From contig PXQR01000008.1 of assembly GCA_003021235.1 (NCBI GenBank), positions 1 through 56,977 of the forward strand: 56,977 bases of DNA. Reading direction: 5' to 3'. The position numbers were made by a program, and so were the translations under genes. Under the pieces are notes generated by a model. It had not been told where the DNA came from and searched no databases. It saw only the letters and a list, made by a program, of their open reading frames with translations. The stretch's first letter is position 1. Every line of letters begins with the position of its first letter. Of the stretch, positions 1-56,977 are shown piece by piece. The DNA is from Halobacteriales archaeon QH_6_64_20. GTDB lineage: Archaea > Halobacteriota > Halobacteria > Halobacteriales > Halococcaceae.

Positions 1-256
1 ATCGTTTCACAATTTACCGTAAATCAAGTCGCAACCAGTCGAATGAGCCTCCACGCTGCCGGAGTAGACCATCGCTGGGATCGAAATTACGGTACGTTGC
101 TGATTGAAACCGTTCAATTAGACAGTGCCCCGGTCTGTTTCAGTTCTCGATCGGCCGACATCGTGCGTTCGGTGTCGACAGCGCCGTCGCGTCCGCACGT
201 AGTGTTCTCGCCATCGAGTCGAAGGGGGTTTCACCGGGCTCTGCGATCGTGCGAAC
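1..256. other. Non-coding left edge
   Basis: No convincing gene is seen in the first 256 bases; open frames here are shadows of high-GC composition. The part just before the isomerase gene carries GAAGGGGGTTTCACCGGG (about positions 220-239), a motif nearly repeated at about 10571-10587. Its role is unknown. Confidence 0.5.
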
Positions 257-853
257 ATGAGCACACCGGACGCCACGGAGGGCGTGGGCGCTGAGGGGAC
301 GGCGACCAGCGATACGGGAACGGAAATGAGCGGACGCGAGCGCGTCGTCGCCGTCGACGCCGAGGACGAAGAACGGGAACTCGTCGACCGTCTCGACGCC
401 CATACCGGGAACGGGATTCGCCACCGAGCCTTTACCGTACTCGTCTACGACGAGGAGGGAAAGATCCTGCTCGCCCGCCGGAGTCCCGACAAACGGCTCT
501 GGGATACCTTCTGGGACGGCACGGTCGCCTCCCATCCCGCTCCGGGCCAGGACCAATTAGACGCCAGCCGCCAGCGGCTGGACGAGGAGTTAGGGATCAC
601 GCCCGATCAGTACGACGACCTCCGGGAAACCGACGTCTTCGAGTACAAGCGATACTACCTCAACGAGGGCGTTGAGTACGAGGTCTGTACGGTGCTCAAA
701 GTCACCCTGTCGGACGTCTCAATAAACCCTGATCCCGCGGAGGTCGCCGGACTGTTGTGGGTCTCCTACGAGGACCTCTACGAGCACCCAAAGCGCTACC
801 GCCAACTACGACTCTGTCCCTGGTTCGAGATCGCAATGCGACGGGACTTCTGA
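257..853 (+). CDS. idi: Isopentenyl-diphosphate delta-isomerase, type I (Nudix)
   Basis: Interconverts isopentenyl and dimethylallyl diphosphate for archaeal lipid and quinone side chains; cytosolic. The 198-residue product has the Nudix fold signature: HRAFTVLVYD (57-66), RRSPDKRLWDTFWDG (74-88), SHPAPGQ (92-98), the Nudix helix RLDEELG (107-113), and YEVC (141-144) holding the second catalytic glutamate. The residue aligned by eye with the catalytic Cys67 of the E. coli enzyme is Ala91 (TVASHP against SVCGHP); I believe this occurs in other haloarchaeal homologues but cannot check it. The first 23 residues are low complexity, so a start at Met24 (326) is possible. It lies just upstream of menaquinone genes, which use its product. 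Confidence 0.92.
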   Translation: MSTPDATEGVGAEGTATSDTGTEMSGRERVVAVDAEDEERELVDRLDAHTGNGIRHRAFTVLVYDEEGKILLARRSPDKRLWDTFWDGTVASHPAPGQDQLDASRQRLDEELGITPDQYDDLRETDVFEYKRYYLNEGVEYEVCTVLKVTLSDVSINPDPAEVAGLLWVSYEDLYEHPKRYRQLRLCPWFEIAMRRDF

Positions 854-867
854 AGCGCACCTTTTGC

Positions 868-1149
868 TCTGTGCTCACGGCCTTCGGCCGCTCGCTCGGC
901 AAAATCTGCATCAAAAGCACTCCTCACTCGCGCGGTGGTCGTTCGTCGGCCCGTTCCTTCGCTCGTTCCGCTCGCTCAGTCACGGGGAACCGTTCGCTCG
1001 CCGCCTTCGGCGGCTCACTCTCGGATGCTACGGACACCGCACCAGCACCCTGATTTCGGTGTTCTCGTCGCCGTGTGGGTCGATCCGACTACGGTTCGAC
1101 CATGGCGAAATCCCAACGTTGAGGCCATCGAAACCCCAATAGTCGAACG
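868..1149. repeat. Hairpin-rich intergenic element
   Basis: This gap between idi and menA holds two perfect short hairpins with TTC loops, GGCC-TTC-GGCC (879-889) and GCCGCC-TTC-GGCGGC (1000-1014). They lie in low-complexity GCTCGTTCCGCTCGCTC-type sequence, with an A/T-rich patch (AAAATCTGCATCAAAAGC) near 900. Similar low-complexity intergenic stretches are familiar from haloarchaeal genomes. No coding sequence is supported. Confidence 0.45.
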
Positions 1150-2088
1150 ATGAGTACGCAGGAGGTCTCACGGCGACGGGCCTGGGTGATGGCCGCTCGG
1201 CCTCAGACGCTTCCGGCGGGTGCCGCGCCGGTGATCGTCGGCGTCGGCCTCGCGATCGGGTTCGATACGTTCGCTGTGCTCCCGGCGCTCGGCGCACTGG
1301 CCGGTGCCTTGCTTATCCAGATCGGGACGAACTTCGCGAACGACTACTACGACGCCGTTCGGGGCACCGACACCGCTGAGCGCGAAGGCTTTACCCGTGT
1401 GACCGCGGGCGGACTGATCGCGCCGGAAGAGGTCAAACGGGCAATGTACGCGACGTTCGCGCTCGCGATCGGTGTCGGGACGTACCTCGTCTACGTCGGG
1501 GGCGTTCCGATACTGGTGATCGGTCTCGCGAGCGTCGCGAGCGGCCTCGCGTACACCGGCGGTCCCTACCCCTTCGGCTACTACGGATTAGGCGACCTGT
1601 TCGTGTTCGTCTTCTTCGGCGTGGTCGCCGTTACCGGGACCTACTACGTGCAGGCGGCGGCGCTCGCCGGCGTCGGGTCGTTCCCACTGTGGATACCGCC
1701 CGGTACGCTACCGCTCGCGGCGGTCGTTGCGAGCCTCCCGATTGCGGGCCTCAGTACGTGTATCCTCGTCGTGAACAACATCAGAGACTTAGAGACCGAC
1801 CGGCAAGCGGGCAAACGGACGCTCGCGGTACTGATGGGGTATCAGTGGAGCCGTATCGAGTTCCTGGCGCTGGTCGGCATGGCCTACGTGATCCCCTTCG
1901 CTCTCCTCGCCGACGCGCGCTTCGGGCTCGGAGTCCTCCTACCGATCGTCACGCTTCCGTACGCGATCGGGGTGTCGCGAACGGTGCTCACCGAATCGAG
2001 CGGGGAGGCGCTCAATCCCGCGCTCGAACGGGTTGGAAAGTTGCTCGCGGGTTATGCCGTGTCGTTCGCCTTGGGGCTCGCGCTATGA
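1150..2088 (+). CDS. menA: 1,4-dihydroxy-2-naphthoate polyprenyltransferase (MenA)
   Basis: Membrane UbiA-family enzyme that attaches the polyprenyl chain to dihydroxynaphthoate in menaquinone synthesis. The 312-residue product is multi-spanning and has both aspartate-rich motifs: NDYYDAVRGTD (64-74) and NNIRDLETD (209-217), the latter followed by RQAGKRTLAV as is usual for MenA. Helices are evident at about 25-58, 98-165 and 185-210, with more towards the C terminus. Its stop overlaps the menC start in ATGA (2085-2088), so the two are probably translationally coupled. Family and pathway are clear. Confidence 0.95.
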   Translation: MSTQEVSRRRAWVMAARPQTLPAGAAPVIVGVGLAIGFDTFAVLPALGALAGALLIQIGTNFANDYYDAVRGTDTAEREGFTRVTAGGLIAPEEVKRAMYATFALAIGVGTYLVYVGGVPILVIGLASVASGLAYTGGPYPFGYYGLGDLFVFVFFGVVAVTGTYYVQAAALAGVGSFPLWIPPGTLPLAAVVASLPIAGLSTCILVVNNIRDLETDRQAGKRTLAVLMGYQWSRIEFLALVGMAYVIPFALLADARFGLGVLLPIVTLPYAIGVSRTVLTESSGEALNPALERVGKLLAGYAVSFALGLAL

Positions 2089-3188
2089 GTTCCACATCGA
2101 TCGAAATCACGTCCTTTGCACTATCGCTCGCCCACCCGCTCGAAACCGCCCGCGGAACGATCGACGCCCGGGAGGGGTTTCTCGTCGCCGTCGAGCGAAA
2201 CGGTGTACTAGGAATCGGCGAGGCGTCGCCGCTTCCCGGGTGGACCGAGTCCCACGAAGCGTGTACGGAGGCTCTGGAGCGAGCGAGAGCCGAGTACGAC
2301 GAGGAAAGGCGACGTCGAGACCCGCGGGCGGCCCTCCGAGCGGCGCTCGAAACGTTCGACGCTCGCGAGACGCCCGCCGCCCGTCACGGGTTCGCGGCCG
2401 CGATCGCGGACCGTCGGGCACGGCAGGACGGACGAGCGCTCTACCGACACCTCGGCGGGACCGAACACGTCGAGCACGTGGCGGTCAACACGACGATCGG
2501 CGACGGAACTCCCGCAGAAGCCGCCAGCGCGGCCGAAGACGCGCTCGACGAGGGGTTTCAGTGTCTGAAGGTGAAAGTCGGCGCGCGCTCGATCGGAGCG
2601 GACGTCGCCCGGCTTCGGGCGATCCGAGAGGTCGCCCCGAACGCCGAAATCCGCGCGGACGCGAACGGTGCGTACTCGCTCGCGGAGGCCCGGCGGGCGC
2701 TCGCGGCGTTCGAGGGAACGGGGGATCTCGCGTACGTCGAACAGCCGCTTTCGGCCGCCGATCTGGCGGGTCACGCGGTGCTTCGCGGGGAGAGCGACCT
2801 GCGGATCGCCCTCGACGAGACGCTCTCGGAGCGCTCGATCAGCGCGGTGTGCAACGAGGGGGCAGCCGACGTCGTGATCTGTAAACCGATGGTGCTCGGC
2901 GGGCTCGATCGGGTGCGAACCGCTTCGCTACGGGCGCGAGCGGCGGGTATCGAACCGGTAGTGACGACGACGATCGACGGGGCGATCGCGCGGGCGGGTT
3001 CGACCCATCTCGCCGCGAGCCTCGCGCCGATCGTGCCCTGCGGGCTCGCGACCGCCTCCCTGCTCGAAGCGGATCTCGTGGGGGAGAACCCAGCGCCGGT
3101 AACGGGAGGTTACGCCCGCGTTCCACAGCGTCCCGGGACGGTCGAAGCGACGACGGCACGGGCGGCGATCGACAGATCGCGCTCCTGA
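2085..3188 (+). CDS. menC: o-Succinylbenzoate synthase (MenC)
   Basis: Enolase-superfamily enzyme dehydrating SHCHC to o-succinylbenzoate in menaquinone synthesis. The start at 2085 is set by the ATGA overlap with menA; it gives 367 residues beginning MSSTSIEITSF. Visible active-site elements in order are a KVKVG lysine motif, the metal-ligand regions RADANGAYS and EQPLS, then LDETL, and ICKPMVLGG with the second catalytic lysine. The N-terminal capping domain (about 1-105) and barrel are full length. The gene is the middle step of the idi-menA-menC-menE cluster. Confidence 0.92.
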   Translation: MSSTSIEITSFALSLAHPLETARGTIDAREGFLVAVERNGVLGIGEASPLPGWTESHEACTEALERARAEYDEERRRRDPRAALRAALETFDARETPAARHGFAAAIADRRARQDGRALYRHLGGTEHVEHVAVNTTIGDGTPAEAASAAEDALDEGFQCLKVKVGARSIGADVARLRAIREVAPNAEIRADANGAYSLAEARRALAAFEGTGDLAYVEQPLSAADLAGHAVLRGESDLRIALDETLSERSISAVCNEGAADVVICKPMVLGGLDRVRTASLRARAAGIEPVVTTTIDGAIARAGSTHLAASLAPIVPCGLATASLLEADLVGENPAPVTGGYARVPQRPGTVEATTARAAIDRSRS

Positions 3189-3299
3189 CGGTGGTCGCCG
3201 GACTCTCGCCGAACGTCCCGCCGGTCGCGCGTCGGTGCCGGAATCGGAGCCGGGAGAACGGGCGGGACGGGACCGGGAAGCCGAAGACCGGGTCGGTAG

Positions 3300-3650
3300 T
3301 CAGGACCCGGGACCGGTGTTCGAGGAGGGGTGTCGATCGTGACCCGGCGACCGGCGGACGCTCACACGGCCGTCGCCGTAGACGAACACGACGTGGCCGA
3401 CGTACTCGAATCGCAGGCAGGTATCGGGCGAGGGGCGACCCGTCGGTCCGTGGACGAACAGATCGTCGAGCGCATCGAGATCGAGACGGACAGCCTCGCG
3501 GAGCGGCGGCAGTTCGAGGGGGTCCTCGTCCGTCGCGTGCGCGATCGCCTTGATTATCGTCACGGTGATCGGTTCCGAGCCGTCGACGTCGTGGTGTGCG
3601 CGGTGGATCTCGCGGCCGCCGGCCGGCTCGCGCGAGTTCGTCTTTTCCAT
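3300..3650 (-). CDS. HalOD1-domain protein
   Basis: Small acidic protein of a haloarchaeal output-domain family (HalOD1), often found as single-domain proteins or at the end of signalling proteins. Visible landmarks are ITVTIIKAIAHATDEDPLEL, PPLREAVRLDLDALDDLF, then RFEYVGHVVFVYGDGRVSV, which fit the family pattern of a helix, a P-x-L-x-x-x-[IV]-D-x-D-A-L-x-x-L motif and a beta hairpin. I chose the ATG at 3650 (116 residues). A start at 3806 would add an Arg/Thr-rich stretch and has a purine-rich sequence upstream. The gene sits inverted between menC and menE. Function unknown. Confidence 0.75.
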   Translation of the reverse strand: MEKTNSREPAGGREIHRAHHDVDGSEPITVTIIKAIAHATDEDPLELPPLREAVRLDLDALDDLFVHGPTGRPSPDTCLRFEYVGHVVFVYGDGRVSVRRSPGHDRHPSSNTGPGS

Positions 3651-4140
3651 CACGCCACCGTCCCGAACGGACGACCCACGGAGCTCGCCGGTAGCGGGCG
3701 GATCCCAGCGACGAGCGCGCCGGTGGTCGTCGGTCGTCCGTCGTTCGTTCGCGGCGTCCGTACCGCGGTCGTTGCCTGTTCGCTCCCGTCCCGTATCCGA
3801 TCGCATCGGAGGGCCCCCTCCCGCCACGGCTTTAGGGCGGCACGTCCTGTGTCGGGTATCATACGGGCATCTCCTGTCCGGGAATTGTGGTATCACCGAT
3901 TAGTTATAAAGGGTCTACGCCGTGACCCGTTCGATTAATGCGAGGCTCCATCACGAGAAGGTGTGACCCTCCCTCCCGATCCCGCGTGAGGGTAGGAGAC
4001 ACGTCCGGGATCGGGTAGCGAACGGAGGTCGAAGGTGTGTCGGAGGGGTTCAGGACCGCTTCGCCCGCCTATGGGGAGGCTGACCGGCCGAAGCGATCGC
4101 GTAGAAACCGTCAACCCTCTCGGGACCCTTTCCCCAGCCG
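3651..4140. other. Intergenic region before menE with hairpin
   Basis: Besides possible 5' extension of the HalOD1 gene, the region has a TATA-like TTATAAAG (3904-3911) readable in both directions. It also has a perfect 10-bp inverted repeat, CCCGATCCCG (3975-3984) and CGGGATCGGG (4006-4015), with a 21-base loop. A 26-codon frame begins at ATG 3938, about 30 bases from the TATA box, and ends at 4018 within the right arm region. If this TATA drives menE, the leader would be about 200 bases. No RNA family was recognised. Confidence 0.4.
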
Positions 4141-5799
4141 ATGGCAGACTGGCTCGCCGCTCGCGTTCGTGCCTCGCCCGACGCGACGGCGCTGATCGAC
4201 GCCGGATCGGAAGCGCGCCTGACCTATGGCGACCTCGACGAGCGGGCGGGGCGGGTAGCGGCGGGGTTGGCGGCACACGGGATCGGCGCGGGTGATCGCG
4301 TCGGGAGCGTTCTCGGCGTAGGGCCGGCGGCCGTCTCGTTCGTACACGCGGTCTCGCGCCTCGGGGCGGTGCTCGTTCCCCTCTCGCCTCGGCTGACGGC
4401 GGGCGAAATAGGGGCTCGAACACGGCGGGCGGACTGTAAGGTTCTCGTCCACGACGGAAGCGCCGATGTCGAGGCGAGCACGATCGACGGGACCGTCCGC
4501 CTCGTCGCGCTCGACGCGCTCGACACGTCCGAGGAGAGCTCCGCCAAGGAACGTGGCGGGACGACCGCCGAAACCGGGAACGAACGGAACAGTGAGTCGT
4601 CGATCGGCGAAACACCAGCGAACGGGACGTCGACGAACGGAGTATCGACCGGGTTCGACGACCCACTCGTACTGCTTTTTACGTCGGGGACGACCGGCCG
4701 GCCCAAGGCCGTGGTGCTGACCGTGGGCAACGTGCTCGCGAGTGCGGGTGCCTCGGCGGTTCGACTGGGGGTGCTCCCCGGGGACCGGTGGTTGCTCGCG
4801 CTCTCGACGGGGAGCATGGGCGGACTCGCGCCGATCTACCGGGCAGTGCTCTACGGGACGACGCTCGTCCTCCAGCGAGGATTCGACGCCCGGAGGACGA
4901 TCGGGGCGCTTTCGACCTACGACTGTACGGGGATCTCGCTCGTGCCGACGATGCTCTCGCGAGTCCTCAACGTCGTCGAACCGGACGAGGAGGGAGGCAG
5001 GGAGTGCGGAAGCGACGACGGCGACCGAAAGGAGTACGACGGTGAAGGAGAGTACGAGGGCGGGTTTCCGGCCTCGGTACGATGTGTGCTCCTGGGCGGA
5101 GCACCCGCTTCGCGCGAACTCGTCGAACGCTGTCGAGCGGGTGACGTCCCGGTACACCCGACCTACGGCATGACCGAGACGGCCTCCCAGGTCGCGACCG
5201 CCCGCCCCGACGAGGCGTTTTCGAACCCGGGAACCGTCGGTCGGCCGCTCGTGGGAACGACGGTGGTCGCCGTCGAGGACGGGTCGGTTCTCGATCCCGG
5301 AGAGCGGGGCGAACTGGTCGTTAACGGACCGACCGTAACCCCGGGCTACTACGACGACCGGGAAGCGACCGACGAAGCCTTCTCCGGACACGGCTTTCAC
5401 ACGGGGGACCTGGGGTACGTCGACGACGACGGACGGGTGTGGGTCACGGGACGGCTCGACGATCGGATCGTCACCGGCGGACAGACGGTCGATCCCGAGG
5501 AAGTGAGCAGGGCGCTCCGCGAGCACCCAGCCGTTCACGAGGCGGCGGTGGCCGGACTCGACGACGCGGAGTGGGGCGAGCGGATCGGGGCACTGGTCGT
5601 TCCGGGAGGGCCCGGTACCGCCGAGACGAGCGAGCGAGGGGTGAGCGAGGGAGACCTCGATGCCCACTGTCGTGAGCGTCTCGCAGGCTACAAGCTCCCG
5701 CGAACGATCGCCGTTGCCCACGAGCTCCCGCGGACGGAATCGGGGACGATAGACCGAAACGCGGTGAAGGCACGGCTCCGAGCCACCGACGCGGGCTGA
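4141..5799 (+). CDS. menE: o-Succinylbenzoate--CoA ligase (MenE)
   Basis: ANL-superfamily adenylating enzyme that makes o-succinylbenzoyl-CoA for menaquinone synthesis. The 552-residue product has the P-loop TSGTTGRPK (181-189), the YGMTETAS motif, GFHTGDLGYVDDDGR, and a C-terminal GTIDRNAVK with the catalytic lysine. It is longer than usual: low-complexity insertions lie at about 128-172 (Ser/Thr/Asn/Glu-rich) and about 280-305 (Asp/Glu/Gly-rich), both at surface-loop positions as is common in halophilic proteins. The inverted HalOD1 gene separates it from menA-menC. Confidence 0.92.
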   Translation: MADWLAARVRASPDATALIDAGSEARLTYGDLDERAGRVAAGLAAHGIGAGDRVGSVLGVGPAAVSFVHAVSRLGAVLVPLSPRLTAGEIGARTRRADCKVLVHDGSADVEASTIDGTVRLVALDALDTSEESSAKERGGTTAETGNERNSESSIGETPANGTSTNGVSTGFDDPLVLLFTSGTTGRPKAVVLTVGNVLASAGASAVRLGVLPGDRWLLALSTGSMGGLAPIYRAVLYGTTLVLQRGFDARRTIGALSTYDCTGISLVPTMLSRVLNVVEPDEEGGRECGSDDGDRKEYDGEGEYEGGFPASVRCVLLGGAPASRELVERCRAGDVPVHPTYGMTETASQVATARPDEAFSNPGTVGRPLVGTTVVAVEDGSVLDPGERGELVVNGPTVTPGYYDDREATDEAFSGHGFHTGDLGYVDDDGRVWVTGRLDDRIVTGGQTVDPEEVSRALREHPAVHEAAVAGLDDAEWGERIGALVVPGGPGTAETSERGVSEGDLDAHCRERLAGYKLPRTIAVAHELPRTESGTIDRNAVKARLRATDAG

Positions 5800-5866
5800 A
5801 AGCGGACTCGAGCGCGACGAAGCGACACGATCGTCCGGCGAGAACCCGAAGAACCCAAAGAGCAGA

Positions 5867-5873
5867 TTTAAAC
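5867..5873 (+). promoter_or_regulatory. TATA box of winged-helix regulator
   Basis: TTTAAAC lies 24-30 bases before the ATG at 5897, giving a leaderless or near-leaderless transcript. Confidence 0.6.
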
Positions 5874-5896
5874 TGGCTGCGGCCTCTTCGCTGGGT

Positions 5897-6256
5897 ATGA
5901 GCATGGCAACCGCCGAGGAGGATCTCTCCGCGGACGAGCGTGCCGGCCTCGCGCTCGTTCGCGAGTCGGGCGGTATTCACCAGAGCGACTTCTGGAAGGA
6001 ACTCGACGTGAACTCCAGGAAGGGAAGCCGGATCGTAGAGTCCTTGCTCGAAAAAGGGTTCGTTGAGCGCGAGGACACCGTCTACAATGGTCACAACACC
6101 TACTACATTACCCTGCCTGCCCGCGACCGGGATTTCTCCCTGCTTCTGGCCGGCGACATGCTCTCTCCGTTTATCGGCGACGACATCACGCCCCGTTCGG
6201 ACTCCTTTTCGCGCTGGATCATGAACCTCGCCTACGAGGAGTACAACGACATCTGA
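5897..6256 (+). CDS. Winged-helix transcriptional regulator
   Basis: Compact 119-residue DNA-binding protein. Residues about 14-60 form a winged helix (ADERAGLALVRESGGIHQSD, FWKELDVNSRKGSRIVESLL, then EREDTVYNGHNTYYIT as the wing), similar to MarR/TrmB-type regulators of archaea. The C-terminal half (LLLAGDMLSPFIGDDITPRS, ending WIMNLAYEEYNDI) is distinctive but of unknown role. Start chosen at ATG 5897 because a TATA box lies 24-30 bases upstream; the second Met two codons on is an alternative. Target genes unknown. Confidence 0.8.
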   Translation: MSMATAEEDLSADERAGLALVRESGGIHQSDFWKELDVNSRKGSRIVESLLEKGFVEREDTVYNGHNTYYITLPARDRDFSLLLAGDMLSPFIGDDITPRSDSFSRWIMNLAYEEYNDI

Positions 6257-6699
6257 ACCGACGGCGGACTACTCGCTACCGGCGGAGATCCCAGTATCCG
6301 ACCGTTATCGGCACAACAACACTCCGACCGGCGTTGTGAACGGATTCGGCGCTTCGGTTCGTACCCGACTAGCCACACCGTACCAGTGTTCCAGGCCGTG
6401 TCTGACTGAAATTTAAGTGCTGTAATACGAACGGTGTTCGCGGCCATGGAGCGACATGGAGCGACATGGCTACGGAGAGGAGAGAACGGCGCACGGTTCC
6501 CGCTGGCTGACGCGGCTGCCGACGGCGCGAGGGTCGGCAAGCGACACGGCCCGAACGTGTGCTTGCCGACCCGTATCGCACCGACAGTACCCGCGGGCGA
6601 CCGTCCCCGGCGGATCGACGACGCCGACCGACGGCGATACGCCCTCGATACGCTCGACGCGTTCGACGTCGCCGGTAGCTCGGACGTTCCCCCGTCGCG
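6257..6699. other. Intergenic region; possible small relic
   Basis: A TATA-like ATTTAAGT (about 6410-6417) lies some 30 bases before an ATG at 6446 that opens a frame containing RRIDDADRRRYALDTLDAFD (near 6610-6670). This is vaguely like the start of a DUF7344 helix-turn-helix, after which the frame becomes an antisense shadow of the next gene. A short tandem repeat (CATGGAGCGA twice, then CATGG) covers about 6445-6469. I regard any gene here as unproven; it may be a relic. Confidence 0.25.
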
Positions 6700-7065
6700 T
6701 CAGAACCCGGCCGAACGCCGGCGCTCGAACGCACCGACCGCGCTCAACAGCGGCGCGAGCGCGTCCGCCGCGTCCGTGGTAGCGACGACACGACGTCGGC
6801 GATCGACCTCGACGACGCCCGCTCGTTCGAGGAGCGGTAGGTGGACGTGGATTAGTCCGATATGGCGATCGAGGCGTGAGGGCTCGGTCGACGCGTCGGT
6901 TGGGGCTGACGGCCCGGACGCTCGGTAGAGGCGATCGGCCAGTTCCGCGATGGCGACGGCGTCGGGTTCGTCGAGCAGGCATCGAAGCGTGCGGCGGCGC
7001 GGGCCGGCGTCGAGCACGCGAAGCGCCGTGTCGAGCGGGAGGTCGGGCGTGCGATCGCGTATCAT
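6700..7065 (-). CDS. DUF7344-like helix-turn-helix protein
   Basis: 121-residue protein of a haloarchaeal winged-helix family. The motif order fits: ALRVLDAGPRRRTLRCLLDE (helix 1-2), a variable loop, RLDRHIGLIHVHLPLLERAG (recognition helix region), then VVEVDRRRRVVATTDAADAL (wing and last helix). Start at ATG 7065 is supported by TATATAT at 7090-7097, about 26 bases upstream. Probably a transcriptional regulator; target unknown. It is transcribed away from the palindrome at 7183-7197. Confidence 0.75.
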   Translation of the reverse strand: MIRDRTPDLPLDTALRVLDAGPRRRTLRCLLDEPDAVAIAELADRLYRASGPSAPTDASTEPSRLDRHIGLIHVHLPLLERAGVVEVDRRRRVVATTDAADALAPLLSAVGAFERRRSAGF

Positions 7066-7089
7066 ATGGGGAAACGTGCTACCGTCACT

Positions 7090-7097
7090 GTATATAT
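7090..7097 (-). promoter_or_regulatory. TATA box of DUF7344-like gene
   Basis: The minus strand reads CATATATAC centred about 27 bases before ATG 7065, consistent with a leaderless transcript. Confidence 0.6.
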
Positions 7098-7163
7098 GGT
7101 TTCACGTCCGTCGAAGCGCGAGTTGGCTCCGTAAGCCCGCTCGCCGGCTCTCGGTGCCACAAA

Positions 7164-7197
7164 GCTTATATCGACAATTAGCACCTGTCCGACAGGT
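7164..7197. promoter_or_regulatory. Orphan TATA box and 15-bp palindrome
   Basis: CTTATATCG (about 7164-7172) is followed by a perfect palindrome, ACCTGTC-C-GACAGGT (7183-7197). No plus-strand gene follows. The site lies 27 bases beyond the stop of the 7224-7685 gene and about 120 bases upstream of the 7065 start. It could be an operator, a small-RNA promoter or an RNA hairpin. Confidence 0.35.
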
Positions 7198-7223
7198 ACG
7201 GCCGGCGGAGAGTGGACGCTCGA

Positions 7224-7685
7224 TCAGTCCGATGCGGAGACGACGTGGCCAGTCGCGTAGGGACCCGTTTCGGGTACCGGCGAGCGGAGGAGGGCCGTGG
7301 CTCGACTGCCGTTTCGAGCGAGTTCCACCCGGTACCGGGTTCCGTTGCGCGAAACGTAGATCCCCGACTCGGTCGCCGCCTCGGGGTTTCGCTGGCGGAA
7401 CGCGGCGAACTCGTCGAACGGCGTGTGGGTAAACGATTCCTTGATTCCGAGCGGGCCTTTCCAGTAGGGATCGGAGCGTCCGCGCTCGATCGCCGTCGTC
7501 GTGTACGGAAAGCGCCGCTCGGAGAGGTCGGTGGCGTTCACCGTCGGACCGTTTGCCTCCACCGCCGTTGCGCTCACGTAGTAGGGATCCCCGCTTCGCA
7601 GGTAGCTCGGCAGTGCTCCGAGCGCGAGCAGTAGGACGACTACCAGTAGGAGACCGAGCAGGAAGTTCCGCGTGATCCGGCGCAC
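7224..7685 (-). CDS. Membrane-anchored protein of unknown function
   Basis: 153 residues. One strong N-terminal membrane segment (about 6-26, ITRNFLLGLLLVVVLLLALG) follows a basic MRR start, so the rest is probably extracellular. The remainder (about 27-153) contains PYYVSATAVEANGPTVNATD, a PYTTTAIERG stretch and SRNGTRYRVELARNGSRATA, with several N-x-S/T sequons as expected of a haloarchaeal surface protein. Family not recognised. It follows the DUF5810-type gene on the same strand with a gap of about 90 bases and may be co-transcribed. Confidence 0.7.
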   Translation of the reverse strand: MRRITRNFLLGLLLVVVLLLALGALPSYLRSGDPYYVSATAVEANGPTVNATDLSERRFPYTTTAIERGRSDPYWKGPLGIKESFTHTPFDEFAAFRQRNPEAATESGIYVSRNGTRYRVELARNGSRATALLRSPVPETGPYATGHVVSASD

Positions 7686-7774
7686 GGTCTACGGGACCCG
7701 TCCGCCGTTCGGGTCGTTTCGAGCGTCCCACGCGCCCGGATCGGCGTTCATCAGGATCGGGGTCGGGGTCGACG

Positions 7775-8446
7775 TCACTGTTCGTTGCCTCCCGGCTCGT
7801 CGTTGTGCTTCCCCTCACTGTGGGTCTCGCCCCTACCCTCGTCCTTGCCCTCGCGCTCGACGGAAACCCCGGTCCCGTTCGAATCGCCGTCATTGTCGGT
7901 CTCACCGTTCTCGCTCGTGTCGGTCTCGGTTCCGTGCGTCGACGTCCCTTCGTCGGGTTCCCTGTCGGTTCCGTCGCGCATCCGTTCGGTCAGTTCGCGG
8001 GCCTCCGCGAGGACCGCCGCGACGTCCCGCTCGTCCCCGCTATCCCCGACGCCAGGATCGATACCGGCGCTCCTGTGGCTCCGAGCTTGGGGGTCGTCGC
8101 TCATCGAACGGGAACCGGGCCGACCGCCGCCCCGGTCGCGGTGCTCGCTCGCGTGCTGGCGGTCGTGATCGTGACCGTGACCGTGGTCGCTCGTCTCATC
8201 GACTGCCCCGCTCTCCTCGCTCCCGTCGGTCGTGTCCTCGACCGATCGAGGGAACTCGATCTCGGACGCCTCGTCGACCACTCGACTCGCGAGGTCGTCC
8301 TCGCCGGCGTCCTCCCAGCTCGGCGCGTGGTCGGCGAGCCACGCCTCGTGGGCATCGCCGTGTATCATGGCGGTGAACGCGAGGTGGTTCGCGAGGTGGC
8401 GGCCGTCGGCCTGTGGCGTCTCACAGACCGGACACGCGTATCCCAT
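7775..8446 (-). CDS. DUF5810-type zinc-binding protein
   Basis: The conserved N terminus MGYACPVCETPQADGRHLAN, followed by HLAFTAMIHGDAHEAWLADH, has a CxxC pair and histidines that could bind zinc, as in the haloarchaeal DUF5810 family. Residues about 60-223 are a long, very acidic Asp/Glu/Ser/Gly/His-rich tail with a short helix (AAVLAEARELTERMRDGT). I chose the ATG at 8446, where the conserved part begins; ATG 8455 adds three residues. It follows rimI on the same strand after about 150 bases. Biochemical role unknown. Confidence 0.75.
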   Translation of the reverse strand: MGYACPVCETPQADGRHLANHLAFTAMIHGDAHEAWLADHAPSWEDAGEDDLASRVVDEASEIEFPRSVEDTTDGSEESGAVDETSDHGHGHDHDRQHASEHRDRGGGRPGSRSMSDDPQARSHRSAGIDPGVGDSGDERDVAAVLAEARELTERMRDGTDREPDEGTSTHGTETDTSENGETDNDGDSNGTGVSVEREGKDEGRGETHSEGKHNDEPGGNEQ

Positions 8447-8593
8447 GGATCCCATGAGAACGCCCCGGCGCAAAGCGGTTTCGCGTTCGTCCCCACCCCC
8501 TCGCCGCCGGACTCCGAGCGCGATCGCCGGCCCGGTCCGGGTCGGGTCCCATCGGTTCCCGTCGATGCCGTTCGATGCCTTCGGTCGTCGCCG

Positions 8594-9088
8594 TCAGATC
8601 GGCGTGACGTCCTTGACCATCACGAGGGCGTCCTCACCGTTCCGGTAGTACCGAGGGCTCGTGCGACGGTGTTCGAAGCCGAAGGCCCGATACAGCGAGA
8701 TGGCGGCGTCGTTTCCAGCCCTGACTTCGAGTTTCACCGAGCCCGCGCCGCGACCCGAGAGCGCCGACAGACCACGACCGAGCAACGCCGCACCGAGTCC
8801 CCGACCGCGGTAGTCGGGATGGACGGCGATGTCCTTGATGTGGCCGATCTCCCGACCACCGTTGGGAACGACGTCGCCGATCACGTAGCCGACGACTTCC
8901 TCCGTCCCGCCGACGTCGCCGGAGTCGGCGACGAGAAACCCCCGTCGCCCCAGGAAGTGCTCGAAGGCACCGTAGGGCCACGGTTGGGCGAAGGAGGCTC
9001 GCTCGATCCGGGAGATCGACAGCAGATCCGCCCGCGTGGCCTCGCGGATCCGTGCCGGCACGCTCGCGTCGCTGGCGCTCGTCGTCAC
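8594..9088 (-). CDS. rimI: N-terminal acetyltransferase, RimI/ArdI type
   Basis: GNAT-fold enzyme predicted to acetylate protein N termini, classically ribosomal protein S18-alanine; archaeal homologues act on many proteins. Visible motifs: REATRADLLSISRIERASFA, PWPYGAFEHFL, HIKDIAVHPDYRGRGLGAAL (acetyl-CoA-binding R/Q-x-x-G-x-G/A) and LEVRAGNDAAISLYRAFGF (motif B). Although the open frame runs 55 codons further upstream, I place the start at GTG 9088. A TATA box (9112-9119) lies about 25 bases before it and the upstream residues are not family-like. Product 164 residues. Confidence 0.88.
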   Translation of the reverse strand: MTTSASDASVPARIREATRADLLSISRIERASFAQPWPYGAFEHFLGRRGFLVADSGDVGGTEEVVGYVIGDVVPNGGREIGHIKDIAVHPDYRGRGLGAALLGRGLSALSGRGAGSVKLEVRAGNDAAISLYRAFGFEHRRTSPRYYRNGEDALVMVKDVTPI

Positions 9089-9111
9089 GAGCCGTCGTAG
9101 GACCTCCACCG

Positions 9112-9119
9112 GTATAGCT
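9112..9119 (-). promoter_or_regulatory. TATA box deciding the rimI start
   Basis: The minus strand reads TAGCTATACC; from here to GTG 9088 is about 25 bases, the archaeal TATA-to-start distance for a leaderless mRNA. Confidence 0.55.
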
Positions 9120-9239
9120 ACACTGGCGCCAGGCCTGCCGGCCGCGAACCACCGGTCGCTGGCCGCCGACTGTCGATCGCGGACGAGCACCGTCGGTGAC
9201 TCCCCGCTGTCGAGGGACGGATATTCGCTCGTCGGACTC

Positions 9240-10298
9240 CTACGCGTCGTCACCGGGGCCGCCGGGGCCGCCGTCGCCCAAGTACGCGTCGACCGTCAGG
9301 ACTCCCGTCACCAGTATCAGGTCCTTGAAGATGTAGACGCCCTCGAACGTCGGCTCGAACGGCATCGTCGCGAAGACTTCCGAGGGTGCGAACACGACCG
9401 GAAGCATCGTCACGCCGACGTAGCCCACACAGAGGTACGCCGCGGCGTGTGTCGCCCGGGATCCAGGAATCAGCAGGTACAATCCGATCGCGAGCTCCAG
9501 TACGCCGAGAAGCGGGATAAAGACGCTATCGGCGATCAGCGAGTTCGGAACGACCGACGCGACCCATTGGCCCGGCGTCGGCGAGGCAGAGACCATCAGC
9601 ATCCCCGACCAGACGAAGACGAGCCCCAAGCCCATGTGTAATGAGCCGACGGTGACACGGCTCGACATCGCTCGCAGCACGCGCCGTCCGGTCGCGAGCA
9701 CCCCCTCGATTCGTTTTCGGAGTCCGGTCGCGGGCGACCCCGTGAGCCGAAACCGTCGCGTTCGTGATCGCTCGAACAGCGGTTCCGAATCGAGCGAGAC
9801 GACGGCGAGCCCCGCGGTTGCGAGGGCGAAGTTCTTGATAATGTACAGCCCCGGTGCCGACGGGACGAGCGGCCACCAGTGGAACGTTTCGGTCGGGATA
9901 ACGAACAGCGGCGTGAACGTCGACGCCATCTGGACGCACATACAGGCGACGGCTACCCGTACCGTCCGTTTCCAGAGCAAGCCCAGACCGACGAGCGCTT
10001 CCCACCAGCCGAGCGCCTGGAAGAACAGTCGAAACGAGATCAACTCGTTCAGGATCGGCGTGCTCGCGAGGGTCGGCCGAACGACCTGGTCGGCCGGCGA
10101 GATGGCCAAAGGCTTGGTGATCCCGAACCAGAAGAAGACGAACGCGAGCGAGTACCGTAGTGCCCGAGCACCGTGTCGTCGTTCCCACTTTCTGAACCGT
10201 GCGTCGATCGCTCGTCCCATACGCCGCACCCCGTAGTAGGCGTCGACGGCTCGATAGAGGTGGTCTCCCCCTGTCTCCGTGGCGTCTCCGTGTGACAT
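9240..10298 (-). CDS. Duplicated DoxX-like / DUF417-type membrane protein
   Basis: 352-residue membrane protein built of two similar halves (about 40-185 and 210-345). Each has four hydrophobic segments and matching signatures: ALRYSLAFVFFWFGITKPLA against HMGLGLVFVWSGMLMVSASP, and PGLYIIKNFALATAGLAVVS against EGVYIFKDLILVTGVLTVDA. This suggests an internal duplication of a DoxX/YkgB-like four-helix unit, a family loosely linked to quinone and redox processes. The ATG at 10298 is only about 10 bases from a TATA-like element, so the true start may be downstream, for example MGRAID at 10220. Confidence 0.75.
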   Translation of the reverse strand: MSHGDATETGGDHLYRAVDAYYGVRRMGRAIDARFRKWERRHGARALRYSLAFVFFWFGITKPLAISPADQVVRPTLASTPILNELISFRLFFQALGWWEALVGLGLLWKRTVRVAVACMCVQMASTFTPLFVIPTETFHWWPLVPSAPGLYIIKNFALATAGLAVVSLDSEPLFERSRTRRFRLTGSPATGLRKRIEGVLATGRRVLRAMSSRVTVGSLHMGLGLVFVWSGMLMVSASPTPGQWVASVVPNSLIADSVFIPLLGVLELAIGLYLLIPGSRATHAAAYLCVGYVGVTMLPVVFAPSEVFATMPFEPTFEGVYIFKDLILVTGVLTVDAYLGDGGPGGPGDDA

Positions 10299-10321
10299 GG
10301 ATTATATCACCAGGTCACACG
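10289..10321. promoter_or_regulatory. Inverted repeat around TATA of the DoxX-like gene
   Basis: CGTGTGAC (10289-10296) and GTCACACG (10314-10321) are perfect 8-bp inverted arms enclosing the minus-strand TATA-like element GATATAATCC. The arrangement suggests a repressor operator blocking the promoter. The left arm overlaps the annotated start codon. Confidence 0.4.
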
Positions 10322-10950
10322 AAGCCGAGCGCACGTCGATCGGTTCGTAAGCCGATCTCCGAGCGTCCGTATCCCCCGTTCCCTCCACCTTCCGTTGCAT
10401 CCGTGCCGGATCGGCCGGCGTGCATCGCTTCGCGGCATTGACGTCTCACGGGACCCGGGAACGCATAATAAACCGTCCACAGTGTTCCGGCGAGTTGCGG
10501 ACGGTTGCGAGCCGAAGATACGGGACGATTCGAACCAGTTGCGTACGTTTTCGTTCCTTTCGACGAGTAGGAAGGGGTTTCACCGGGTCCGCGCCGAGTG
10601 CGGAGACACGCACACATCAGCGAAATACGGAAGTAGGAAACGACGAGGTTCGACTCGCTGATCGGTACGCCGAACACCTGAAGACAGGACGGGACGGGGC
10701 GAGACGAGGCCCGTCTCGAACGCCGGACGAACTCGCAGTTCCGCAACGACTGATGGCGTATAACCGACGATTAAATTCCGATCGGTGGACCGAGGCGAAC
10801 GACACGGCTACGACGGACGGCAAGGTCAGCAGTGTTGTCGGCTACCGAGCCATGGCACGGGAGTGTAGCGCGAGTCGCCGAAGAGAAAGAGCGGTCGATG
10901 ACGCGGGACGCCGGACCGGAGTTCGAGCGCGGCCCGCTCGGTGCGATCGT
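10299..10950. other. Long intergenic region without a supported gene
   Basis: About 650 bases. Open frames on both strands lack recognisable motifs and coding-like third-position bias. Apart from the promoter repeat at its left end it holds AAGGGGTTTCACCGGG (about 10572-10587), nearly identical to a motif at the left edge of the window. GC is somewhat lower at 10460-10660 and 10750-10790 than in neighbouring genes. Nothing else recognised. Confidence 0.5.
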
Positions 10951-11718
10951 TCAGCGCGAGATCTCGAAGGCGTCGTCGTTCTCTTCGAGCGGGACGACAG
11001 CGGCGATGTCGCTTGGCCGGTCGAACGGCGGGGTAAAGTCGGTCTCGCCGAAGTCGTACGCTGCGTCGTGGATGTCCTCGTTTTCGAACAGGTCCCACTC
11101 TTCGTTGTCGTTCCCGTCGATGTGCATCAACGCGAGCAGTGCCTCGGGGTCTTCGAGGCGGTGCTGGTCGCTATCGGCGACGGGCATCAGGTCATCGTCC
11201 GCGTAGATGTGGACCTTCACTTCGTCGTAGATGCCGGGTTCGAGGTACTCCGAGAAACCGATGATCGTCTGAGCGGGAAACTGCGGCGCGCCGTTCTCGC
11301 GGTTGATATAGTAGAACGTCTCGCCGTCGATCTCGGTCTCTAACTGGTGGATCGACAGGAAGCCGGCCGTGGGAACGACGACGTCCTCGGCGACGACGTA
11401 CGTGCCATCGGTGACTTGCGCTTCGAAGCGCACCGAGGCTTCCTCGCCGACGTCCTCCTCGGCCTCAGCCGGCGTCGGGGCTTCGAGATCACCGTCGCCG
11501 TCCTCGTCCTCGTGATCTCCATCGGCGTCGTAGGTGTCGTCGTCCTCGTCCTCGTCGTCGGCTTCGGACTTCCCGCTCGTGACACCGGCTAGCGCGAGCG
11601 CCGCACTCGCGCTGCCGACCGTCTGTAGTACGCGACGACGAGGGGCCGTGTACCAGCTCTCGTCGTTGCTCTCTCGTTCGATACCCCTCTCTCCCTCTCG
11701 TTGCGTGTCGTCTGACAT
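10951..11718 (-). CDS. Tat-exported DUF7282-like protein
   Basis: 255 residues from ATG 11718. The N terminus has a twin-arginine signal (PRRRVLQTVGSASAALALAG) and then a long Asp/Glu tract (about 55-95). After that comes a beta-rich domain (ASVRFEAQVTDGTYVVAEDV, VVPTAGFLSIHQLETEI, LEPGIYDEVKVHIYADDDLM) like the DUF7282 domain of haloarchaeal surface proteins. A C-terminal part (about 190-255) includes HRLEDPEALLALMHIDGN. Probably located outside the membrane; biochemical role unknown. Monocistronic as far as can be seen. Confidence 0.7.
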   Translation of the reverse strand: MSDDTQREGERGIERESNDESWYTAPRRRVLQTVGSASAALALAGVTSGKSEADDEDEDDDTYDADGDHEDEDGDGDLEAPTPAEAEEDVGEEASVRFEAQVTDGTYVVAEDVVVPTAGFLSIHQLETEIDGETFYYINRENGAPQFPAQTIIGFSEYLEPGIYDEVKVHIYADDDLMPVADSDQHRLEDPEALLALMHIDGNDNEEWDLFENEDIHDAAYDFGETDFTPPFDRPSDIAAVVPLEENDDAFEISR

Positions 11719-11920
11719 GGGGATTCTCCAGAGCGTTACCTGAAGCACTGCCGCATTGCACTACCTCCCAGCTAAGCACCGGGCGCTTGCGTCTTTTGCT
11801 TCAGATACCAACACTCCGTATAGTAGTTCACGCTCTAGTATATAAATTTGGGCGGTTCGAGATCCGGGGCGCTCTTAGGGCGTCGGAAGTACCGTCCATC
11901 GTTGGGTGCGGGGCTGTTCG

Positions 11921-12850
11921 TCAGACGGGGGTGAACCACTCGTCGTGGTCGTCGGTGCGTCGCTCGACCAGATCGAAAAAGGCCGACTGGATCTCCTCGG
12001 TGACCGGGCCACGAGTGCCCGAACCGATCTCGATGTCGTCGACCGCCCTGATCGGGGTGACTTCCGCCGCCGTCCCCGTGAAGAACAGCTCGTCGGCGGT
12101 ATAGAGTTCCCCGCGACTGATGACGGCCTGGTCGTTGACCTCGTAGCCGAGTTCACGCGCGAGCGTAACGGCGGTTTGGCGGGTGATACCGTCGAGGATG
12201 CTCTGGGCGAGTCCCGGGGTGTGGATCTCCCCGTCACGTACGAGAAAGAGGTTCTCGCCCGGTCCCTCGGCGACGTTACCCTCCTTGTTCAACACGACGG
12301 CTTCCGCGTAGCCGTTGCGCCGGGCCTCCTCGCCGGCGAGAAGGGAGTTGACGTACAGCCCCGTAGTCTTCGACGTGGTGGGGATCTGACTGGAGGCGTG
12401 TTTGCGCCACGAGGAAACCATGACCTCGACGCCCTCTTCGACGGCTTCCTCGCCGAGATACGTACCCCACGGCCAGACGGCGATGGCGACCCGGGTGGGA
12501 CAGCCCTCGGGACTCACGCCCAGCGAATCGTAGCCGAAGAAGGCGATCGGCCGGATGTAACACGACTCGAACCCCTGAGAACGGATCAGTTCGAGCGTCG
12601 CCTCGGTGAGTTCCTCGCGCGAGTGATCGATCTCCAGGTCGTAGGTCTTCGCCGAGTCGAACAGGCGACCTAAGTGTTCGTCCCAGCGAAAGAGCGCCGG
12701 CCCCTCCTCGGTATCGTAACAGCGCGCGCCCTCGAAGACCCCGGTGCCGTAGTGCAGTCCGTGACTGAGGACGTGGATTTGTGCGTCGTCCCAGTCGACG
12801 AATTCGCCGTCCATCCAGATCGTCTCGACGTCCATCTCCGCGAAGCTCAT
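11921..12850 (-). CDS. ilvE: Branched-chain amino acid aminotransferase
   Basis: PLP-dependent class IV aminotransferase for the last step of Leu, Ile and Val synthesis. The 309-residue product has VDWDDAQIHVLSHGLHYGTG, VFEGARCYDTEEGPALFRWD, YIRPIAFFGYDSLGVSPEG, the PLP-lysine region PTTSKTTGLYVNSLLAGEEA, NKEGNVAEGPGENLFLVRDG and FFTGTAAEVTPIRAVDD. ATG 12850 is the natural start: it gives the family's usual N terminus and lies about 26 bases after a TATA-like CATATCC. Upstream frame extension is not family-like. Confidence 0.95.
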   Translation of the reverse strand: MSFAEMDVETIWMDGEFVDWDDAQIHVLSHGLHYGTGVFEGARCYDTEEGPALFRWDEHLGRLFDSAKTYDLEIDHSREELTEATLELIRSQGFESCYIRPIAFFGYDSLGVSPEGCPTRVAIAVWPWGTYLGEEAVEEGVEVMVSSWRKHASSQIPTTSKTTGLYVNSLLAGEEARRNGYAEAVVLNKEGNVAEGPGENLFLVRDGEIHTPGLAQSILDGITRQTAVTLARELGYEVNDQAVISRGELYTADELFFTGTAAEVTPIRAVDDIEIGSGTRGPVTEEIQSAFFDLVERRTDDHDEWFTPV

Positions 12851-13346
12851 ACTCCCCCGTAGGACGGGGTGGATATGACTGTTGGCGATCGGATAGCCAC
12901 AGGAGATCGGTCGGACGACCGTCGATGGGGTAGCCCGCTCGGAAGACAGGGTGTGTGTCGGTTTCAGATACCGACCACCGAGACCGTAAGGAACGCGAGG
13001 ATAACGAGCGTCTCGTCGTCCTCGGAGGTTACTCCACCGCAATAGGGCCGATTTCCTGATCGGGAACGTCCGCTCCGAGCGCGTGTTATTGTCCGGAGGT
13101 CGTCGACGTCGTCGTATACCCGAGGCACCACTCGTAATTCTCGCGAGTTCGGATCCGTACGGTACGTGGTTTTGCACACCAGGGGCTAAAGGCCGTGCTA
13201 ATCGGCCGACTCATCATCCGAAACCGGCACACTGTTCGCCACGTTCCTGCCAGTCACGAGCCCTGATATAGTCGAATCCCGATCGTTTCGATACGACGTT
13301 ATACGGTGTCGCAACCGATCGGTGTGCAACCCCGCGTGAGCGTCCC
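12851..13346. other. Intergenic region with one doubtful small ORF
   Basis: About 500 bases with no confident gene. A minus-strand frame from GTG 13179 to 12964 (71 residues) ends in a hydrophobic, membrane-like tail (TLVILAFLTVSVVGI) after a basic stretch. It could be a tiny membrane protein or the remnant of one, but the basic part looks like antisense-type sequence. The ilvE promoter occupies about 12870-12880. Confidence 0.35.
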
Positions 13347-14747
13347 CTACGTATCCGAGGTATGCACGTCCACCGACTTGACGACGACTTCCTCTCTCCC
13401 CTCGCCGGCGCTGAGGGCCCCGACGTAGATCGCCGCGTTCGTCCCGCCATCGATGGTGGTTCCGTCGGCTCCGTTCACGTCGCCGGCCTTCAACTCGCCC
13501 AGCGTCGCGGCGGCCCCCTCCTCCGCGACGTGAAAGAGCGGGAACTCGGTGCTGTCGTCGACCGTGACTGTCCCGCCTGCCGGGAGGGCAGTGAGGCCTT
13601 CGCTGTCGCCGCCGAAGCCGACCCAGGCGTCCGTGGAGTCCTCCGGATCCTTCCACTCGAAGAACTCGCCGTTGTCGTCGGCGTCTAGATACACTGCCAC
13701 GGCGAGCAATGCCCCCGAGTCCCGCTGGGTCCGGACCACCTCCGACTCGATCGTCACGTCGTCGAGGTCACCGAGCGGCCCGACGTGCACGTCGAATCCG
13801 GCGTTGGCGTTCGCCGGGAGGTTCTCGACGAGACATCGCACCTCGCCACCGGATGCCGGCTCCGCCAGCCATCGGCTCTCGCCCTCGCTGCGGTCGAAGG
13901 GGTTCTGCGAACGGGCCCACGTGTCGGGTTTCGTCGGGAACGGGAACCGCGCGTAGTGTCCGTTGTCGTTGATCTCCGACACGAGGGTGTCTCGATCATC
14001 ACCACTCTCCATACCGACGACGAGCTGGGAAGCGATTTCGAGTACTTCGTCCATCGTGCGGGCGGGATCGAAGCTGTTGGGGTAGGGATTGCTCACGTCG
14101 AGCACCCGGAAGTAGCTGGTGTGGCGCGCTTCGACGCTGTGAATCGAGAGGGCGGCGGCCAGCACGTCGTCGTTTTCGATCAGCGGGGCCGCGCCGGCGT
14201 ACGCGGAGACACCGACGGCTTCGATCTGAGCGGAGAGCCCGGCGAACTCCTCGATCGAGTCGTAGGGGAACTCGTACTCGCCTGCTTCGACGGGCGTGCT
14301 ACCGAGGTCATCGATGGTCCGTGTGAGCGCCTCGACGTGGGCCTCCTCGTGGTCCCGAACCGCCTGGATGAACTGGTAGGTCGAGTAGCGAAGCGAATCG
14401 TTCGCGAAGATCGCCGCGACGTCCGAGCGCTCGACGTCGTGCTCGGAGTATTCGTCCAGGAACTCGTTGTAGTACGCCGCTTCGAGGTGTTCGAGCGTCA
14501 GCGCGAAGTTGAGAACGTCGATATCCGAGACCTCCTCGTCGCCGTCGTCGCCGTCGCTACCGGACCCGCCCTCGGTACTGCTGGCCGCCGCAGTGCCGGA
14601 CCCGAATGCCGACAGAGTCAGTGCCCCGCCGCCGATGGTCGCTGTATTGGTCAGGAACGAGCGCCGCGAACTCAGGTGCTCGCTCACACGCCCGACGAGT
14701 TCTGTGTGACTTTCCTCATTGCACGGTGTTGTGTCACTAAGTGACAT
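13347..14747 (-). CDS. Tat-exported ferritin-like domain protein
   Basis: 466 residues from ATG 14747. A twin-arginine signal (SSRRSFLTNTATIGGGALTL, about 26-46) is followed by an acidic linker and a ferritin-like four-helix domain (about 72-240). Likely metal-binding helices are LTLEHLEAAYYNEFLDEY, QAVRDHEEAHVEALTRTI, IEAVGVSAYAGAAPLI and AALSIHSVEARHTSYFRVLD, with Glu and ExxH residues at diiron-ligand positions. Residues about 290-466 form a second, beta-rich domain (VRCLVENLPANANAGFDVHV, VAVYLDADDNGEFFEWKD). The role outside the cell is unknown; oxidative metal chemistry or metal binding is inferred from the fold only. Confidence 0.75.
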   Translation of the reverse strand: MSLSDTTPCNEESHTELVGRVSEHLSSRRSFLTNTATIGGGALTLSAFGSGTAAASSTEGGSGSDGDDGDEEVSDIDVLNFALTLEHLEAAYYNEFLDEYSEHDVERSDVAAIFANDSLRYSTYQFIQAVRDHEEAHVEALTRTIDDLGSTPVEAGEYEFPYDSIEEFAGLSAQIEAVGVSAYAGAAPLIENDDVLAAALSIHSVEARHTSYFRVLDVSNPYPNSFDPARTMDEVLEIASQLVVGMESGDDRDTLVSEINDNGHYARFPFPTKPDTWARSQNPFDRSEGESRWLAEPASGGEVRCLVENLPANANAGFDVHVGPLGDLDDVTIESEVVRTQRDSGALLAVAVYLDADDNGEFFEWKDPEDSTDAWVGFGGDSEGLTALPAGGTVTVDDSTEFPLFHVAEEGAAATLGELKAGDVNGADGTTIDGGTNAAIYVGALSAGEGREEVVVKSVDVHTSDT

Positions 14748-14880
14748 GAATTGTGGGAGCGTTCGTAGACGGATGAAACCGGAAGCTAGACACCTAGCGG
14801 CGCGGAGACGAGCACGGGAGCGGACGCTCCAGTCATGACTCGATTCGAGGCGCTCGGTGGCCCGCGAACCGTACTCGACC

Positions 14881-15237
14881 TCAGCCTGAACCATCGATCC
14901 CGAGTCGTCGCTTCATGGCTTCCTGCCCCGTCGTCTCCTCGCGTGCGAGTTCCTCCTCGGTCGCCTCGATGTCCTCTAACGTCTCGGCGGAAGGCGCAGG
15001 CGCGACGGTCGCCCATCACCCGACGGCGTTCGAGCCGGCGTTCTTGCGATCGACGAGGCCTTCGTCGCGCGTTCGCTTGAGCCGGTAGGTAATCGCCTGT
15101 GGGGTAGCGTCGGAGCGTTCGGCGATCTCGGGAGCGATTGAGAACGGTTCGTCACTCCTGTCGAACAGCTCGAGAACCTCCCGATCGCTTCCTTGCTCGG
15201 CGAATCGACCCGACTCGTCGCGCGATCGGTTGCTCGT
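14881..15237 (-). pseudogene. Decayed winged-helix regulator
   Basis: One continuous minus-strand frame encodes SNRSRDESGRFAEQ, REVLELFDRSDEPFSIAPEI, SDATPQAITYRLKRTRDEG and LVDRKNAGSNAVG. It then hits TGA at 15016-15018 exactly where a Trp is expected (AVG-stop-WATV), and continues with LEDIEATEEELAREETTGQE to a final TGA at 14881-14883. No ATG, GTG or TTG precedes the domain in frame; ACG (15235-15237) stands before SNRSRDESG where ATG is expected. Both lesions fit single-base substitutions (TGG to TGA, ATG to ACG). An intact member would be about 118 residues. A TATA box (about 15308-15316) is still present upstream. Confidence 0.7.
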
Positions 15238-15284
15238 ACGGTTGAGTCGGACAGCTCTTCCTTGACCGTTTTCTGCGTGCTAAA

Positions 15285-15330
15285 CCCTCGACCATCGCTC
15301 GACGAGACGTATATCGCTCTTAGTCGAGGG
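15285..15330. promoter_or_regulatory. Inverted repeat around an orphan TATA box
   Basis: CCCTCGAC (15285-15292) and GTCGAGGG (15323-15330) are perfect 8-bp arms enclosing GTATATCG (about 15309-15316), which reads as a TATA box towards the decayed winged-helix gene. It may be the former autoregulatory operator. Confidence 0.35.
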
Positions 15331-15400
15331 ATTCTCGGTCATACGTTCGGTCCGGCTCGGTTCACTGCCTGCCAGGAGAGCAACAGAACCCTCGCGCGCT

Positions 15401-16369
15401 CTACTCGTGGCCGAGAACGGTCATCGGCTCGTAGGGCTCCTCGAGGTACTCGACGTCGCTGTCGGAAAGGTCGAGTTCGAGGGCTTCGACGGCGTCCTCC
15501 AGATGCGAGACGTCCGTCGTGCCGTAGATCGGCACCGTACCCTTCGAGAGGAGCCAGGCGAGGCCGACTTGTGCCATCGAGACTCCCATCTCGTCGGCGA
15601 ACTCCCCGACTCGGTCGTTGATCTCCTCGCTCTGGGGCGAGCCGTAGCGTTCCTCGGTCCGCTCGCTCATGCGCATCTCGTCGCTGTCCTCGTGGGGGCG
15701 AGCGAGGTAGCCACCGGCGAGCGGGCTCCAGGGGATCACGCCGACGTTCTCCTCGTCGCACAACGGGAGCATCTCGCGCTCTTCCTCGCGGTAGACGAGG
15801 TTGTAGTGGTTTTGCATCGTCGCGAAGCGCTCTAGTCCGAGCGCGTCGCTCGTGTGGAGGGCATCGGCGAACTGATAGGCCCACATCGAACTCGCGCCGA
15901 TATACCTGACTTTCCCTCGTCGAACGGCGTCGTCGAGTGCGCCGAGAGTCGCCTCGATCGGCGTCTCGGGGTCGAAGCGGTGGATCTGGTAGAGATCGAC
16001 GGTTTCCATGCCGAGCCGGTCTAAGGAGTCGTCGAGTTCCTGTTCGATCGTCTTTCGTGAGAGTCCCCCGGAGTTCGGGTCCTCCTCGCGCATCTGGCCC
16101 CACACCTTGGTAGCGACGACCTGTTCGTCGCGATCGTACTCCGACAGCGCGTTGCCGAGGAGCTCCTCGCTTTCGCCATAGGAGTAGATGTTCGCAGTGT
16201 CGAAGAAGTTGATTCCCAACTCGATCGCCCGATCGATAACCTCGGTGGCTTCGGGTTCGTCAACGGTCCAGTCGAAGGTCTCGCCGCTGTCCGACCCGCC
16301 AAAGCCCATACATCCGAGACAGATCCGACTGACTTCCATGCCCGTGTCGCCCAGCGTCGTGTACTCCAC
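15401..16369 (-). CDS. Aldo/keto reductase
   Basis: NAD(P)H-dependent oxidoreductase of the AKR superfamily, 322 residues. Motifs in order: GDTGMEVSRICLGCMGFGG, GINFFDTANIYSYGESEELL with the catalytic Asp and Tyr, VVATKVWGQM with the Lys, VDLYQIHRFDPETPIEAT with the His, YIGASSMWAYQFADAL, and VIPWSPLAGGYLARPH. The C terminus has the usual IYGTTDVSHLEDAVEALEL. GTG 16369 is supported by a TATA-like TTATGC about 27 bases before it. Substrate cannot be predicted from sequence alone. Confidence 0.9.
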   Translation of the reverse strand: MEYTTLGDTGMEVSRICLGCMGFGGSDSGETFDWTVDEPEATEVIDRAIELGINFFDTANIYSYGESEELLGNALSEYDRDEQVVATKVWGQMREEDPNSGGLSRKTIEQELDDSLDRLGMETVDLYQIHRFDPETPIEATLGALDDAVRRGKVRYIGASSMWAYQFADALHTSDALGLERFATMQNHYNLVYREEEREMLPLCDEENVGVIPWSPLAGGYLARPHEDSDEMRMSERTEERYGSPQSEEINDRVGEFADEMGVSMAQVGLAWLLSKGTVPIYGTTDVSHLEDAVEALELDLSDSDVEYLEEPYEPMTVLGHE

Positions 16370-16462
16370 ACCGGGCGATCGAGGAGCGGCCGCATAACCC
16401 TTTCACCGCCCGGCGGCGCTTCCTTCACACGCCGCTCACCGTGTTTGCCGTGCTTGTCGTGC

Positions 16463-18103
16463 TTATTGCGTTCGCCGCGCCGGTCGCGTTCGCCGTAGCC
16501 GTCGTGTCCGTCGCGTTCGTAGCGTTCTCCCGTGGGTACCGGAATCGCATCCGGTAGTGACGCCGATCGGAGGTCTGCCGGACGGTCGCACGTAGGTCGC
16601 GACCTTGCTATCGGGATGGGTGAGCCTGATCCAGGAGGCGACCGTGTTCGCGTAGAAGTACGCGATCGTCCGTGCTCGTGGCCTGGGCGCGGCGACGGCG
16701 GGCGGGCCGGGTCGTCGCGGGATCCCGGCGATGGCGATCACCGAGCGGGGCGGGAGGCCCCCTTCTTCGTAGGTGTTCGCCGCGGCAGGTAACGCCTCGC
16801 TCGCGACGTCGCCGGCGCGCTCCCAATCGTCGTAGGGATAGACCAGCGGCGAAACCCAAACGAGCGAAAGAACGACGAGCCCGGTTAGACAGAAGACGGC
16901 GGCCGTTCCGAGGCTCGATACCGAGATCGAACTCCGATCAGTAGTACGTAGATCTCGGCCGGTCGTGACGACGAGAAGCGAAAGGACCGTCGCCGTCGGG
17001 ACGAGCGCGACGTAGCCGCTACGAAGCGAATACCGACCGAACCCGACGAAGATCGCTCCTAAGACGACCAACCACGCGATCGAGATCGCCGCGAGCCGAC
17101 CCGGATCGGACCCCAGGAGAGTCCCGTAGTCGTCGACCCGCACGAACGCGTAGACGAATAAGGCGAGTGTGACGGGAGCGAGAACGTACAGCACGTTCGG
17201 CACGAACTGGAAATCGGCTGAGAGCAGCCAGTCGGCGAGGTCGACCGGATAGACGAGGCTGAGCAGGTACTTGCTGACGATGACGAGTAGTGGCTCGTGT
17301 ACCTTCCAGGGCCCACCCCGATAGCCCCCGAGGCCGCCGAGGACCCGGAATCGCCACCACAGGTACGCGAACGTGACGATCGAATACGGGATCGTGATCT
17401 TCAGGCCCCGCCATAGCGTCCGCGGGACGCTGTATCCCCGGTCGTAGGCGACGAGCAGGAACCACGCCCCGACGAGCGGCGGGGCGAGTACCCCGACCTC
17501 CTTTGCGCCGACCGCGAGCAGATAGGAAAGTATCGAGCCGGCGAGCAGACCCCATCGGCGCGGTCGAGAGCGGGTCGTCGACATCGCGCTGATGAAGAAC
17601 AACAACGATCCGAGCACGAAGATCACCGCGAGCACGTCGTGGCGGCGGGCGGGGGTGGGCACGACCTCGGCAGTGATCGGGTGGATCGCGAGTAAACAGC
17701 CCGCGAGCACACCGACGAGGGTGTCCTTTGCGACCCGGCGAACGAACGCGAAGGTAAGCACGGCCGCCGTCGCGTGCAACAGCAGATCGGTGAGGTGATA
17801 GCCGAACGGATCGAGCCCCCAGAGCGCGAAGTCGAGAGCATACGAGAGGTTCGAGATCGGCCGGTAGAACAGGGCAACGATAATGGAAAAGTTCGTCCCG
17901 TACATGAGCGGGCTGGTGAAGACCTGTGTGGCTTCCTCGACGGTTCGCATCCGGCTCTTTTCGATGAGCGTGAGGGTGTCGCCGCCGGTGAACCAGTAGG
18001 AAAGGACTTCGTAGTGGGCGAGCACGGCGACACAGAAGACGACCCCGGCGGCGACGAGCGTCACGAGGGTCGCCGATCCGCCGTCTCTCGTCGTGGGGGA
18101 CAC
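16463..18103 (-). CDS. Multi-spanning glycosyltransferase-like protein
   Basis: 546 residues from GTG 18103, with at least ten hydrophobic segments. The first extracytoplasmic loop carries SYWFTGGDTLTLIEKSRM and FYRPISNLSYALDFALWGLD, followed by GYHLTDLLLHATAAVLTFAF and LLAIHPITAEVV. This pattern is shared with TMTC/GT39-like membrane proteins (GT-C fold), so transfer of a sugar from a lipid carrier to surface proteins is a reasonable guess. The last 40 residues are Arg/Thr-rich and come from a simple repeat of GAACGCGAC type. The other two frames there also lack stops for some distance, so the C-terminal frame is uncertain. Confidence 0.65.
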   Translation of the reverse strand: MSPTTRDGGSATLVTLVAAGVVFCVAVLAHYEVLSYWFTGGDTLTLIEKSRMRTVEEATQVFTSPLMYGTNFSIIVALFYRPISNLSYALDFALWGLDPFGYHLTDLLLHATAAVLTFAFVRRVAKDTLVGVLAGCLLAIHPITAEVVPTPARRHDVLAVIFVLGSLLFFISAMSTTRSRPRRWGLLAGSILSYLLAVGAKEVGVLAPPLVGAWFLLVAYDRGYSVPRTLWRGLKITIPYSIVTFAYLWWRFRVLGGLGGYRGGPWKVHEPLLVIVSKYLLSLVYPVDLADWLLSADFQFVPNVLYVLAPVTLALFVYAFVRVDDYGTLLGSDPGRLAAISIAWLVVLGAIFVGFGRYSLRSGYVALVPTATVLSLLVVTTGRDLRTTDRSSISVSSLGTAAVFCLTGLVVLSLVWVSPLVYPYDDWERAGDVASEALPAAANTYEEGGLPPRSVIAIAGIPRRPGPPAVAAPRPRARTIAYFYANTVASWIRLTHPDSKVATYVRPSGRPPIGVTTGCDSGTHGRTLRTRRTRRLRRTRPARRTQ

Positions 18104-18229
18104 GTATGCACGAGCGAACAGGCCTACCTTACTCTTTCGCCCGCGATCGCAGGGCGAACCTACCGCTGGGCGTGCGCGTGTATGACACGCCGGCGAAGGT
18201 TTTTGCCCGTACCGCTCGCTTATATCGGT

Positions 18230-19831
18230 ATGAGCGCCGACCGTGCCGTTCTCGAACGCGCGCTCGAAGTCGGCGAGCGCGAGAACGGTAGCGTCGAGTT
18301 CAAAGAGCGCTTGACGAAGGAGATCCACCTGGCCGACGGCCGCCTCGAAAGCCTCGCCGCCCAGTTGCGCCATCGCGTGCTTTCGGGCGAGGGCGAAGCG
18401 ACCTACGTCGTCGGCGTCACCGACGACGGGGGTATCGCGGGCATCGATTCCTCGGAGTTCTCCGAGTCGATGGACGTGCTCTCCTTGCTCGCCGAGGAAG
18501 CCGGTGCCCACATCGAAAACGTCGAGACCTGGGGCGCGAAGGGAGGACTCGTTGGCGTCGCAACGATTCAGGAAGGGGCTATCCTAGGGTCCGAGGACGA
18601 TCACGTCGTTATCGGCACTGCGGGCCACGTCGACCACGGCAAAAGCACTCTGGTGGGGTCGCTCGTCACCGGCCAGCTCGACGACGGCGAAGGGGGCACT
18701 CGTGGGTATCTCGACGTCCAGCCCCACGAGGTCGAACGCGGCCTCTCGGCCGATCTGTCCTACGCAGTCTATGGCTTCGACGGCGAGGGACCGCTCCGCA
18801 TGGACAACCCCCACCGCAAGGCCGACCGTGCCGGAATCGTCGAGCAAGCCGATCGGCTGGTATCGTTCGTCGATACCGTGGGCCACGAACCTTGGCTCCG
18901 GACCACCATTCGGGGACTCGTCGGCCAAAAGCTCGATTACGGCCTGCTGACGGTGGCCGCGGACGACGGCCCGACGAAGACCACTCGCGAGCATCTGGGA
19001 GTCCTGCTCGCGACCGACCTCCCGACGATCGTCGCTATCACCAAGACCGACATGGTCGACGGATCGCGAGTGGACGACGTCGAGGCCGACGTCGAGCGAC
19101 TGCTCCGGGAAGTCGGGAAGACCCCGCTCCCGGTCGAACGCCACGGTACGGACGTCGCCTGCGAGGAGATCGGCGATACCGTGGTGCCGCTCCTACGGAC
19201 GAGTGCCGTTACCGGCGCGGGGCTCGACACGCTCGACGAACTGTTCGAGCGACTGCCCAAAACCGGCACCGAGACCGGCCCCTTTGCGATGTACGTCGAT
19301 CGCACCTACAATGTCACCGGGGTCGGCGCGGTCGCCTCGGGTACCGTGAAATCCGGGACGGTCGAGGCCGGCGACGAACTCCTGTGCGGACCCTTCCGGG
19401 ACGGTTCCTTTCGCGAGATCGAGGCCCGCTCGATCGAGATGCATTATCACCGCGTCGACCGGGCAACGGCGGGCCGGATCGTCGGGATCGCGCTCAAAGG
19501 CGTCCGGGAAACGGCCGTCGAGCGCGGGATGGCCCTGCTCCCCCGCGAAAGTGATCCGACCGCAGTACGCGAATTCGACGCGGAGGTGATGGTCTTGAAC
19601 CATCCCACCCGGATCGACAGCGGCTACGAACCCGTCGTCCATCTGGAGACCGTCAGCGAAGCCGCCGCCTTTTACCCGGAGGGCGGCCAGCTCCTGCCCG
19701 GCGATACCGGCTCGGTGCGCGTGCGATTCAAGTTCCGACCGTACCTGGTTCGTGAGGGCCAGCGGTTCGTCTTTCGCGAGGGCCAATCGAAGGGTGTCGG
19801 CACCGTCACTGACGTAACGCCCGTCGAATAG
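18230..19831 (+). CDS. GTPBP1-type translational GTPase
   Basis: 533-residue GTP-binding protein related to EF-1alpha and to eukaryotic GTPBP1/2, with a role in ribosome-associated control or mRNA surveillance known for the eukaryotic relatives only. An N-terminal domain (about 1-125) precedes the G domain: G1 GHVDHGKS (132-139), G3 DTVGHE, G4 TKTD and G5 TSAVTG, then EF-Tu-like domains II and III (YNVTGVGAVASGTVKSGTVE; GDTGSVRVRFKFRPYLVREG). ATG 18230 is preceded by a T-rich TATA-like element about 27 bases upstream. The frame extends 5' but that part is antisense to the divergent membrane protein. Confidence 0.88.
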   Translation: MSADRAVLERALEVGERENGSVEFKERLTKEIHLADGRLESLAAQLRHRVLSGEGEATYVVGVTDDGGIAGIDSSEFSESMDVLSLLAEEAGAHIENVETWGAKGGLVGVATIQEGAILGSEDDHVVIGTAGHVDHGKSTLVGSLVTGQLDDGEGGTRGYLDVQPHEVERGLSADLSYAVYGFDGEGPLRMDNPHRKADRAGIVEQADRLVSFVDTVGHEPWLRTTIRGLVGQKLDYGLLTVAADDGPTKTTREHLGVLLATDLPTIVAITKTDMVDGSRVDDVEADVERLLREVGKTPLPVERHGTDVACEEIGDTVVPLLRTSAVTGAGLDTLDELFERLPKTGTETGPFAMYVDRTYNVTGVGAVASGTVKSGTVEAGDELLCGPFRDGSFREIEARSIEMHYHRVDRATAGRIVGIALKGVRETAVERGMALLPRESDPTAVREFDAEVMVLNHPTRIDSGYEPVVHLETVSEAAAFYPEGGQLLPGDTGSVRVRFKFRPYLVREGQRFVFREGQSKGVGTVTDVTPVE

Positions 19832-19892
19832 CACGGCAACGACCGAGGCGAAACGCCGATGACGCGATTGCCAGCGACGTTGGTCCACCTCC

Positions 19893-20441
19893 TCAATCGA
19901 TCAATACGTAACCACTACCGACTCGTTCCACGAGCCCGAACCACACCGCCCAGCCGAGGATTCGATCCACTCGTTCGCCCCAGATCGCCTCGGGATCGGG
20001 ATATCGATACCGTTCCCACTGCGGGACGTGTTCAGCGAACCGTTCGGTCACTGCATCGGCGGAGAGCGGCTCCGTCGCCTCATCGAGAATCGTGAGGACT
20101 TCCCGCACGCCGTACACTCGCTCGCGGAAAGCGGTGGCGAGGGCCTCGCAAGCTGGGGTCTCGCGCCGGCGTCTAAAACCCGCGTTGGTCTCTACGGCGA
20201 GGCCGAGCGCCCGGAGAAAGGTGAGCCACTCCCGGGCGGCGTCGCGCGCCGGAAGCGAGAGTCGATCGAGCAGCCGCGCACAGCACTCCGCTTCGCTCGC
20301 GGGCACCAACGGGATCGCCCGCCTCGCCCGTTCGAGGACGTTCGCGTCGCCGTCGTTTCCGACGTCCTCGTCGCATGCGATACCGTCGTCCGCATCGTCC
20401 GTGTCGTCCGTCGGCGGTTCGGGAACGATCTTGAATCTCAT
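19893..20441 (-). CDS. Conserved-looking haloarchaeal protein, unknown
   Basis: 182 residues; family not recognised. Starts MRFKIVPEPP and then has a short Asp-rich tract. A helical middle (LERARRAIPLVPASEAECCA, LDRLSLPARDAAREWLTFLR) and a C-terminal region (VYGVREVLTILDEATEPLSA, then ERVDRILGWAVWFGLVERVG) look like a winged-helix fold ending in GSGYVLID. It follows mch on the same strand with a 57-base gap, so co-transcription is likely. A DNA- or RNA-binding role is only an inference from the predicted helix-turn-helix. Confidence 0.7.
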   Translation of the reverse strand: MRFKIVPEPPTDDTDDADDGIACDEDVGNDGDANVLERARRAIPLVPASEAECCARLLDRLSLPARDAAREWLTFLRALGLAVETNAGFRRRRETPACEALATAFRERVYGVREVLTILDEATEPLSADAVTERFAEHVPQWERYRYPDPEAIWGERVDRILGWAVWFGLVERVGSGYVLID

Positions 20442-20498
20442 CGGGATTCGGTGTCGTTGCGATCCGAGATAGTGCGGTGTGAGTGGGGGAAAGGATGG

Positions 20499-21434
20499 TC
20501 ACGCCAACTCGAAGCTCTCGGCGAGGACGGCCTCGTCGGTATCCCCGTAGACGTGTGTCGGGCCGTCGATCTCGTCGATCGTGACCTCTGCCGGGGCGAA
20601 AAAGCCCTCGGGGACGTCCGAAAAGTCCCAGTCGGCCGTCTCGAAGACGCTTCGGGAGGGCGTGCCGTACTCCTCGGCGGCCGCCGAGGGGACGCTCTCG
20701 AAGTCGTCGAACTCGGCTTCGACCACCAGGTGAACCCGGCCCCCGTAGACGAGCGCGTCGTTCGTCCGGCCGATCGCCACGTCCTCGTCGTAGCTGATCG
20801 GGGCGACCGGCGCGCTCCCCGAAACCGACCTGACGGCGAGCGGGTCGTAGCCGAGTTCGGCGAGGCGAAACAACGCGAGTTCCGCCGCGCGGGAGCCGAC
20901 GGTGACGCTCCCGACGAGACTGCCGGTAGCGAACCCACAAACCAGCACGCTCTCGGGCGAGACGCCGGCGACCTCGGCGACTCGCTCGGTTACCCGCTCG
21001 TCGGGCAACCGGTCGGCTTCGGTGGCGAGCACGGCGAAGTCGAAGTCGTCGTAGTACTCGATCCGCTCGAGGACGCTCTCGCCGCCGACGAGCGCGCGGG
21101 CCGGCCCGCTCCCCAACCCCTCGAACTCGCCCACTGAAAGCTCCCAGCCGGCTTTCTGAGCGCCCAAGAGTGCAAGCGCCGGCCGGTCGCTGGTGAGTTC
21201 GACGTGGGGTATCGGCGCGCCCGCGACCTCGTCCATCCGCGTCGTGACCGTCGCCAGGCCTGCGGTTTGGATCTCGACACACAGAAGTCCCGCTTCGATC
21301 CCGCCGGGGGCATCGACGCCGAAGTCGAGCACCCGAGCGCCGTTATCGAGATCGACGGGCTCGATCCCGAGTTCGTCGGCGAAATCGATCGCCTCGTCCG
21401 CGATCTCGGTCGCCATCCGATTGAGACTCTCCAT
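20499..21434 (-). CDS. mch: Methenyltetrahydromethanopterin cyclohydrolase
   Basis: Hydrolyses methenyl-tetrahydromethanopterin to the formyl derivative in one-carbon metabolism. In non-methanogenic haloarchaea the pathway probably serves folate-type C1 transfers. The 311-residue product has IPHVELTSDRPALALLGAQK, WELSVGEFEGLGSGPARALV, the RIEYYDDFDFAVLATEADRL region, VCGFATGSLVGSVTV and VYGGRVHLVVEAEFDDFESV, all typical of Mch. Length matches the family (about 310-320). It lies about 100 bases downstream of the HhH-GPD gene on the same strand. Confidence 0.93.
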   Translation of the reverse strand: MESLNRMATEIADEAIDFADELGIEPVDLDNGARVLDFGVDAPGGIEAGLLCVEIQTAGLATVTTRMDEVAGAPIPHVELTSDRPALALLGAQKAGWELSVGEFEGLGSGPARALVGGESVLERIEYYDDFDFAVLATEADRLPDERVTERVAEVAGVSPESVLVCGFATGSLVGSVTVGSRAAELALFRLAELGYDPLAVRSVSGSAPVAPISYDEDVAIGRTNDALVYGGRVHLVVEAEFDDFESVPSAAAEEYGTPSRSVFETADWDFSDVPEGFFAPAEVTIDEIDGPTHVYGDTDEAVLAESFELA

Positions 21435-21534
21435 ACCGGCCGTCGTGGCCCGACGATCAATCGTCTGTCGGTGCTTCGTGACGATCGAAACCGGTCGTGG
21501 GCTATCGAGCGCGACCGTGAGTCACGATCGCCCG

Positions 21535-22191
21535 CTAATCGACCGTGCGCCAGAGGTAGAGCGACGCGAGGCTCCGATAGGGCTCCCATCGGGTCGAAAG
21601 ATCCCGCATTTCCGCCCGGGTGTGTTCGCCATACCCCTGCTCGATCGCCTTTCTGACTCCCAGGTCCTCGACCGGAAAGACGTCCTCGCGGCCGAAAACG
21701 AACATCAGTACCATCTTCGCCGTCCAGTCGCCGATTCCGCCGATTTCGGTCAGCGCCTCGATTATCGCTTCGTCCGATTCCGTTTCGAGATCGGGAATCG
21801 AGAGCTCTTCGTTCGCGAAGGCCTCGGCCACGTTCCGCGTATAGGCGATCTTCTGCGTCGAGAGTCCGCACTCGCGCAGTTCCGTCTCGTCGGCCGCCAG
21901 GATCCCCTCCGGCGTGACTTCGACCGAACTGAATAGTCGCTCGCGGATCGCCGCCGCCGAGGCGACCGAGAGCTGTTGGTTGACGATCGACGTCACGATC
22001 CGCGCGAAGGGATCGGCGGCCGGTTCGAGTTCTAAGACCCCGTGTTCATCGATGGCCGACGCGAGCACCGGATCGCTTCGTAACGTCGCTACCTTCTCGG
22101 CCGGCGTCGGCTCTCCGCCGCTTCCCTTTCCCGTTCGCTCGCGTTCGTTCCCGTCGGGGTCGCCGTCGCGTTCGGTTCCGGTCTCGCTCAC
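21535..22191 (-). CDS. HhH-GPD DNA glycosylase (AlkA-like)
   Basis: 218-residue base-excision repair enzyme, probably removing alkylated bases. After an acidic, disordered N terminus (about 1-30) come IVTSIVNQQLSVASAAAIRE, LSTQKIAYTRNVAEAFA, and the helix-hairpin-helix ALTEIGGIGDWTAKMVLMFV with the following Gly/Pro and Asp (EDVFPVEDLGVRKAIEQGYG, where Asp of VEDLG is the catalytic position). It ends YRSLASLYLWRTVD, the usual AlkA-type terminus. Single-copy repair gene within a short same-strand run. Confidence 0.9.
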   Translation of the reverse strand: MSETGTERDGDPDGNERERTGKGSGGEPTPAEKVATLRSDPVLASAIDEHGVLELEPAADPFARIVTSIVNQQLSVASAAAIRERLFSSVEVTPEGILAADETELRECGLSTQKIAYTRNVAEAFANEELSIPDLETESDEAIIEALTEIGGIGDWTAKMVLMFVFGREDVFPVEDLGVRKAIEQGYGEHTRAEMRDLSTRWEPYRSLASLYLWRTVD

Positions 22192-22251
22192 GACCGTCCT
22201 TTCCCGCCGGTCGTCCTGAACGCTACGACTCGCGGCCGGACTCGATGGCCG

Positions 22252-22566
22252 TTACTCCCGGTCGCTTCTCGCTTCGTGGCCGAGCGCCTCCTCGACCGCG
22301 TCGACTTTCGAGCCGGCGCTCTCGGAACTCGTGCGCTTGTCGTCGATCTTCAGGAAGGTGCTCACCCGGTCGGCGTCGACGGCCTCGTGGGCGGCTTTCG
22401 CCGCGGCGAACAGTTCGTCGACGGTCTCGGCCTCGATCACGGTGCCCATCGGGTTCGTCTCGTAGGCGACGTCGAAGTCCTCCAGAGCCGAGACGGCGTC
22501 GGCGACGTCCTCGCCCATGTCCCCTTCGGTCGCCGGTGCGACGCTGAGCAGTGCAATGACTGTCAT
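22252..22566 (-). CDS. MTH1187-type thiamine-binding protein
   Basis: Ferredoxin-like-fold protein of the MTH1187/YkoF family, which binds thiamine or a related metabolite. The 104-residue product begins MTVIALLSVAPATEGDMGED and has AVSALEDFDVAYETNPMGTV followed by IEAETVDELFAAAKAAHEAV, the usual family core. The C-terminal 20 residues are hydrophilic. ATG 22566 is chosen because the family core starts there; the upstream 38 codons are not family-like. A THI5/NMT1-like protein is encoded 6 kb away, but no direct link is shown. Confidence 0.88.
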   Translation of the reverse strand: MTVIALLSVAPATEGDMGEDVADAVSALEDFDVAYETNPMGTVIEAETVDELFAAAKAAHEAVDADRVSTFLKIDDKRTSSESAGSKVDAVEEALGHEARSDRE

Positions 22567-22738
22567 CCTCCCCAGTTCTACAGCCACCGTCTTGATTCCT
22601 TCTCCGAGTGCGGTAGCCCTCACGTGTTTCCGAGTTTCCGGTTCGAGCGCGTCCTCGTTCCCGAATGACCCGGCGGTCACCCGTCGTTTACGTCGCTACG
22701 ATCGAACGGCGTCCCGGAGAGCGGACGATCCGCTCCGC

Positions 22739-23272
22739 TCACTCCGCTCTCCAGTCATCGACCGGATACACTCGGACGACCACGATATCCTGGGCCGCCC
22801 GACGCAGTTCGTCGAGCGCGGGTGTATGGCCCTCTTCGATCCGCACGCCGACGATGCCGGTGTTCTCGGTACCGTTCCGTTCGATATACCCGCGGAGGTA
22901 CTCGGTGACCGCCTCGACGTCCTCGGTGAGCTCCGCGATCGCCTGACGCCGTTCGCCTCGCAGACGGATCGAAACCGGCTGGCCACCACGCAGGTTGCGC
23001 CACCAGTCGCTATCGGTCGTCGACGTGATCACGAGCGTACCGTCCTCCCGGTCGTAGGCGACCGGCGTCGTGAACTCCGTTCCGGATTTCCGTCCCGTGA
23101 ACGTGATGAGCAATAACGTGTCGCTCACCAGGGAGTGAAACGGCGAGCGAAGCAGGACCTCGAAGAGAGGGTTGACGAGCTTGTACGCGGCTTCGGGTAA
23201 CGGGGGCTCGACCGCGCTGACCGGCCCTTCGTCGGTTTCGGTTGCCATCGTACCCGTGTTATTGCCTGCCAT
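22739..23272 (-). CDS. DUF385-type deazaflavin (F420)-dependent reductase
   Basis: Split-barrel protein of the DUF385/Ddn family, members of which use reduced F420 to reduce quinones or nitro compounds. Motifs: YKLVNPLFEVLLRSPFHSLV, TDTLLLITFTGRKSGTEFTT-like segment (LLLITFTGRKSGTEFTTPV), VITSTTDSDWWRNLRGGQPV and SIRLRGERRQAIAEL. 177 residues from ATG 23272; an internal ATG at 23248 is equally good. F420 use is plausible in haloarchaea, but the substrate is unknown. Confidence 0.82.
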   Translation of the reverse strand: MAGNNTGTMATETDEGPVSAVEPPLPEAAYKLVNPLFEVLLRSPFHSLVSDTLLLITFTGRKSGTEFTTPVAYDREDGTLVITSTTDSDWWRNLRGGQPVSIRLRGERRQAIAELTEDVEAVTEYLRGYIERNGTENTGIVGVRIEEGHTPALDELRRAAQDIVVVRVYPVDDWRAE

Positions 23273-23475
23273 CGTGATAACTGGTCGGTTCCGTCGAACC
23301 GCGGCGATCGTAACGGCCGACAGTCGTCGACGCTCGAAGGACGACGGGAGATCGAACCGGGCTCTCGCCGGCCGTCGTCGCTACGACAGCAGGGCCGACG
23401 CTCGATCGACGAGCGAGCGCCGATCGTCGCCCCTTACTACCGGATCGCTCGCCGGCGATCGATTCCGTCGGCTAC

Positions 23476-24384
23476 CTATTTCGCGTCCGAACTCGTCGCA
23501 CGCGTGAGCAAGAAGACGGCGATACCGCCGAATGCGAGGTCGAGCACGGCTAAAACGAGGAGTGCCGGGACGAGCGTGTTCCAGATCCCGGTAAAAGCCG
23601 TCACATCGAGCACGGTCATGACGTCCTGATCGAGCATCAGCGCCCGCGCGCCGTCGACGCCGTAGGTCACGGGGTTGAACGCGGCGACGACTCGAATCCA
23701 ATTCGGGAGCGATCCGAGCGGAAGGAAGGCACTCGACAGGAACAACAGCGGGAACTGGAGCAGGTTCGCGCCGATGATCGTCGACTCCTGGTCCTTGGTG
23801 AGGACGGCGAGGATGTTCGAGTACGCGAGAAACCAGATCGAAAACAGCAGGCCGACGAGCATGATACCGATCGCGCCGAGTATTCCAGTGGCGATCTCCG
23901 CGCCCAACAGGACGCCGAGTCCGAGGATGATCGCGATCTGGACGACGATACGGAGGATCTCGGCGGCGGACTTGCCCGCGAAGACCGCTCCGCGGTTCAT
24001 CGGCATCACGAGGATCTTTTCGAAGACGTCCTCTTCGATATCGTTTACGAGGCCGACCCCGGAGGTAACCGCGGCGGCCAGTGCGACCTGGATCGCGATC
24101 GCCGGCACGAGAAAGGTCTCGTAGGATATCGAGCCGGCACCGGCGTTGATCGCGTTGGTCGCGACCGCGCCGAAGACCTGAGTGAAGAGGATCAGGAAGA
24201 TGATCGGCTGCACCAAGGACGTAACCAGTACGAACGGGTTGCGGACGGCCTTGATGTTCCAGCGCTTGAAGTTTACCCAGACGTCACCGAGAAAGGAGTT
24301 GCTCGACCGGCGGACCTCACGCTCGGTCGTTCGTTCGCCCCGTTCCGTTTCGGCGGTCTCAGCGGTCTCGGTCGGCGTGCTCAT
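23476..24384 (-). CDS. ABC-2 type exporter permease
   Basis: 302-residue membrane subunit of a drug/daunorubicin-type exporter. Six hydrophobic segments are visible: NPFVLVTSLVQPIIFLILFT, VPAIAIQVALAAAVTSGVG, EILRIVVQIAIILGLGVLLG, GILGAIGIMLVGLLFSIWFL, LLQFPLLFLSSAFLPLGSLP and LVPALLVLAVLDLAFGGIAV. The ABC-2 signature region FLSSAFLPLGSLPNWIRVVAAFNP is present. Its start overlaps the end of the ATPase gene by 4 bases, so the two form one operon under the promoter at about 25575. Confidence 0.93.
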   Translation of the reverse strand: MSTPTETAETAETERGERTTEREVRRSSNSFLGDVWVNFKRWNIKAVRNPFVLVTSLVQPIIFLILFTQVFGAVATNAINAGAGSISYETFLVPAIAIQVALAAAVTSGVGLVNDIEEDVFEKILVMPMNRGAVFAGKSAAEILRIVVQIAIILGLGVLLGAEIATGILGAIGIMLVGLLFSIWFLAYSNILAVLTKDQESTIIGANLLQFPLLFLSSAFLPLGSLPNWIRVVAAFNPVTYGVDGARALMLDQDVMTVLDVTAFTGIWNTLVPALLVLAVLDLAFGGIAVFLLTRATSSDAK

Positions 24385-25544
24385 CGGCGCTGCCCCCCAT
24401 CGGGAGCCGTGCGAGCCTCCGGGGCCTCGTCCTTACCGCTGAGGCCGTCTCCCTGTACGGTTTCGGGGGCCTCGCCGTCGGTGATCGCGAGGAAGACGTC
24501 GTCGAGCGTCGGTGCCCGGACGTTGAATCCCGTGACGGTGAGACCTGCGTCCCGGAGCGCTACGAGCAGGTCCGTGCCGCGGCTGCGAGCCCGCTGTGAG
24601 GTGACGCTGATGCCGTCCTCGCTTCTCTCGACTGTCGCCTCGTCCTCGAAGAGGTCCGAGTCGCGGGCGACCGCAGCCGCTTGCTCCCGCGGGTCCGCTT
24701 CGGTCTCGTCGCCGCTCCTCTCGTCTGCGTCACCATCAGTATCGCCGTCGTTGCCGTCGGTTTCGACGTCGATGTCGAGTATCTCGCCGCCGACCTGCTG
24801 TTTGAGCTCCGTGGGCGAACCGGTAGCGACGATCTCGCCGTCGAGGATGACCGAGATACGCTCACACAGTTGATCGGCCTCCTCCAAGTACTGGGTGGTT
24901 AGAAAGATCGTCGTGCCCTCCTCGTTGATCTCCCGGAAGTACTCCCAGAGTCGGGTGCGTGCCTTCGGGTCGAGTCCGGTCGTGGGTTCGTCGAGGAACA
25001 CCAGGGGCGGGCGGTGGACGAGCGCCGTCGCGGCGTCGAGCCGTTTCTGCATGCCACCCGAAAAACCCTCGGATCGCTGGTCCGCGACCTCGGCGAGGTC
25101 GACGAGATCGAGCAGCCCCTCGATCCGCTCGGCTCGTTCGCTTCGGGGGACGCCGTAGGCCGTACAGGCGAACTGGAGGTTCTCGCGGGCGGTGAGCTCC
25201 TCGTCGACGCCGATCTCCTGCGCCATGTAGCCGATCGACTCGCGGATCTTGCGGGGTTCGCTTTCGGCGTCGAACCCGTTGACGAACACGCTCCCGTCCG
25301 TCGGTTTCAGCAACGTCGCCAACACCTTGATCGCCGTTGTCTTCCCCGCGCCGTTCGGGCCGAGGAAGCCGAAGAACTCCCCTTCCGGGACCGACAACGA
25401 GACGTCCCGGACGGCCTCCGTTCCATCGGAATAGGTCAACCGGAGACCGGCGGTCTCGATCGAGAGCGCACCCTCGTCGGCCCCGACAGTCCCCTCCGCC
25501 CCGGCGGCCTCGTCGGGTCGATAGCCGTTGGTTCGTCTACTCAT
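24381..25544 (-). CDS. ABC exporter ATP-binding protein (DrrA-like)
   Basis: 387-residue ATPase partner of the ABC-2 permease. Walker A is GPNGAGKT (62-69), the signature is SGGMQKR (162-168), and Walker B is LVFLDEP (181-187) with the switch His replaced in the LTTQYLEEADQ region as in DrrA-type proteins (TTQYLEEADQL). Between the core and the C-terminal drug-ABC domain there is an Asp/Glu/Gly-rich insertion (about 258-295). The start at ATG 25544 lies about 31 bases from a TATA element shared with the divergent TetR gene. Exports an unknown compound. Confidence 0.93.
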   Translation of the reverse strand: MSRRTNGYRPDEAAGAEGTVGADEGALSIETAGLRLTYSDGTEAVRDVSLSVPEGEFFGFLGPNGAGKTTAIKVLATLLKPTDGSVFVNGFDAESEPRKIRESIGYMAQEIGVDEELTARENLQFACTAYGVPRSERAERIEGLLDLVDLAEVADQRSEGFSGGMQKRLDAATALVHRPPLVFLDEPTTGLDPKARTRLWEYFREINEEGTTIFLTTQYLEEADQLCERISVILDGEIVATGSPTELKQQVGGEILDIDVETDGNDGDTDGDADERSGDETEADPREQAAAVARDSDLFEDEATVERSEDGISVTSQRARSRGTDLLVALRDAGLTVTGFNVRAPTLDDVFLAITDGEAPETVQGDGLSGKDEAPEARTAPDGGQRR

Positions 25545-25570
25545 AGTTTACCTGTACGAGGAGCGCAAGA

Positions 25571-25604
25571 GGCATATAGCTGTTGAATAAACACTCACTC
25601 AACA
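25571..25604. promoter_or_regulatory. Shared bidirectional TATA and TetR-type operator
   Basis: GCATATAGC (25571-25579) reads as a TATA box on both strands. It is about 29 bases from the TetR start (25604) and about 31 from the ABC start (25544). Next to it, TGTTGA (25581-25586) and TCAACA (25599-25604) are perfect arms separated by ATAAACACTCAC; nearby GTGAGTGTTTATTCA-like sequence resembles other haloarchaeal TetR operators. A bound repressor would cover the TATA-to-start interval of the regulator gene. Confidence 0.55.
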
Positions 25605-26239
25605 TGCCCGAGTCGGATCCGCTCTACGAGGGTCGAAACGGGGACGGGAGCGGGAACGAGACCCGTGCGGCGCTGATGGAAGCGACGTACAAAGCGCTCA
25701 GCGAGTACGGCTACGCCGATCTCACCGTCGAGCGCATCGGCGAGGAGTTCGAGAAAAGCGTCTCGTTGATCTATCACCATTACGACGGCAAGGACGCATT
25801 GCTCGTGGACTTCCTCGATACCATGCTCGACCGGCTCGAAGCCGACATCGCCCTCGACGAACACGAAAACGCCCACGTCCACTTACGGGCGCTCTTCGAT
25901 CGCGTGCTGTCGCCCTCGCTCGACGACGAGCGATACGCGATGATCAGCGCGATCACCGAACTCCGGGGCCAGGCACCACACGACGAGACCTACCGCGAAC
26001 AGTTCACGAGAAGCGATCGTCTCCTCCACGATCGGATCGCCGAGATCGTCCGACGGGGGATCGACCAGGGGGTGTTCCGCGACGTCGATCCCGATCGGAC
26101 GGCCGAGATGCTATTGGTAACTATCAACGGTGCGATGACCGAACGAGTGACGACGACCAACGAGGCGACGGTCCGGGCCGTCCGTCACGAACTCGACGAG
26201 TACGTTCGATTACGACTGCTCGATGACGAGCACTCGTGA
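25604..26239 (+). CDS. TetR/AcrR-family repressor
   Basis: 211 residues from ATG 25604. N-terminal TetR helix-turn-helix: TRAALMEATYKALSEYGYAD, LTVERIGEEFEKSVSLIYHH and YDGKDALLVDFLDTMLDRLE. The C-terminal ligand domain (about 85-205) is helical, with AMISAITELRGQAPHDETYR and EIVRRGIDQGVFRDVDPDRT. It is divergent from the ABC exporter operon and shares its promoter region, so autoregulation and control of the exporter are the likely roles. The inducing ligand is unknown. The frame allows a start 7 codons upstream, but that would overlap the promoter elements. Confidence 0.9.
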   Translation: MPESDPLYEGRNGDGSGNETRAALMEATYKALSEYGYADLTVERIGEEFEKSVSLIYHHYDGKDALLVDFLDTMLDRLEADIALDEHENAHVHLRALFDRVLSPSLDDERYAMISAITELRGQAPHDETYREQFTRSDRLLHDRIAEIVRRGIDQGVFRDVDPDRTAEMLLVTINGAMTERVTTTNEATVRAVRHELDEYVRLRLLDDEHS

Positions 26240-26352
26240 ACGGTGGTCTCGGTCCCGGTCCCGGCTGTGAGTCGGTTGTTCACGATGCGTCGATCGATTT
26301 CGACGCCGTGATCGATCGCCGGCGTGTGGCTTGTCGGTTCCGAAACGCTACC

Positions 26353-26637
26353 TCACTCGATCGGAATGTCGGTCCCGGTCTCGCCACTCGGCGGTTCGGA
26401 CGCCTCCGTGAGCTTGTCGAGGACGTCCTTTGCGGTGAGGCCGCCCTGGATCGCATACGAGAGCTTCGAGGAGTGGGGCGCGAGCGCGGCGGCACCGAAC
26501 AACAACATCGCACGCTCGGTGTTGCCTTCCTTCAGGTTGTAGCCCGCCTGTGTGAGCAACGAGAGCACGTTGAGCCGCGTCAGTGCACCGACGCCCGACG
26601 ATCCGTTCGTATCCGGCGACGAACCCGTATCTGCCAT
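26353..26637 (-). CDS. Small helical haloarchaeal protein, unknown
   Basis: 94 residues from ATG 26637 (ATG 26643 possible). After a disordered N terminus (about 1-18) the core is helical and conserved-looking: ALTRLNVLSLLTQAGYNLKE, GNTERAMLLFGAAALAPHSS and AIQGGLTAKDVLDKLTEASE. The spacing of helices is reminiscent of repeat-type adaptor folds, but I do not recognise the family. It stands between two plus-strand genes and is transcribed towards the TetR gene. Confidence 0.65.
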   Translation of the reverse strand: MADTGSSPDTNGSSGVGALTRLNVLSLLTQAGYNLKEGNTERAMLLFGAAALAPHSSKLSYAIQGGLTAKDVLDKLTEASEPPSGETGTDIPIE

Positions 26638-26813
26638 ACCCACACCTGGATCTTCACCGCTAAAAACGGTCGGGCGGCACGCGCCTGGTTACTTCGAAAT
26701 CGGATCGGCTTCATCGAATCCACCCGTCGCTCGGATCCGTTCTCGGAGAATCGATGCTGACGCCCTTCCGTAGCACGTAGGTTGAAACCCTTCGAAGCGC
26801 TATCGATGGGTAC

Positions 26814-28280
26814 GTGTCCGCTACGACCCAGGCCGATCGTCGCCTCGTCACCCTCGGGATGATGCTCGGGATCTTTCTTGCCGGCATCGACGGGACGATC
26901 GTCAGCACGGCCATGCCGACGGTCGTCGGGGCGCTCGGCAGCTTAGAGTTGTACTCGTGGGTCTTTGCGATCTACATGCTCTTCGCCGCGATCACCATGC
27001 CGCTGTTCGGCCGCCTCGCCGACATTTACGGCCGGAAACGCCTCTTCTATGCCGGTGTTGGAATCTTCGTCCTCGGCAGTGCGCTCGCCGGCGCGTCACG
27101 GAGTATGCCTCAACTGATCGCCTTTCGTGGGCTACAGGGCATCGGCGCTGGCGCGATGTTCGCGATCCCCTACACCGTGCTCGCGGTGATCTACCCGCCC
27201 GACGAGCGCGGGAAGGCGATCGGGTTCGGCAGTGCCGTCTGGGGGATTTCGAGCGTTATCGGACCGGTACTCGGCTACCTGATCGTCGCGACGCTATCCT
27301 GGCGGTGGGTCTTCTATCTCAGCGTCCCCGTCGGGATCGCCGCCGTCGCCGTCACGGCGTACTCGTTGCCCGAAACGACCGGCGACGCCGATCGATACGT
27401 CGACGTCGCCGGTGCCCTCACGCTCTCGATTGGGGTCGGGGCGATCCTCGTCGCGCTCGAACTGCTCGAATCGTCGCCCGTGCTCGCCGCCGGCTTAGTT
27501 GTACTCGGTCTCGTCGGTCTCGCCGGGTTCTATCTCGCCGAGCGGCGCGCCCGCGTGCCGATCCTTCCGCTCTCGCTGTTCGGCGACACCACCTTTCTCG
27601 TTACCAACGGTGCGGGTTTTCTCACGAGCTTCGCGATCTTCGCCGCGCTCACTTACGATCCGTTGTTCGTCCAGAGCGTCCGCGGCGGCGCACAGAACGC
27701 CGCGCTGATCGTCTTTCCGATCTCCATCGGGTGGTCGGGAACCAGCTTCGTCTCCGGGCGACTCATCAACCGCTTCGGCGAGCGCCGCCTTGCGACGGGT
27801 GGTGCGCTCTGCATGGCCGCGAGTTTCGCAGTCGCGATTCTCTGGAGCGTCGACACTCCACTGTGGGCGATGATGGTAACGGTCTTTTTCGCGGGCGTCG
27901 GGATGGGAACGCTTACCCCACCCCTCTTGGTCGCGATCCAGAACCACTTGGGCACCGAGCGAATGGGTCTCGCCACCTCCTCACAGCAGTTCTTCCGGAA
28001 TCTCGGCGGGACGATCGGCGTCGCGGTGCTCGGCGTCGTGCTCAACGCGTCGATCCGCGATCGACTCGCCGGGGTGCCCGAGGGGTCGGGTATCGGCGAC
28101 CTCCAACAGCGGTTGCTCGGATCGGGCGAGACCCCAGCCGGGATCGCTTCGATCATGTCCGAGGGTCTCACCGTCGTCTTCGCCGTCTCCGTGGTCGTAT
28201 GTCTCGTCGCCGCGGCCGCCGCGGTTTCGCTTCCCGCCGAGTCCGCGGAGACGACGGCGACGAGTCCAGCCGACGACTGA
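26814..28280 (+). CDS. MFS multidrug exporter (DHA2, 14-TM type)
   Basis: 488-residue membrane transporter. Motif C-like and A-like elements are visible: LGIFLAGIDGTIVSTAMPTV (motif D1), FGRLADIYGRKRLFYAGVG (motif A), RGLQGIGAGAMFAIPYTVLA and GSAVWGISSVIGPVLGYLIV (motif C). About 14 hydrophobic segments continue to VFAVSVVVCLVAAAAAVSLP. Probably exports drugs or organic cations by proton or sodium antiport. The GTG start at 26814 is used because no ATG is in frame nearby. It lies close to the ABC exporter and TetR genes. Confidence 0.9.
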   Translation: MSATTQADRRLVTLGMMLGIFLAGIDGTIVSTAMPTVVGALGSLELYSWVFAIYMLFAAITMPLFGRLADIYGRKRLFYAGVGIFVLGSALAGASRSMPQLIAFRGLQGIGAGAMFAIPYTVLAVIYPPDERGKAIGFGSAVWGISSVIGPVLGYLIVATLSWRWVFYLSVPVGIAAVAVTAYSLPETTGDADRYVDVAGALTLSIGVGAILVALELLESSPVLAAGLVVLGLVGLAGFYLAERRARVPILPLSLFGDTTFLVTNGAGFLTSFAIFAALTYDPLFVQSVRGGAQNAALIVFPISIGWSGTSFVSGRLINRFGERRLATGGALCMAASFAVAILWSVDTPLWAMMVTVFFAGVGMGTLTPPLLVAIQNHLGTERMGLATSSQQFFRNLGGTIGVAVLGVVLNASIRDRLAGVPEGSGIGDLQQRLLGSGETPAGIASIMSEGLTVVFAVSVVVCLVAAAAAVSLPAESAETTATSPADD

Positions 28281-28381
28281 TTCCGCCTGCAGTCGGTGTC
28301 CTCCGGGCCGATCCGCCACTGTGATCCTCGGTCGGTACTCGCCGGCGTCACCCCTTTGGGAACGCCGCTCGATTTCACTCC

Positions 28382-29320
28382 ATGTCCTCGACCACGCTCG
28401 CGCTCGACTGGACGCCGAACACGAATCACACCGGCTTCTACGTCGCGAAAGCGGAGGGCTACTACGACAGCGCGGGGATCGACGCGGACTTTCTCTCGCC
28501 GGCGGCCGACGATTGCGAGACCACGCCCGCCAAACGCGTTGCGACCGGCGAAAGTACGCTTGCGATCGCTCCCTCCGAGAGCGCCATCAGCTACCACACC
28601 CATCCCGAGTACGCCTCGCTCGTCGCCGTCGCCGCGGTCTGTCAGCGCGATACGAGCGCGATCGCCGCGCTCGGCGACAGTGAGATCGAACGCCCGCGGG
28701 ACTTAGACGGGAAGACCTACGCCTCCTACGACGCCCGCTTCGAGGACGACATCGTTCGCCAGTTGATCCGCAACGACGGCGGCGATGGCGATATCGAGAT
28801 CACTACGCCGCCGAAACTCGGCATTCCGAACACCCTGCTCGAAGGGGACGCCGACGCGACGTGGGTGTTCATGCCCTGGGAAGGACTGCAGGCCGAGCGC
28901 GACGGGATCGATCTGACGCCCTTCTCGCTCGACGAGTACGACGTTCCCTACGGATACACTCCTACCGTTCTCGCCCACCCCGACACGGTCGCCGAACGAT
29001 CCGACGAACTCGCCGCGTTCCTACGGGCGAGCGCTCGTGGCTACCGGCTGGCAGCCGACGACCCCGACCGGGGCGCACGAGCACTGATCGAAACCGCAGA
29101 CGTCGAGTTCGACGAGGAGTTCGTCCACGAGAGCCAGCGCCGGATCGCCGACGCCTATCTCACGCCTGACGGCGAGTGGGGAGTTATGAACCGCGAGCGG
29201 TGGGCGACCTTCGTCTCGTGGCTCACCGACGAGAGTATCCTCACGGACAGAGAGGGCGAACCGATCCCGCGCGGGGAACTGGACGTCGATGGATTATACA
29301 CCATGCGACTACTCGAGTGA
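28382..29320 (+). CDS. THI5/NMT1-like substrate-binding protein
   Basis: 312 residues resembling the NMT1/THI5 family, which includes pyrimidine-binding proteins (ThiY) and yeast HMP synthases. Core motifs: STTLALDWTPNTNHTGFYVA, KAEGYYDSAGIDADFLSPAA, GESTLAIAPSESAISY, YASYDARFEDDIVRQLI and ATWVFMPWEGLQAERDGIDL. No signal peptide or lipobox precedes the domain and no ABC permease or ATPase is adjacent, so it is predicted cytosolic. That makes a direct enzymatic or binding role possible; I cannot tell which. The yeast-type HMP synthase active-site Cys cluster is not seen. Confidence 0.75.
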   Translation: MSSTTLALDWTPNTNHTGFYVAKAEGYYDSAGIDADFLSPAADDCETTPAKRVATGESTLAIAPSESAISYHTHPEYASLVAVAAVCQRDTSAIAALGDSEIERPRDLDGKTYASYDARFEDDIVRQLIRNDGGDGDIEITTPPKLGIPNTLLEGDADATWVFMPWEGLQAERDGIDLTPFSLDEYDVPYGYTPTVLAHPDTVAERSDELAAFLRASARGYRLAADDPDRGARALIETADVEFDEEFVHESQRRIADAYLTPDGEWGVMNRERWATFVSWLTDESILTDREGEPIPRGELDVDGLYTMRLLE

Positions 29321-29505
29321 ACGCACCACGCTCGACCCGCTTTCATGTCGTGCATGTCCTTCGGCTCATGTGGTAGCGACCGCAACACGCATTGCCGTTG
29401 AGATGAGAGTACAACGTATCGACGGCGATCGAACGACAGCCCACTGCGGACGTAGACGATCGGGCACGACTCGCGCGGGCCGCCGCAGAGGCCGGTTTCG
29501 AGGAC

Positions 29506-29757
29506 GTGCTGGTGATCGAGCGTGAGACGGCGAAAGCGGTACTCACGGACAAACGTCAGGAACTCCTTGACCGGATCCGCAGTGGAGGGGTCGGGTCGGT
29601 TCGGGGGCTCGCTCGTTCTCTCGATCGTGACAAGGCCGCGGTGAGCCGCGACCTCGACGTATTGTTCCGAGAGGACCTCATCGAGTACGTCGCCGACGGG
29701 AATAAGAAGCGACCCGAATTGAAACACGAGACGGTCCTCGTCGAACCGCTCGCTTGA
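29506..29757 (+). CDS. Winged-helix protein, antitoxin-like
   Basis: 83 residues from GTG 29506. The HTH core is EETAKAVLTDKRQELLDRIR-like (TAKAVLTDKRQELLDRIRSG, GVGSVRGLARSLDRDKAAVS, RDLDVLFREDLIEYVADGNK, KRPELKHETVLVEPLA). It matches the haloarchaeal HVO_A0114-type DNA-binding family, often next to a TumE-like toxin. Residues coded upstream in the same frame (TAIERQPTADVDDRARLARA, AAEAGFEDV) also look protein-like but end at TGA 29404 without a start codon, so the 5' end may be damaged or the true start non-canonical. The next gene follows at once. Confidence 0.65.
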   Translation: MLVIERETAKAVLTDKRQELLDRIRSGGVGSVRGLARSLDRDKAAVSRDLDVLFREDLIEYVADGNKKRPELKHETVLVEPLA

Positions 29758-29821
29758 CCGGACGGATCGATTCTACCAGTACCCACTGGGCGAGCACCTC
29801 GATCGGACCTATTTTCTCACC

Positions 29822-30082
29822 GTGAGCGGCGAGCCGGGCATCAACGATGTCGAGGACTTCGCGGTTGCGACCCACTACAACGACCCGGAGGCTGATCGTG
29901 AGGTGCAGGTCGCACGTATCGACACGAGCCACGGGTACGTGCATTTCGATAAGCTATTTAGGGAAGAACAGCCGAAAACGCCGCTCGATATCGACGCGTA
30001 CTGGGAAGCCGAAGAGTTGCTACGGGACGACTGGCGTCGATACGCCAAACGCTACGAAACGAATCACAGTGTCGATGAGTGA
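29822..30082 (+). CDS. Small protein, TumE/DUF7718-like, start uncertain
   Basis: 86 residues from GTG 29822, with PGINDVEDFAVATHYNDPEA, REVQVARIDTSHGYVHFDKL and DAYWEAEELLRDDWRRYAKR. The R-x-D-T-x-H-G-x-x-H-x-D motif resembles small haloarchaeal proteins in TumE-like (DUF6516) or DUF7718 families. The same frame upstream encodes DRFYQYPLGEHLDRTYFLTV, which looks like the family N terminus. No ATG, GTG or TTG precedes it; only ACG at 29762 sits where a start would be. Either GTG 29822 is used or the start is lost. Paired with the HTH gene it may form a toxin-antitoxin module. Confidence 0.55.
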   Translation: MSGEPGINDVEDFAVATHYNDPEADREVQVARIDTSHGYVHFDKLFREEQPKTPLDIDAYWEAEELLRDDWRRYAKRYETNHSVDE

Positions 30083-30086
30083 ACGC

Positions 30087-31091
30087 TCACTCGGCATACT
30101 CGGCGTAGACCGCCCACGACGGATCGACATCGGGGTGTGAGACTTCTTCGCCGTCGAGAAGAACTCCGGTACCTTCCGCGACGCGGCCGATAATCGCTGC
30201 CGTCGTTCCCCGGTCGTCGAGTGCGTCGACGACCCGCTCGCTTTCTGCGGGCGGGGCGGTGATGACGAGCGTGCCCGAACTCGTTACCTGCCAGGGATCG
30301 ACGTCGAGGAAGGTACAGACGTCCGCGACGCCCGGCCGCAACGGTGCCCGCTCCCGTTCGATCTCGAACCTCGTCTCGCTCCCGGCCGCCATCTCACAGA
30401 GCGCGCCCTGGAGGCCACACTCGGTCGCGTCGTGCATCGCCGTCACCGGGCCTGCCGCCGCGGCGGTCAGCGCGTCCCGGACCGTATCGGTCTCGGTGAG
30501 GCGTTCTTGGCCGGTCTCGACCACTTCTTCGGAGAGGTTCATTCGATCGCCGAACAGGGTGGTCAGAAGTCCTACCGCTTCGACGCCCGGCCCCGTCGAG
30601 ACGATCACGTCGTCGCCCGCTCGCGCGCCATCGGGTCGGACCAGCTCCTCGAACTCGCCCGTCGCGAACGCCGTCGCGCCGCCGATCCAGGGGTACGCAC
30701 ACCCCTCGTACCGGGCAGTGTGGCCGGTGACGACGCTCGTTCCCAGGTCGGTCGCCTCGGTGTCGATCCCTTTCCACACGCGCTCGAATTCCTCATCGGT
30801 CATTTCGGGCGGGAGCGTGAAACTGATCGAGAGATACTGCGGGTCGAGTCCCGAGACGGCGACGTCCGCGAGCACGATATCGAGCGCGAACCGGGCCGCT
30901 CGCTCGAAGCCGAGTTGGGGAAGCACCGAGAGCGGGTCGGTCGCGACGACGAGCGCTTTCCCGCCTACTTCGACGACGCCGAAGTCGACGCCGTGTGTCG
31001 GTCCGATGCGTATCCCCTCGCGATCGGCTCCGAGGCGAGGGTAGACGACCCGTTCGAGGAAGTCGCTGTCGACCTTTCCGTACTCGGGCAT
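30087..31091 (-). CDS. AIR synthase-related (PurM/HypE-like) protein
   Basis: 334-residue ATP-binding protein of the PurM superfamily. Visible elements: KVDSDFLERVVYPRLGADR, THGVDFGVVEVGGKALVVATDP-type nucleotide/metal loop, RAARFALDIVLADVAVSGLD, SVVTGHTARYEGCAYPWIGG, HDATECGLQGALCEMAAGS and TSSGTLVITAPPAESERVVD. These match the AIR-synthase-related proteins of archaea that are not part of purine synthesis or hydrogenase maturation. No hyp genes are nearby, so HypE function is unlikely. Substrate unknown. Confidence 0.85.
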   Translation of the reverse strand: MPEYGKVDSDFLERVVYPRLGADREGIRIGPTHGVDFGVVEVGGKALVVATDPLSVLPQLGFERAARFALDIVLADVAVSGLDPQYLSISFTLPPEMTDEEFERVWKGIDTEATDLGTSVVTGHTARYEGCAYPWIGGATAFATGEFEELVRPDGARAGDDVIVSTGPGVEAVGLLTTLFGDRMNLSEEVVETGQERLTETDTVRDALTAAAAGPVTAMHDATECGLQGALCEMAAGSETRFEIERERAPLRPGVADVCTFLDVDPWQVTSSGTLVITAPPAESERVVDALDDRGTTAAIIGRVAEGTGVLLDGEEVSHPDVDPSWAVYAEYAE

Positions 31092-31195
31092 GTCGGGCGC
31101 TACGGGTCGACCGGCCTAATCGTTGTGTACCGGGACGCCGACGCTCGGACTGAGTACGTGTAGGAGTCGGATACGGAACAGGGAGAGAGCTAAAG

Positions 31196-31266
31196 AACAG
31201 GAGGGGAACGGAACGACGGACGATGGACAACGGAGGACAGAGGACGGACCACGGAGGACGGACGAT
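31196..31266 (+). repeat. Purine-rich degenerate repeat
   Basis: A run built from variants of ACGGAGGAC / ACGGACGATG on the plus strand, nearly free of pyrimidines. It lies between the AIR-synthase-like start and the zinc-ribbon stop. No function can be assigned. Confidence 0.35.
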
Positions 31267-31281
31267 GATTCGGGCCGGCGC

Positions 31282-31413
31282 TCACCCGGGGAGGACGTCC
31301 TCGTGGGTGAACTCGCAGCCACAGTTCGCACAGCGATACTGACCGAAGGCGACCTTTCGCACCTGTGTCGTCGAGCCACACGTCGGGCAGGCGATGTCGA
31401 TAACGCCGCTCAT
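31282..31413 (-). CDS. Small zinc-ribbon protein
   Basis: 43 residues: MSGVIDIACPTCGSTTQVRK then VAFGQYRCANCGCEFTHEDV and a short end. Two CxxC pairs (CPTC at 9-12 and CANC at 28-31) make a classic zinc ribbon of the size common in haloarchaea. It was too short for a routine 60-residue ORF cut-off but has the expected third-position bias and clean ends. Partner unknown. Confidence 0.7.
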   Translation of the reverse strand: MSGVIDIACPTCGSTTQVRKVAFGQYRCANCGCEFTHEDVLPG

Positions 31414-31588
31414 CGAAACGTCCGGTACGGCGTCGATACACTTGACCCCGGCGTACTGTCTGCATTCGTTGGGCCGCCGAGGTGTGGTGTCCCCGGGTCG
31501 TCAGGGTCCGTTCCGGATAACCAGTCGGGACCGATCCCCGGTCGGCGAGACGAACCACACAAGAGGGGGCCTGCCGTGGCCCGGCCAT

Positions 31589-33296
31589 ATGGACTTGGAG
31601 GACTACTGGGGGATCGGGCCGAAGACTCGGGCTCGGCTCGAAGAAAGCTTGGGTATCGAGCGCGCGATCGAGGCGATCGAAACCGCCGACGTCCCCGCAC
31701 TTACCGGTGCGGGCCTAGCCCGCGGTCGAGCGACGCGCGTGCTTCGACATGCCCACGGCGAGGCCGGCATGGACCTGCTTACGACCGCGGACACCCGCCG
31801 GGTCTATAAGGACCTCATCGACCGACTGGCCGAACACGCCGTCACGGACGAGGCCGCGGACCGAATCAGGGTGCTGACGCCGCTCGCCGCCGCCGACGCC
31901 ACGGAGGCGCGCCTCGACGAGGTCTCGCTCGCCCGGGAGACCTGGGAGCACCTCGACGAATCGACCCGCGGGGAAGTACTCGACGTCTTCGGGACCTACG
32001 ACGAGACCGGCGGCGGCGAACGGGCGGCCGTCGAGGCGGCACTGGCCCTCGACGACGTCGGCGTGAGTACTGGCGTGTTCGGACCCGTCGCCGACCTCGA
32101 TCGCGACGCGCTCGCGGCGGCCCGTGAGGCGCTTCGGTACCTCGACGGCGAGCGAGTTCTCGACGGAGCGGACGCCGAACTCGACGATATCAGGGAGCGA
32201 CTCGACGCGATCGAACGTCTCGAATCCGGCGGGATCGACGTTCTCGACGCCGTCCAGTCCGGCGACCTCCGGACGACCGCGGAGTTTCGCGAGGCCTTCG
32301 TCGAGTACGTGACCACTGAAACCGACGCGTCGCCCGCCCGCGTTCGGGGCGCCGTACCCTCCGAAGCGACCGACGCCGCGGACTTCGTGAGCGAGGGGCT
32401 ACGTGCGCTCGACACGGACCTGCGCGACGCGGCCGCCGAGCGCGAGGAGGAGGTACGGACCGATCTGGAAGAATCGATCGCCGGCGCCCGCGAGGAGGTA
32501 GATGCCGCCGTCGCCACGCTTCGCGACGTCACGCTCTCGCTCTCGCTGGCGCGCTTCGCGGCGGCCTACGACCTCGTTCGCCCGACGTTCGTCGACCGGG
32601 AGTGCCTGGCGATCGCTGGGGCGCGGAACCTCGCGCTCGCCGCGAGCGGTGATGATAGTAACGACCTACAGCCGGTCACGTACGCGATCGGCGATCACGC
32701 CCTCGCTTCCGGGAAGACCGACCTCGCAGTCGACGTGCCCTCGGGCGATCGGGTCACCGTGCTCACCGGCGCGAACAGCGGCGGGAAGACGACCCTGCTC
32801 GAAACGCTCTGTCAGGTCGTGTTGCTTGCACACATGGGCCTTCCCGTCCCCGCTGACGAAGTACAGCTCGGACGGTTCGACGCAGTGGTCTTTCACCGCC
32901 GGCACGCGAGTTTCAACGCCGGCGTGCGACGAGTTCGAGGCGATCACCGAACCCGGGAGCGCGGCGAATCTGCTTCACGGTCTCGTGGGGCTGTCGGTCG
33001 AAACGGGTGCGCTCGGGGTGTTCGTCACCCACCTCGCCGGGGACTTAGAACCGCTTCCGGACCGGGCCCGAACGGACGGTATCTTCGCTCGTGGGCTCGA
33101 CGACGATCTGTCGCTCGACGTCGACTACCAGCCCCGTTTCGACAGCGTCGGCCGGTCGACCCCCGAGTTCATCGTCTCGCGCCTGGTGGCGAACGCCACG
33201 AGTCGGTCCGAACGCGCCGGGTTCGACGCCCTTGCGAGCGCCGTCGGCCAGGAGGCCGTCCAGCGCACGCTGTCGGACGTCGAGTGGTCGGCCTGA
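31589..33296 (+). pseudogene. MutS-family HhH ATPase, frameshifted at Walker B
   Basis: The first frame (ATG 31589 to about 32926) encodes an N-terminal helix-hairpin-helix (YWGIGPKTRARLEESLGIE), a long helical clamp-like region, then the Walker A TGANSGGKTTLLETL and VVFHRRHASFNAGV. Reading continues only in the +1 frame from 32928: DEFEAITEPGSAANLLHGLV, LGVFVTHLAGDLEPLPDRA and STPEFIVSRLVANATSR, ending at 33296. In MutS-type ATPases about 20 residues, including the hydrophobic Walker B strand, separate the signature (ASFNAG) from DE. Here that interval is gone, so a small deletion both removes Walker B and shifts the frame. Assembly error is the alternative. The intact relative would be a MutS2-like haloarchaeal DNA-binding ATPase. 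Confidence 0.8.
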
Positions 33297-33377
33297 ACCC
33301 TAAAGGAGTTTATAACTGTTCCGGGGCGTCGAGAGAGTGACCGTTGTGTTCCGGCTCAGTGCCCGGCCGATAGCTCG

Positions 33378-33590
33378 CTACCAGGACGTCGAGACGACCG
33401 CAAGTCGTGAACCCGGCTCGACGTACTTCGACAGAACGGTGTCGTTCGGGAGCACGTACTCGTGATCCCCGCCGCGGACGTGGACGTCCCCCTCCGCGTA
33501 CCCGACCCGTTCTTTGAGGTCGGCCGCCGAGCACCGCGGCGAGATCTCGTAGGAGTCCCCGTCAACGAAGACCGTGATGGTGTCGTCCAT
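33378..33590 (-). CDS. Ubiquitin-like (beta-grasp) small protein
   Basis: 70 residues: TITVFVDGDSYEISPRCSAA, DLKERVGYAEGDVHVRGGDH, EYVLPNDTVLSKYVEPGSRL, AVVSTSW. The order of two strands, a helix (SAADLKERVG), a strand pair and a final strand after PGSRL resembles the beta-grasp fold of prokaryotic multi-ubiquitin-type domains. The C terminus lacks a diglycine, so it is not an obvious SAMP-type modifier. ATG 33590 follows a TATA-like GGTATTTATTC (about 33617-33627) by about 30 bases. Function unknown. Confidence 0.6.
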   Translation of the reverse strand: MDDTITVFVDGDSYEISPRCSAADLKERVGYAEGDVHVRGGDHEYVLPNDTVLSKYVEPGSRLAVVSTSW

Positions 33591-33941
33591 GGCCGTTCGG
33601 TCGGGAGAACCCAACCCACACGAATAAATACCCGAGACGTTACACGCCGCTCGGCTCCGAAAAGAGGGATCGAAACGATCCAAAACGACGTAAAACGGAC
33701 GTAAATGAATACTATTGGATGGCTCTCTCGCCTTGTTAGAATCACTCTCGGGCGCACGTCTAGCGTCCGAATAGATGCTAAGCGTGTCACCTATCGAAGA
33801 CTGATGTGTCGAGTGCCGGCGAGTCGGCCTCCTGCGGGAGCGAGTCGGCCGGAAAGACGGGAGTAGCGTGGTGATACCCACGGTAGCGAGCGACCACCCG
33901 GTCACGGCCGGGTCGGTCACGGCGCGCCTACCCGCTTCGAG
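33591..33941. other. Intergenic, A/T-richer stretch
   Basis: About 350 bases with no supported gene. Positions 33660-33790 are clearly lower in GC than the flanks (AAACGGACGTAAATGAATAC and following), which fits foreign or decayed DNA. The promoter of the beta-grasp gene lies at the left end. Confidence 0.4.
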
Positions 33942-34109
33942 ATGCTGGTACTGATGGGTGAGTGCAAGTCCGACGAGGCGCGTATGGCCGAACTAGAGGC
34001 CGAATCCGAACGGTTGCAGGCCGAACTCGACGACGTGATCCCACGGGAGGGCTACGGTTTGAGCGACGAGGACGTAGCGGTGGTCGACGAGTTCTTAGAC
34101 GTCTGGTAA
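33942..34109 (+). pseudogene. Possible C-terminal fragment of an Eco57I-type methylase
   Basis: A 55-codon frame ends in MAELEAESERLQAELDDVI followed by REGYGLSDEDVAVVDEFLDV. A coiled helix followed by YGL-[ST]-[DE]-E-x-x-x-V-x-x-FL is the usual end of Eco57I-like restriction-methylase proteins. The rest of such a gene is absent upstream, so I read this as a remnant; it could instead be a free-standing 51- or 55-residue protein. Confidence 0.35.
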
Positions 34110-34620
34110 CCCCGCTGAGAGTCGCCGACTCTCCGTGGGCTGAAAGCGTTCAGCGGTGGCGGTCACGCAGTTGTACCGCGAGTGAACTCCGGGAGAGTGA
34201 GCGAGCGGTAGCGCGCACGGACGGGAGGCATGAACGAAGTCGTTCAGAAGGCACTACGCGCCGCGAGTTCGAGACGGTGAAACCGCCTCGCGAGGCCCGT
34301 GAGCAGATGACGAGACGGCGGTAGTACTAGTCGCAACCTGTGGGTGCAAAGGTTGGGTCGATCACTATCGCCGCCACGTTGGAGGAGGTCGGCAAGCCGA
34401 CCTCCCGCTCGGCGTTCTCGTGAGCGGAGCTCTCTCGTCATCACGAAAGGCGCGGAGCGCCTTTTGAACCAGAAGCGAGCGCGCACAGCGAGCCGCGCGA
34501 GTCCAGCCTGCGGGGGGCTTTCGAACCGTCCAACACGACTCGCTACTCCTCTCAACTCCCTAACGTAACACTGCCGTTCCGGGCGACCAACGGAAACCGG
34601 ATCGGAGCGAACGAACCGGC
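34110..34620. ncRNA. Hairpin-dense non-coding region, candidate RNA
   Basis: No gene is seen in 510 bases, but six perfect inverted repeats occur within 34117-34464: GAGAGTC/GACTCTC (34117-34133), GCTGAA/TTCAGC (34139-34154), GCCTCGCGAGGC (34285-34296), CAACCT/AGGTTG (34334-34355), GGAGGTCGGC/GCCGACCTCC (34384-34405) and AAAGGCGC/GCGCCTTT (34446-34464). RNase P RNA and SRP RNA signatures were looked for and not found. It may be a structured RNA or the remains of mobile DNA. Confidence 0.3.
34446..34465 (+). terminator. Hairpin with T tail
   Basis: AAAGGCGC-GGA-GCGCCTTT followed by one more T; an 8-bp stem with a 3-base loop ending in four Ts, terminator-like on either strand. Confidence 0.4.
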
Positions 34621-34920
34621 TTAGGGAAACCAACCGACGAAGCTGTACCCGACGACTACGGTCACCAGTAGCGCAACGACGGTCACCGCGAGGAGTTGCA
34701 GGTCGGTCCTCGTGACGCGCTGGCGGGCCAGGTCCTCGTTGTCGACCCGCGCCGGCCGGTAGAGCGAGACGAGCGCGAGCCCGACGATCGTGGCGCTCGC
34801 AAGCAGGTACGAGAACTCGACGATCGAGGCTCCCGACGCGAAGAGCGACCGGACCGCAACGCCGGCGTGGCCGAGCCCCATCACCAGAAAGACCAAGCCG
34901 AGCAGTTGCGCGCGGTTCAT
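34621..34920 (-). CDS. Small three-helix membrane protein
   Basis: 99 residues with three hydrophobic segments: AQLLGLVFLVMGLGHAGVAV (4-23), FSYLLASATIVGLALVSLYR (37-56) and LLAVTVVALLVTVVVGYSFV (about 76-95). The segment between helices two and three is charged (PARVDNEDLARQRVTRTDLQ). Family not recognised; no partner in the immediate context. Clean ATG start shortly after a purine-rich GGGAAAGCGA. Confidence 0.7.
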   Translation of the reverse strand: MNRAQLLGLVFLVMGLGHAGVAVRSLFASGASIVEFSYLLASATIVGLALVSLYRPARVDNEDLARQRVTRTDLQLLAVTVVALLVTVVVGYSFVGWFP

Positions 34921-35080
34921 TCGCTTTCCCTTCGACGGACGCGATAATCACTCTTGCGGGCTTCGTGTGCCGCCTGCGGGCCACGGTGGACGGAATCGAG
35001 AGCGGAGGAGGCAACGGGCGAAGATCGATGGCGAACGGCTGTTGGCCGAACGGAGGCGACGAGAGGAGGTCCCCGAGGAG

Positions 35081-35428
35081 TCAGAGGAAATCGCGGACGT
35101 CCGAATACCACATGTCGTGGTGATCGACACGGTCGACCCGGCGGGCGATCTCGACGGCGAGGGCGTGCCAACAGCGCTGGGCAGGGTCGTCGCGGTCGAG
35201 GTTGTACTCTGCGTCCTTGCAGGTACAGCCGCCGTTCTCGACCACGTGTTCGCCGGAGTGACCGACCACGACGGTGAAATCACGGTACTGTTTCACCCGG
35301 TCCTCGGAGACGGCCTCGATGGCGCGCGCTCCCCGATCACCGTGGAGCGAGACGATCGCCTTCGCGGCCTCCGGGGCGAGCGTCCCCGCCTCTTCGAGGG
35401 CGGCCTGCCACTGTTCGACCGAAGTCAC
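35081..35428 (-). CDS. SWIM zinc-finger protein
   Basis: 115 residues from GTG 35428: [60 protein letters not shown], then the SWIM motif [20 protein letters not shown] and [20 protein letters not shown] (CxC...CxH). SWIM domains bind zinc and often nucleic acid. The frame extends to ATG 35566, where CATG would be shared with the trm1 start. I prefer 35428 because homologues I recall begin near this point and the extra 46 residues are Arg/Ala-rich and unlike the family. Confidence 0.72.
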
Positions 35429-35564
35429 TCTCGGCGCTTCGACCGGCCCGGTCAAAACAGGTTCGATACCGCGGGCGAACGCGATCCACGCCGACGCGGT
35501 TCGTTCGATACTGCCTCGGGCAGGACAACCCATCGCTTTTGCGCGTCGGCCGGCGAGAGAGGTC

Positions 35565-36740
35565 ATGCGGGTTTGTGAGGGCGCGGTCGAGATCGAGGTC
35601 CCCGAGGCGCGCGACGGCGCTTCCGCGGGGCGCGGCGACGGGGTGTTTTACAATCCTGAACAGGAACTCAATCGCGACGTCACGGTCGCCGTGCTACGGG
35701 CGTACCGCGAGCGCGCGGGCCTCGAAGCGGGCGGAATCGAGACGAACGGGGACGACACGGATGGGGACGGGACGAGCGACGAAACGCCGACGTACCTCGA
35801 CGCGACGGCCGCGAGCGGCGTCAGAGGAGTTCGTGCGGCCGCGGAGAACTGGGCGGTGACGCTGTGCGATCGCGACGCGGACGCGACGGCGCTCTGTCGG
35901 GCGAACCTCGCGCACAACGACCTCGACGGCGACATCCGAACCCGGGACGCGAGGGGGCTCATGAGCGCCGAACGCTTCGACGTCGTCGACATCGATCCGT
36001 TCGGCACCCCGGTTCCCTTCGTCGATAGCGCCGTTCGGGGGACGCGCCAGCTGTTGTGTGTTACCGCGACCGACACCGCGCCGCTGTGTGGTGCCCACCG
36101 CGAGAGCGGGATCAGGAAGTACGGTTGCGTGCCGGTGAACACCGAGTTCCACCCGGAGATGGGACTCAGAGTACTCCTTTCGGCGCTGTGTCGAGAAGCC
36201 GCTCGCTACGACCGGGCCGCCCGGCCGATCCTATCGCATGCGACCCGCCACTACGTCCGGGTCTACCTCGAACTGGTCGAGAGCGCGAGCGCGGCGAACG
36301 CGACCTTGGAGGAACTCGGCTACGTCCACTGGTGTCCGGACTGCCTCTCTCGAACCGCGGAGCGGGGACTGATCGCCCATCCGCCCGAGGCCTGTGCGAA
36401 CTGCGGGCACGGGGTGAAGACCGCCGGCCCGATCTACTGCGGGGCTGTCCGCGATCGCGAATTCACCGAGCGCGTACGCGAGTCGATGACCGACGACATG
36501 GGAACGGAAAAGCTAGCACGGAAACTGCTCGACACGATCGGGCACGAACTCGACACGCCGACGCACTACGATCAGCACAAACTCGCGAAGGAGTGGGGCC
36601 GATCCGCGAGCGCGATGGACGACTTCCTCGCCGACCTGCGCGATGCCGGTCACGAGGCCTCACGGACCCACTACGGGGGCACGACGCTCAAGACGACCGC
36701 CGACGTTGCCGAGATCGAGGCAGCGACCGCGACGGAATGA
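35565..36740 (+). CDS. trm1: tRNA (guanine26-N2)-dimethyltransferase
   Basis: SAM-dependent enzyme that dimethylates G26 of tRNA. The 391-residue product has [35 protein letters not shown] (SAM-binding motif I), [20 protein letters not shown] (catalytic motif IV), [14 protein letters not shown] and [20 protein letters not shown]-terminal zinc site follows ([32 protein letters not shown]). The length matches archaeal Trm1. ATG 35565 gives the usual short N terminus. An acidic insertion (about 61-75) is typical of halophiles. Confidence 0.95.
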
Positions 36741-36843
36741 GAGCGCTCGAACGACCGTCGGGCTCGATCCTGATACGCCGTCAGTGACTCGTCTATCGAC
36801 GGCTTACGAGGACCCGCCGGCTGAGGAGTGTAGATCAGCGCAC

Positions 36844-36851
36844 CTAAGAGG
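36844..36851 (+). promoter_or_regulatory. TATA box of first yihY gene
   Basis: CTAAGAGG lies about 27 bases before GTG 36874, which decides that start over the upstream frame extension. Confidence 0.45.
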
Positions 36852-36873
36852 TCTCCCGCCGGAACCGGGAGAC

Positions 36874-37722
36874 GTGCAAGCGCGCGAACGGGCCACCGCG
36901 TCGGCCGAACGCGTCGTGCCGGTCTGTCGGACGGTGCTGGCGGTGGCCCACGAGACACAGCTCACGCTCATGGCCGCGAGCCTCGCGTACTACCTGTTCA
37001 GCGCACTACTTCCACTCGTTCTGTTCGCGGTGATGAGTCTCTCGGCGCTCGGCGACGGGTCGCTCCAGTGGGCAATGGATCTCGCGTCGGGAACGCTCGT
37101 CCCGCGGGGAACCGGGCTCCCGCGGGGTGTACTCCGAAACGCCGGCGGACAGTTGCGCGCGGCGGCTATCGGGGGCGTGATCCTCGCCTGGAGCGCGTTT
37201 CGGACCTTCGGGGCGCTCGACGACGCGTTCGCCGCCGTCTACGACACCCGCGAGCACGTCTCGCTCGCCGGACGAGTGCTCGATTCGGCGCTGGTGCTCG
37301 TGACGGTCGCGTTCGCGACGGCGGCGATGGCGCTCATCGGGGTCGCGCTGGTGCTCGTCGCCCCCGATCGCGTGGCCGTGCGCGTGCTCAGTCCGCTGTT
37401 CTTGCTCGTGACGCTCACCGCGGTCTTTCTCCCGACGTTTTGGTTACTACCTGAAGTCGACGTCTCGGTCGCCGACGCGCTCCCCGGAACGCTCTTTGCG
37501 AGTGCGGTCTGGACGGTCTCCGCCGTGTTCTTTCGCTTTTATGCCACGCTGTCGAGTAGCGTCCAGTTGTACGGTATCGCCGGCGGCGTCTTGTTGTTGC
37601 TTTCCTGGCTCTACGTCGCGGGGCTCGCGGTGCTGGTGGGAGCGGCGATAAACGCCGTGCTCGCCGGCCACGTCGATCCCGACGCCGAGTGGCTCCCCGA
37701 CGACCTCGCAACGCGACTGTAG
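36874..37722 (+). CDS. YihY/BrkB-family membrane protein 1
   Basis: 282-residue inner-membrane protein of the YihY (UPF0761) family; function is not established in any archaeon. Family landmarks: LTLMAASLAYYLFSALLPLV near the N terminus, WSAFRTFGALDDAFAAVYDT, FLPTFWLLPEVDVSVADALP, GTLFASAVWTVSAVFFRFYA and YGIAGGVLLLLSWLYVAGLA. Six transmembrane segments. First of three consecutive paralogues on the same strand. Start at GTG 36874 follows a TATA-like element. Confidence 0.88.
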   Translation: MQARERATASAERVVPVCRTVLAVAHETQLTLMAASLAYYLFSALLPLVLFAVMSLSALGDGSLQWAMDLASGTLVPRGTGLPRGVLRNAGGQLRAAAIGGVILAWSAFRTFGALDDAFAAVYDTREHVSLAGRVLDSALVLVTVAFATAAMALIGVALVLVAPDRVAVRVLSPLFLLVTLTAVFLPTFWLLPEVDVSVADALPGTLFASAVWTVSAVFFRFYATLSSSVQLYGIAGGVLLLLSWLYVAGLAVLVGAAINAVLAGHVDPDAEWLPDDLATRL

Positions 37723-37925
37723 CGCCATACCGGATCGAAGCAGTCCCGAAACCGGATCGATCGGTGCATTCGGGAGCGATCGAGAGCTAACCGAGCACTG
37801 ACCAAGCGCCGATCGAGCGCCGGCCGAAGCCCGGCTGAAGTCGGTGACGGTGCTCCGTCGATCGGACCGGTCGGTGCTCGGCCGGCGACCGATAGCCGCG
37901 AGCGAGCGCTTCGTCGTTCGTCGTG

Positions 37926-37947
37926 GGGGAGGTTTAGGTACCTCCCC
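37926..37947. promoter_or_regulatory. Palindrome centred on the TATA box of second yihY
   Basis: GGGGAGGT (37926-37933) and ACCTCCCC (37940-37947) are perfect 8-bp arms around TTAGGT, which with the preceding T reads as a TATA-like TTTAGG about 25 bases before GTG 37962. A protein binding here would directly block TBP. Confidence 0.5.
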
Positions 37948-37961
37948 GTCGAAGCCCGGTC

Positions 37962-38804
37962 GTGTCACGGGCGAGAGCGAGAGCGCGGGCGGGGGCTCGG
38001 GAGACCGTCGCCGTCGTGCGGGCGGTCGTCGCGGTCTCGCACGAAAAGCGGCTGTTGTTCATGGCCGCGAGCCTCGCGTACTTCGCATTCATCTCGCTCG
38101 TTCCGCTCCTGTTGCTCGTCGTGATCGCGCTGTCGACGGTACAGAACGGCCAGGTAGCGATCGACATCGCTACGTACGCCGCCGGCGTGATCTCCCCGCG
38201 ATCGAGCAGCGTACTCCTCGAAGTCGTCACCGGCGCATCCGACCGCGAGAGCGCGACGTTCGTCGGTGTCGTCATCCTGTTGTGGGGGACGCTACTGCTC
38301 TTTCGTGCGCTCGACGACGCGTTCGGACAGGTCTACGGCGACGATCAGGAGTCCTTACTGCTGGGGGATCTGGCGAGCGCGTTGCTCGTCTTCGGCGTCG
38401 TCGTCGGAGCGATCGTGGCGATGATCGGGGTCGCTGCGGGCCTGTCGCTCGTGCTCGTCGATCGCGTCTGGAACCTTCTGGGCCCGTTCGTCCTCTTAGT
38501 CGTGCTCACGATCGTCTTCCTGCCGATGTTTTACTTCTTTCCCGACGCCGACATCTCGCTTGTCGAATCGCTTCCGGGCACCGTCTTTACCGCCGCCGGG
38601 TGGACGATACTCCAGGTGGTGTTCAGTTTCTACACGCAGACGACCGGCGCGGCACAGCTCTACGGCGCGGCCGGGGCCTTTTTGCTCTTGCTTGCCTGGC
38701 TCTACATCGGCGGGCTGGTACTCCTCGTCGGCGCGGTGCTCAACGCCGTACTCGCCGATCGCGTGTCGGCCGACGGCGAGGGATTGTCCATCGGATATAT
38801 ATAA
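37962..38804 (+). CDS. YihY/BrkB-family membrane protein 2
   Basis: 280-residue paralogue of its neighbours. Landmarks: RLLFMAASLAYFAFISLVPL, LFRALDDAFGQVYG, FLPMFYFFPDADISLVESLP, GTVFTAAGWTILQVVFSFYT and YGAAGAFLLLLAWLYIGGLV. An Arg/Ala-rich start (MSRARARARAGARE) precedes the first helix. GTG 37962 lies just after the TATA-centred palindrome. The next paralogue starts 20 bases after the stop, so the two may be co-transcribed. Confidence 0.88.
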   Translation: MSRARARARAGARETVAVVRAVVAVSHEKRLLFMAASLAYFAFISLVPLLLLVVIALSTVQNGQVAIDIATYAAGVISPRSSSVLLEVVTGASDRESATFVGVVILLWGTLLLFRALDDAFGQVYGDDQESLLLGDLASALLVFGVVVGAIVAMIGVAAGLSLVLVDRVWNLLGPFVLLVVLTIVFLPMFYFFPDADISLVESLPGTVFTAAGWTILQVVFSFYTQTTGAAQLYGAAGAFLLLLAWLYIGGLVLLVGAVLNAVLADRVSADGEGLSIGYI

Positions 38805-38824
38805 GCGTCGCGTGAAGGGGGACT

Positions 38825-40438
38825 ATGAGTACTGCCGATCGTGGTCCCACCGGCGTTCTCCGGGCCCTCGTCACTGAGATCCAAGAGAAGAACATCACCT
38901 TTCTCGCGGCGAGCCTCGCGTACTACGCGTTCGCCTCGCTGATTCCCCTCCTCCTGCTGGCGATCTCGATCGCCACGCTCGTCGGCGGCCAGCAGCTGGC
39001 CGATCGGATCATCGAAGCCGCAGGCGGTGCGCTTCCCCAGAGTGTCGCCGATATCATCACCCAGACGCTCAGTAGCAGCGGCGCTGCGGGCGCGTCGATC
39101 GGGATCGGGCTCGTCTTCTTGCTCTGGAGCGCGATCAAGATCTTCCGCGGGATGGACATCGCCTTCTCGGAGGTCTACGGCGCGTCTGGTCCCGACGGGA
39201 TCGTCGATCAGGTAACCGACGCGCTGATCACCCTGCTCGGGATCGTGCTCGCGATCGTCGTCACGATCGTCATCGGCGCGGTCGTCTCGTTCGTCCAGCA
39301 GACGAGCGGCGTCCTCGCGCAGTTCGGGCTCGGCTTCCTCCGGGACGGCATCGGCTACGCCGCGGGCCTGGTCTCGATCGTCGGGCTCGCGATCGCGTTC
39401 TATCCGTTGTACTACTTCCTGCCGGCCGACGACGTCGGGTTCAAAGAAGCGATCCCCGGCGCCCTGTTCGCGGCGATCGGCTGGACGCTCTTACAGACGT
39501 TCTTTCGGTTGTACGCCGGACAGTCGGGGTCGTCGGCCTACGGCATCATCGGTGCGGCGTTGCTCATCCTCACGTTCCTCTATTTCGGCGGGATGATCAT
39601 CCTGATCGGCGCGGCGCTCAACGCCGTGCTCGCGGGCCGGGTCAAGTCGGCACGAAGCGGTGCCGCGAGCGAGGACGGGAGCGAAACCGATCCGGGCTCC
39701 AGGGACAGTTCGAGGGGTGACTCCGGCTCCGACCTCCAACAGCGCATCAAGGAACGCACCCAGACGATCATCGACGATTCGGAGGACGGTTCGAGCATCT
39801 CCGGAAGCGAGAGCGACGGGAGCGGTGAGACCGATCGTGAGAACCAGCGGCCGATCACCGACGGCGGCGTCGAACGCGAGGTTGACGACGAGCGCGAAGA
39901 CGAACGCGAGCAAGGGATCGGACGGGCGAACGAAGTCGACGAGGACGAGCGAAGGCGCGAACCGATCAGCGACGAGGAGCCGGGCGAATCGGACGACACC
40001 GCAGAGCCCAGACGACCCGAGGCCGCGACGGCGACGACCCTCGGCGGCAGCGAGTACACGCTCTCGGAGGAGTACAGCCTCCAGCGCGAGATCGAGCGCC
40101 TGCGCGCGGAAGTCGACGCCTTCGAGATGGAAGTCGAGGATCGAGTCGTCGATCGCGACGAACTCGAAGACGACCTCCAGAGCTACGTCAGAAGCCGCGT
40201 TCGCTCGGGTAAGGCCCGCGGATGGGGGCCGTATCTCGTGTTGCTCTACGGTACGATCATGACGGTCGCGATCGCGTTCGGCGACGCCCTGATCGGCGGG
40301 TGGGCGTTAGCCGCGATCATCGTGATCTTCCTCTCGACGCTCGGACTCTACGTGCTAATGGTCATAGTGGGACTGGGGCTGAGTGCGCTTGCGGTTCCGG
40401 GCAAGGTGCGCCGGACGGTCCAGTCGCTCCGCTCGTAA
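38825..40438 (+). CDS. YihY/BrkB-family membrane protein 3 with C-terminal extension
   Basis: 537 residues, about twice the usual length. Residues 1-280 are a YihY domain (ITFLAASLAYYAFASLIPLL, IFRGMDIAFSEVYGASG, FYPLYYFLPADDVGFKEAIP, YGIIGAALLILTFLYFGGMI). A very acidic disordered linker follows (about 285-415). Then comes a coiled coil (YSLQREIERLRAEVDAFEME) and two more membrane helices (YLVLLYGTIMTVAIAFGDAL, ALAAIIVIFLSTLGLYVLMV) ending in a basic tail. The tail domain recurs, as I recall, in other haloarchaeal YihY proteins; its function is unknown. The linker is probably cytosolic. Confidence 0.88.
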   Translation: MSTADRGPTGVLRALVTEIQEKNITFLAASLAYYAFASLIPLLLLAISIATLVGGQQLADRIIEAAGGALPQSVADIITQTLSSSGAAGASIGIGLVFLLWSAIKIFRGMDIAFSEVYGASGPDGIVDQVTDALITLLGIVLAIVVTIVIGAVVSFVQQTSGVLAQFGLGFLRDGIGYAAGLVSIVGLAIAFYPLYYFLPADDVGFKEAIPGALFAAIGWTLLQTFFRLYAGQSGSSAYGIIGAALLILTFLYFGGMIILIGAALNAVLAGRVKSARSGAASEDGSETDPGSRDSSRGDSGSDLQQRIKERTQTIIDDSEDGSSISGSESDGSGETDRENQRPITDGGVEREVDDEREDEREQGIGRANEVDEDERRREPISDEEPGESDDTAEPRRPEAATATTLGGSEYTLSEEYSLQREIERLRAEVDAFEMEVEDRVVDRDELEDDLQSYVRSRVRSGKARGWGPYLVLLYGTIMTVAIAFGDALIGGWALAAIIVIFLSTLGLYVLMVIVGLGLSALAVPGKVRRTVQSLRS

Positions 40439-40545
40439 ATTCCCTCCCGTTCGGAGTTCGCCGTTCACTTCGCGTTCTTTCCGTCCCGCCGACTCATCGA
40501 CGAACCGAAATCCCGAGGTACGGCCGGCGGTGATCGATAGTAGCC

Positions 40546-41493
40546 ATGTCGCGCGGAATCGGCGTCGGCGAAGCGATCCGCACGGTGCTAGCGGAGTCGG
40601 CGCTGTTGCCCGCCGCGCTGGTAACGCTCGCGGGCGACCCTGGCACGCTGTTGGCGCTCGCCGTCGGAGCCTACTGGGTGGGTGGATCGACCGGAACGGG
40701 GGCCGGACTCGATCGCCGTCGAAGCGCGTTCGTGCTCGCGTGTACGCTCGGTGCCTTCTCGCTCACGACGGGGCTCAAAGCCGTTTTCGCGCTCCCGCGC
40801 CCGCCGATGGCAGCGTTCGATCCGGGAACGTTCGCGACGCTTCCGTTCGCCGACTCGCTCCGATCGGTCGTCGAGAGCGCGGCGAGCGCGTCGGAGTACG
40901 GCTTCCCGAGCGGCCACGCCATCGGCGCGACGGTCGTCTACGGCGCGTTCGCGCTCGTCGCCGACGTCGGCACGCGACGAGTGCGGTGGGCTACTGCGGG
41001 CACGGCGATCGCGCTCGTGAGCCTCTCGCGGGTGGTCTTGGGAGTACATTACCTCGTCGACGTGCTCGTCGGGATCGCGGTCGGGTTCGGTTTTCTCGTC
41101 GCTACCCACCGGCTCGCGCGCGAAACGAACGTACGCCGAACGTTCGGTCTCGCCGTCGGCATCGGTGCGCTCGCGGCAATCGTCGCGGCCGGCGACGCGC
41201 CGCGCGACGCGCTAACTCTCTTAGGTGTGAGCGTCGGTGCTCTGAGTACCTGGGTACTGCTCGGCGACCGACGCCCGCCGACGTCGCGGCGCGACCGGCT
41301 CGTGACGGCGGCGGTCGGGGCGGTCGTCGCCGGAGTGCCCGGAGCGCTGACTTACGTTTTCGACCTCGCCCTGCCGGTCGAGTTCCTCGCGGGCGTCGTA
41401 GTAGGTACGGCGATAATCGCGACGCCCCGGATCGCGACTGTTGGAACCCGAGCCGTTCGGGTGATCCGGTCCGATCAGAACGTTTCGAGGTAG
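40546..41493 (+). CDS. PAP2-family membrane phosphatase
   Basis: 315-residue membrane phosphatase, probably acting on a lipid or polyprenyl phosphate. The three PAP2 signature parts are visible: [10 protein letters not shown] (K-x6-RP), [20 protein letters not shown] (P-SGH) and [20 protein letters not shown] (SR-x5-H-x3-D). Helices cover most of the protein, with three more hydrophobic segments after the active site (about 205-300). It follows the YihY array on the same strand. Its 3' end overlaps that of glnA by 19 bases on the opposite strand. Confidence 0.9.
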
Positions 41494-42848
41494 CGATCGA
41501 GCTCCCACTGACTGACCGACGTCCGGTACTCGGTGATCTCCGTGCGTTTGGCCTCGACGAACTTCTCGACGACGTGGTTCCCGAGCGCGTCGGTGATTAC
41601 CTCGTCGGCTTCCAAGGCGTCGACCGCCCCTTCGAGCGTCGAGGGAAGCGTATCGATGTCGTACTCCTCGCGCATGTCCTCGTCGAACTCGTAGATGTTC
41701 TCCCGAACGGGGTCGGGCGCTTCGAGATCGCGCTCGATACCGTCCAAGCCGGCCTGAAGCATGGCTGCGAAGGCGAGATACGGGTTACAGGACGGATCGG
41801 GCGAGCGCAGTTCGACCCGGGAGGCGGCGGGCACGCGGGCGGCGGGTTTGCGGACGAGCGCCGACCGGTTGACGTCCGACCAGGCCATGTATACCGGGGC
41901 CTCATAGCCCGGCACCAGGCGCTTGTACGAGTTCACGTTCGGATTGGCGACGGCCGTAATGGCGGGGGCGTGTTCGATGAGCCCCGCGAGGAAGCTCTTC
42001 GCCGTCCCCGAGAGGTTGAACTCGTCGTCGTCGTCGTGAAAGGCGTTCTCGCCGTCTTCGAACAGCGAGAGATGGGTGTGCATCCCCGAGCCGTTGATCC
42101 GGGGGATGGGTTTGGGCATGAACGTCGCGTGCAGGCCGTGTTCCTCGGCGATGGCCCGGACCACCGACCGGAAGGTCGCGGTGTTATCGGCAGTCGTGAG
42201 GGCGTCGGCGTACTTGAAGTCGATCTCGTGTTGGCCTTCCGCGACCTCGTGGTGGCTCGCTTCGACTTCCATCCCCATCCGTTCGAGTCCGTAGATGATC
42301 TCCCGACGGATCTCGCTGGCCATGTCCTTCGGCGCGAGATCGAAGTAGCCGCCGACGTCGTGGGTCTCGGTCGTCGCCCGGCCGTCCTCGTCGTTCTCGA
42401 ATATGAAGAATTCGGGCTCGGGCCCGGCGTTGAGCTCGTAGCCCATCTCCTCGGCCCGTTCGAGGGCGCGTTTGAGCACCTGTCGCGGGTCGCCGGCGAA
42501 GGGCTGGCCGCTCTGTGTGTCCATCACGTCGGCGATCAGCCTCGCGGTCGCGGTGCCGTCCTCGCGACGCTTCCACGGGAGGATCGCGAACGTCGAGGGA
42601 TCGGGATCGAGACGCATATCGGATTCCTGGATACGCACGAACCCCTCGATCGACGAACCGTCGAAGTAGATCCCCTCGTCGAAGGCCTTCTCGATCTGAC
42701 TCGCCGGGATCGAGACGTTCTTGACCGTTCCCAGGATGTCCGTGAACTGCAGTCGAATGAAATCGACGTTTTCCTCTTCCACTCGTTCGACCACGCGCTG
42801 TGCTTCGGTCGAAAGTCCGCCGTCCGTTCTCGTCTGGTCGCTTGCCAT
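41475..42848 (-). CDS. glnA: Glutamine synthetase, type I
   Basis: 457-residue ATP-dependent enzyme making glutamine from glutamate and ammonia. Motifs: [98 protein letters not shown] and [20 protein letters not shown], with [20 protein letters not shown]. The C-terminal region lacks the NLYDLP adenylylation site, so control is probably not by adenylylation (GSI-alpha-like). A TATA-like TTTTAG lies about 40 bases upstream. The divergent Lrp regulator is a likely partner in nitrogen control. Confidence 0.96.
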
Positions 42849-42943
42849 ATTGCCTCGACGCGATAGGTGACGACCGGAGACACTAAAACGCTACTGTTGT
42901 GCGCAAGACGTTCGATCGGAGCCGAAAGTGAATGTTCGTAAAG

Positions 42944-42951
42944 TTCTAAAC
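42944..42951 (+). promoter_or_regulatory. TATA box of lrp
   Basis: TTCTAAAC lies 23-30 bases before GTG 42974, consistent with a leaderless mRNA. Confidence 0.5.
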
Positions 42952-42973
42952 CCCGGAGTACGGATCGACTGAT

Positions 42974-43432
42974 GTGACCTACGAAAACCTCGATACACAG
43001 TTGGTAAACGCCTTATTAGGCGACGGTCGAGCGAGCCTACGGAGCCTCGCCGAGGAACTGGGCGTGTCGGTGACGACGGTCTCGAATCACCTCAAGGACT
43101 TGGAAGCCGAGGGCGCGATCACCGGCTACTCCCCGAAGGTCGATTACGATACTCTCGGATACGACGTGACCGCCGTGATCCGGCTGAACGTCGAAGGAAG
43201 TGCGTTGGCCGACATCACCGAGCGCCTGCGCGAGCAGAAACAGATGATCTCGGTGTACGAGGTGACCGGCGATCACGACATCGTCGCGATCGGGAAGTTC
43301 ACCGACACCGACGACATGAACGACGGGATCAAGGAACTGCTTTCGGACCCGGACATCAAGGAATCGAACACCAGTGTCGTGCTCAACGCCGTCACCGAGC
43401 ACGAACAGTTCGAACTCGACGTCGAAGGCTAA
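42974..43432 (+). CDS. lrp: Lrp/AsnC-family regulator next to glnA
   Basis: 152 residues. The N-terminal helix-turn-helix ([60 protein letters not shown]) is followed by an AsnC/RAM ligand-binding domain ([59 protein letters not shown]). The divergent position beside glnA matches the haloarchaeal LrpA1/glnA arrangement, so it probably controls glnA and itself. A TATA box precedes GTG 42974; no good ATG is in frame. Confidence 0.92.
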
Positions 43433-43547
43433 CGACGTTCCGGGGTCGACGGTTTGTATGATCCGGTTTCCGGGATCGGCGATTCTCGCGCCCGGCAATC
43501 GGCGACCGACGACCGGTAATCGATGGTCGGTAGTTTCGGCGGAACGG

Positions 43548-43553
43548 CTATAT
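43548..43553 (+). promoter_or_regulatory. TATA box of the trans-sulfuration gene
   Basis: CTATAT lies 25-30 bases before ATG 43578 and decides that start. Confidence 0.6.
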
Positions 43554-43577
43554 CCGTCGGCGGGTTCGATCCGGGAA

Positions 43578-44828
43578 ATGGACGCTTCCGATCGCGACGG
43601 CCGCGACGGTAACGACGATGGTGACGACCGTAACGACCGCGGCGGCTCCGACGAGGGCGACGATGGCCTCGGATTCGAGACGAGGGCGGTCCGCGCGGGC
43701 GAGGAGTCGGCATCCGGTCCCGGCGGCTCGGGCGACATCGTAACGCCGATCCACCTCGCCTCGACGTTCGTCGCCGATCGACCCGGCGACCCAACTCATG
43801 GATACAAGTATTCGCGCCTGGGCAACCCGACGCGCGACGCGCTCGAAACTCGGTTGGCGGCGCTCGACGACGCCCGGCACGCGAGCGCCTTCGCCTCCGG
43901 GACCGCGGCGACGACCTGCTTTTGTCTGTCGGTACTGGAGCCGGGCGATCGCGTGCTCGCGTTCGACTCGCTCTATGGGGGTACCAGAGTGCTGTTCGAC
44001 GACCTGCTCGCGCGCTTCGGCATCGAGATCGAGTACGTCGACGCGACCGACCCCGAGATCGTCGCGAGCGCGATGACCCCCGAGACGGCGCTGTTGTGGA
44101 TGGAGACGCCGACGAACCCCCTGCTCAAGCTCTGTGACATCGAAGCACTCGCCGGCCTCGCCGACGAGGGCGATGCGACCTTAGCCGTCGATAACACCTT
44201 CGCGAGCCCGTACTTCCAGCAGCCGCTCTCGTTCGGTGCCGACGCGGTAGTGTATAGTACGACGAAGTTCCTTAATGGCCACAGCGACTCGGTCGGCGGG
44301 GCGGTCGTCACGAACGACGACGCGCTGGCCGAGGCGGTAGCGTTCGTCCAGGAGTACGGCGTCGGCGCGATGCTCGCGCCCTTCGACTGTTACCTGGCGC
44401 TTCGCGGTGCGAAGACCCTCCCGGTGCGCATGCGTCAACACGAACACAACGCACTGGAGATCGCGTCGTACCTGCGGGAAGAAAAACGGGTGACGGAAGT
44501 CTACTATCCCGGCCTCGAAACCCATCCTCAACACGACCTCGCCGCCCGGCAGATGGAGGGTTTCGGCGGAGTGGTCTCCTTCGAGATCGACGGAGGTACC
44601 GAGGAAGCTCGAACCTTGCTCGGCGAACTGGAGCTGTTCGACGTGGCAGTCAGCCTCGGTAGCGTCGAGTCGCTGATCGAACACCCCGTGAGCATGTCGG
44701 CGTCGTACGTCTCGGAAGCCGAGCGGCAAGCCGCCGGGATCACCGAGTCACTGATCCGCGTTCCGGTCGGGATCGAGCGTACGGAGGACCTGATCGCGGA
44801 CCTGAAACGGGCGTTCGAGGCGCTGTAG
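43578..44828 (+). CDS. Cystathionine gamma-synthase/lyase family protein
   Basis: PLP enzyme of methionine/cysteine trans-sulfuration, 416 residues. After an Asp/Arg/Gly-rich N terminus (about 1-32) the enzyme has FETRAVRAGEESASGPGGSG, IVTPIHLASTFVADRPGDPT, YKYSRLGNPTRDALETRLAA, ASAFASGTAATTCFCLSVLE, LAVDNTFASPYFQQPLSFGA and the PLP-lysine motif VVYSTTKFLNGHSDSVGGAV. The end (LGSVESLIEHPVSMSASYVS, LIRVPVGIERTEDLIADLKR) is complete. Whether it works as synthase, lyase or methionine gamma-lyase cannot be told from sequence. Confidence 0.93.
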   Translation: MDASDRDGRDGNDDGDDRNDRGGSDEGDDGLGFETRAVRAGEESASGPGGSGDIVTPIHLASTFVADRPGDPTHGYKYSRLGNPTRDALETRLAALDDARHASAFASGTAATTCFCLSVLEPGDRVLAFDSLYGGTRVLFDDLLARFGIEIEYVDATDPEIVASAMTPETALLWMETPTNPLLKLCDIEALAGLADEGDATLAVDNTFASPYFQQPLSFGADAVVYSTTKFLNGHSDSVGGAVVTNDDALAEAVAFVQEYGVGAMLAPFDCYLALRGAKTLPVRMRQHEHNALEIASYLREEKRVTEVYYPGLETHPQHDLAARQMEGFGGVVSFEIDGGTEEARTLLGELELFDVAVSLGSVESLIEHPVSMSASYVSEAERQAAGITESLIRVPVGIERTEDLIADLKRAFEAL

Positions 44829-44884
44829 ACCGATCCGAGAGGAAGTCTCAACAGGCTTATTTCGCGCGTGTCGCTATGGCTCGT

Positions 44885-46843
44885 ATGAGCGACGCAACGG
44901 CGACGGGTGAAGAGATCGTCGTCACGCTTCCCGACGGCTCGACGATGGCGGTCGAGCGGGGAACGACGGTCGAGGAGGTAGCCTACGGGATCGGCCCCGG
45001 CCTGGGCGAGGACACCGTCGCGGGCGTGCTCGACGGCGATCTCGTCGATAAGGCCACGCCGATCGACTCCGATAGCGAGATCGAGATCGTCACCGACGAC
45101 TCGGAGGAGTACCTCAGAGTCCTTCGTCATTCGGCCGCACACGTCTTCGCTCAGGCGCTCGGACGATTGTATCCCGAAGCGCGCCTCGCGATCGGCCCGC
45201 CGACCGAACAGGGGTTTTATTACGACATCGCGAACGCCGACCTCGACAGCGACGACATAGAGGAGATCGAAGCCGAATCCGAGCGGATACTCGCAGAGGA
45301 CCTCGCTATCGAGCGCTACGAACTATCGCACGACGAAGCGGTCTCGAAGTACGAAGCGGAGGACAACCCCTACAAGCTCGACATCCTGCGCGAAGAGGCC
45401 GCCGGTGACGAGTCGGTATCCTTTTACGAACAAGGGGAGTTCGAGGACCTCTGTCGAGGTCCCCACGTCTCCTCGACCGGCGAGATCGGCGGCTTTGCGC
45501 TGCTCGAAACCTCGGCGGCGTACTGGCGCGGCGACGAGGCGAACGACTCGCTGACCCGAGTATACGGAACGGCCTTCGAGACCGAGGCCGAACTAGAAGA
45601 ATACCTCGAACGTCGCCGGGAGGCCGAAGAGCGCGACCATCGCCGTATCGGTCGTGAGATGGATCTGTTTTCGATTCCCGAGCACTCGCCCGGTAGTCCC
45701 CACTACCATCCGAACGGAATGACGATCCGCCGGGAGTTAGAGGAGTACATTCGTGGGAAGAACGACGAGTTAGGGTACGACGAGGTCTGGACGCCCGCGC
45801 TCAACAAGGCCGACCTCTGGAAGCCGACAGGCCACTACGACACCTTCACCGCGGAAGGGGAGATGTTCAACTGGGAGCAAGAGGGCACCGAGTACGGCCT
45901 GAAGCCGATGAACTGTGCGAACCACGCCTCGATCTACGCGAACGACCGGCACTCCTATCGCGACCTGCCCATCCGATTTTCGGAGTTCGGCACCTGCTAC
46001 CGGAACGAACAGTCCGGCGAACTCTCCGGGTTACTCCGGGTTCGGGGGTTCACCCAGGACGACGGCCACGCGTTCGTCAGACCCGATCAACTCCGAGGCG
46101 AGATCGTCGACGCGCTGGCCGTTATCGACGACATCTACGGGGACATGGATCTGGAGGTGAAGTACGTCTTAGAGACCAAAGGCGAGGGAGCCGTGGGAAG
46201 CGACGCGATCTGGGGGAAGGCCACCGACGCGCTCGTCGACGCGCTCGACGCCGAAGAGCTCGACTACGCCACCGACGAGGGCGAGGCGGCATTTTACGGC
46301 CCGAAGATCGGTATCAACGCCGTCGACGCGATCGGCCGGGAGTGGACGATCGGCACAGTACAGGTGGATTTCAACATCCCCGAGCGCCTCGATCTCGCGT
46401 ACGTCGACGAGAACAACGAAGAGCAGCGGCCGGTGATGATCCACCGCGCCCTGTTGGGGAGCTTCGAGCGGTTCATGGGGGTACTGATCGAGCACTTCAA
46501 CGGGAAGTTCCCGCTGTGGCTCGCGCCCGAACAGGTCAGGATCCTCCCGGTCGCGGACGACAACATCGAGTACGCCGAACGCGTCGCGGCCGAGTTAGGA
46601 CAGAACGGCTTTCGCGTCGGCGTCGAACGGCGCTCGTGGACCGTCGGCCGGAAGATCAGGGAAGGTCACGAGCGACGAGTGCCCTACATGCTGATCCTCG
46701 GCGACGACGAAGAAGGGTCGGGGACGCTCTCGGTTCGCGACCGGAACAAGAACGAGGGGGACGGTATCGAACTCGACGACTTCCGCGCGCACCTCGAAGC
46801 CGAGCGCGACGAGAAACGCACGGAACCGGACTTCCTCGATTGA
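44885..46843 (+). CDS. thrS: Threonyl-tRNA synthetase
   Basis: Class II synthetase, 652 residues from ATG 44885, chosen because a TATA-like GCTTATTT (about 44855-44862) lies some 26 bases before it. An ATG three codons upstream also exists. Domains: TGS (about 1-65, VVTLPDGSTMAVERGTTVEE), editing/SAD domain (about 70-230, RHSAAHVFAQALGRLYPEAR, LCRGPHVSSTGEIGG) and catalytic core (about 250-545). The core includes PLKPMNCANHASIY-type zinc ligands, LPIRFSEFGTCYRNEQSGEL and HRALLGSFERFMGVLIEHF. An anticodon-binding domain (about 550-645) ends it. It has the bacterial-type editing domain rather than the archaeal one, as is known for haloarchaea. Confidence 0.95.
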   Translation: MSDATATGEEIVVTLPDGSTMAVERGTTVEEVAYGIGPGLGEDTVAGVLDGDLVDKATPIDSDSEIEIVTDDSEEYLRVLRHSAAHVFAQALGRLYPEARLAIGPPTEQGFYYDIANADLDSDDIEEIEAESERILAEDLAIERYELSHDEAVSKYEAEDNPYKLDILREEAAGDESVSFYEQGEFEDLCRGPHVSSTGEIGGFALLETSAAYWRGDEANDSLTRVYGTAFETEAELEEYLERRREAEERDHRRIGREMDLFSIPEHSPGSPHYHPNGMTIRRELEEYIRGKNDELGYDEVWTPALNKADLWKPTGHYDTFTAEGEMFNWEQEGTEYGLKPMNCANHASIYANDRHSYRDLPIRFSEFGTCYRNEQSGELSGLLRVRGFTQDDGHAFVRPDQLRGEIVDALAVIDDIYGDMDLEVKYVLETKGEGAVGSDAIWGKATDALVDALDAEELDYATDEGEAAFYGPKIGINAVDAIGREWTIGTVQVDFNIPERLDLAYVDENNEEQRPVMIHRALLGSFERFMGVLIEHFNGKFPLWLAPEQVRILPVADDNIEYAERVAAELGQNGFRVGVERRSWTVGRKIREGHERRVPYMLILGDDEEGSGTLSVRDRNKNEGDGIELDDFRAHLEAERDEKRTEPDFLD

Positions 46844-46895
46844 ACGCGCAGTGATCCTTCTCAGGGTTCTGCAGTCGTGAACTGTCATCTGTAGC

Positions 46896-46991
46896 GTAAC
46901 GAAGCCCTCGCGGCCTACACTCGCGCGACCGCGACTGCGCTCCTCGCTCCCGTCGGTCGCTCCGGTGCTTGTCGGGTCGGGCTTCGTTTAC
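46896..46991. repeat. Long-range inverted repeat in low-complexity spacer
   Basis: GTAACGAAGCCC (46896-46907) and GGGCTTCGTTTAC (46979-46991) pair almost perfectly (one extra T), enclosing about 70 bases of GCTC/GCGC-rich low-complexity sequence. It lies between thrS and the convergent acetyltransferase gene and could fold as a long hairpin that ends both transcripts. Confidence 0.4.
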
Positions 46992-47056
46992 GCCGCTCGC
47001 CCTTCGAAAGTCCGCCAGGACCGGCGGTGACGCTCAGTAGCCGTCCTGAAGTTCAG

Positions 47057-47623
47057 TTACGATGGAGTTCGCTCGCGCCACTCCTCGCGGAGCAGTCCGT
47101 ACTGGATCGTATCGACGTACTCGCCGTCGATAAAGCGGTCCTTGCGGACCCGTCCTTCCTCGGTGAATCCGATCGATTCCAGCAGGCCGCGGGACGCCTC
47201 GTTGAACTCGTAGGCCGCCGCGCCGACCGCCGGATGGGAGTAGACTCGAAAGACGTACTCGACGACGAGCGAGACGGCTTCCGTTCCGTACCCCTCGCCG
47301 TGGATCTCGGGGACGAGCCAGTAGCCGAGTTCGGGCCGTCGCCAGTCGGTGTCCCCGACACTGACGACGCCGATTCGCCGTACGTCCGCCTCGTCGGGCT
47401 GACCGGGACCGGCGTCGTCGCCGTCGAGACAGACGAGGAACCGATCCTCGCCTTCGTTTCCGTTCCCAATCGATTCTCCGATCTCCTCCCTGGTCCTGAC
47501 CGGATTGCCGAGCGGGTAACGGAGCCCGGGGTTGGCATATCCCCGCTGGACGAAAGAGAGGTCCTCACGCTCGACGGTCCGAAGCGAAACCCGCTCGCCC
47601 TCGGCGACGCGTGCGCCTGGCAT
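47057..47623 (-). CDS. RimJ/RimL-type GNAT acetyltransferase
   Basis: 188 residues. GNAT_3-type domain: VSLRTVEREDLSFVQRGYAN, RIGVVSVGDTDWRRPELGYW, LVPEIHGEGYGTEAVSLVVE (acetyl-CoA loop H-G-x-G-Y-G-T) and YEFNEASRGLLESIGFTEEG. These are the features of proteins that acetylate N termini or small molecules such as spermidine. ATG 47623 is chosen as the family-like start (MPGARVAEGERVSLR). Acceptor unknown. Confidence 0.85.
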   Translation of the reverse strand: MPGARVAEGERVSLRTVEREDLSFVQRGYANPGLRYPLGNPVRTREEIGESIGNGNEGEDRFLVCLDGDDAGPGQPDEADVRRIGVVSVGDTDWRRPELGYWLVPEIHGEGYGTEAVSLVVEYVFRVYSHPAVGAAAYEFNEASRGLLESIGFTEEGRVRKDRFIDGEYVDTIQYGLLREEWRERTPS

Positions 47624-47706
47624 GACGATGACGACGACGGGACCCTCGATACGCTTTCTGACTCGAACCGCCGAGAACCAAAGCGAACCCGAACGGTACG
47701 GAGAAC

Positions 47707-47856
47707 TTAGGCGCTTCTCGATTCCCTGGCTTTCACGCGCAGGTTCTTGTAGCCACACTTCCGGCACCGGTCCGCGCGTGCGGAGTTGCGGGCGTTACAG
47801 CGCATGCAGATCATCTTTTGAAGGATCCGCGCTTCCGCTTCCTCGAATCGAGCCAT
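47707..47856 (-). CDS. rpl40e: Large-subunit ribosomal protein L40e
   Basis: 49-residue zinc-ribbon ribosomal protein: [40 protein letters not shown]. Four cysteines in CxxC pairs (17, 20, 31 and 34) bind zinc. Length and motif match archaeal L40e, and adjacency to tsr3 on the same strand is a known archaeal linkage. The start at 47856 lies 59 bases after the tsr3 stop; the frame upstream is not family-like. Confidence 0.93.
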
Positions 47857-47915
47857 ACGTGTTTGCGTCCTTCCAGCGGCTAAGGGGTTTCGAGTCGGCG
47901 AGCGCGAGAACGACC

Positions 47916-48548
47916 TCACTTGCGGGTCGAAGCTCGGTCACTCTCGGCGGCGGTCCCCTCTACGCCGCCGTTCGTGGCGTCGCTTCGAGTGCCGGTACCG
48001 ATGTCGGTATCCGCCCTGTCGGTCTCGACACTGTCGGCCTCGGCTCGGTCGCCGTCACCCTCGTCCGCGAGATAGTCGTCTTGCACGGCGACGACTTCGG
48101 CTGAATCGTCACACGCGCTGTACCGTTCGAGGGGTTCCGCATTGAGTTCGAGGAAGGTATGCCCCCACCGGAACTTCGAGCACAGCTCTCGGGCCTGGGC
48201 GCGTTCGCCCGCGATGAAGAGGGCACCGGCGAGGGCTTCGACGGTCGTCAGCCGGAACGGACGGCCGTAGTTCACCGGGTTCGCCGCCACGAGGAAGGGT
48301 AACGCACGGTGTGGTCCTTCGAGGGAGAAGGCCTCCCGCGTGGCGGTCTCCCACGAGCAATCGAGGGCGACTATCGTCTCGAACTCGTCGGCGGGTGAGA
48401 GGGCACGCTCGGCGTGCGGATCGAGCACGACCCCAGGAGGCACCCCGCGTGCGGAGCGATGGAGCACCACGAGATCGAAGCGCGCGAGCTTTCGCGCCGT
48501 GCACTTCGCGGGGTCGTCGTCCCCCTCGTATCGGACGTGTAAGCGCAC
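47916..48548 (-). CDS. tsr3: rRNA aminocarboxypropyltransferase Tsr3 (DUF367)
   Basis: Transfers the aminocarboxypropyl group of SAM to a hypermodified pseudouridine of small-subunit rRNA. 210 residues from GTG 48548. The core is [100 protein letters not shown] and [20 protein letters not shown]. The last 50 residues are acidic and low complexity. GTG 48548 is family-like and about 30 bases after a T-rich TATA-like element. It is followed by rpl40e on the same strand. Confidence 0.9.
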
Positions 48549-48683
48549 TACCGACCAGAGGGGATCGAGCGGCAAAAATCCGACCACCGATCCGGCGAGA
48601 GGAGCGGGAACCGAGGACCGAGACGGAGGTCGACGCTGAGAGCCGAGGCCCGCGGTTATGTGCGTCGCGTCCGACGGGAAAGT

Positions 48684-49010
48684 ATGAACGACCCCGAGAC
48701 GATCGCACGAGCGTACTACGCGGCCATCGACGAGGGCCGCTACGACGATCTCGAAGCGTTGCTCGGCCCGGAGTTCGTCCACGACCGACCCGACAGAACG
48801 CTCGATGGCGCGACGAGGTTCGTCCGGTTCATGCGCGAGGAACGACCGCTGACGGATACGACCCACGAGATCGACGGGTGCTATCGCAATGACGACCGGA
48901 TCGCGGTCCGGGGTCGACTCCGCCACGACGGCGAGGACCTCTTTTCGTTCGTCGATGCACATACCGTCGAGAACGAACGGATCACACACCTCCGAACGTA
49001 CACCGGATAG
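48684..49010 (+). CDS. SnoaL/NTF2-like small protein
   Basis: 108 residues from ATG 48684: [80 protein letters not shown] and [20 protein letters not shown]. The alpha+beta barrel pattern matches the SnoaL-like/NTF2 superfamily, which includes hydrolases, isomerases and ligand-binding proteins. No neighbour narrows the role. An upstream in-frame ATG at 48660 is less likely. Confidence 0.82.
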
Positions 49011-49061
49011 AGCGATCGATCGGGCGACGTTTCGACGAGCGCGAGCGATCGAAGGCGTTTC

Positions 49062-51458
49062 TCAGGACTCGATCTTCCCGTAGGGCTTCCAGGTGCCGGG
49101 GGTCCCTGCCTCGACACAGACCCACCCCAGCGGACCGCCGGCCGCCGGCTCGGTGTTCTCGACACGGCTCCCGACGCCGAACGCGCCCGACCCAGGTGGT
49201 GACGTTCCCGAGGAATCGAGCACGACGCCGGAACATGCCTCGTCGATCGCGTCGGCCGCCTCGATCTCCATGTAATCGAGCGTCCCCTGAGCGTCCGATA
49301 CCGCTTCGAGCGAGATCGGCACCCGAAATCGTCTCGCCGTGTTGGCATAGAGCGAAACGTCCGCACACGAACGGATTGCGTACCCGCAGTCGGCGTCGTG
49401 GCCCGTCGCGTCGTTGTCCGCCACGTGGACGTCTTCAGCATCCGCACAGCGAACGGCTCCCCGCCCGACGCCCGCGATCGCGTTGCCCCCGATTCGAACG
49501 CCCGAGCCACCCTCGGCCACGATCGCCCACGCCGACGGCGGCCGGCCGACGAAGCGGTTGTCCTTCACGTCAACGCCGGCGATCGGCTCGCCGGCGGAGC
49601 GAAGCGCGACCCCGACGTCGAAGCCATTGATATTGTTCTCCGAGACGACCACGTCGCGCGAGCCCTCGCGGACGAGCACTCCGGTACCCGTGACGTCCCG
49701 GAGAACGTTGTCGGTAACCGTAATGTCGTCACATCCCCCGATCGAGACGCCGACGTGATCGGCGTCGATGCGGTCGCCGTCGTCACCGCCGATATCCGTA
49801 CCGCCGTCAGCGTCTCCGTCCCTGTTGTCGTCCGTCCCGGTTCCGTCGTCGTCCGTGCTCGTTTCGCCGCCGCTCGCGTCCCCCCGATCACCGTCGACGC
49901 GCATGGCCCGATCCGATCCCGGCTGGGTGTCCTCACCGCCCACGTCGTGCAGATAGTTATCGGAGACGTGACCCGAGACCTCCGCCAGCGCGAGCGCCGT
50001 CCCCGAGACTCGTGCGATCGTGTTGTCGCCGATCGTCACGCCCGCGGCGACGGTCGGCCGCTTGTCGGTATCGGGATCGCCGTCCGGATCGCTACTGCTT
50101 GGAGCGTCACCGCCCGGGTCGTCGCCCGAGCCGTCGGCGGCCACGTCCGGCCGCCCGCCGCCTTGTCCTGGAGCGACGGAGATCCCGCGCTCGTGGTCCC
50201 GGACGGTGTTGGTCTCGATCGAGAGGTTGGTATAGTCACCTTGGAGATCGATGCCGCGCGACTCGCCGTCTCCCTCGACGATATTGTTCGAGACGATGAT
50301 GTCGTGCCAGTGGGTGTCGGCGTCGCCCAGGACGCCAGCACCGGTACACCGGCGGAACTTGTTCTCCTGGATCGTGAGGTCGTGGCCCCCGCTCCGGTGC
50401 AGGTGGACCCCGCGGCCGCAGTCCTCGGCGATGTTGCTCTCGATGTCGACGTTCTCGTTTTCGGTACCGTCGGGGATCGCGTCCTCGGTGCTTCCATCGG
50501 GGTGTTCGACGACCAACCCCCCTTTCTCGGTGAGGTTGTCGGCCTGATAGGCGGCGGTTCCGAGCCCCGCGGCGTAACAGTCACGTACCGAGACGTCCTT
50601 CGCGCCGGCGACGTCGATGAGGTGCCAGTGCAGTTCCTCGGTTCGACAGCCCCGTATCGTCACGTTCTGGGCCTTCGCGACGCCGATCCCGTTTCCCTTC
50701 TCCGGATCGACCGACTCGACGGCCAGTTCCTCGATAACGACGTCCCGGGTCTCCGTCGAGCCGTCGAAGCTCCGGGAGACGAGCGCCGTCCCGTCCGCGT
50801 CGGACGGTTCGAACCTGAGGGTGGCTCCCGGTCCGGTGAGCACCGTGTGTGAGCCGTACAGCAGGGAGTAAGTAGTGTAGTACTCGCCCGGCGGGAGCCG
50901 GACGACCCCGCCGCCGGCTTCCTCGGCGGCGTCGAGCGCGCGCTGGATGGCCGCGGTATCGTCGGTCTCGCCGTCCCCTACCGCGCCCCACGCGCGCACG
51001 TCGTAGACGGGGCTCCGGGCGGTGATCGACTCGGTGGTTCGGGCCGTCTCGAAGATACCTTCGGGGGCGGCGATGTCGAGAGCGTCCCACCCCGAGCCGC
51101 TGTCGAGAAAGCGCCCGCCCGAGTCGGTCGCGAGATAGACCCGTCCGGGTTCGCCGAAGTCGGGCCGCTCGTCGATCGGGCCGGCGAGCACGGGCCCGAC
51201 TGCCGAGGGATCGCTTCCATCGACACCGCTGCTCGCGTCGGGGACGCCCGTGTCGCCGCTGTCCGTGCCGCCGTCGCTCGTGTCGCCATCGGTTCGCCAT
51301 TGGGAGAGCGCAACGTAGCCGACGCCGGCGGCGAGTCCGCCGAGCGCCGTTCGCCAGGGAAGGCCGGTTCGATCGCTTCGGCTCGTGTCGGTCTCTCGGT
51401 CGCCCTCGCTCTCGTTCCTGCTCGTGCCACTCGCGTCATCCGCCTCACCGTCCGCCAT
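49062..51458 (-). CDS. Membrane-anchored right-handed beta-helix protein
   Basis: 798 residues. A hydrophilic N terminus is followed by one hydrophobic segment (about 33-53, LPWRTALGGLAAGVGYVALS) and an Asp/Ser/Gly-rich linker, so the rest is probably outside the cell. Then comes a pectate-lyase-3-like start (VYDVRAWGAVGDGETDDTAA, IQRALDAAEEAGGGVVRLPP, GEYYTTYSLLYGSHTVLTGP). Many parallel beta-helix turns of the type N-x-I-x-x-x-x-x-G-I follow (for example HDLTIQENKFRRCTGAGVLG, DITVDNVLRD-like turns). Two long acidic insertions (about 430-470 and 530-575) interrupt the helix. Likely a polysaccharide-acting or surface-binding protein; substrate unknown. Confidence 0.8.
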   Translation of the reverse strand: MADGEADDASGTSRNESEGDRETDTSRSDRTGLPWRTALGGLAAGVGYVALSQWRTDGDTSDGGTDSGDTGVPDASSGVDGSDPSAVGPVLAGPIDERPDFGEPGRVYLATDSGGRFLDSGSGWDALDIAAPEGIFETARTTESITARSPVYDVRAWGAVGDGETDDTAAIQRALDAAEEAGGGVVRLPPGEYYTTYSLLYGSHTVLTGPGATLRFEPSDADGTALVSRSFDGSTETRDVVIEELAVESVDPEKGNGIGVAKAQNVTIRGCRTEELHWHLIDVAGAKDVSVRDCYAAGLGTAAYQADNLTEKGGLVVEHPDGSTEDAIPDGTENENVDIESNIAEDCGRGVHLHRSGGHDLTIQENKFRRCTGAGVLGDADTHWHDIIVSNNIVEGDGESRGIDLQGDYTNLSIETNTVRDHERGISVAPGQGGGRPDVAADGSGDDPGGDAPSSSDPDGDPDTDKRPTVAAGVTIGDNTIARVSGTALALAEVSGHVSDNYLHDVGGEDTQPGSDRAMRVDGDRGDASGGETSTDDDGTGTDDNRDGDADGGTDIGGDDGDRIDADHVGVSIGGCDDITVTDNVLRDVTGTGVLVREGSRDVVVSENNINGFDVGVALRSAGEPIAGVDVKDNRFVGRPPSAWAIVAEGGSGVRIGGNAIAGVGRGAVRCADAEDVHVADNDATGHDADCGYAIRSCADVSLYANTARRFRVPISLEAVSDAQGTLDYMEIEAADAIDEACSGVVLDSSGTSPPGSGAFGVGSRVENTEPAAGGPLGWVCVEAGTPGTWKPYGKIES

Positions 51459-51977
51459 TCGTCGCCCCCGCCGCTGTCGTTGCCGTGGTCGCTGTTATCG
51501 CCGTTGCGGCCGTCATCGTGCCCGTGCGGTCGTCTGGCATACAGACCCATCCAGTCGGGCGTAGTAACCCCTTTCGGGTGGCAGATGCAGGGAAATCGAA
51601 GGGTTCGACCATTAGACTTATATCTCATTTCGTGCTATATATTCGCACGCCCTCGGGAGAACGAACAGCGGAACGCGGCATTGACACCACCTTTCCTCTC
51701 CCGAGGGCGTACACTCCTCATAGCCCGTCACGAGAGCGGGAGGTCTGCGTCTCGTGACTGCCGATAGACGGTCGGGATCGTACGTCGTGAGCGCGACTCC
51801 ACCACGCGCACGGCCGTCGTCGTGAACCCGCGAAGACCACGGGATTCGACGATCACTGCCCTGCGATCGCTTGGGCGCTATACAGCACGGAGAGAGCGAG
51901 CATATCGTGGGAACTCCTCAATCGTTACCGACTACCGAGGGTTACTGGAGGTATCAGGCAACGGTACCCGGAGTCGA
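51459..51977. other. Intergenic region with promoters and a strong inverted repeat
   Basis: About 520 bases with no supported gene. TATA-like elements at 51618-51625 and 51634-51642 read well on the minus strand (towards the beta-helix gene, leader about 140-150 bases) and also on the plus strand. A perfect 14-bp inverted repeat, ACGCCCTCGGGAGA (51647-51660) and TCTCCCGAGGGCGT (51697-51710), with a 36-base loop lies just beside them. Confidence 0.45.
51647..51710. repeat. Perfect 14-bp inverted repeat
   Basis: Arms 51647-51660 and 51697-51710 pair without mismatch around 36 bases. It is too strong to be chance in this sequence context. It could be a pair of operator half-sites, a stable RNA hairpin or the ends of a tiny decayed element. 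Confidence 0.5.
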
Positions 51978-53420
51978 TCACTCGCGCCGGCCAGCACCGA
52001 CCGCCGATTCGCCTACCGGGTCGTGGCCCTCGATGAGTTCCTGGCCACCCATGTACGGTCGGAGCGCTTCGGGGATCTCGATGGTTCCATCGGGCTTTTG
52101 GTAGTATTCGAGCAGTGCGACCATCGCTCGGGGGACCGCCACGCCCGATCCGTTGAGCGTGTGGACGTGTTCGGCGGACTCGTGGCGCTCGGGTCGGTAC
52201 TGGACGCGTGCGCGCCGAGCCTGGAACGCCTCGAAGTTCGAGACCGACGAGACTTCGAGCCACCGGCCGCCCTCCTCGGGACCGTCGGGCATGTCGTCGG
52301 CCGCTGCCCACACCTCGATGTCGTACTTCTTCGCCTGGGGGAACCCCATGTCGCCGGTACACATCGAGAGGACTCGGTATGGGAGGCCGAGCCGGCGCAA
52401 TACCTCTTCGGCTTCGCCGAGCAGGCCCTCCAATCGATCGTAGCTCTCGGCCGGGCGGACGAAGTTCACGAGTTCCACCTTGTTGAACTGGTGAACCCGG
52501 ACGATCCCCCTGGTCTCGGTGCCGTGCTCGCCGGCCTCCCGGCGGAAGTTGGGGGTGTACGCCTGGTACTTGAGAGGGAGATCGTCGTCGAGCAGGATCT
52601 CCTCGCGGTGCATGTTCGTTACCGGAACCTCCGCCGTGGGACACAACCAGAGGTCCTCGGCGTCGAACGCGTTCACGTGCTCGTCGCTACCCTCACCGCC
52701 GTTGCCATCGCCGTCGTCTTCACCCGGACGCTCGTGACCCAGCCGGTAGGCGTCCTCGGCGAACTTCGGGAGCTGGCCGGTGCCGGTCATGGCGTCGCTC
52801 GTCACGGGGATCGGCGGGAAGACGTCGAGGTAGTCCTGTTCGCGATGGACGTCTAACATGAACTGGATCAGGGCGTGTTCGAGGCGGGCACCGTCGCCCC
52901 GCAGGAAGTAAAACCCGCTCCCCGAGGTCTTGCGCGCGCGGGCCTCGTCGATGATGCCCAGTCGTTCGCCGATCTCGTAGTGGGGAACGACGCCATGACC
53001 GGCACCGGGCAACTCACGAAGGTCGGCGAAGCCCTCGCGGCGCAGTTGCTCGTTGTCGCTCTCGTCCTCGCCGACCGGCACCGACTCGTGAGGGATCTGC
53101 GGCAGGGTGAGAAGGGCCGCTTCGAGTTCGGTCTCCAGTTCGTTCGCTTCGGCTTCGATTCCCTGAAGCTCGGTTTTGAGCTCCCCCGAGCGCGAAATGG
53201 CTTCCTCGGCCTCCGTCTCTTCGCCGGCGGCTTTCAGCTCGCCGATCCGGCTCGACACCTCGTTTCGCTCGTGGCGCAGCTCGTCGCCGCGGGCCTTGAG
53301 CTCGCGCCAGCGCTCGTCGACCGCGAGCACGTGGTCGAGATCGACGTCCTCGACGCCTTTCCGAACGATCGCTTCGCGTACCGCCTCGGGATGCTCGCGG
53401 AGGAACTGTCGACTAATCAT
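51978..53420 (-). CDS. serS: Seryl-tRNA synthetase
   Basis: Class II synthetase, 480 residues from ATG 53420. The N-terminal coiled-coil tRNA-binding arm (about 28-105, ERWRELKARGDELRHERNEV, AISRSGELKTELQGIEAEAN) is followed by the catalytic core: DEARARKTSGSGFYFLRGDG, ALIQFMLDVHREQDYLDVFP, LCPTAEVPVTNMHREEILLD (motif 2 region), YTPNFRREAGEHGTETRGIV and TLNGSGVAVPRAMVALLEYY (motif 3). A short acidic insertion lies at about 258-275. It is the common (bacterial-like) SerRS type, not the rare methanogen type. Confidence 0.95.
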   Translation of the reverse strand: MISRQFLREHPEAVREAIVRKGVEDVDLDHVLAVDERWRELKARGDELRHERNEVSSRIGELKAAGEETEAEEAISRSGELKTELQGIEAEANELETELEAALLTLPQIPHESVPVGEDESDNEQLRREGFADLRELPGAGHGVVPHYEIGERLGIIDEARARKTSGSGFYFLRGDGARLEHALIQFMLDVHREQDYLDVFPPIPVTSDAMTGTGQLPKFAEDAYRLGHERPGEDDGDGNGGEGSDEHVNAFDAEDLWLCPTAEVPVTNMHREEILLDDDLPLKYQAYTPNFRREAGEHGTETRGIVRVHQFNKVELVNFVRPAESYDRLEGLLGEAEEVLRRLGLPYRVLSMCTGDMGFPQAKKYDIEVWAAADDMPDGPEEGGRWLEVSSVSNFEAFQARRARVQYRPERHESAEHVHTLNGSGVAVPRAMVALLEYYQKPDGTIEIPEALRPYMGGQELIEGHDPVGESAVGAGRRE

Positions 53421-53669
53421 TTCTCGGGAGGTAACGAAAGCCCGAACAAAACCGTGTCGCTCCGGGCGGAACCGGATCGACCGAACGCCCCTCGAACGAC
53501 CGTTTTCGTGGCCGGTATCGAAGTCACGACCCCCGGTTACCGCTCCGAGGCCGGTCGTGGCTAGCGAGCGGGGACCGGGAGTAGCCACGAGCTACCGAGC
53601 ACGACCACCCATCGATCGGAGAGGACGACCGATGAAATTAAGTCTGATGGACCTGACGTACGACCACTA

Positions 53670-54542
53670 ATGATCTTCGATCGATCGCATAGACGAGTCG
53701 TCGCAGTGGCGATCGTTGTTCTGCTCGCGAGCGTGTTCGTTCCCGGGGCGCTGGCCCAGGAGGCGGGCCAGTCCGAAGGGGAGCCGAACGACAGCCCGCT
53801 CAACGCGACGCTCATCGGGCCGGGCGTGACGGTAAACGGCGAGGTAACGGCGAGCGAGAACGCCTCGCAGGCCGACGCTGACTGGTTCGCGCTCCCGGTC
53901 CAGGCGGGCCAGAACGTCACCGTGACCTTCGAGAGCGGAAACGACTCCGAACGCCTGCTCGTCTTTCTCGCGAGCCCGGGCGGGTCGGGACTGGGCGGTG
54001 CGGGCGGCGCGGGCGGCGCGGGGAACGCTTCGGGCGTCAACGACTCGCTGGCCGATGCCGCCATCGCCCCGAGCGGGGAGACGGTGCAACTGAGTACTAC
54101 GGCCAACGAGTCGTCGATCTACTTCGTCGGCGTGACGGGCCCCAGCGGGAGCTACGAGTTCACCGTCGAGACGGGTAACGGGACGGCGATAGGGGTGAAC
54201 GGAACGAACGCGACCGGTATAGCGAACGCCACGGGCGCGGCGAACGCCACAGCGGCGAACGGATCAACGGCGAACGCGACGATGGGGAACACCACGATGG
54301 CGAACGGGACGAACGGAACGACCGAAGCGACGAGTACGACGGCCACAACGACCGCGACAGAAACCGCCACCGCGACCGAAACGACTACCGACACGACAAC
54401 GACCACCACGGCTGCGACGACGGAGACGTCGACCATAGCCGCGGCTGCTCGCCGCCGCGTTGGTCGCCGTGCGGCGACGGTAGGACTCGGCCGTCCAGCC
54501 GTCTCATTCTCCCGCTTCGACGTAACCGTGCCCGTCCGATAG
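53670..54542 (+). CDS. Secreted PPC-like surface protein with damaged C terminus
   Basis: 290 residues as read. A signal peptide (VAVAIVVLLASVFVPGALAQ) precedes a domain with DADWFALPVQAGQNVTVTFE, SERLLVFLASPGGSG and SIYFVGVTGPSGSYEFTVET, like bacterial-type pre-peptidase C-terminal (PPC) domains. Then comes a long Asn/Thr/Ala tract rich in N-x-T sequons. At about 54445 the reading frame becomes Arg-rich and runs to 54542, whereas the +1 frame there spells LAAALVAVRRR and stops at 54481-54483. That is the normal end of a PGF-CTERM-type anchor, although no PGF motif precedes it. A frameshift or small deletion seems to have removed the anchor. Confidence 0.7.
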   Translation: MIFDRSHRRVVAVAIVVLLASVFVPGALAQEAGQSEGEPNDSPLNATLIGPGVTVNGEVTASENASQADADWFALPVQAGQNVTVTFESGNDSERLLVFLASPGGSGLGGAGGAGGAGNASGVNDSLADAAIAPSGETVQLSTTANESSIYFVGVTGPSGSYEFTVETGNGTAIGVNGTNATGIANATGAANATAANGSTANATMGNTTMANGTNGTTEATSTTATTTATETATATETTTDTTTTTTAATTETSTIAAAARRRVGRRAATVGLGRPAVSFSRFDVTVPVR

Positions 54543-54592
54543 GAAGGCAAGCGTGGCCCATCGAACTGGGTGACGATCGCGGAGCCCGAATC

Positions 54593-54606
54593 CGGATTCG
54601 AATCCG
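54593..54606. promoter_or_regulatory. 14-bp palindrome before the MBL gene
   Basis: CGGATTCGAATCCG is a perfect palindrome lying about 10 bases before a TATA-like ACTTTTGAT (54615-54623), which itself is 25-30 bases before ATG 54648. The position suits an activator or repressor site. Confidence 0.45.
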
Positions 54607-54647
54607 AATCCAGGGACTTTTGATCCGTTGCCCGCGTGGGTGGCGGT

Positions 54648-55580
54648 ATGGCGATCGGCGACGTGTTCCAGGTGACGACCGGCGACTGTAGCGACCTCTC
54701 TTATGTCGATGTCGGGCTGTACGACACTCCCGGATACGGGTCGGTCTACGTGCTCGACGCCGAGCGGCCGGCGATCGTCGACACCGGGCTCGGGACGAAC
54801 TACGAACTGGTGCTCGACGCGCTCGACGACCTCGACATCGCGCGCGAAGCTGTAGCGGTAATCGCGCCGACGCACGTCCACCTCGATCACGCCGGCGGGG
54901 CGGGCTACCTCGCAGAGGCCTGCCCGAACGCCGAGGTCGCCATCCACGAGATCGGCGCACCTCACTTGATCGATCCCTCACGGTTGGTCAAGGGAACGAA
55001 GCGAGCGGTCGGCTCGCGCTGGCAGTACTACGCCGAGCCGAAACCCATCCCTCAAGAACGAATCCGCGAGCTGGAAGAGGGCGACATCGTCGATCTCGGC
55101 GATCACGCCTTAGAGACCTATCACGCGCCGGGCCACGCTCCCCACCACGCGATCTATCACGACCCGGCGAACGACGCGCTGTTCACCGCCGACGCCGCGG
55201 GCATCTACGTCCCTTCGCGCGACGAGGTCCGGCCGACGACGCCGCCTGCCGATTTCCACCTGGGAAAATCGCTCGCCGACGTCGAGACGATACGGGACCT
55301 CGATCCGAGTACTCTCCTGTTCGGTCATTTCGGCCCGCGCGAGACCGGTGACGTCCCTGCCGCCTACGCGGAGGTGCTTACCGAGTGGGTCTCCCGGGTC
55401 GCCGACGCGCGCGCCGAACTCGGCGATGACGAGGCGGTCGTCGAGCACTTCGTCGAACGGGCGGACACCGCGGGGATCGAAGACGTCTGGGGCGAAGAGC
55501 AGGCCGCCGCCGAGACCGAGATCAACGTCCGCGGCGTGCTCGTCTCGCTCGATCGCCACGGCCGACCGGTCGAAAGCTGA
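54648..55580 (+). CDS. MBL-fold metallohydrolase
   Basis: 310-residue metallo-beta-lactamase-fold hydrolase. Metal-binding motif THVHLDHAGG (H-x-H-x-D-H), then HAPGHAPHHAIYHDPAND and LFTADAAGIYVP for the further ligands, and LLFGHFGPRE near the C terminus. The N terminus reads GDVFQVTTGDCSDLSYVDVG. Relatives hydrolyse thioesters, lactones or phosphodiesters; the substrate here is unknown. ATG 54648 is favoured by its distance to the TATA-like element; ATG 54636 is four codons upstream. A palindrome sits just before the promoter. Confidence 0.88.
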   Translation: MAIGDVFQVTTGDCSDLSYVDVGLYDTPGYGSVYVLDAERPAIVDTGLGTNYELVLDALDDLDIAREAVAVIAPTHVHLDHAGGAGYLAEACPNAEVAIHEIGAPHLIDPSRLVKGTKRAVGSRWQYYAEPKPIPQERIRELEEGDIVDLGDHALETYHAPGHAPHHAIYHDPANDALFTADAAGIYVPSRDEVRPTTPPADFHLGKSLADVETIRDLDPSTLLFGHFGPRETGDVPAAYAEVLTEWVSRVADARAELGDDEAVVEHFVERADTAGIEDVWGEEQAAAETEINVRGVLVSLDRHGRPVES

Positions 55581-55738
55581 TCGAGGCCGTCGAGCCACCG
55601 AGCTACCCCCTGCCGGCCCGGTCGAGTGGGAGATGCAAGCCAGGGTATTAGGTGAACGTGAGAGACACTATCACGTACTCCCGTCTCGCGGCAGGGGATC
55701 CGGCTCGGATCTCCGGGGGAAACGAGGAGGCAAAGGAC

Positions 55739-56056
55739 ATGACACTCCGAGCGGGGAGCGAAACGGGGACGCGAGCATCGAGCGACCGACCGATCGAGCA
55801 GTGTGCGTACTGTGGTCGGAGCGAGCCGACGGGCGAGGGCTGTACGACCGATACGATCACGTTTCCCGACGGCGTGATCGAGGAGGCGATCGCGTACGGC
55901 GAGGAGAGGGGAACGCGATCGGCCGAGCGCTGTCCGGGCTGTGGGGTTTCCCAGGGGGGCTATCACCACCCCTTCTGCCCGGAGGAGGAATGCCCCCGGT
56001 GCGGTCGGGGGCTCATGCGGTGTGGCTGTCTCGACACCGATCGGGTGTGGCGGTAA
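55739..56056 (+). CDS. Cysteine-rich zinc-finger protein
   Basis: 105 residues from ATG 55739, preceded by GAGGAGG about 8 bases upstream (one of the few clear Shine-Dalgarno sites here). Three CxxC pairs are visible: QCAYCGRSEPTGEGC, RCPGCGVSQGGYHHPFCPEE and ECPRCGRGLMRCGCLDTDRV, so two or three zinc sites. Middle part FPDGVIEEAIAYGEERGT is helical. Family not recognised. The frame extends to GTG 55652, but a TATA-like GGTATTAG at 55641-55648 is too close for that start. Confidence 0.65.
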   Translation: MTLRAGSETGTRASSDRPIEQCAYCGRSEPTGEGCTTDTITFPDGVIEEAIAYGEERGTRSAERCPGCGVSQGGYHHPFCPEEECPRCGRGLMRCGCLDTDRVWR

Positions 56057-56150
56057 GGATCGACGTGCCTTCGTTCTCGTCGGGCGGAGCGCGAAACGAC
56101 GCGTAGACGAAGGGGAACGACGCGAGCGAACCGCGCGAACCGCGTTCCGT

Positions 56151-56977
56151 TCAGGGTGTGGGTTTCGCGTCGCCGATCGCACGCGAACCCGACGCGTCGA
56201 GCGCCGCGGCGCCGTACCGCGTCGCCCGCGCGGGGGCGTAGAGGTCGATCGCGACGTCGCGTTTCTCGCCCGGTCCGAGTTCGCAGACACGGCTCTCCGT
56301 GGTCCGAAGGGCGTCTCCCGAGTCGTCGTAAAACGAGCACATCGTGACGACGCGGCGCTCGGGGCCGCCGTTGACGAGCGTTCCCCGGAGCACCGCGAGG
56401 GCGCCGTCGCTTGCAGTCAGGTCCACCTCGCTTCCGTTCCCGTCAACGAGTCGCGCCCCTGAAAGGGACAGTTCGGCCGCGTCGCCGGCGTCGCTCTCGC
56501 GGTAGGCGTCGATCTGGTTCCTGATACCCTCCGCGCGCCGGGCGGCGTTACCCGACGACCGGCTTTCGAGATCGATCGTCAGCCGGTCGATATCGCTCAA
56601 CAGGGACTCGCGGCCGGCCCCATCGCGCTCGGCGAATTCCTCTAATTTGGCTCTGATCTCGTCGGTGATTTCACTCACATCGGCGTCGGTTCGGGCTTCG
56701 ATCTCGTCGAGCGCGTTCCGGAAATCGAGCGTCGGCGGAAGGTCGCTCGCTCCGTCCTCGGAGTCGCGCGATCGGAGTCCGGAGTGATCGGGCGACGTCG
56801 AAGCCTCGACGATCTCGCCCTCGTCGTCGAGACCGGAAAGGCGCTCGCGGGCGGTTTCGGGATCGAGAGCGCCGACTGTGCTCGCGACCGTGATTACCCG
56901 GTCGGCGCTTACCTTCCCGGTGCCGGCTGCGTCGTCCCGAGCGAACGGCTGGGTGTCTTCGAGGAAGCGAAATATCG
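56151..56977 (-). CDS. Partial gene at the right edge, unknown function
   Basis: The minus-strand frame is open from the window edge to the stop at 56151, so the N terminus is missing. The visible 275 residues begin IFRFLEDTQPFARDDAAGTG and RVITVASTVGALDPETARER, followed by an acidic linker. A helical part (LDFRNALDEIEARTDADVSE, EITDEIRAKLEEFAERDGAG, DIDRLTIDLESRSSGNAARR) comes next, then a beta-rich C-terminal domain (ALAVLRGTLVNGGPERRVVT, MCSFYDDSGDALRTTESRV). The GTG at 56678 is internal, not the start. Family not recognised. Confidence 0.7.
   Translation of the reverse strand, partial: IFRFLEDTQPFARDDAAGTGKVSADRVITVASTVGALDPETARERLSGLDDEGEIVEASTSPDHSGLRSRDSEDGASDLPPTLDFRNALDEIEARTDADVSEITDEIRAKLEEFAERDGAGRESLLSDIDRLTIDLESRSSGNAARRAEGIRNQIDAYRESDAGDAAELSLSGARLVDGNGSEVDLTASDGALAVLRGTLVNGGPERRVVTMCSFYDDSGDALRTTESRVCELGPGEKRDVAIDLYAPARATRYGAAALDASGSRAIGDAKPTP

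Follow-up and report, generated by a model that had tools for sequence, protein, structure and literature searches.

Archaeal MutS5 proteins are described as ATPases of about 580–600 amino acids that are distinct from MutS1 and occur as several paralogues per haloarchaeal genome. Haloferax volcanii has two MutS1 and two MutS5 proteins, and the MutS5 group is stated to be uninvolved in mismatch repair (PMC7776575). Both mutS5a and mutS5b are listed among the single-gene deletion mutants of this species, in which only radA and radB could not be deleted (PMC11276520). MutS5 of Pyrococcus binds Holliday junctions, according to a citation given in PMC11276520, and a role at DNA junctions or in recombination is presumed for the haloarchaeal proteins (PMC7776575, PMC11276520).

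The window, that is, the whole stretch of 56,977 nucleotides analysed here (contig PXQR01000008.1 of Halobacteriales archaeon QH_6_64_20), carries at 31589–33296 of the plus strand a gene of this type. Like H. volcanii MutS5a (HVO_0191) and MutS5b (HVO_1354), its protein belongs to the MutS superfamily of ATPases, lacks the mismatch-recognition architecture of MutS1 and has a size of about 580–600 residues; as in other haloarchaea, it is accompanied by paralogues, the same assembly having MutS5-like copies on contigs C2 and C20. Unlike its two H. volcanii counterparts, the ATPase of the window is interrupted by a 65-bp deletion. The gene was filed as MutS5-type from its architecture and the literature description.

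Profile scores place the gene in the superfamily and below the MutS1 and MutS2 equivalog cut-offs. The Pfam MutS_V profile (PF00488) matches the N-terminal part with 30.6 bits, barely above the cut-off of 30.2, and a weak IMS_HHH match at residues 1–23 stays below its own cut-off. The ATPase domain is homologous to that of the MutS1/MSH mismatch-repair proteins; the MutS1 equivalog cut-offs are nevertheless missed by far, and separate MutS1-type genes lie on contigs C43 and C55. The order Walker A, signature, helix, strand and DE is shared with bacterial MutS2, two structures of which (7vuf and 9kce) score highest with the ATPase profile among those solved, whereas the NCBIfam mutS2 equivalog (TIGR01069) gives 63.1 bits, on the N-terminal part only, instead of the 400 required. 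The best NCBIfam match of 31589–32926 is KamC, the MutS-related reactivase ATPase of lysine 5,6-aminomutase, at 75.8 bits against a cut-off of 300.

Reading frames and the missing segment

In the open reading frames of the window, frame 1 of the gene opens at the ATG at 31589 (MDLEDYWGIGPKT) and remains homologous to intact relatives over 446 codons (31589–32926), which comprise an HhH-like N-terminus, a helical middle, a Walker A motif (GANSGGKTT, 32768–32794) that aligns with the Walker A of solved MutS2 and MSH3 structures, and the signature loop, whose final residues in the original frame are HASFNAGV (32903–32926, from the orthologue alignment). Halobacteriales archaeon QH_8_64_26 has an intact orthologue, with which residues 1–446 share 73% identity. 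The homologous reading continues in the +1 frame at 32928–33296, where 122 codons (DEFEAITEPG...VEWSA) with 86–90% identity to close orthologues, beginning DEFEAITEPGSAAN and ending LSDVEWSA, lead to a TGA stop at 33294–33296. A single C separates the valine codon that ends at 32926 from the aspartate codon at 32928–32930. Frame 1 itself stays open beyond this point as an out-of-frame tail of 137 Arg-rich residues (32927–33340, stop at 33338–33340), and the product read from 31589 is 583 amino acids long, nonsense tail included. Gene calling here would yield a protein of at least 583 amino acids, and the tail, open in GC-rich DNA, would hide the break. Both halves match one continuous orthologue of 596 codons, with 73% identity (E = 6e-191) and 86% identity (E = 4e-65), and the two matches are colinear and abutting; the split match is not due to chance.

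To collect orthologues, 60 relatives were searched in all six frames and GTDB contigs were scanned; those obtained show 51–74% identity and are 584–600 amino acids long. Apart from that of the window, 33 distinct orthologous loci were aligned, and in every one exactly 22 residues lie between the positions corresponding to V446 and the aspartate (for example LESTLRTVVPPLTESERTLMLV). Compared with its two closest relatives, the congeneric QH_8_64_26 (G003) and G001, the window is short by exactly 65 bp, i.e. 22 codons minus one base (65 mod 3 = 2). The missing bases belong between 32926 and 32927 (junction 32926–32928), a placement that is ambiguous by one base pair, the C at 32927. A 90-bp query spanning the junction matches G001 and G003 only in two pieces, 65 bp apart, while a search of another congeneric genome, G002, with the junction region returned matches to paralogues only. 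On either side of the gene, G001 and G003 are colinear with the contig, and neighbouring genes and start codon context are kept.

The nature of the lost segment was derived from a profile alignment of the ATPase domain to the MutS2 structures, on which its placement rests; an AlphaFold model of the intact orthologue, with only six usable sequences and a pLDDT below 50 in the ATPase part, was not relied on. In 7vuf and 9kce the segment aligns just before the Walker B sequence LVLIDE/LVILDE, so that it consists of the helix following the signature plus the hydrophobic Walker B strand, LMLV included. The acidic DE pair survives in the +1 frame, but the window gene, unlike intact orthologues, does not combine Walker A in one frame with a complete Walker B strand and DE; the paralogues of the same genome retain the residues corresponding to the lost segment. 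Translation past the deletion would run out of frame for 137 residues, giving a 583-residue product with its HhH and Walker A parts but without the Walker B strand, an in-register DE, the H-loop and the C-terminus. From what is known of this fold, such a product should be unable to hydrolyse ATP, and the deletion is expected to abolish function. As assembled, the gene carries a disabling lesion relative to its intact orthologues.

An earlier note on this DNA had described a MutS-family ATPase gene that reads in its first frame through Walker A to HASFNAGV, which both the PF00488 score with GANSGGKTT and the orthologue alignment bear out. The alignment to intact haloarchaeal proteins that it proposed refines the rest: the reading does resume in the +1 frame, though at 32928 and not at 32926; a helix and strand are indeed missing, the approximate 20 residues becoming exactly 22; and a single small deletion accounts for the frame shift as well as for the loss of the hydrophobic Walker B strand, while the DE pair remains in the other frame.

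Losses of the gene in related haloarchaea

Among the 18 genomes of the window's GTDB family, the orthologue is full length in nine, split in one (that of the window) and reduced in one (G005, locus L051) to an eroded remnant that has no match to the ATPase; in the remaining seven, five of which are 94–99% complete, it was undetected and only paralogues were found. G016, a member of the same family, has two full-length copies of the orthologue (on its contigs C26 and C76), compared with none detected in those seven. Two further breaks are independent of that in the window. In G046 (99% complete, 10 contigs; L049) a short frame break precedes Walker A, and in the fragmentary G035 (63% complete; L052) a gap of about 39 residues in the N-terminal part is accompanied by a change of frame. 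A two-piece match in G058 turned out on inspection to be an intact gene with an extra loop. The MutS5-type gene is evidently dispensable in this clade and has been lost repeatedly. By itself, the window gene adds a further disabled example of a repair or recombination ATPase that is poorly understood; as a probable natural loss of MutS5 caught at its first step, it is mildly useful and bears on the dispensability of this protein.

Contig C20 of this assembly also bears a divergent MutS5-like copy (740–960, L041), which lacks about 139 bp relative to the C2 copy and is out of frame; its gap sits between the HhH part, read in frame 1 from 769, and the remainder, read in frame 3 from about 870. 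It is the intact C2 copy that is truly orthologous to the copy of G001.

Deletion in the organism or in the assembly

The preferred reading, to which I give a probability of about 0.7, is that a non-essential haloarchaeal gene for a MutS5-type ATPase has recently become a null allele in the window, a young pseudogene of an ordinary kind, and that this allele exists in the organism. The break would stem from a single 65-bp deletion with almost no homology at its junction, possibly by end joining, a microhomology-type event or a replication error. Slippage between direct repeats was considered and rejected, the longest word shared by the breakpoints in the relatives being 6 bp and recombination there predicting a different junction.

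To estimate the age of the lesion, each half was compared with L002 and L003 by the Nei-Gojobori method. The dN/dS ratios were 0.25/0.25 for the N-terminal part and 0.13/0.11 for the C-terminal part, with 0.17/0.07 for the intact pair as comparison. The C-terminal part has no substitution at columns that are invariant among the other orthologues, and no second lesion was seen in either half when compared with orthologues. Both halves being constrained and free of further damage, the event is either very recent or restricted to the assembly; the part beyond the lesion looks no less constrained than intact genes are. The view of the earlier note that both sides look intact agrees with these ratios, as does a recent event, one of the three origins that it named.

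The same constraint and the want of a second lesion are what an assembly error would leave, and such an error is the only serious competitor, unlikely but far from negligible: in a metagenome assembly, the two sides could have been joined by a badly closed gap or along a read path that is chimeric or stems from a rare variant, with the gene intact in most cells. The draft is indeed fragmented, with 152 contigs and 90% completeness, a MAG scaffold is the closest relative that bears a name, and similar clean out-of-frame gaps occur in the C20 copy and in the G035 orthologue; the second out-of-frame deletion, in C20, could reflect a habit of the assembly as well as relaxed constraint. The junction itself argues otherwise. 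By comparison with G003 and G001 it shows 1 bp of microhomology, and because the repeats at the breakpoints are no longer than 6 bp, a collapse of k-mers is excluded and the junction should have existed in the reads. That these two genomes are colinear with the contig on both flanks also speaks against misassembly. In a survey of about 81 orthologous genes over 390 kb of the assembly, the window gene was the only convincing internal break, and the remaining 80 or so were unbroken; two other split candidates were spurious, consisting of upstream-extension or antisense ORFs. A search of the same assembly for another, intact copy of the orthologue of 31589–33296 found none, the other MutS_V genes being paralogues. 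With the 1-bp junction repeat, the roughly 80 unbroken genes and the recurrent, independent losses in the clade, the balance tips towards a real deletion.

The null allele might be part of a broader pattern. Selection on haloarchaeal MutS5 could be intermittent or strain-specific, with small deletions switching the genes off time and again, in this genome perhaps two of the three of MutS5 type, and with natural populations cycling between proficiency and deficiency for MutS5. This extension of the null-allele reading is speculative and I consider it rather improbable; if true, the cycling would affect recombination or gene conversion.

Two readings that grant the disrupted gene a function are much weaker still. 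In the first, the truncated product, made up of the HhH part, the helical domain and Walker A, would be kept as a DNA-binding protein or dominant regulator without ATPase activity, which would fit its lesion-free N-terminal part and the preserved start codon context and neighbours. However, its frame enters 137 random Arg-rich residues, no relative has a matching shortened form, and the intact conservation of the C-terminal part implies that this part was functional until very recently, all of which makes retention highly implausible. The second, a programmed +1 frameshift at 32926–32928 yielding one functional protein, had been put forward in the earlier note and could draw on the conservation of both frames and their abutment with a single base between them; it is rejected, with hardly any residual probability, because a +1 shift gives SFNAGV-DEFEA, still without the 22 residues that make up the helix and the strand of Walker B and are present in the paralogues and in every orthologue aligned, so that no frame completes the protein. 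Recency explains the conservation of the 3' part equally well, and the close relatives have the MutS5-type gene intact in a single frame.
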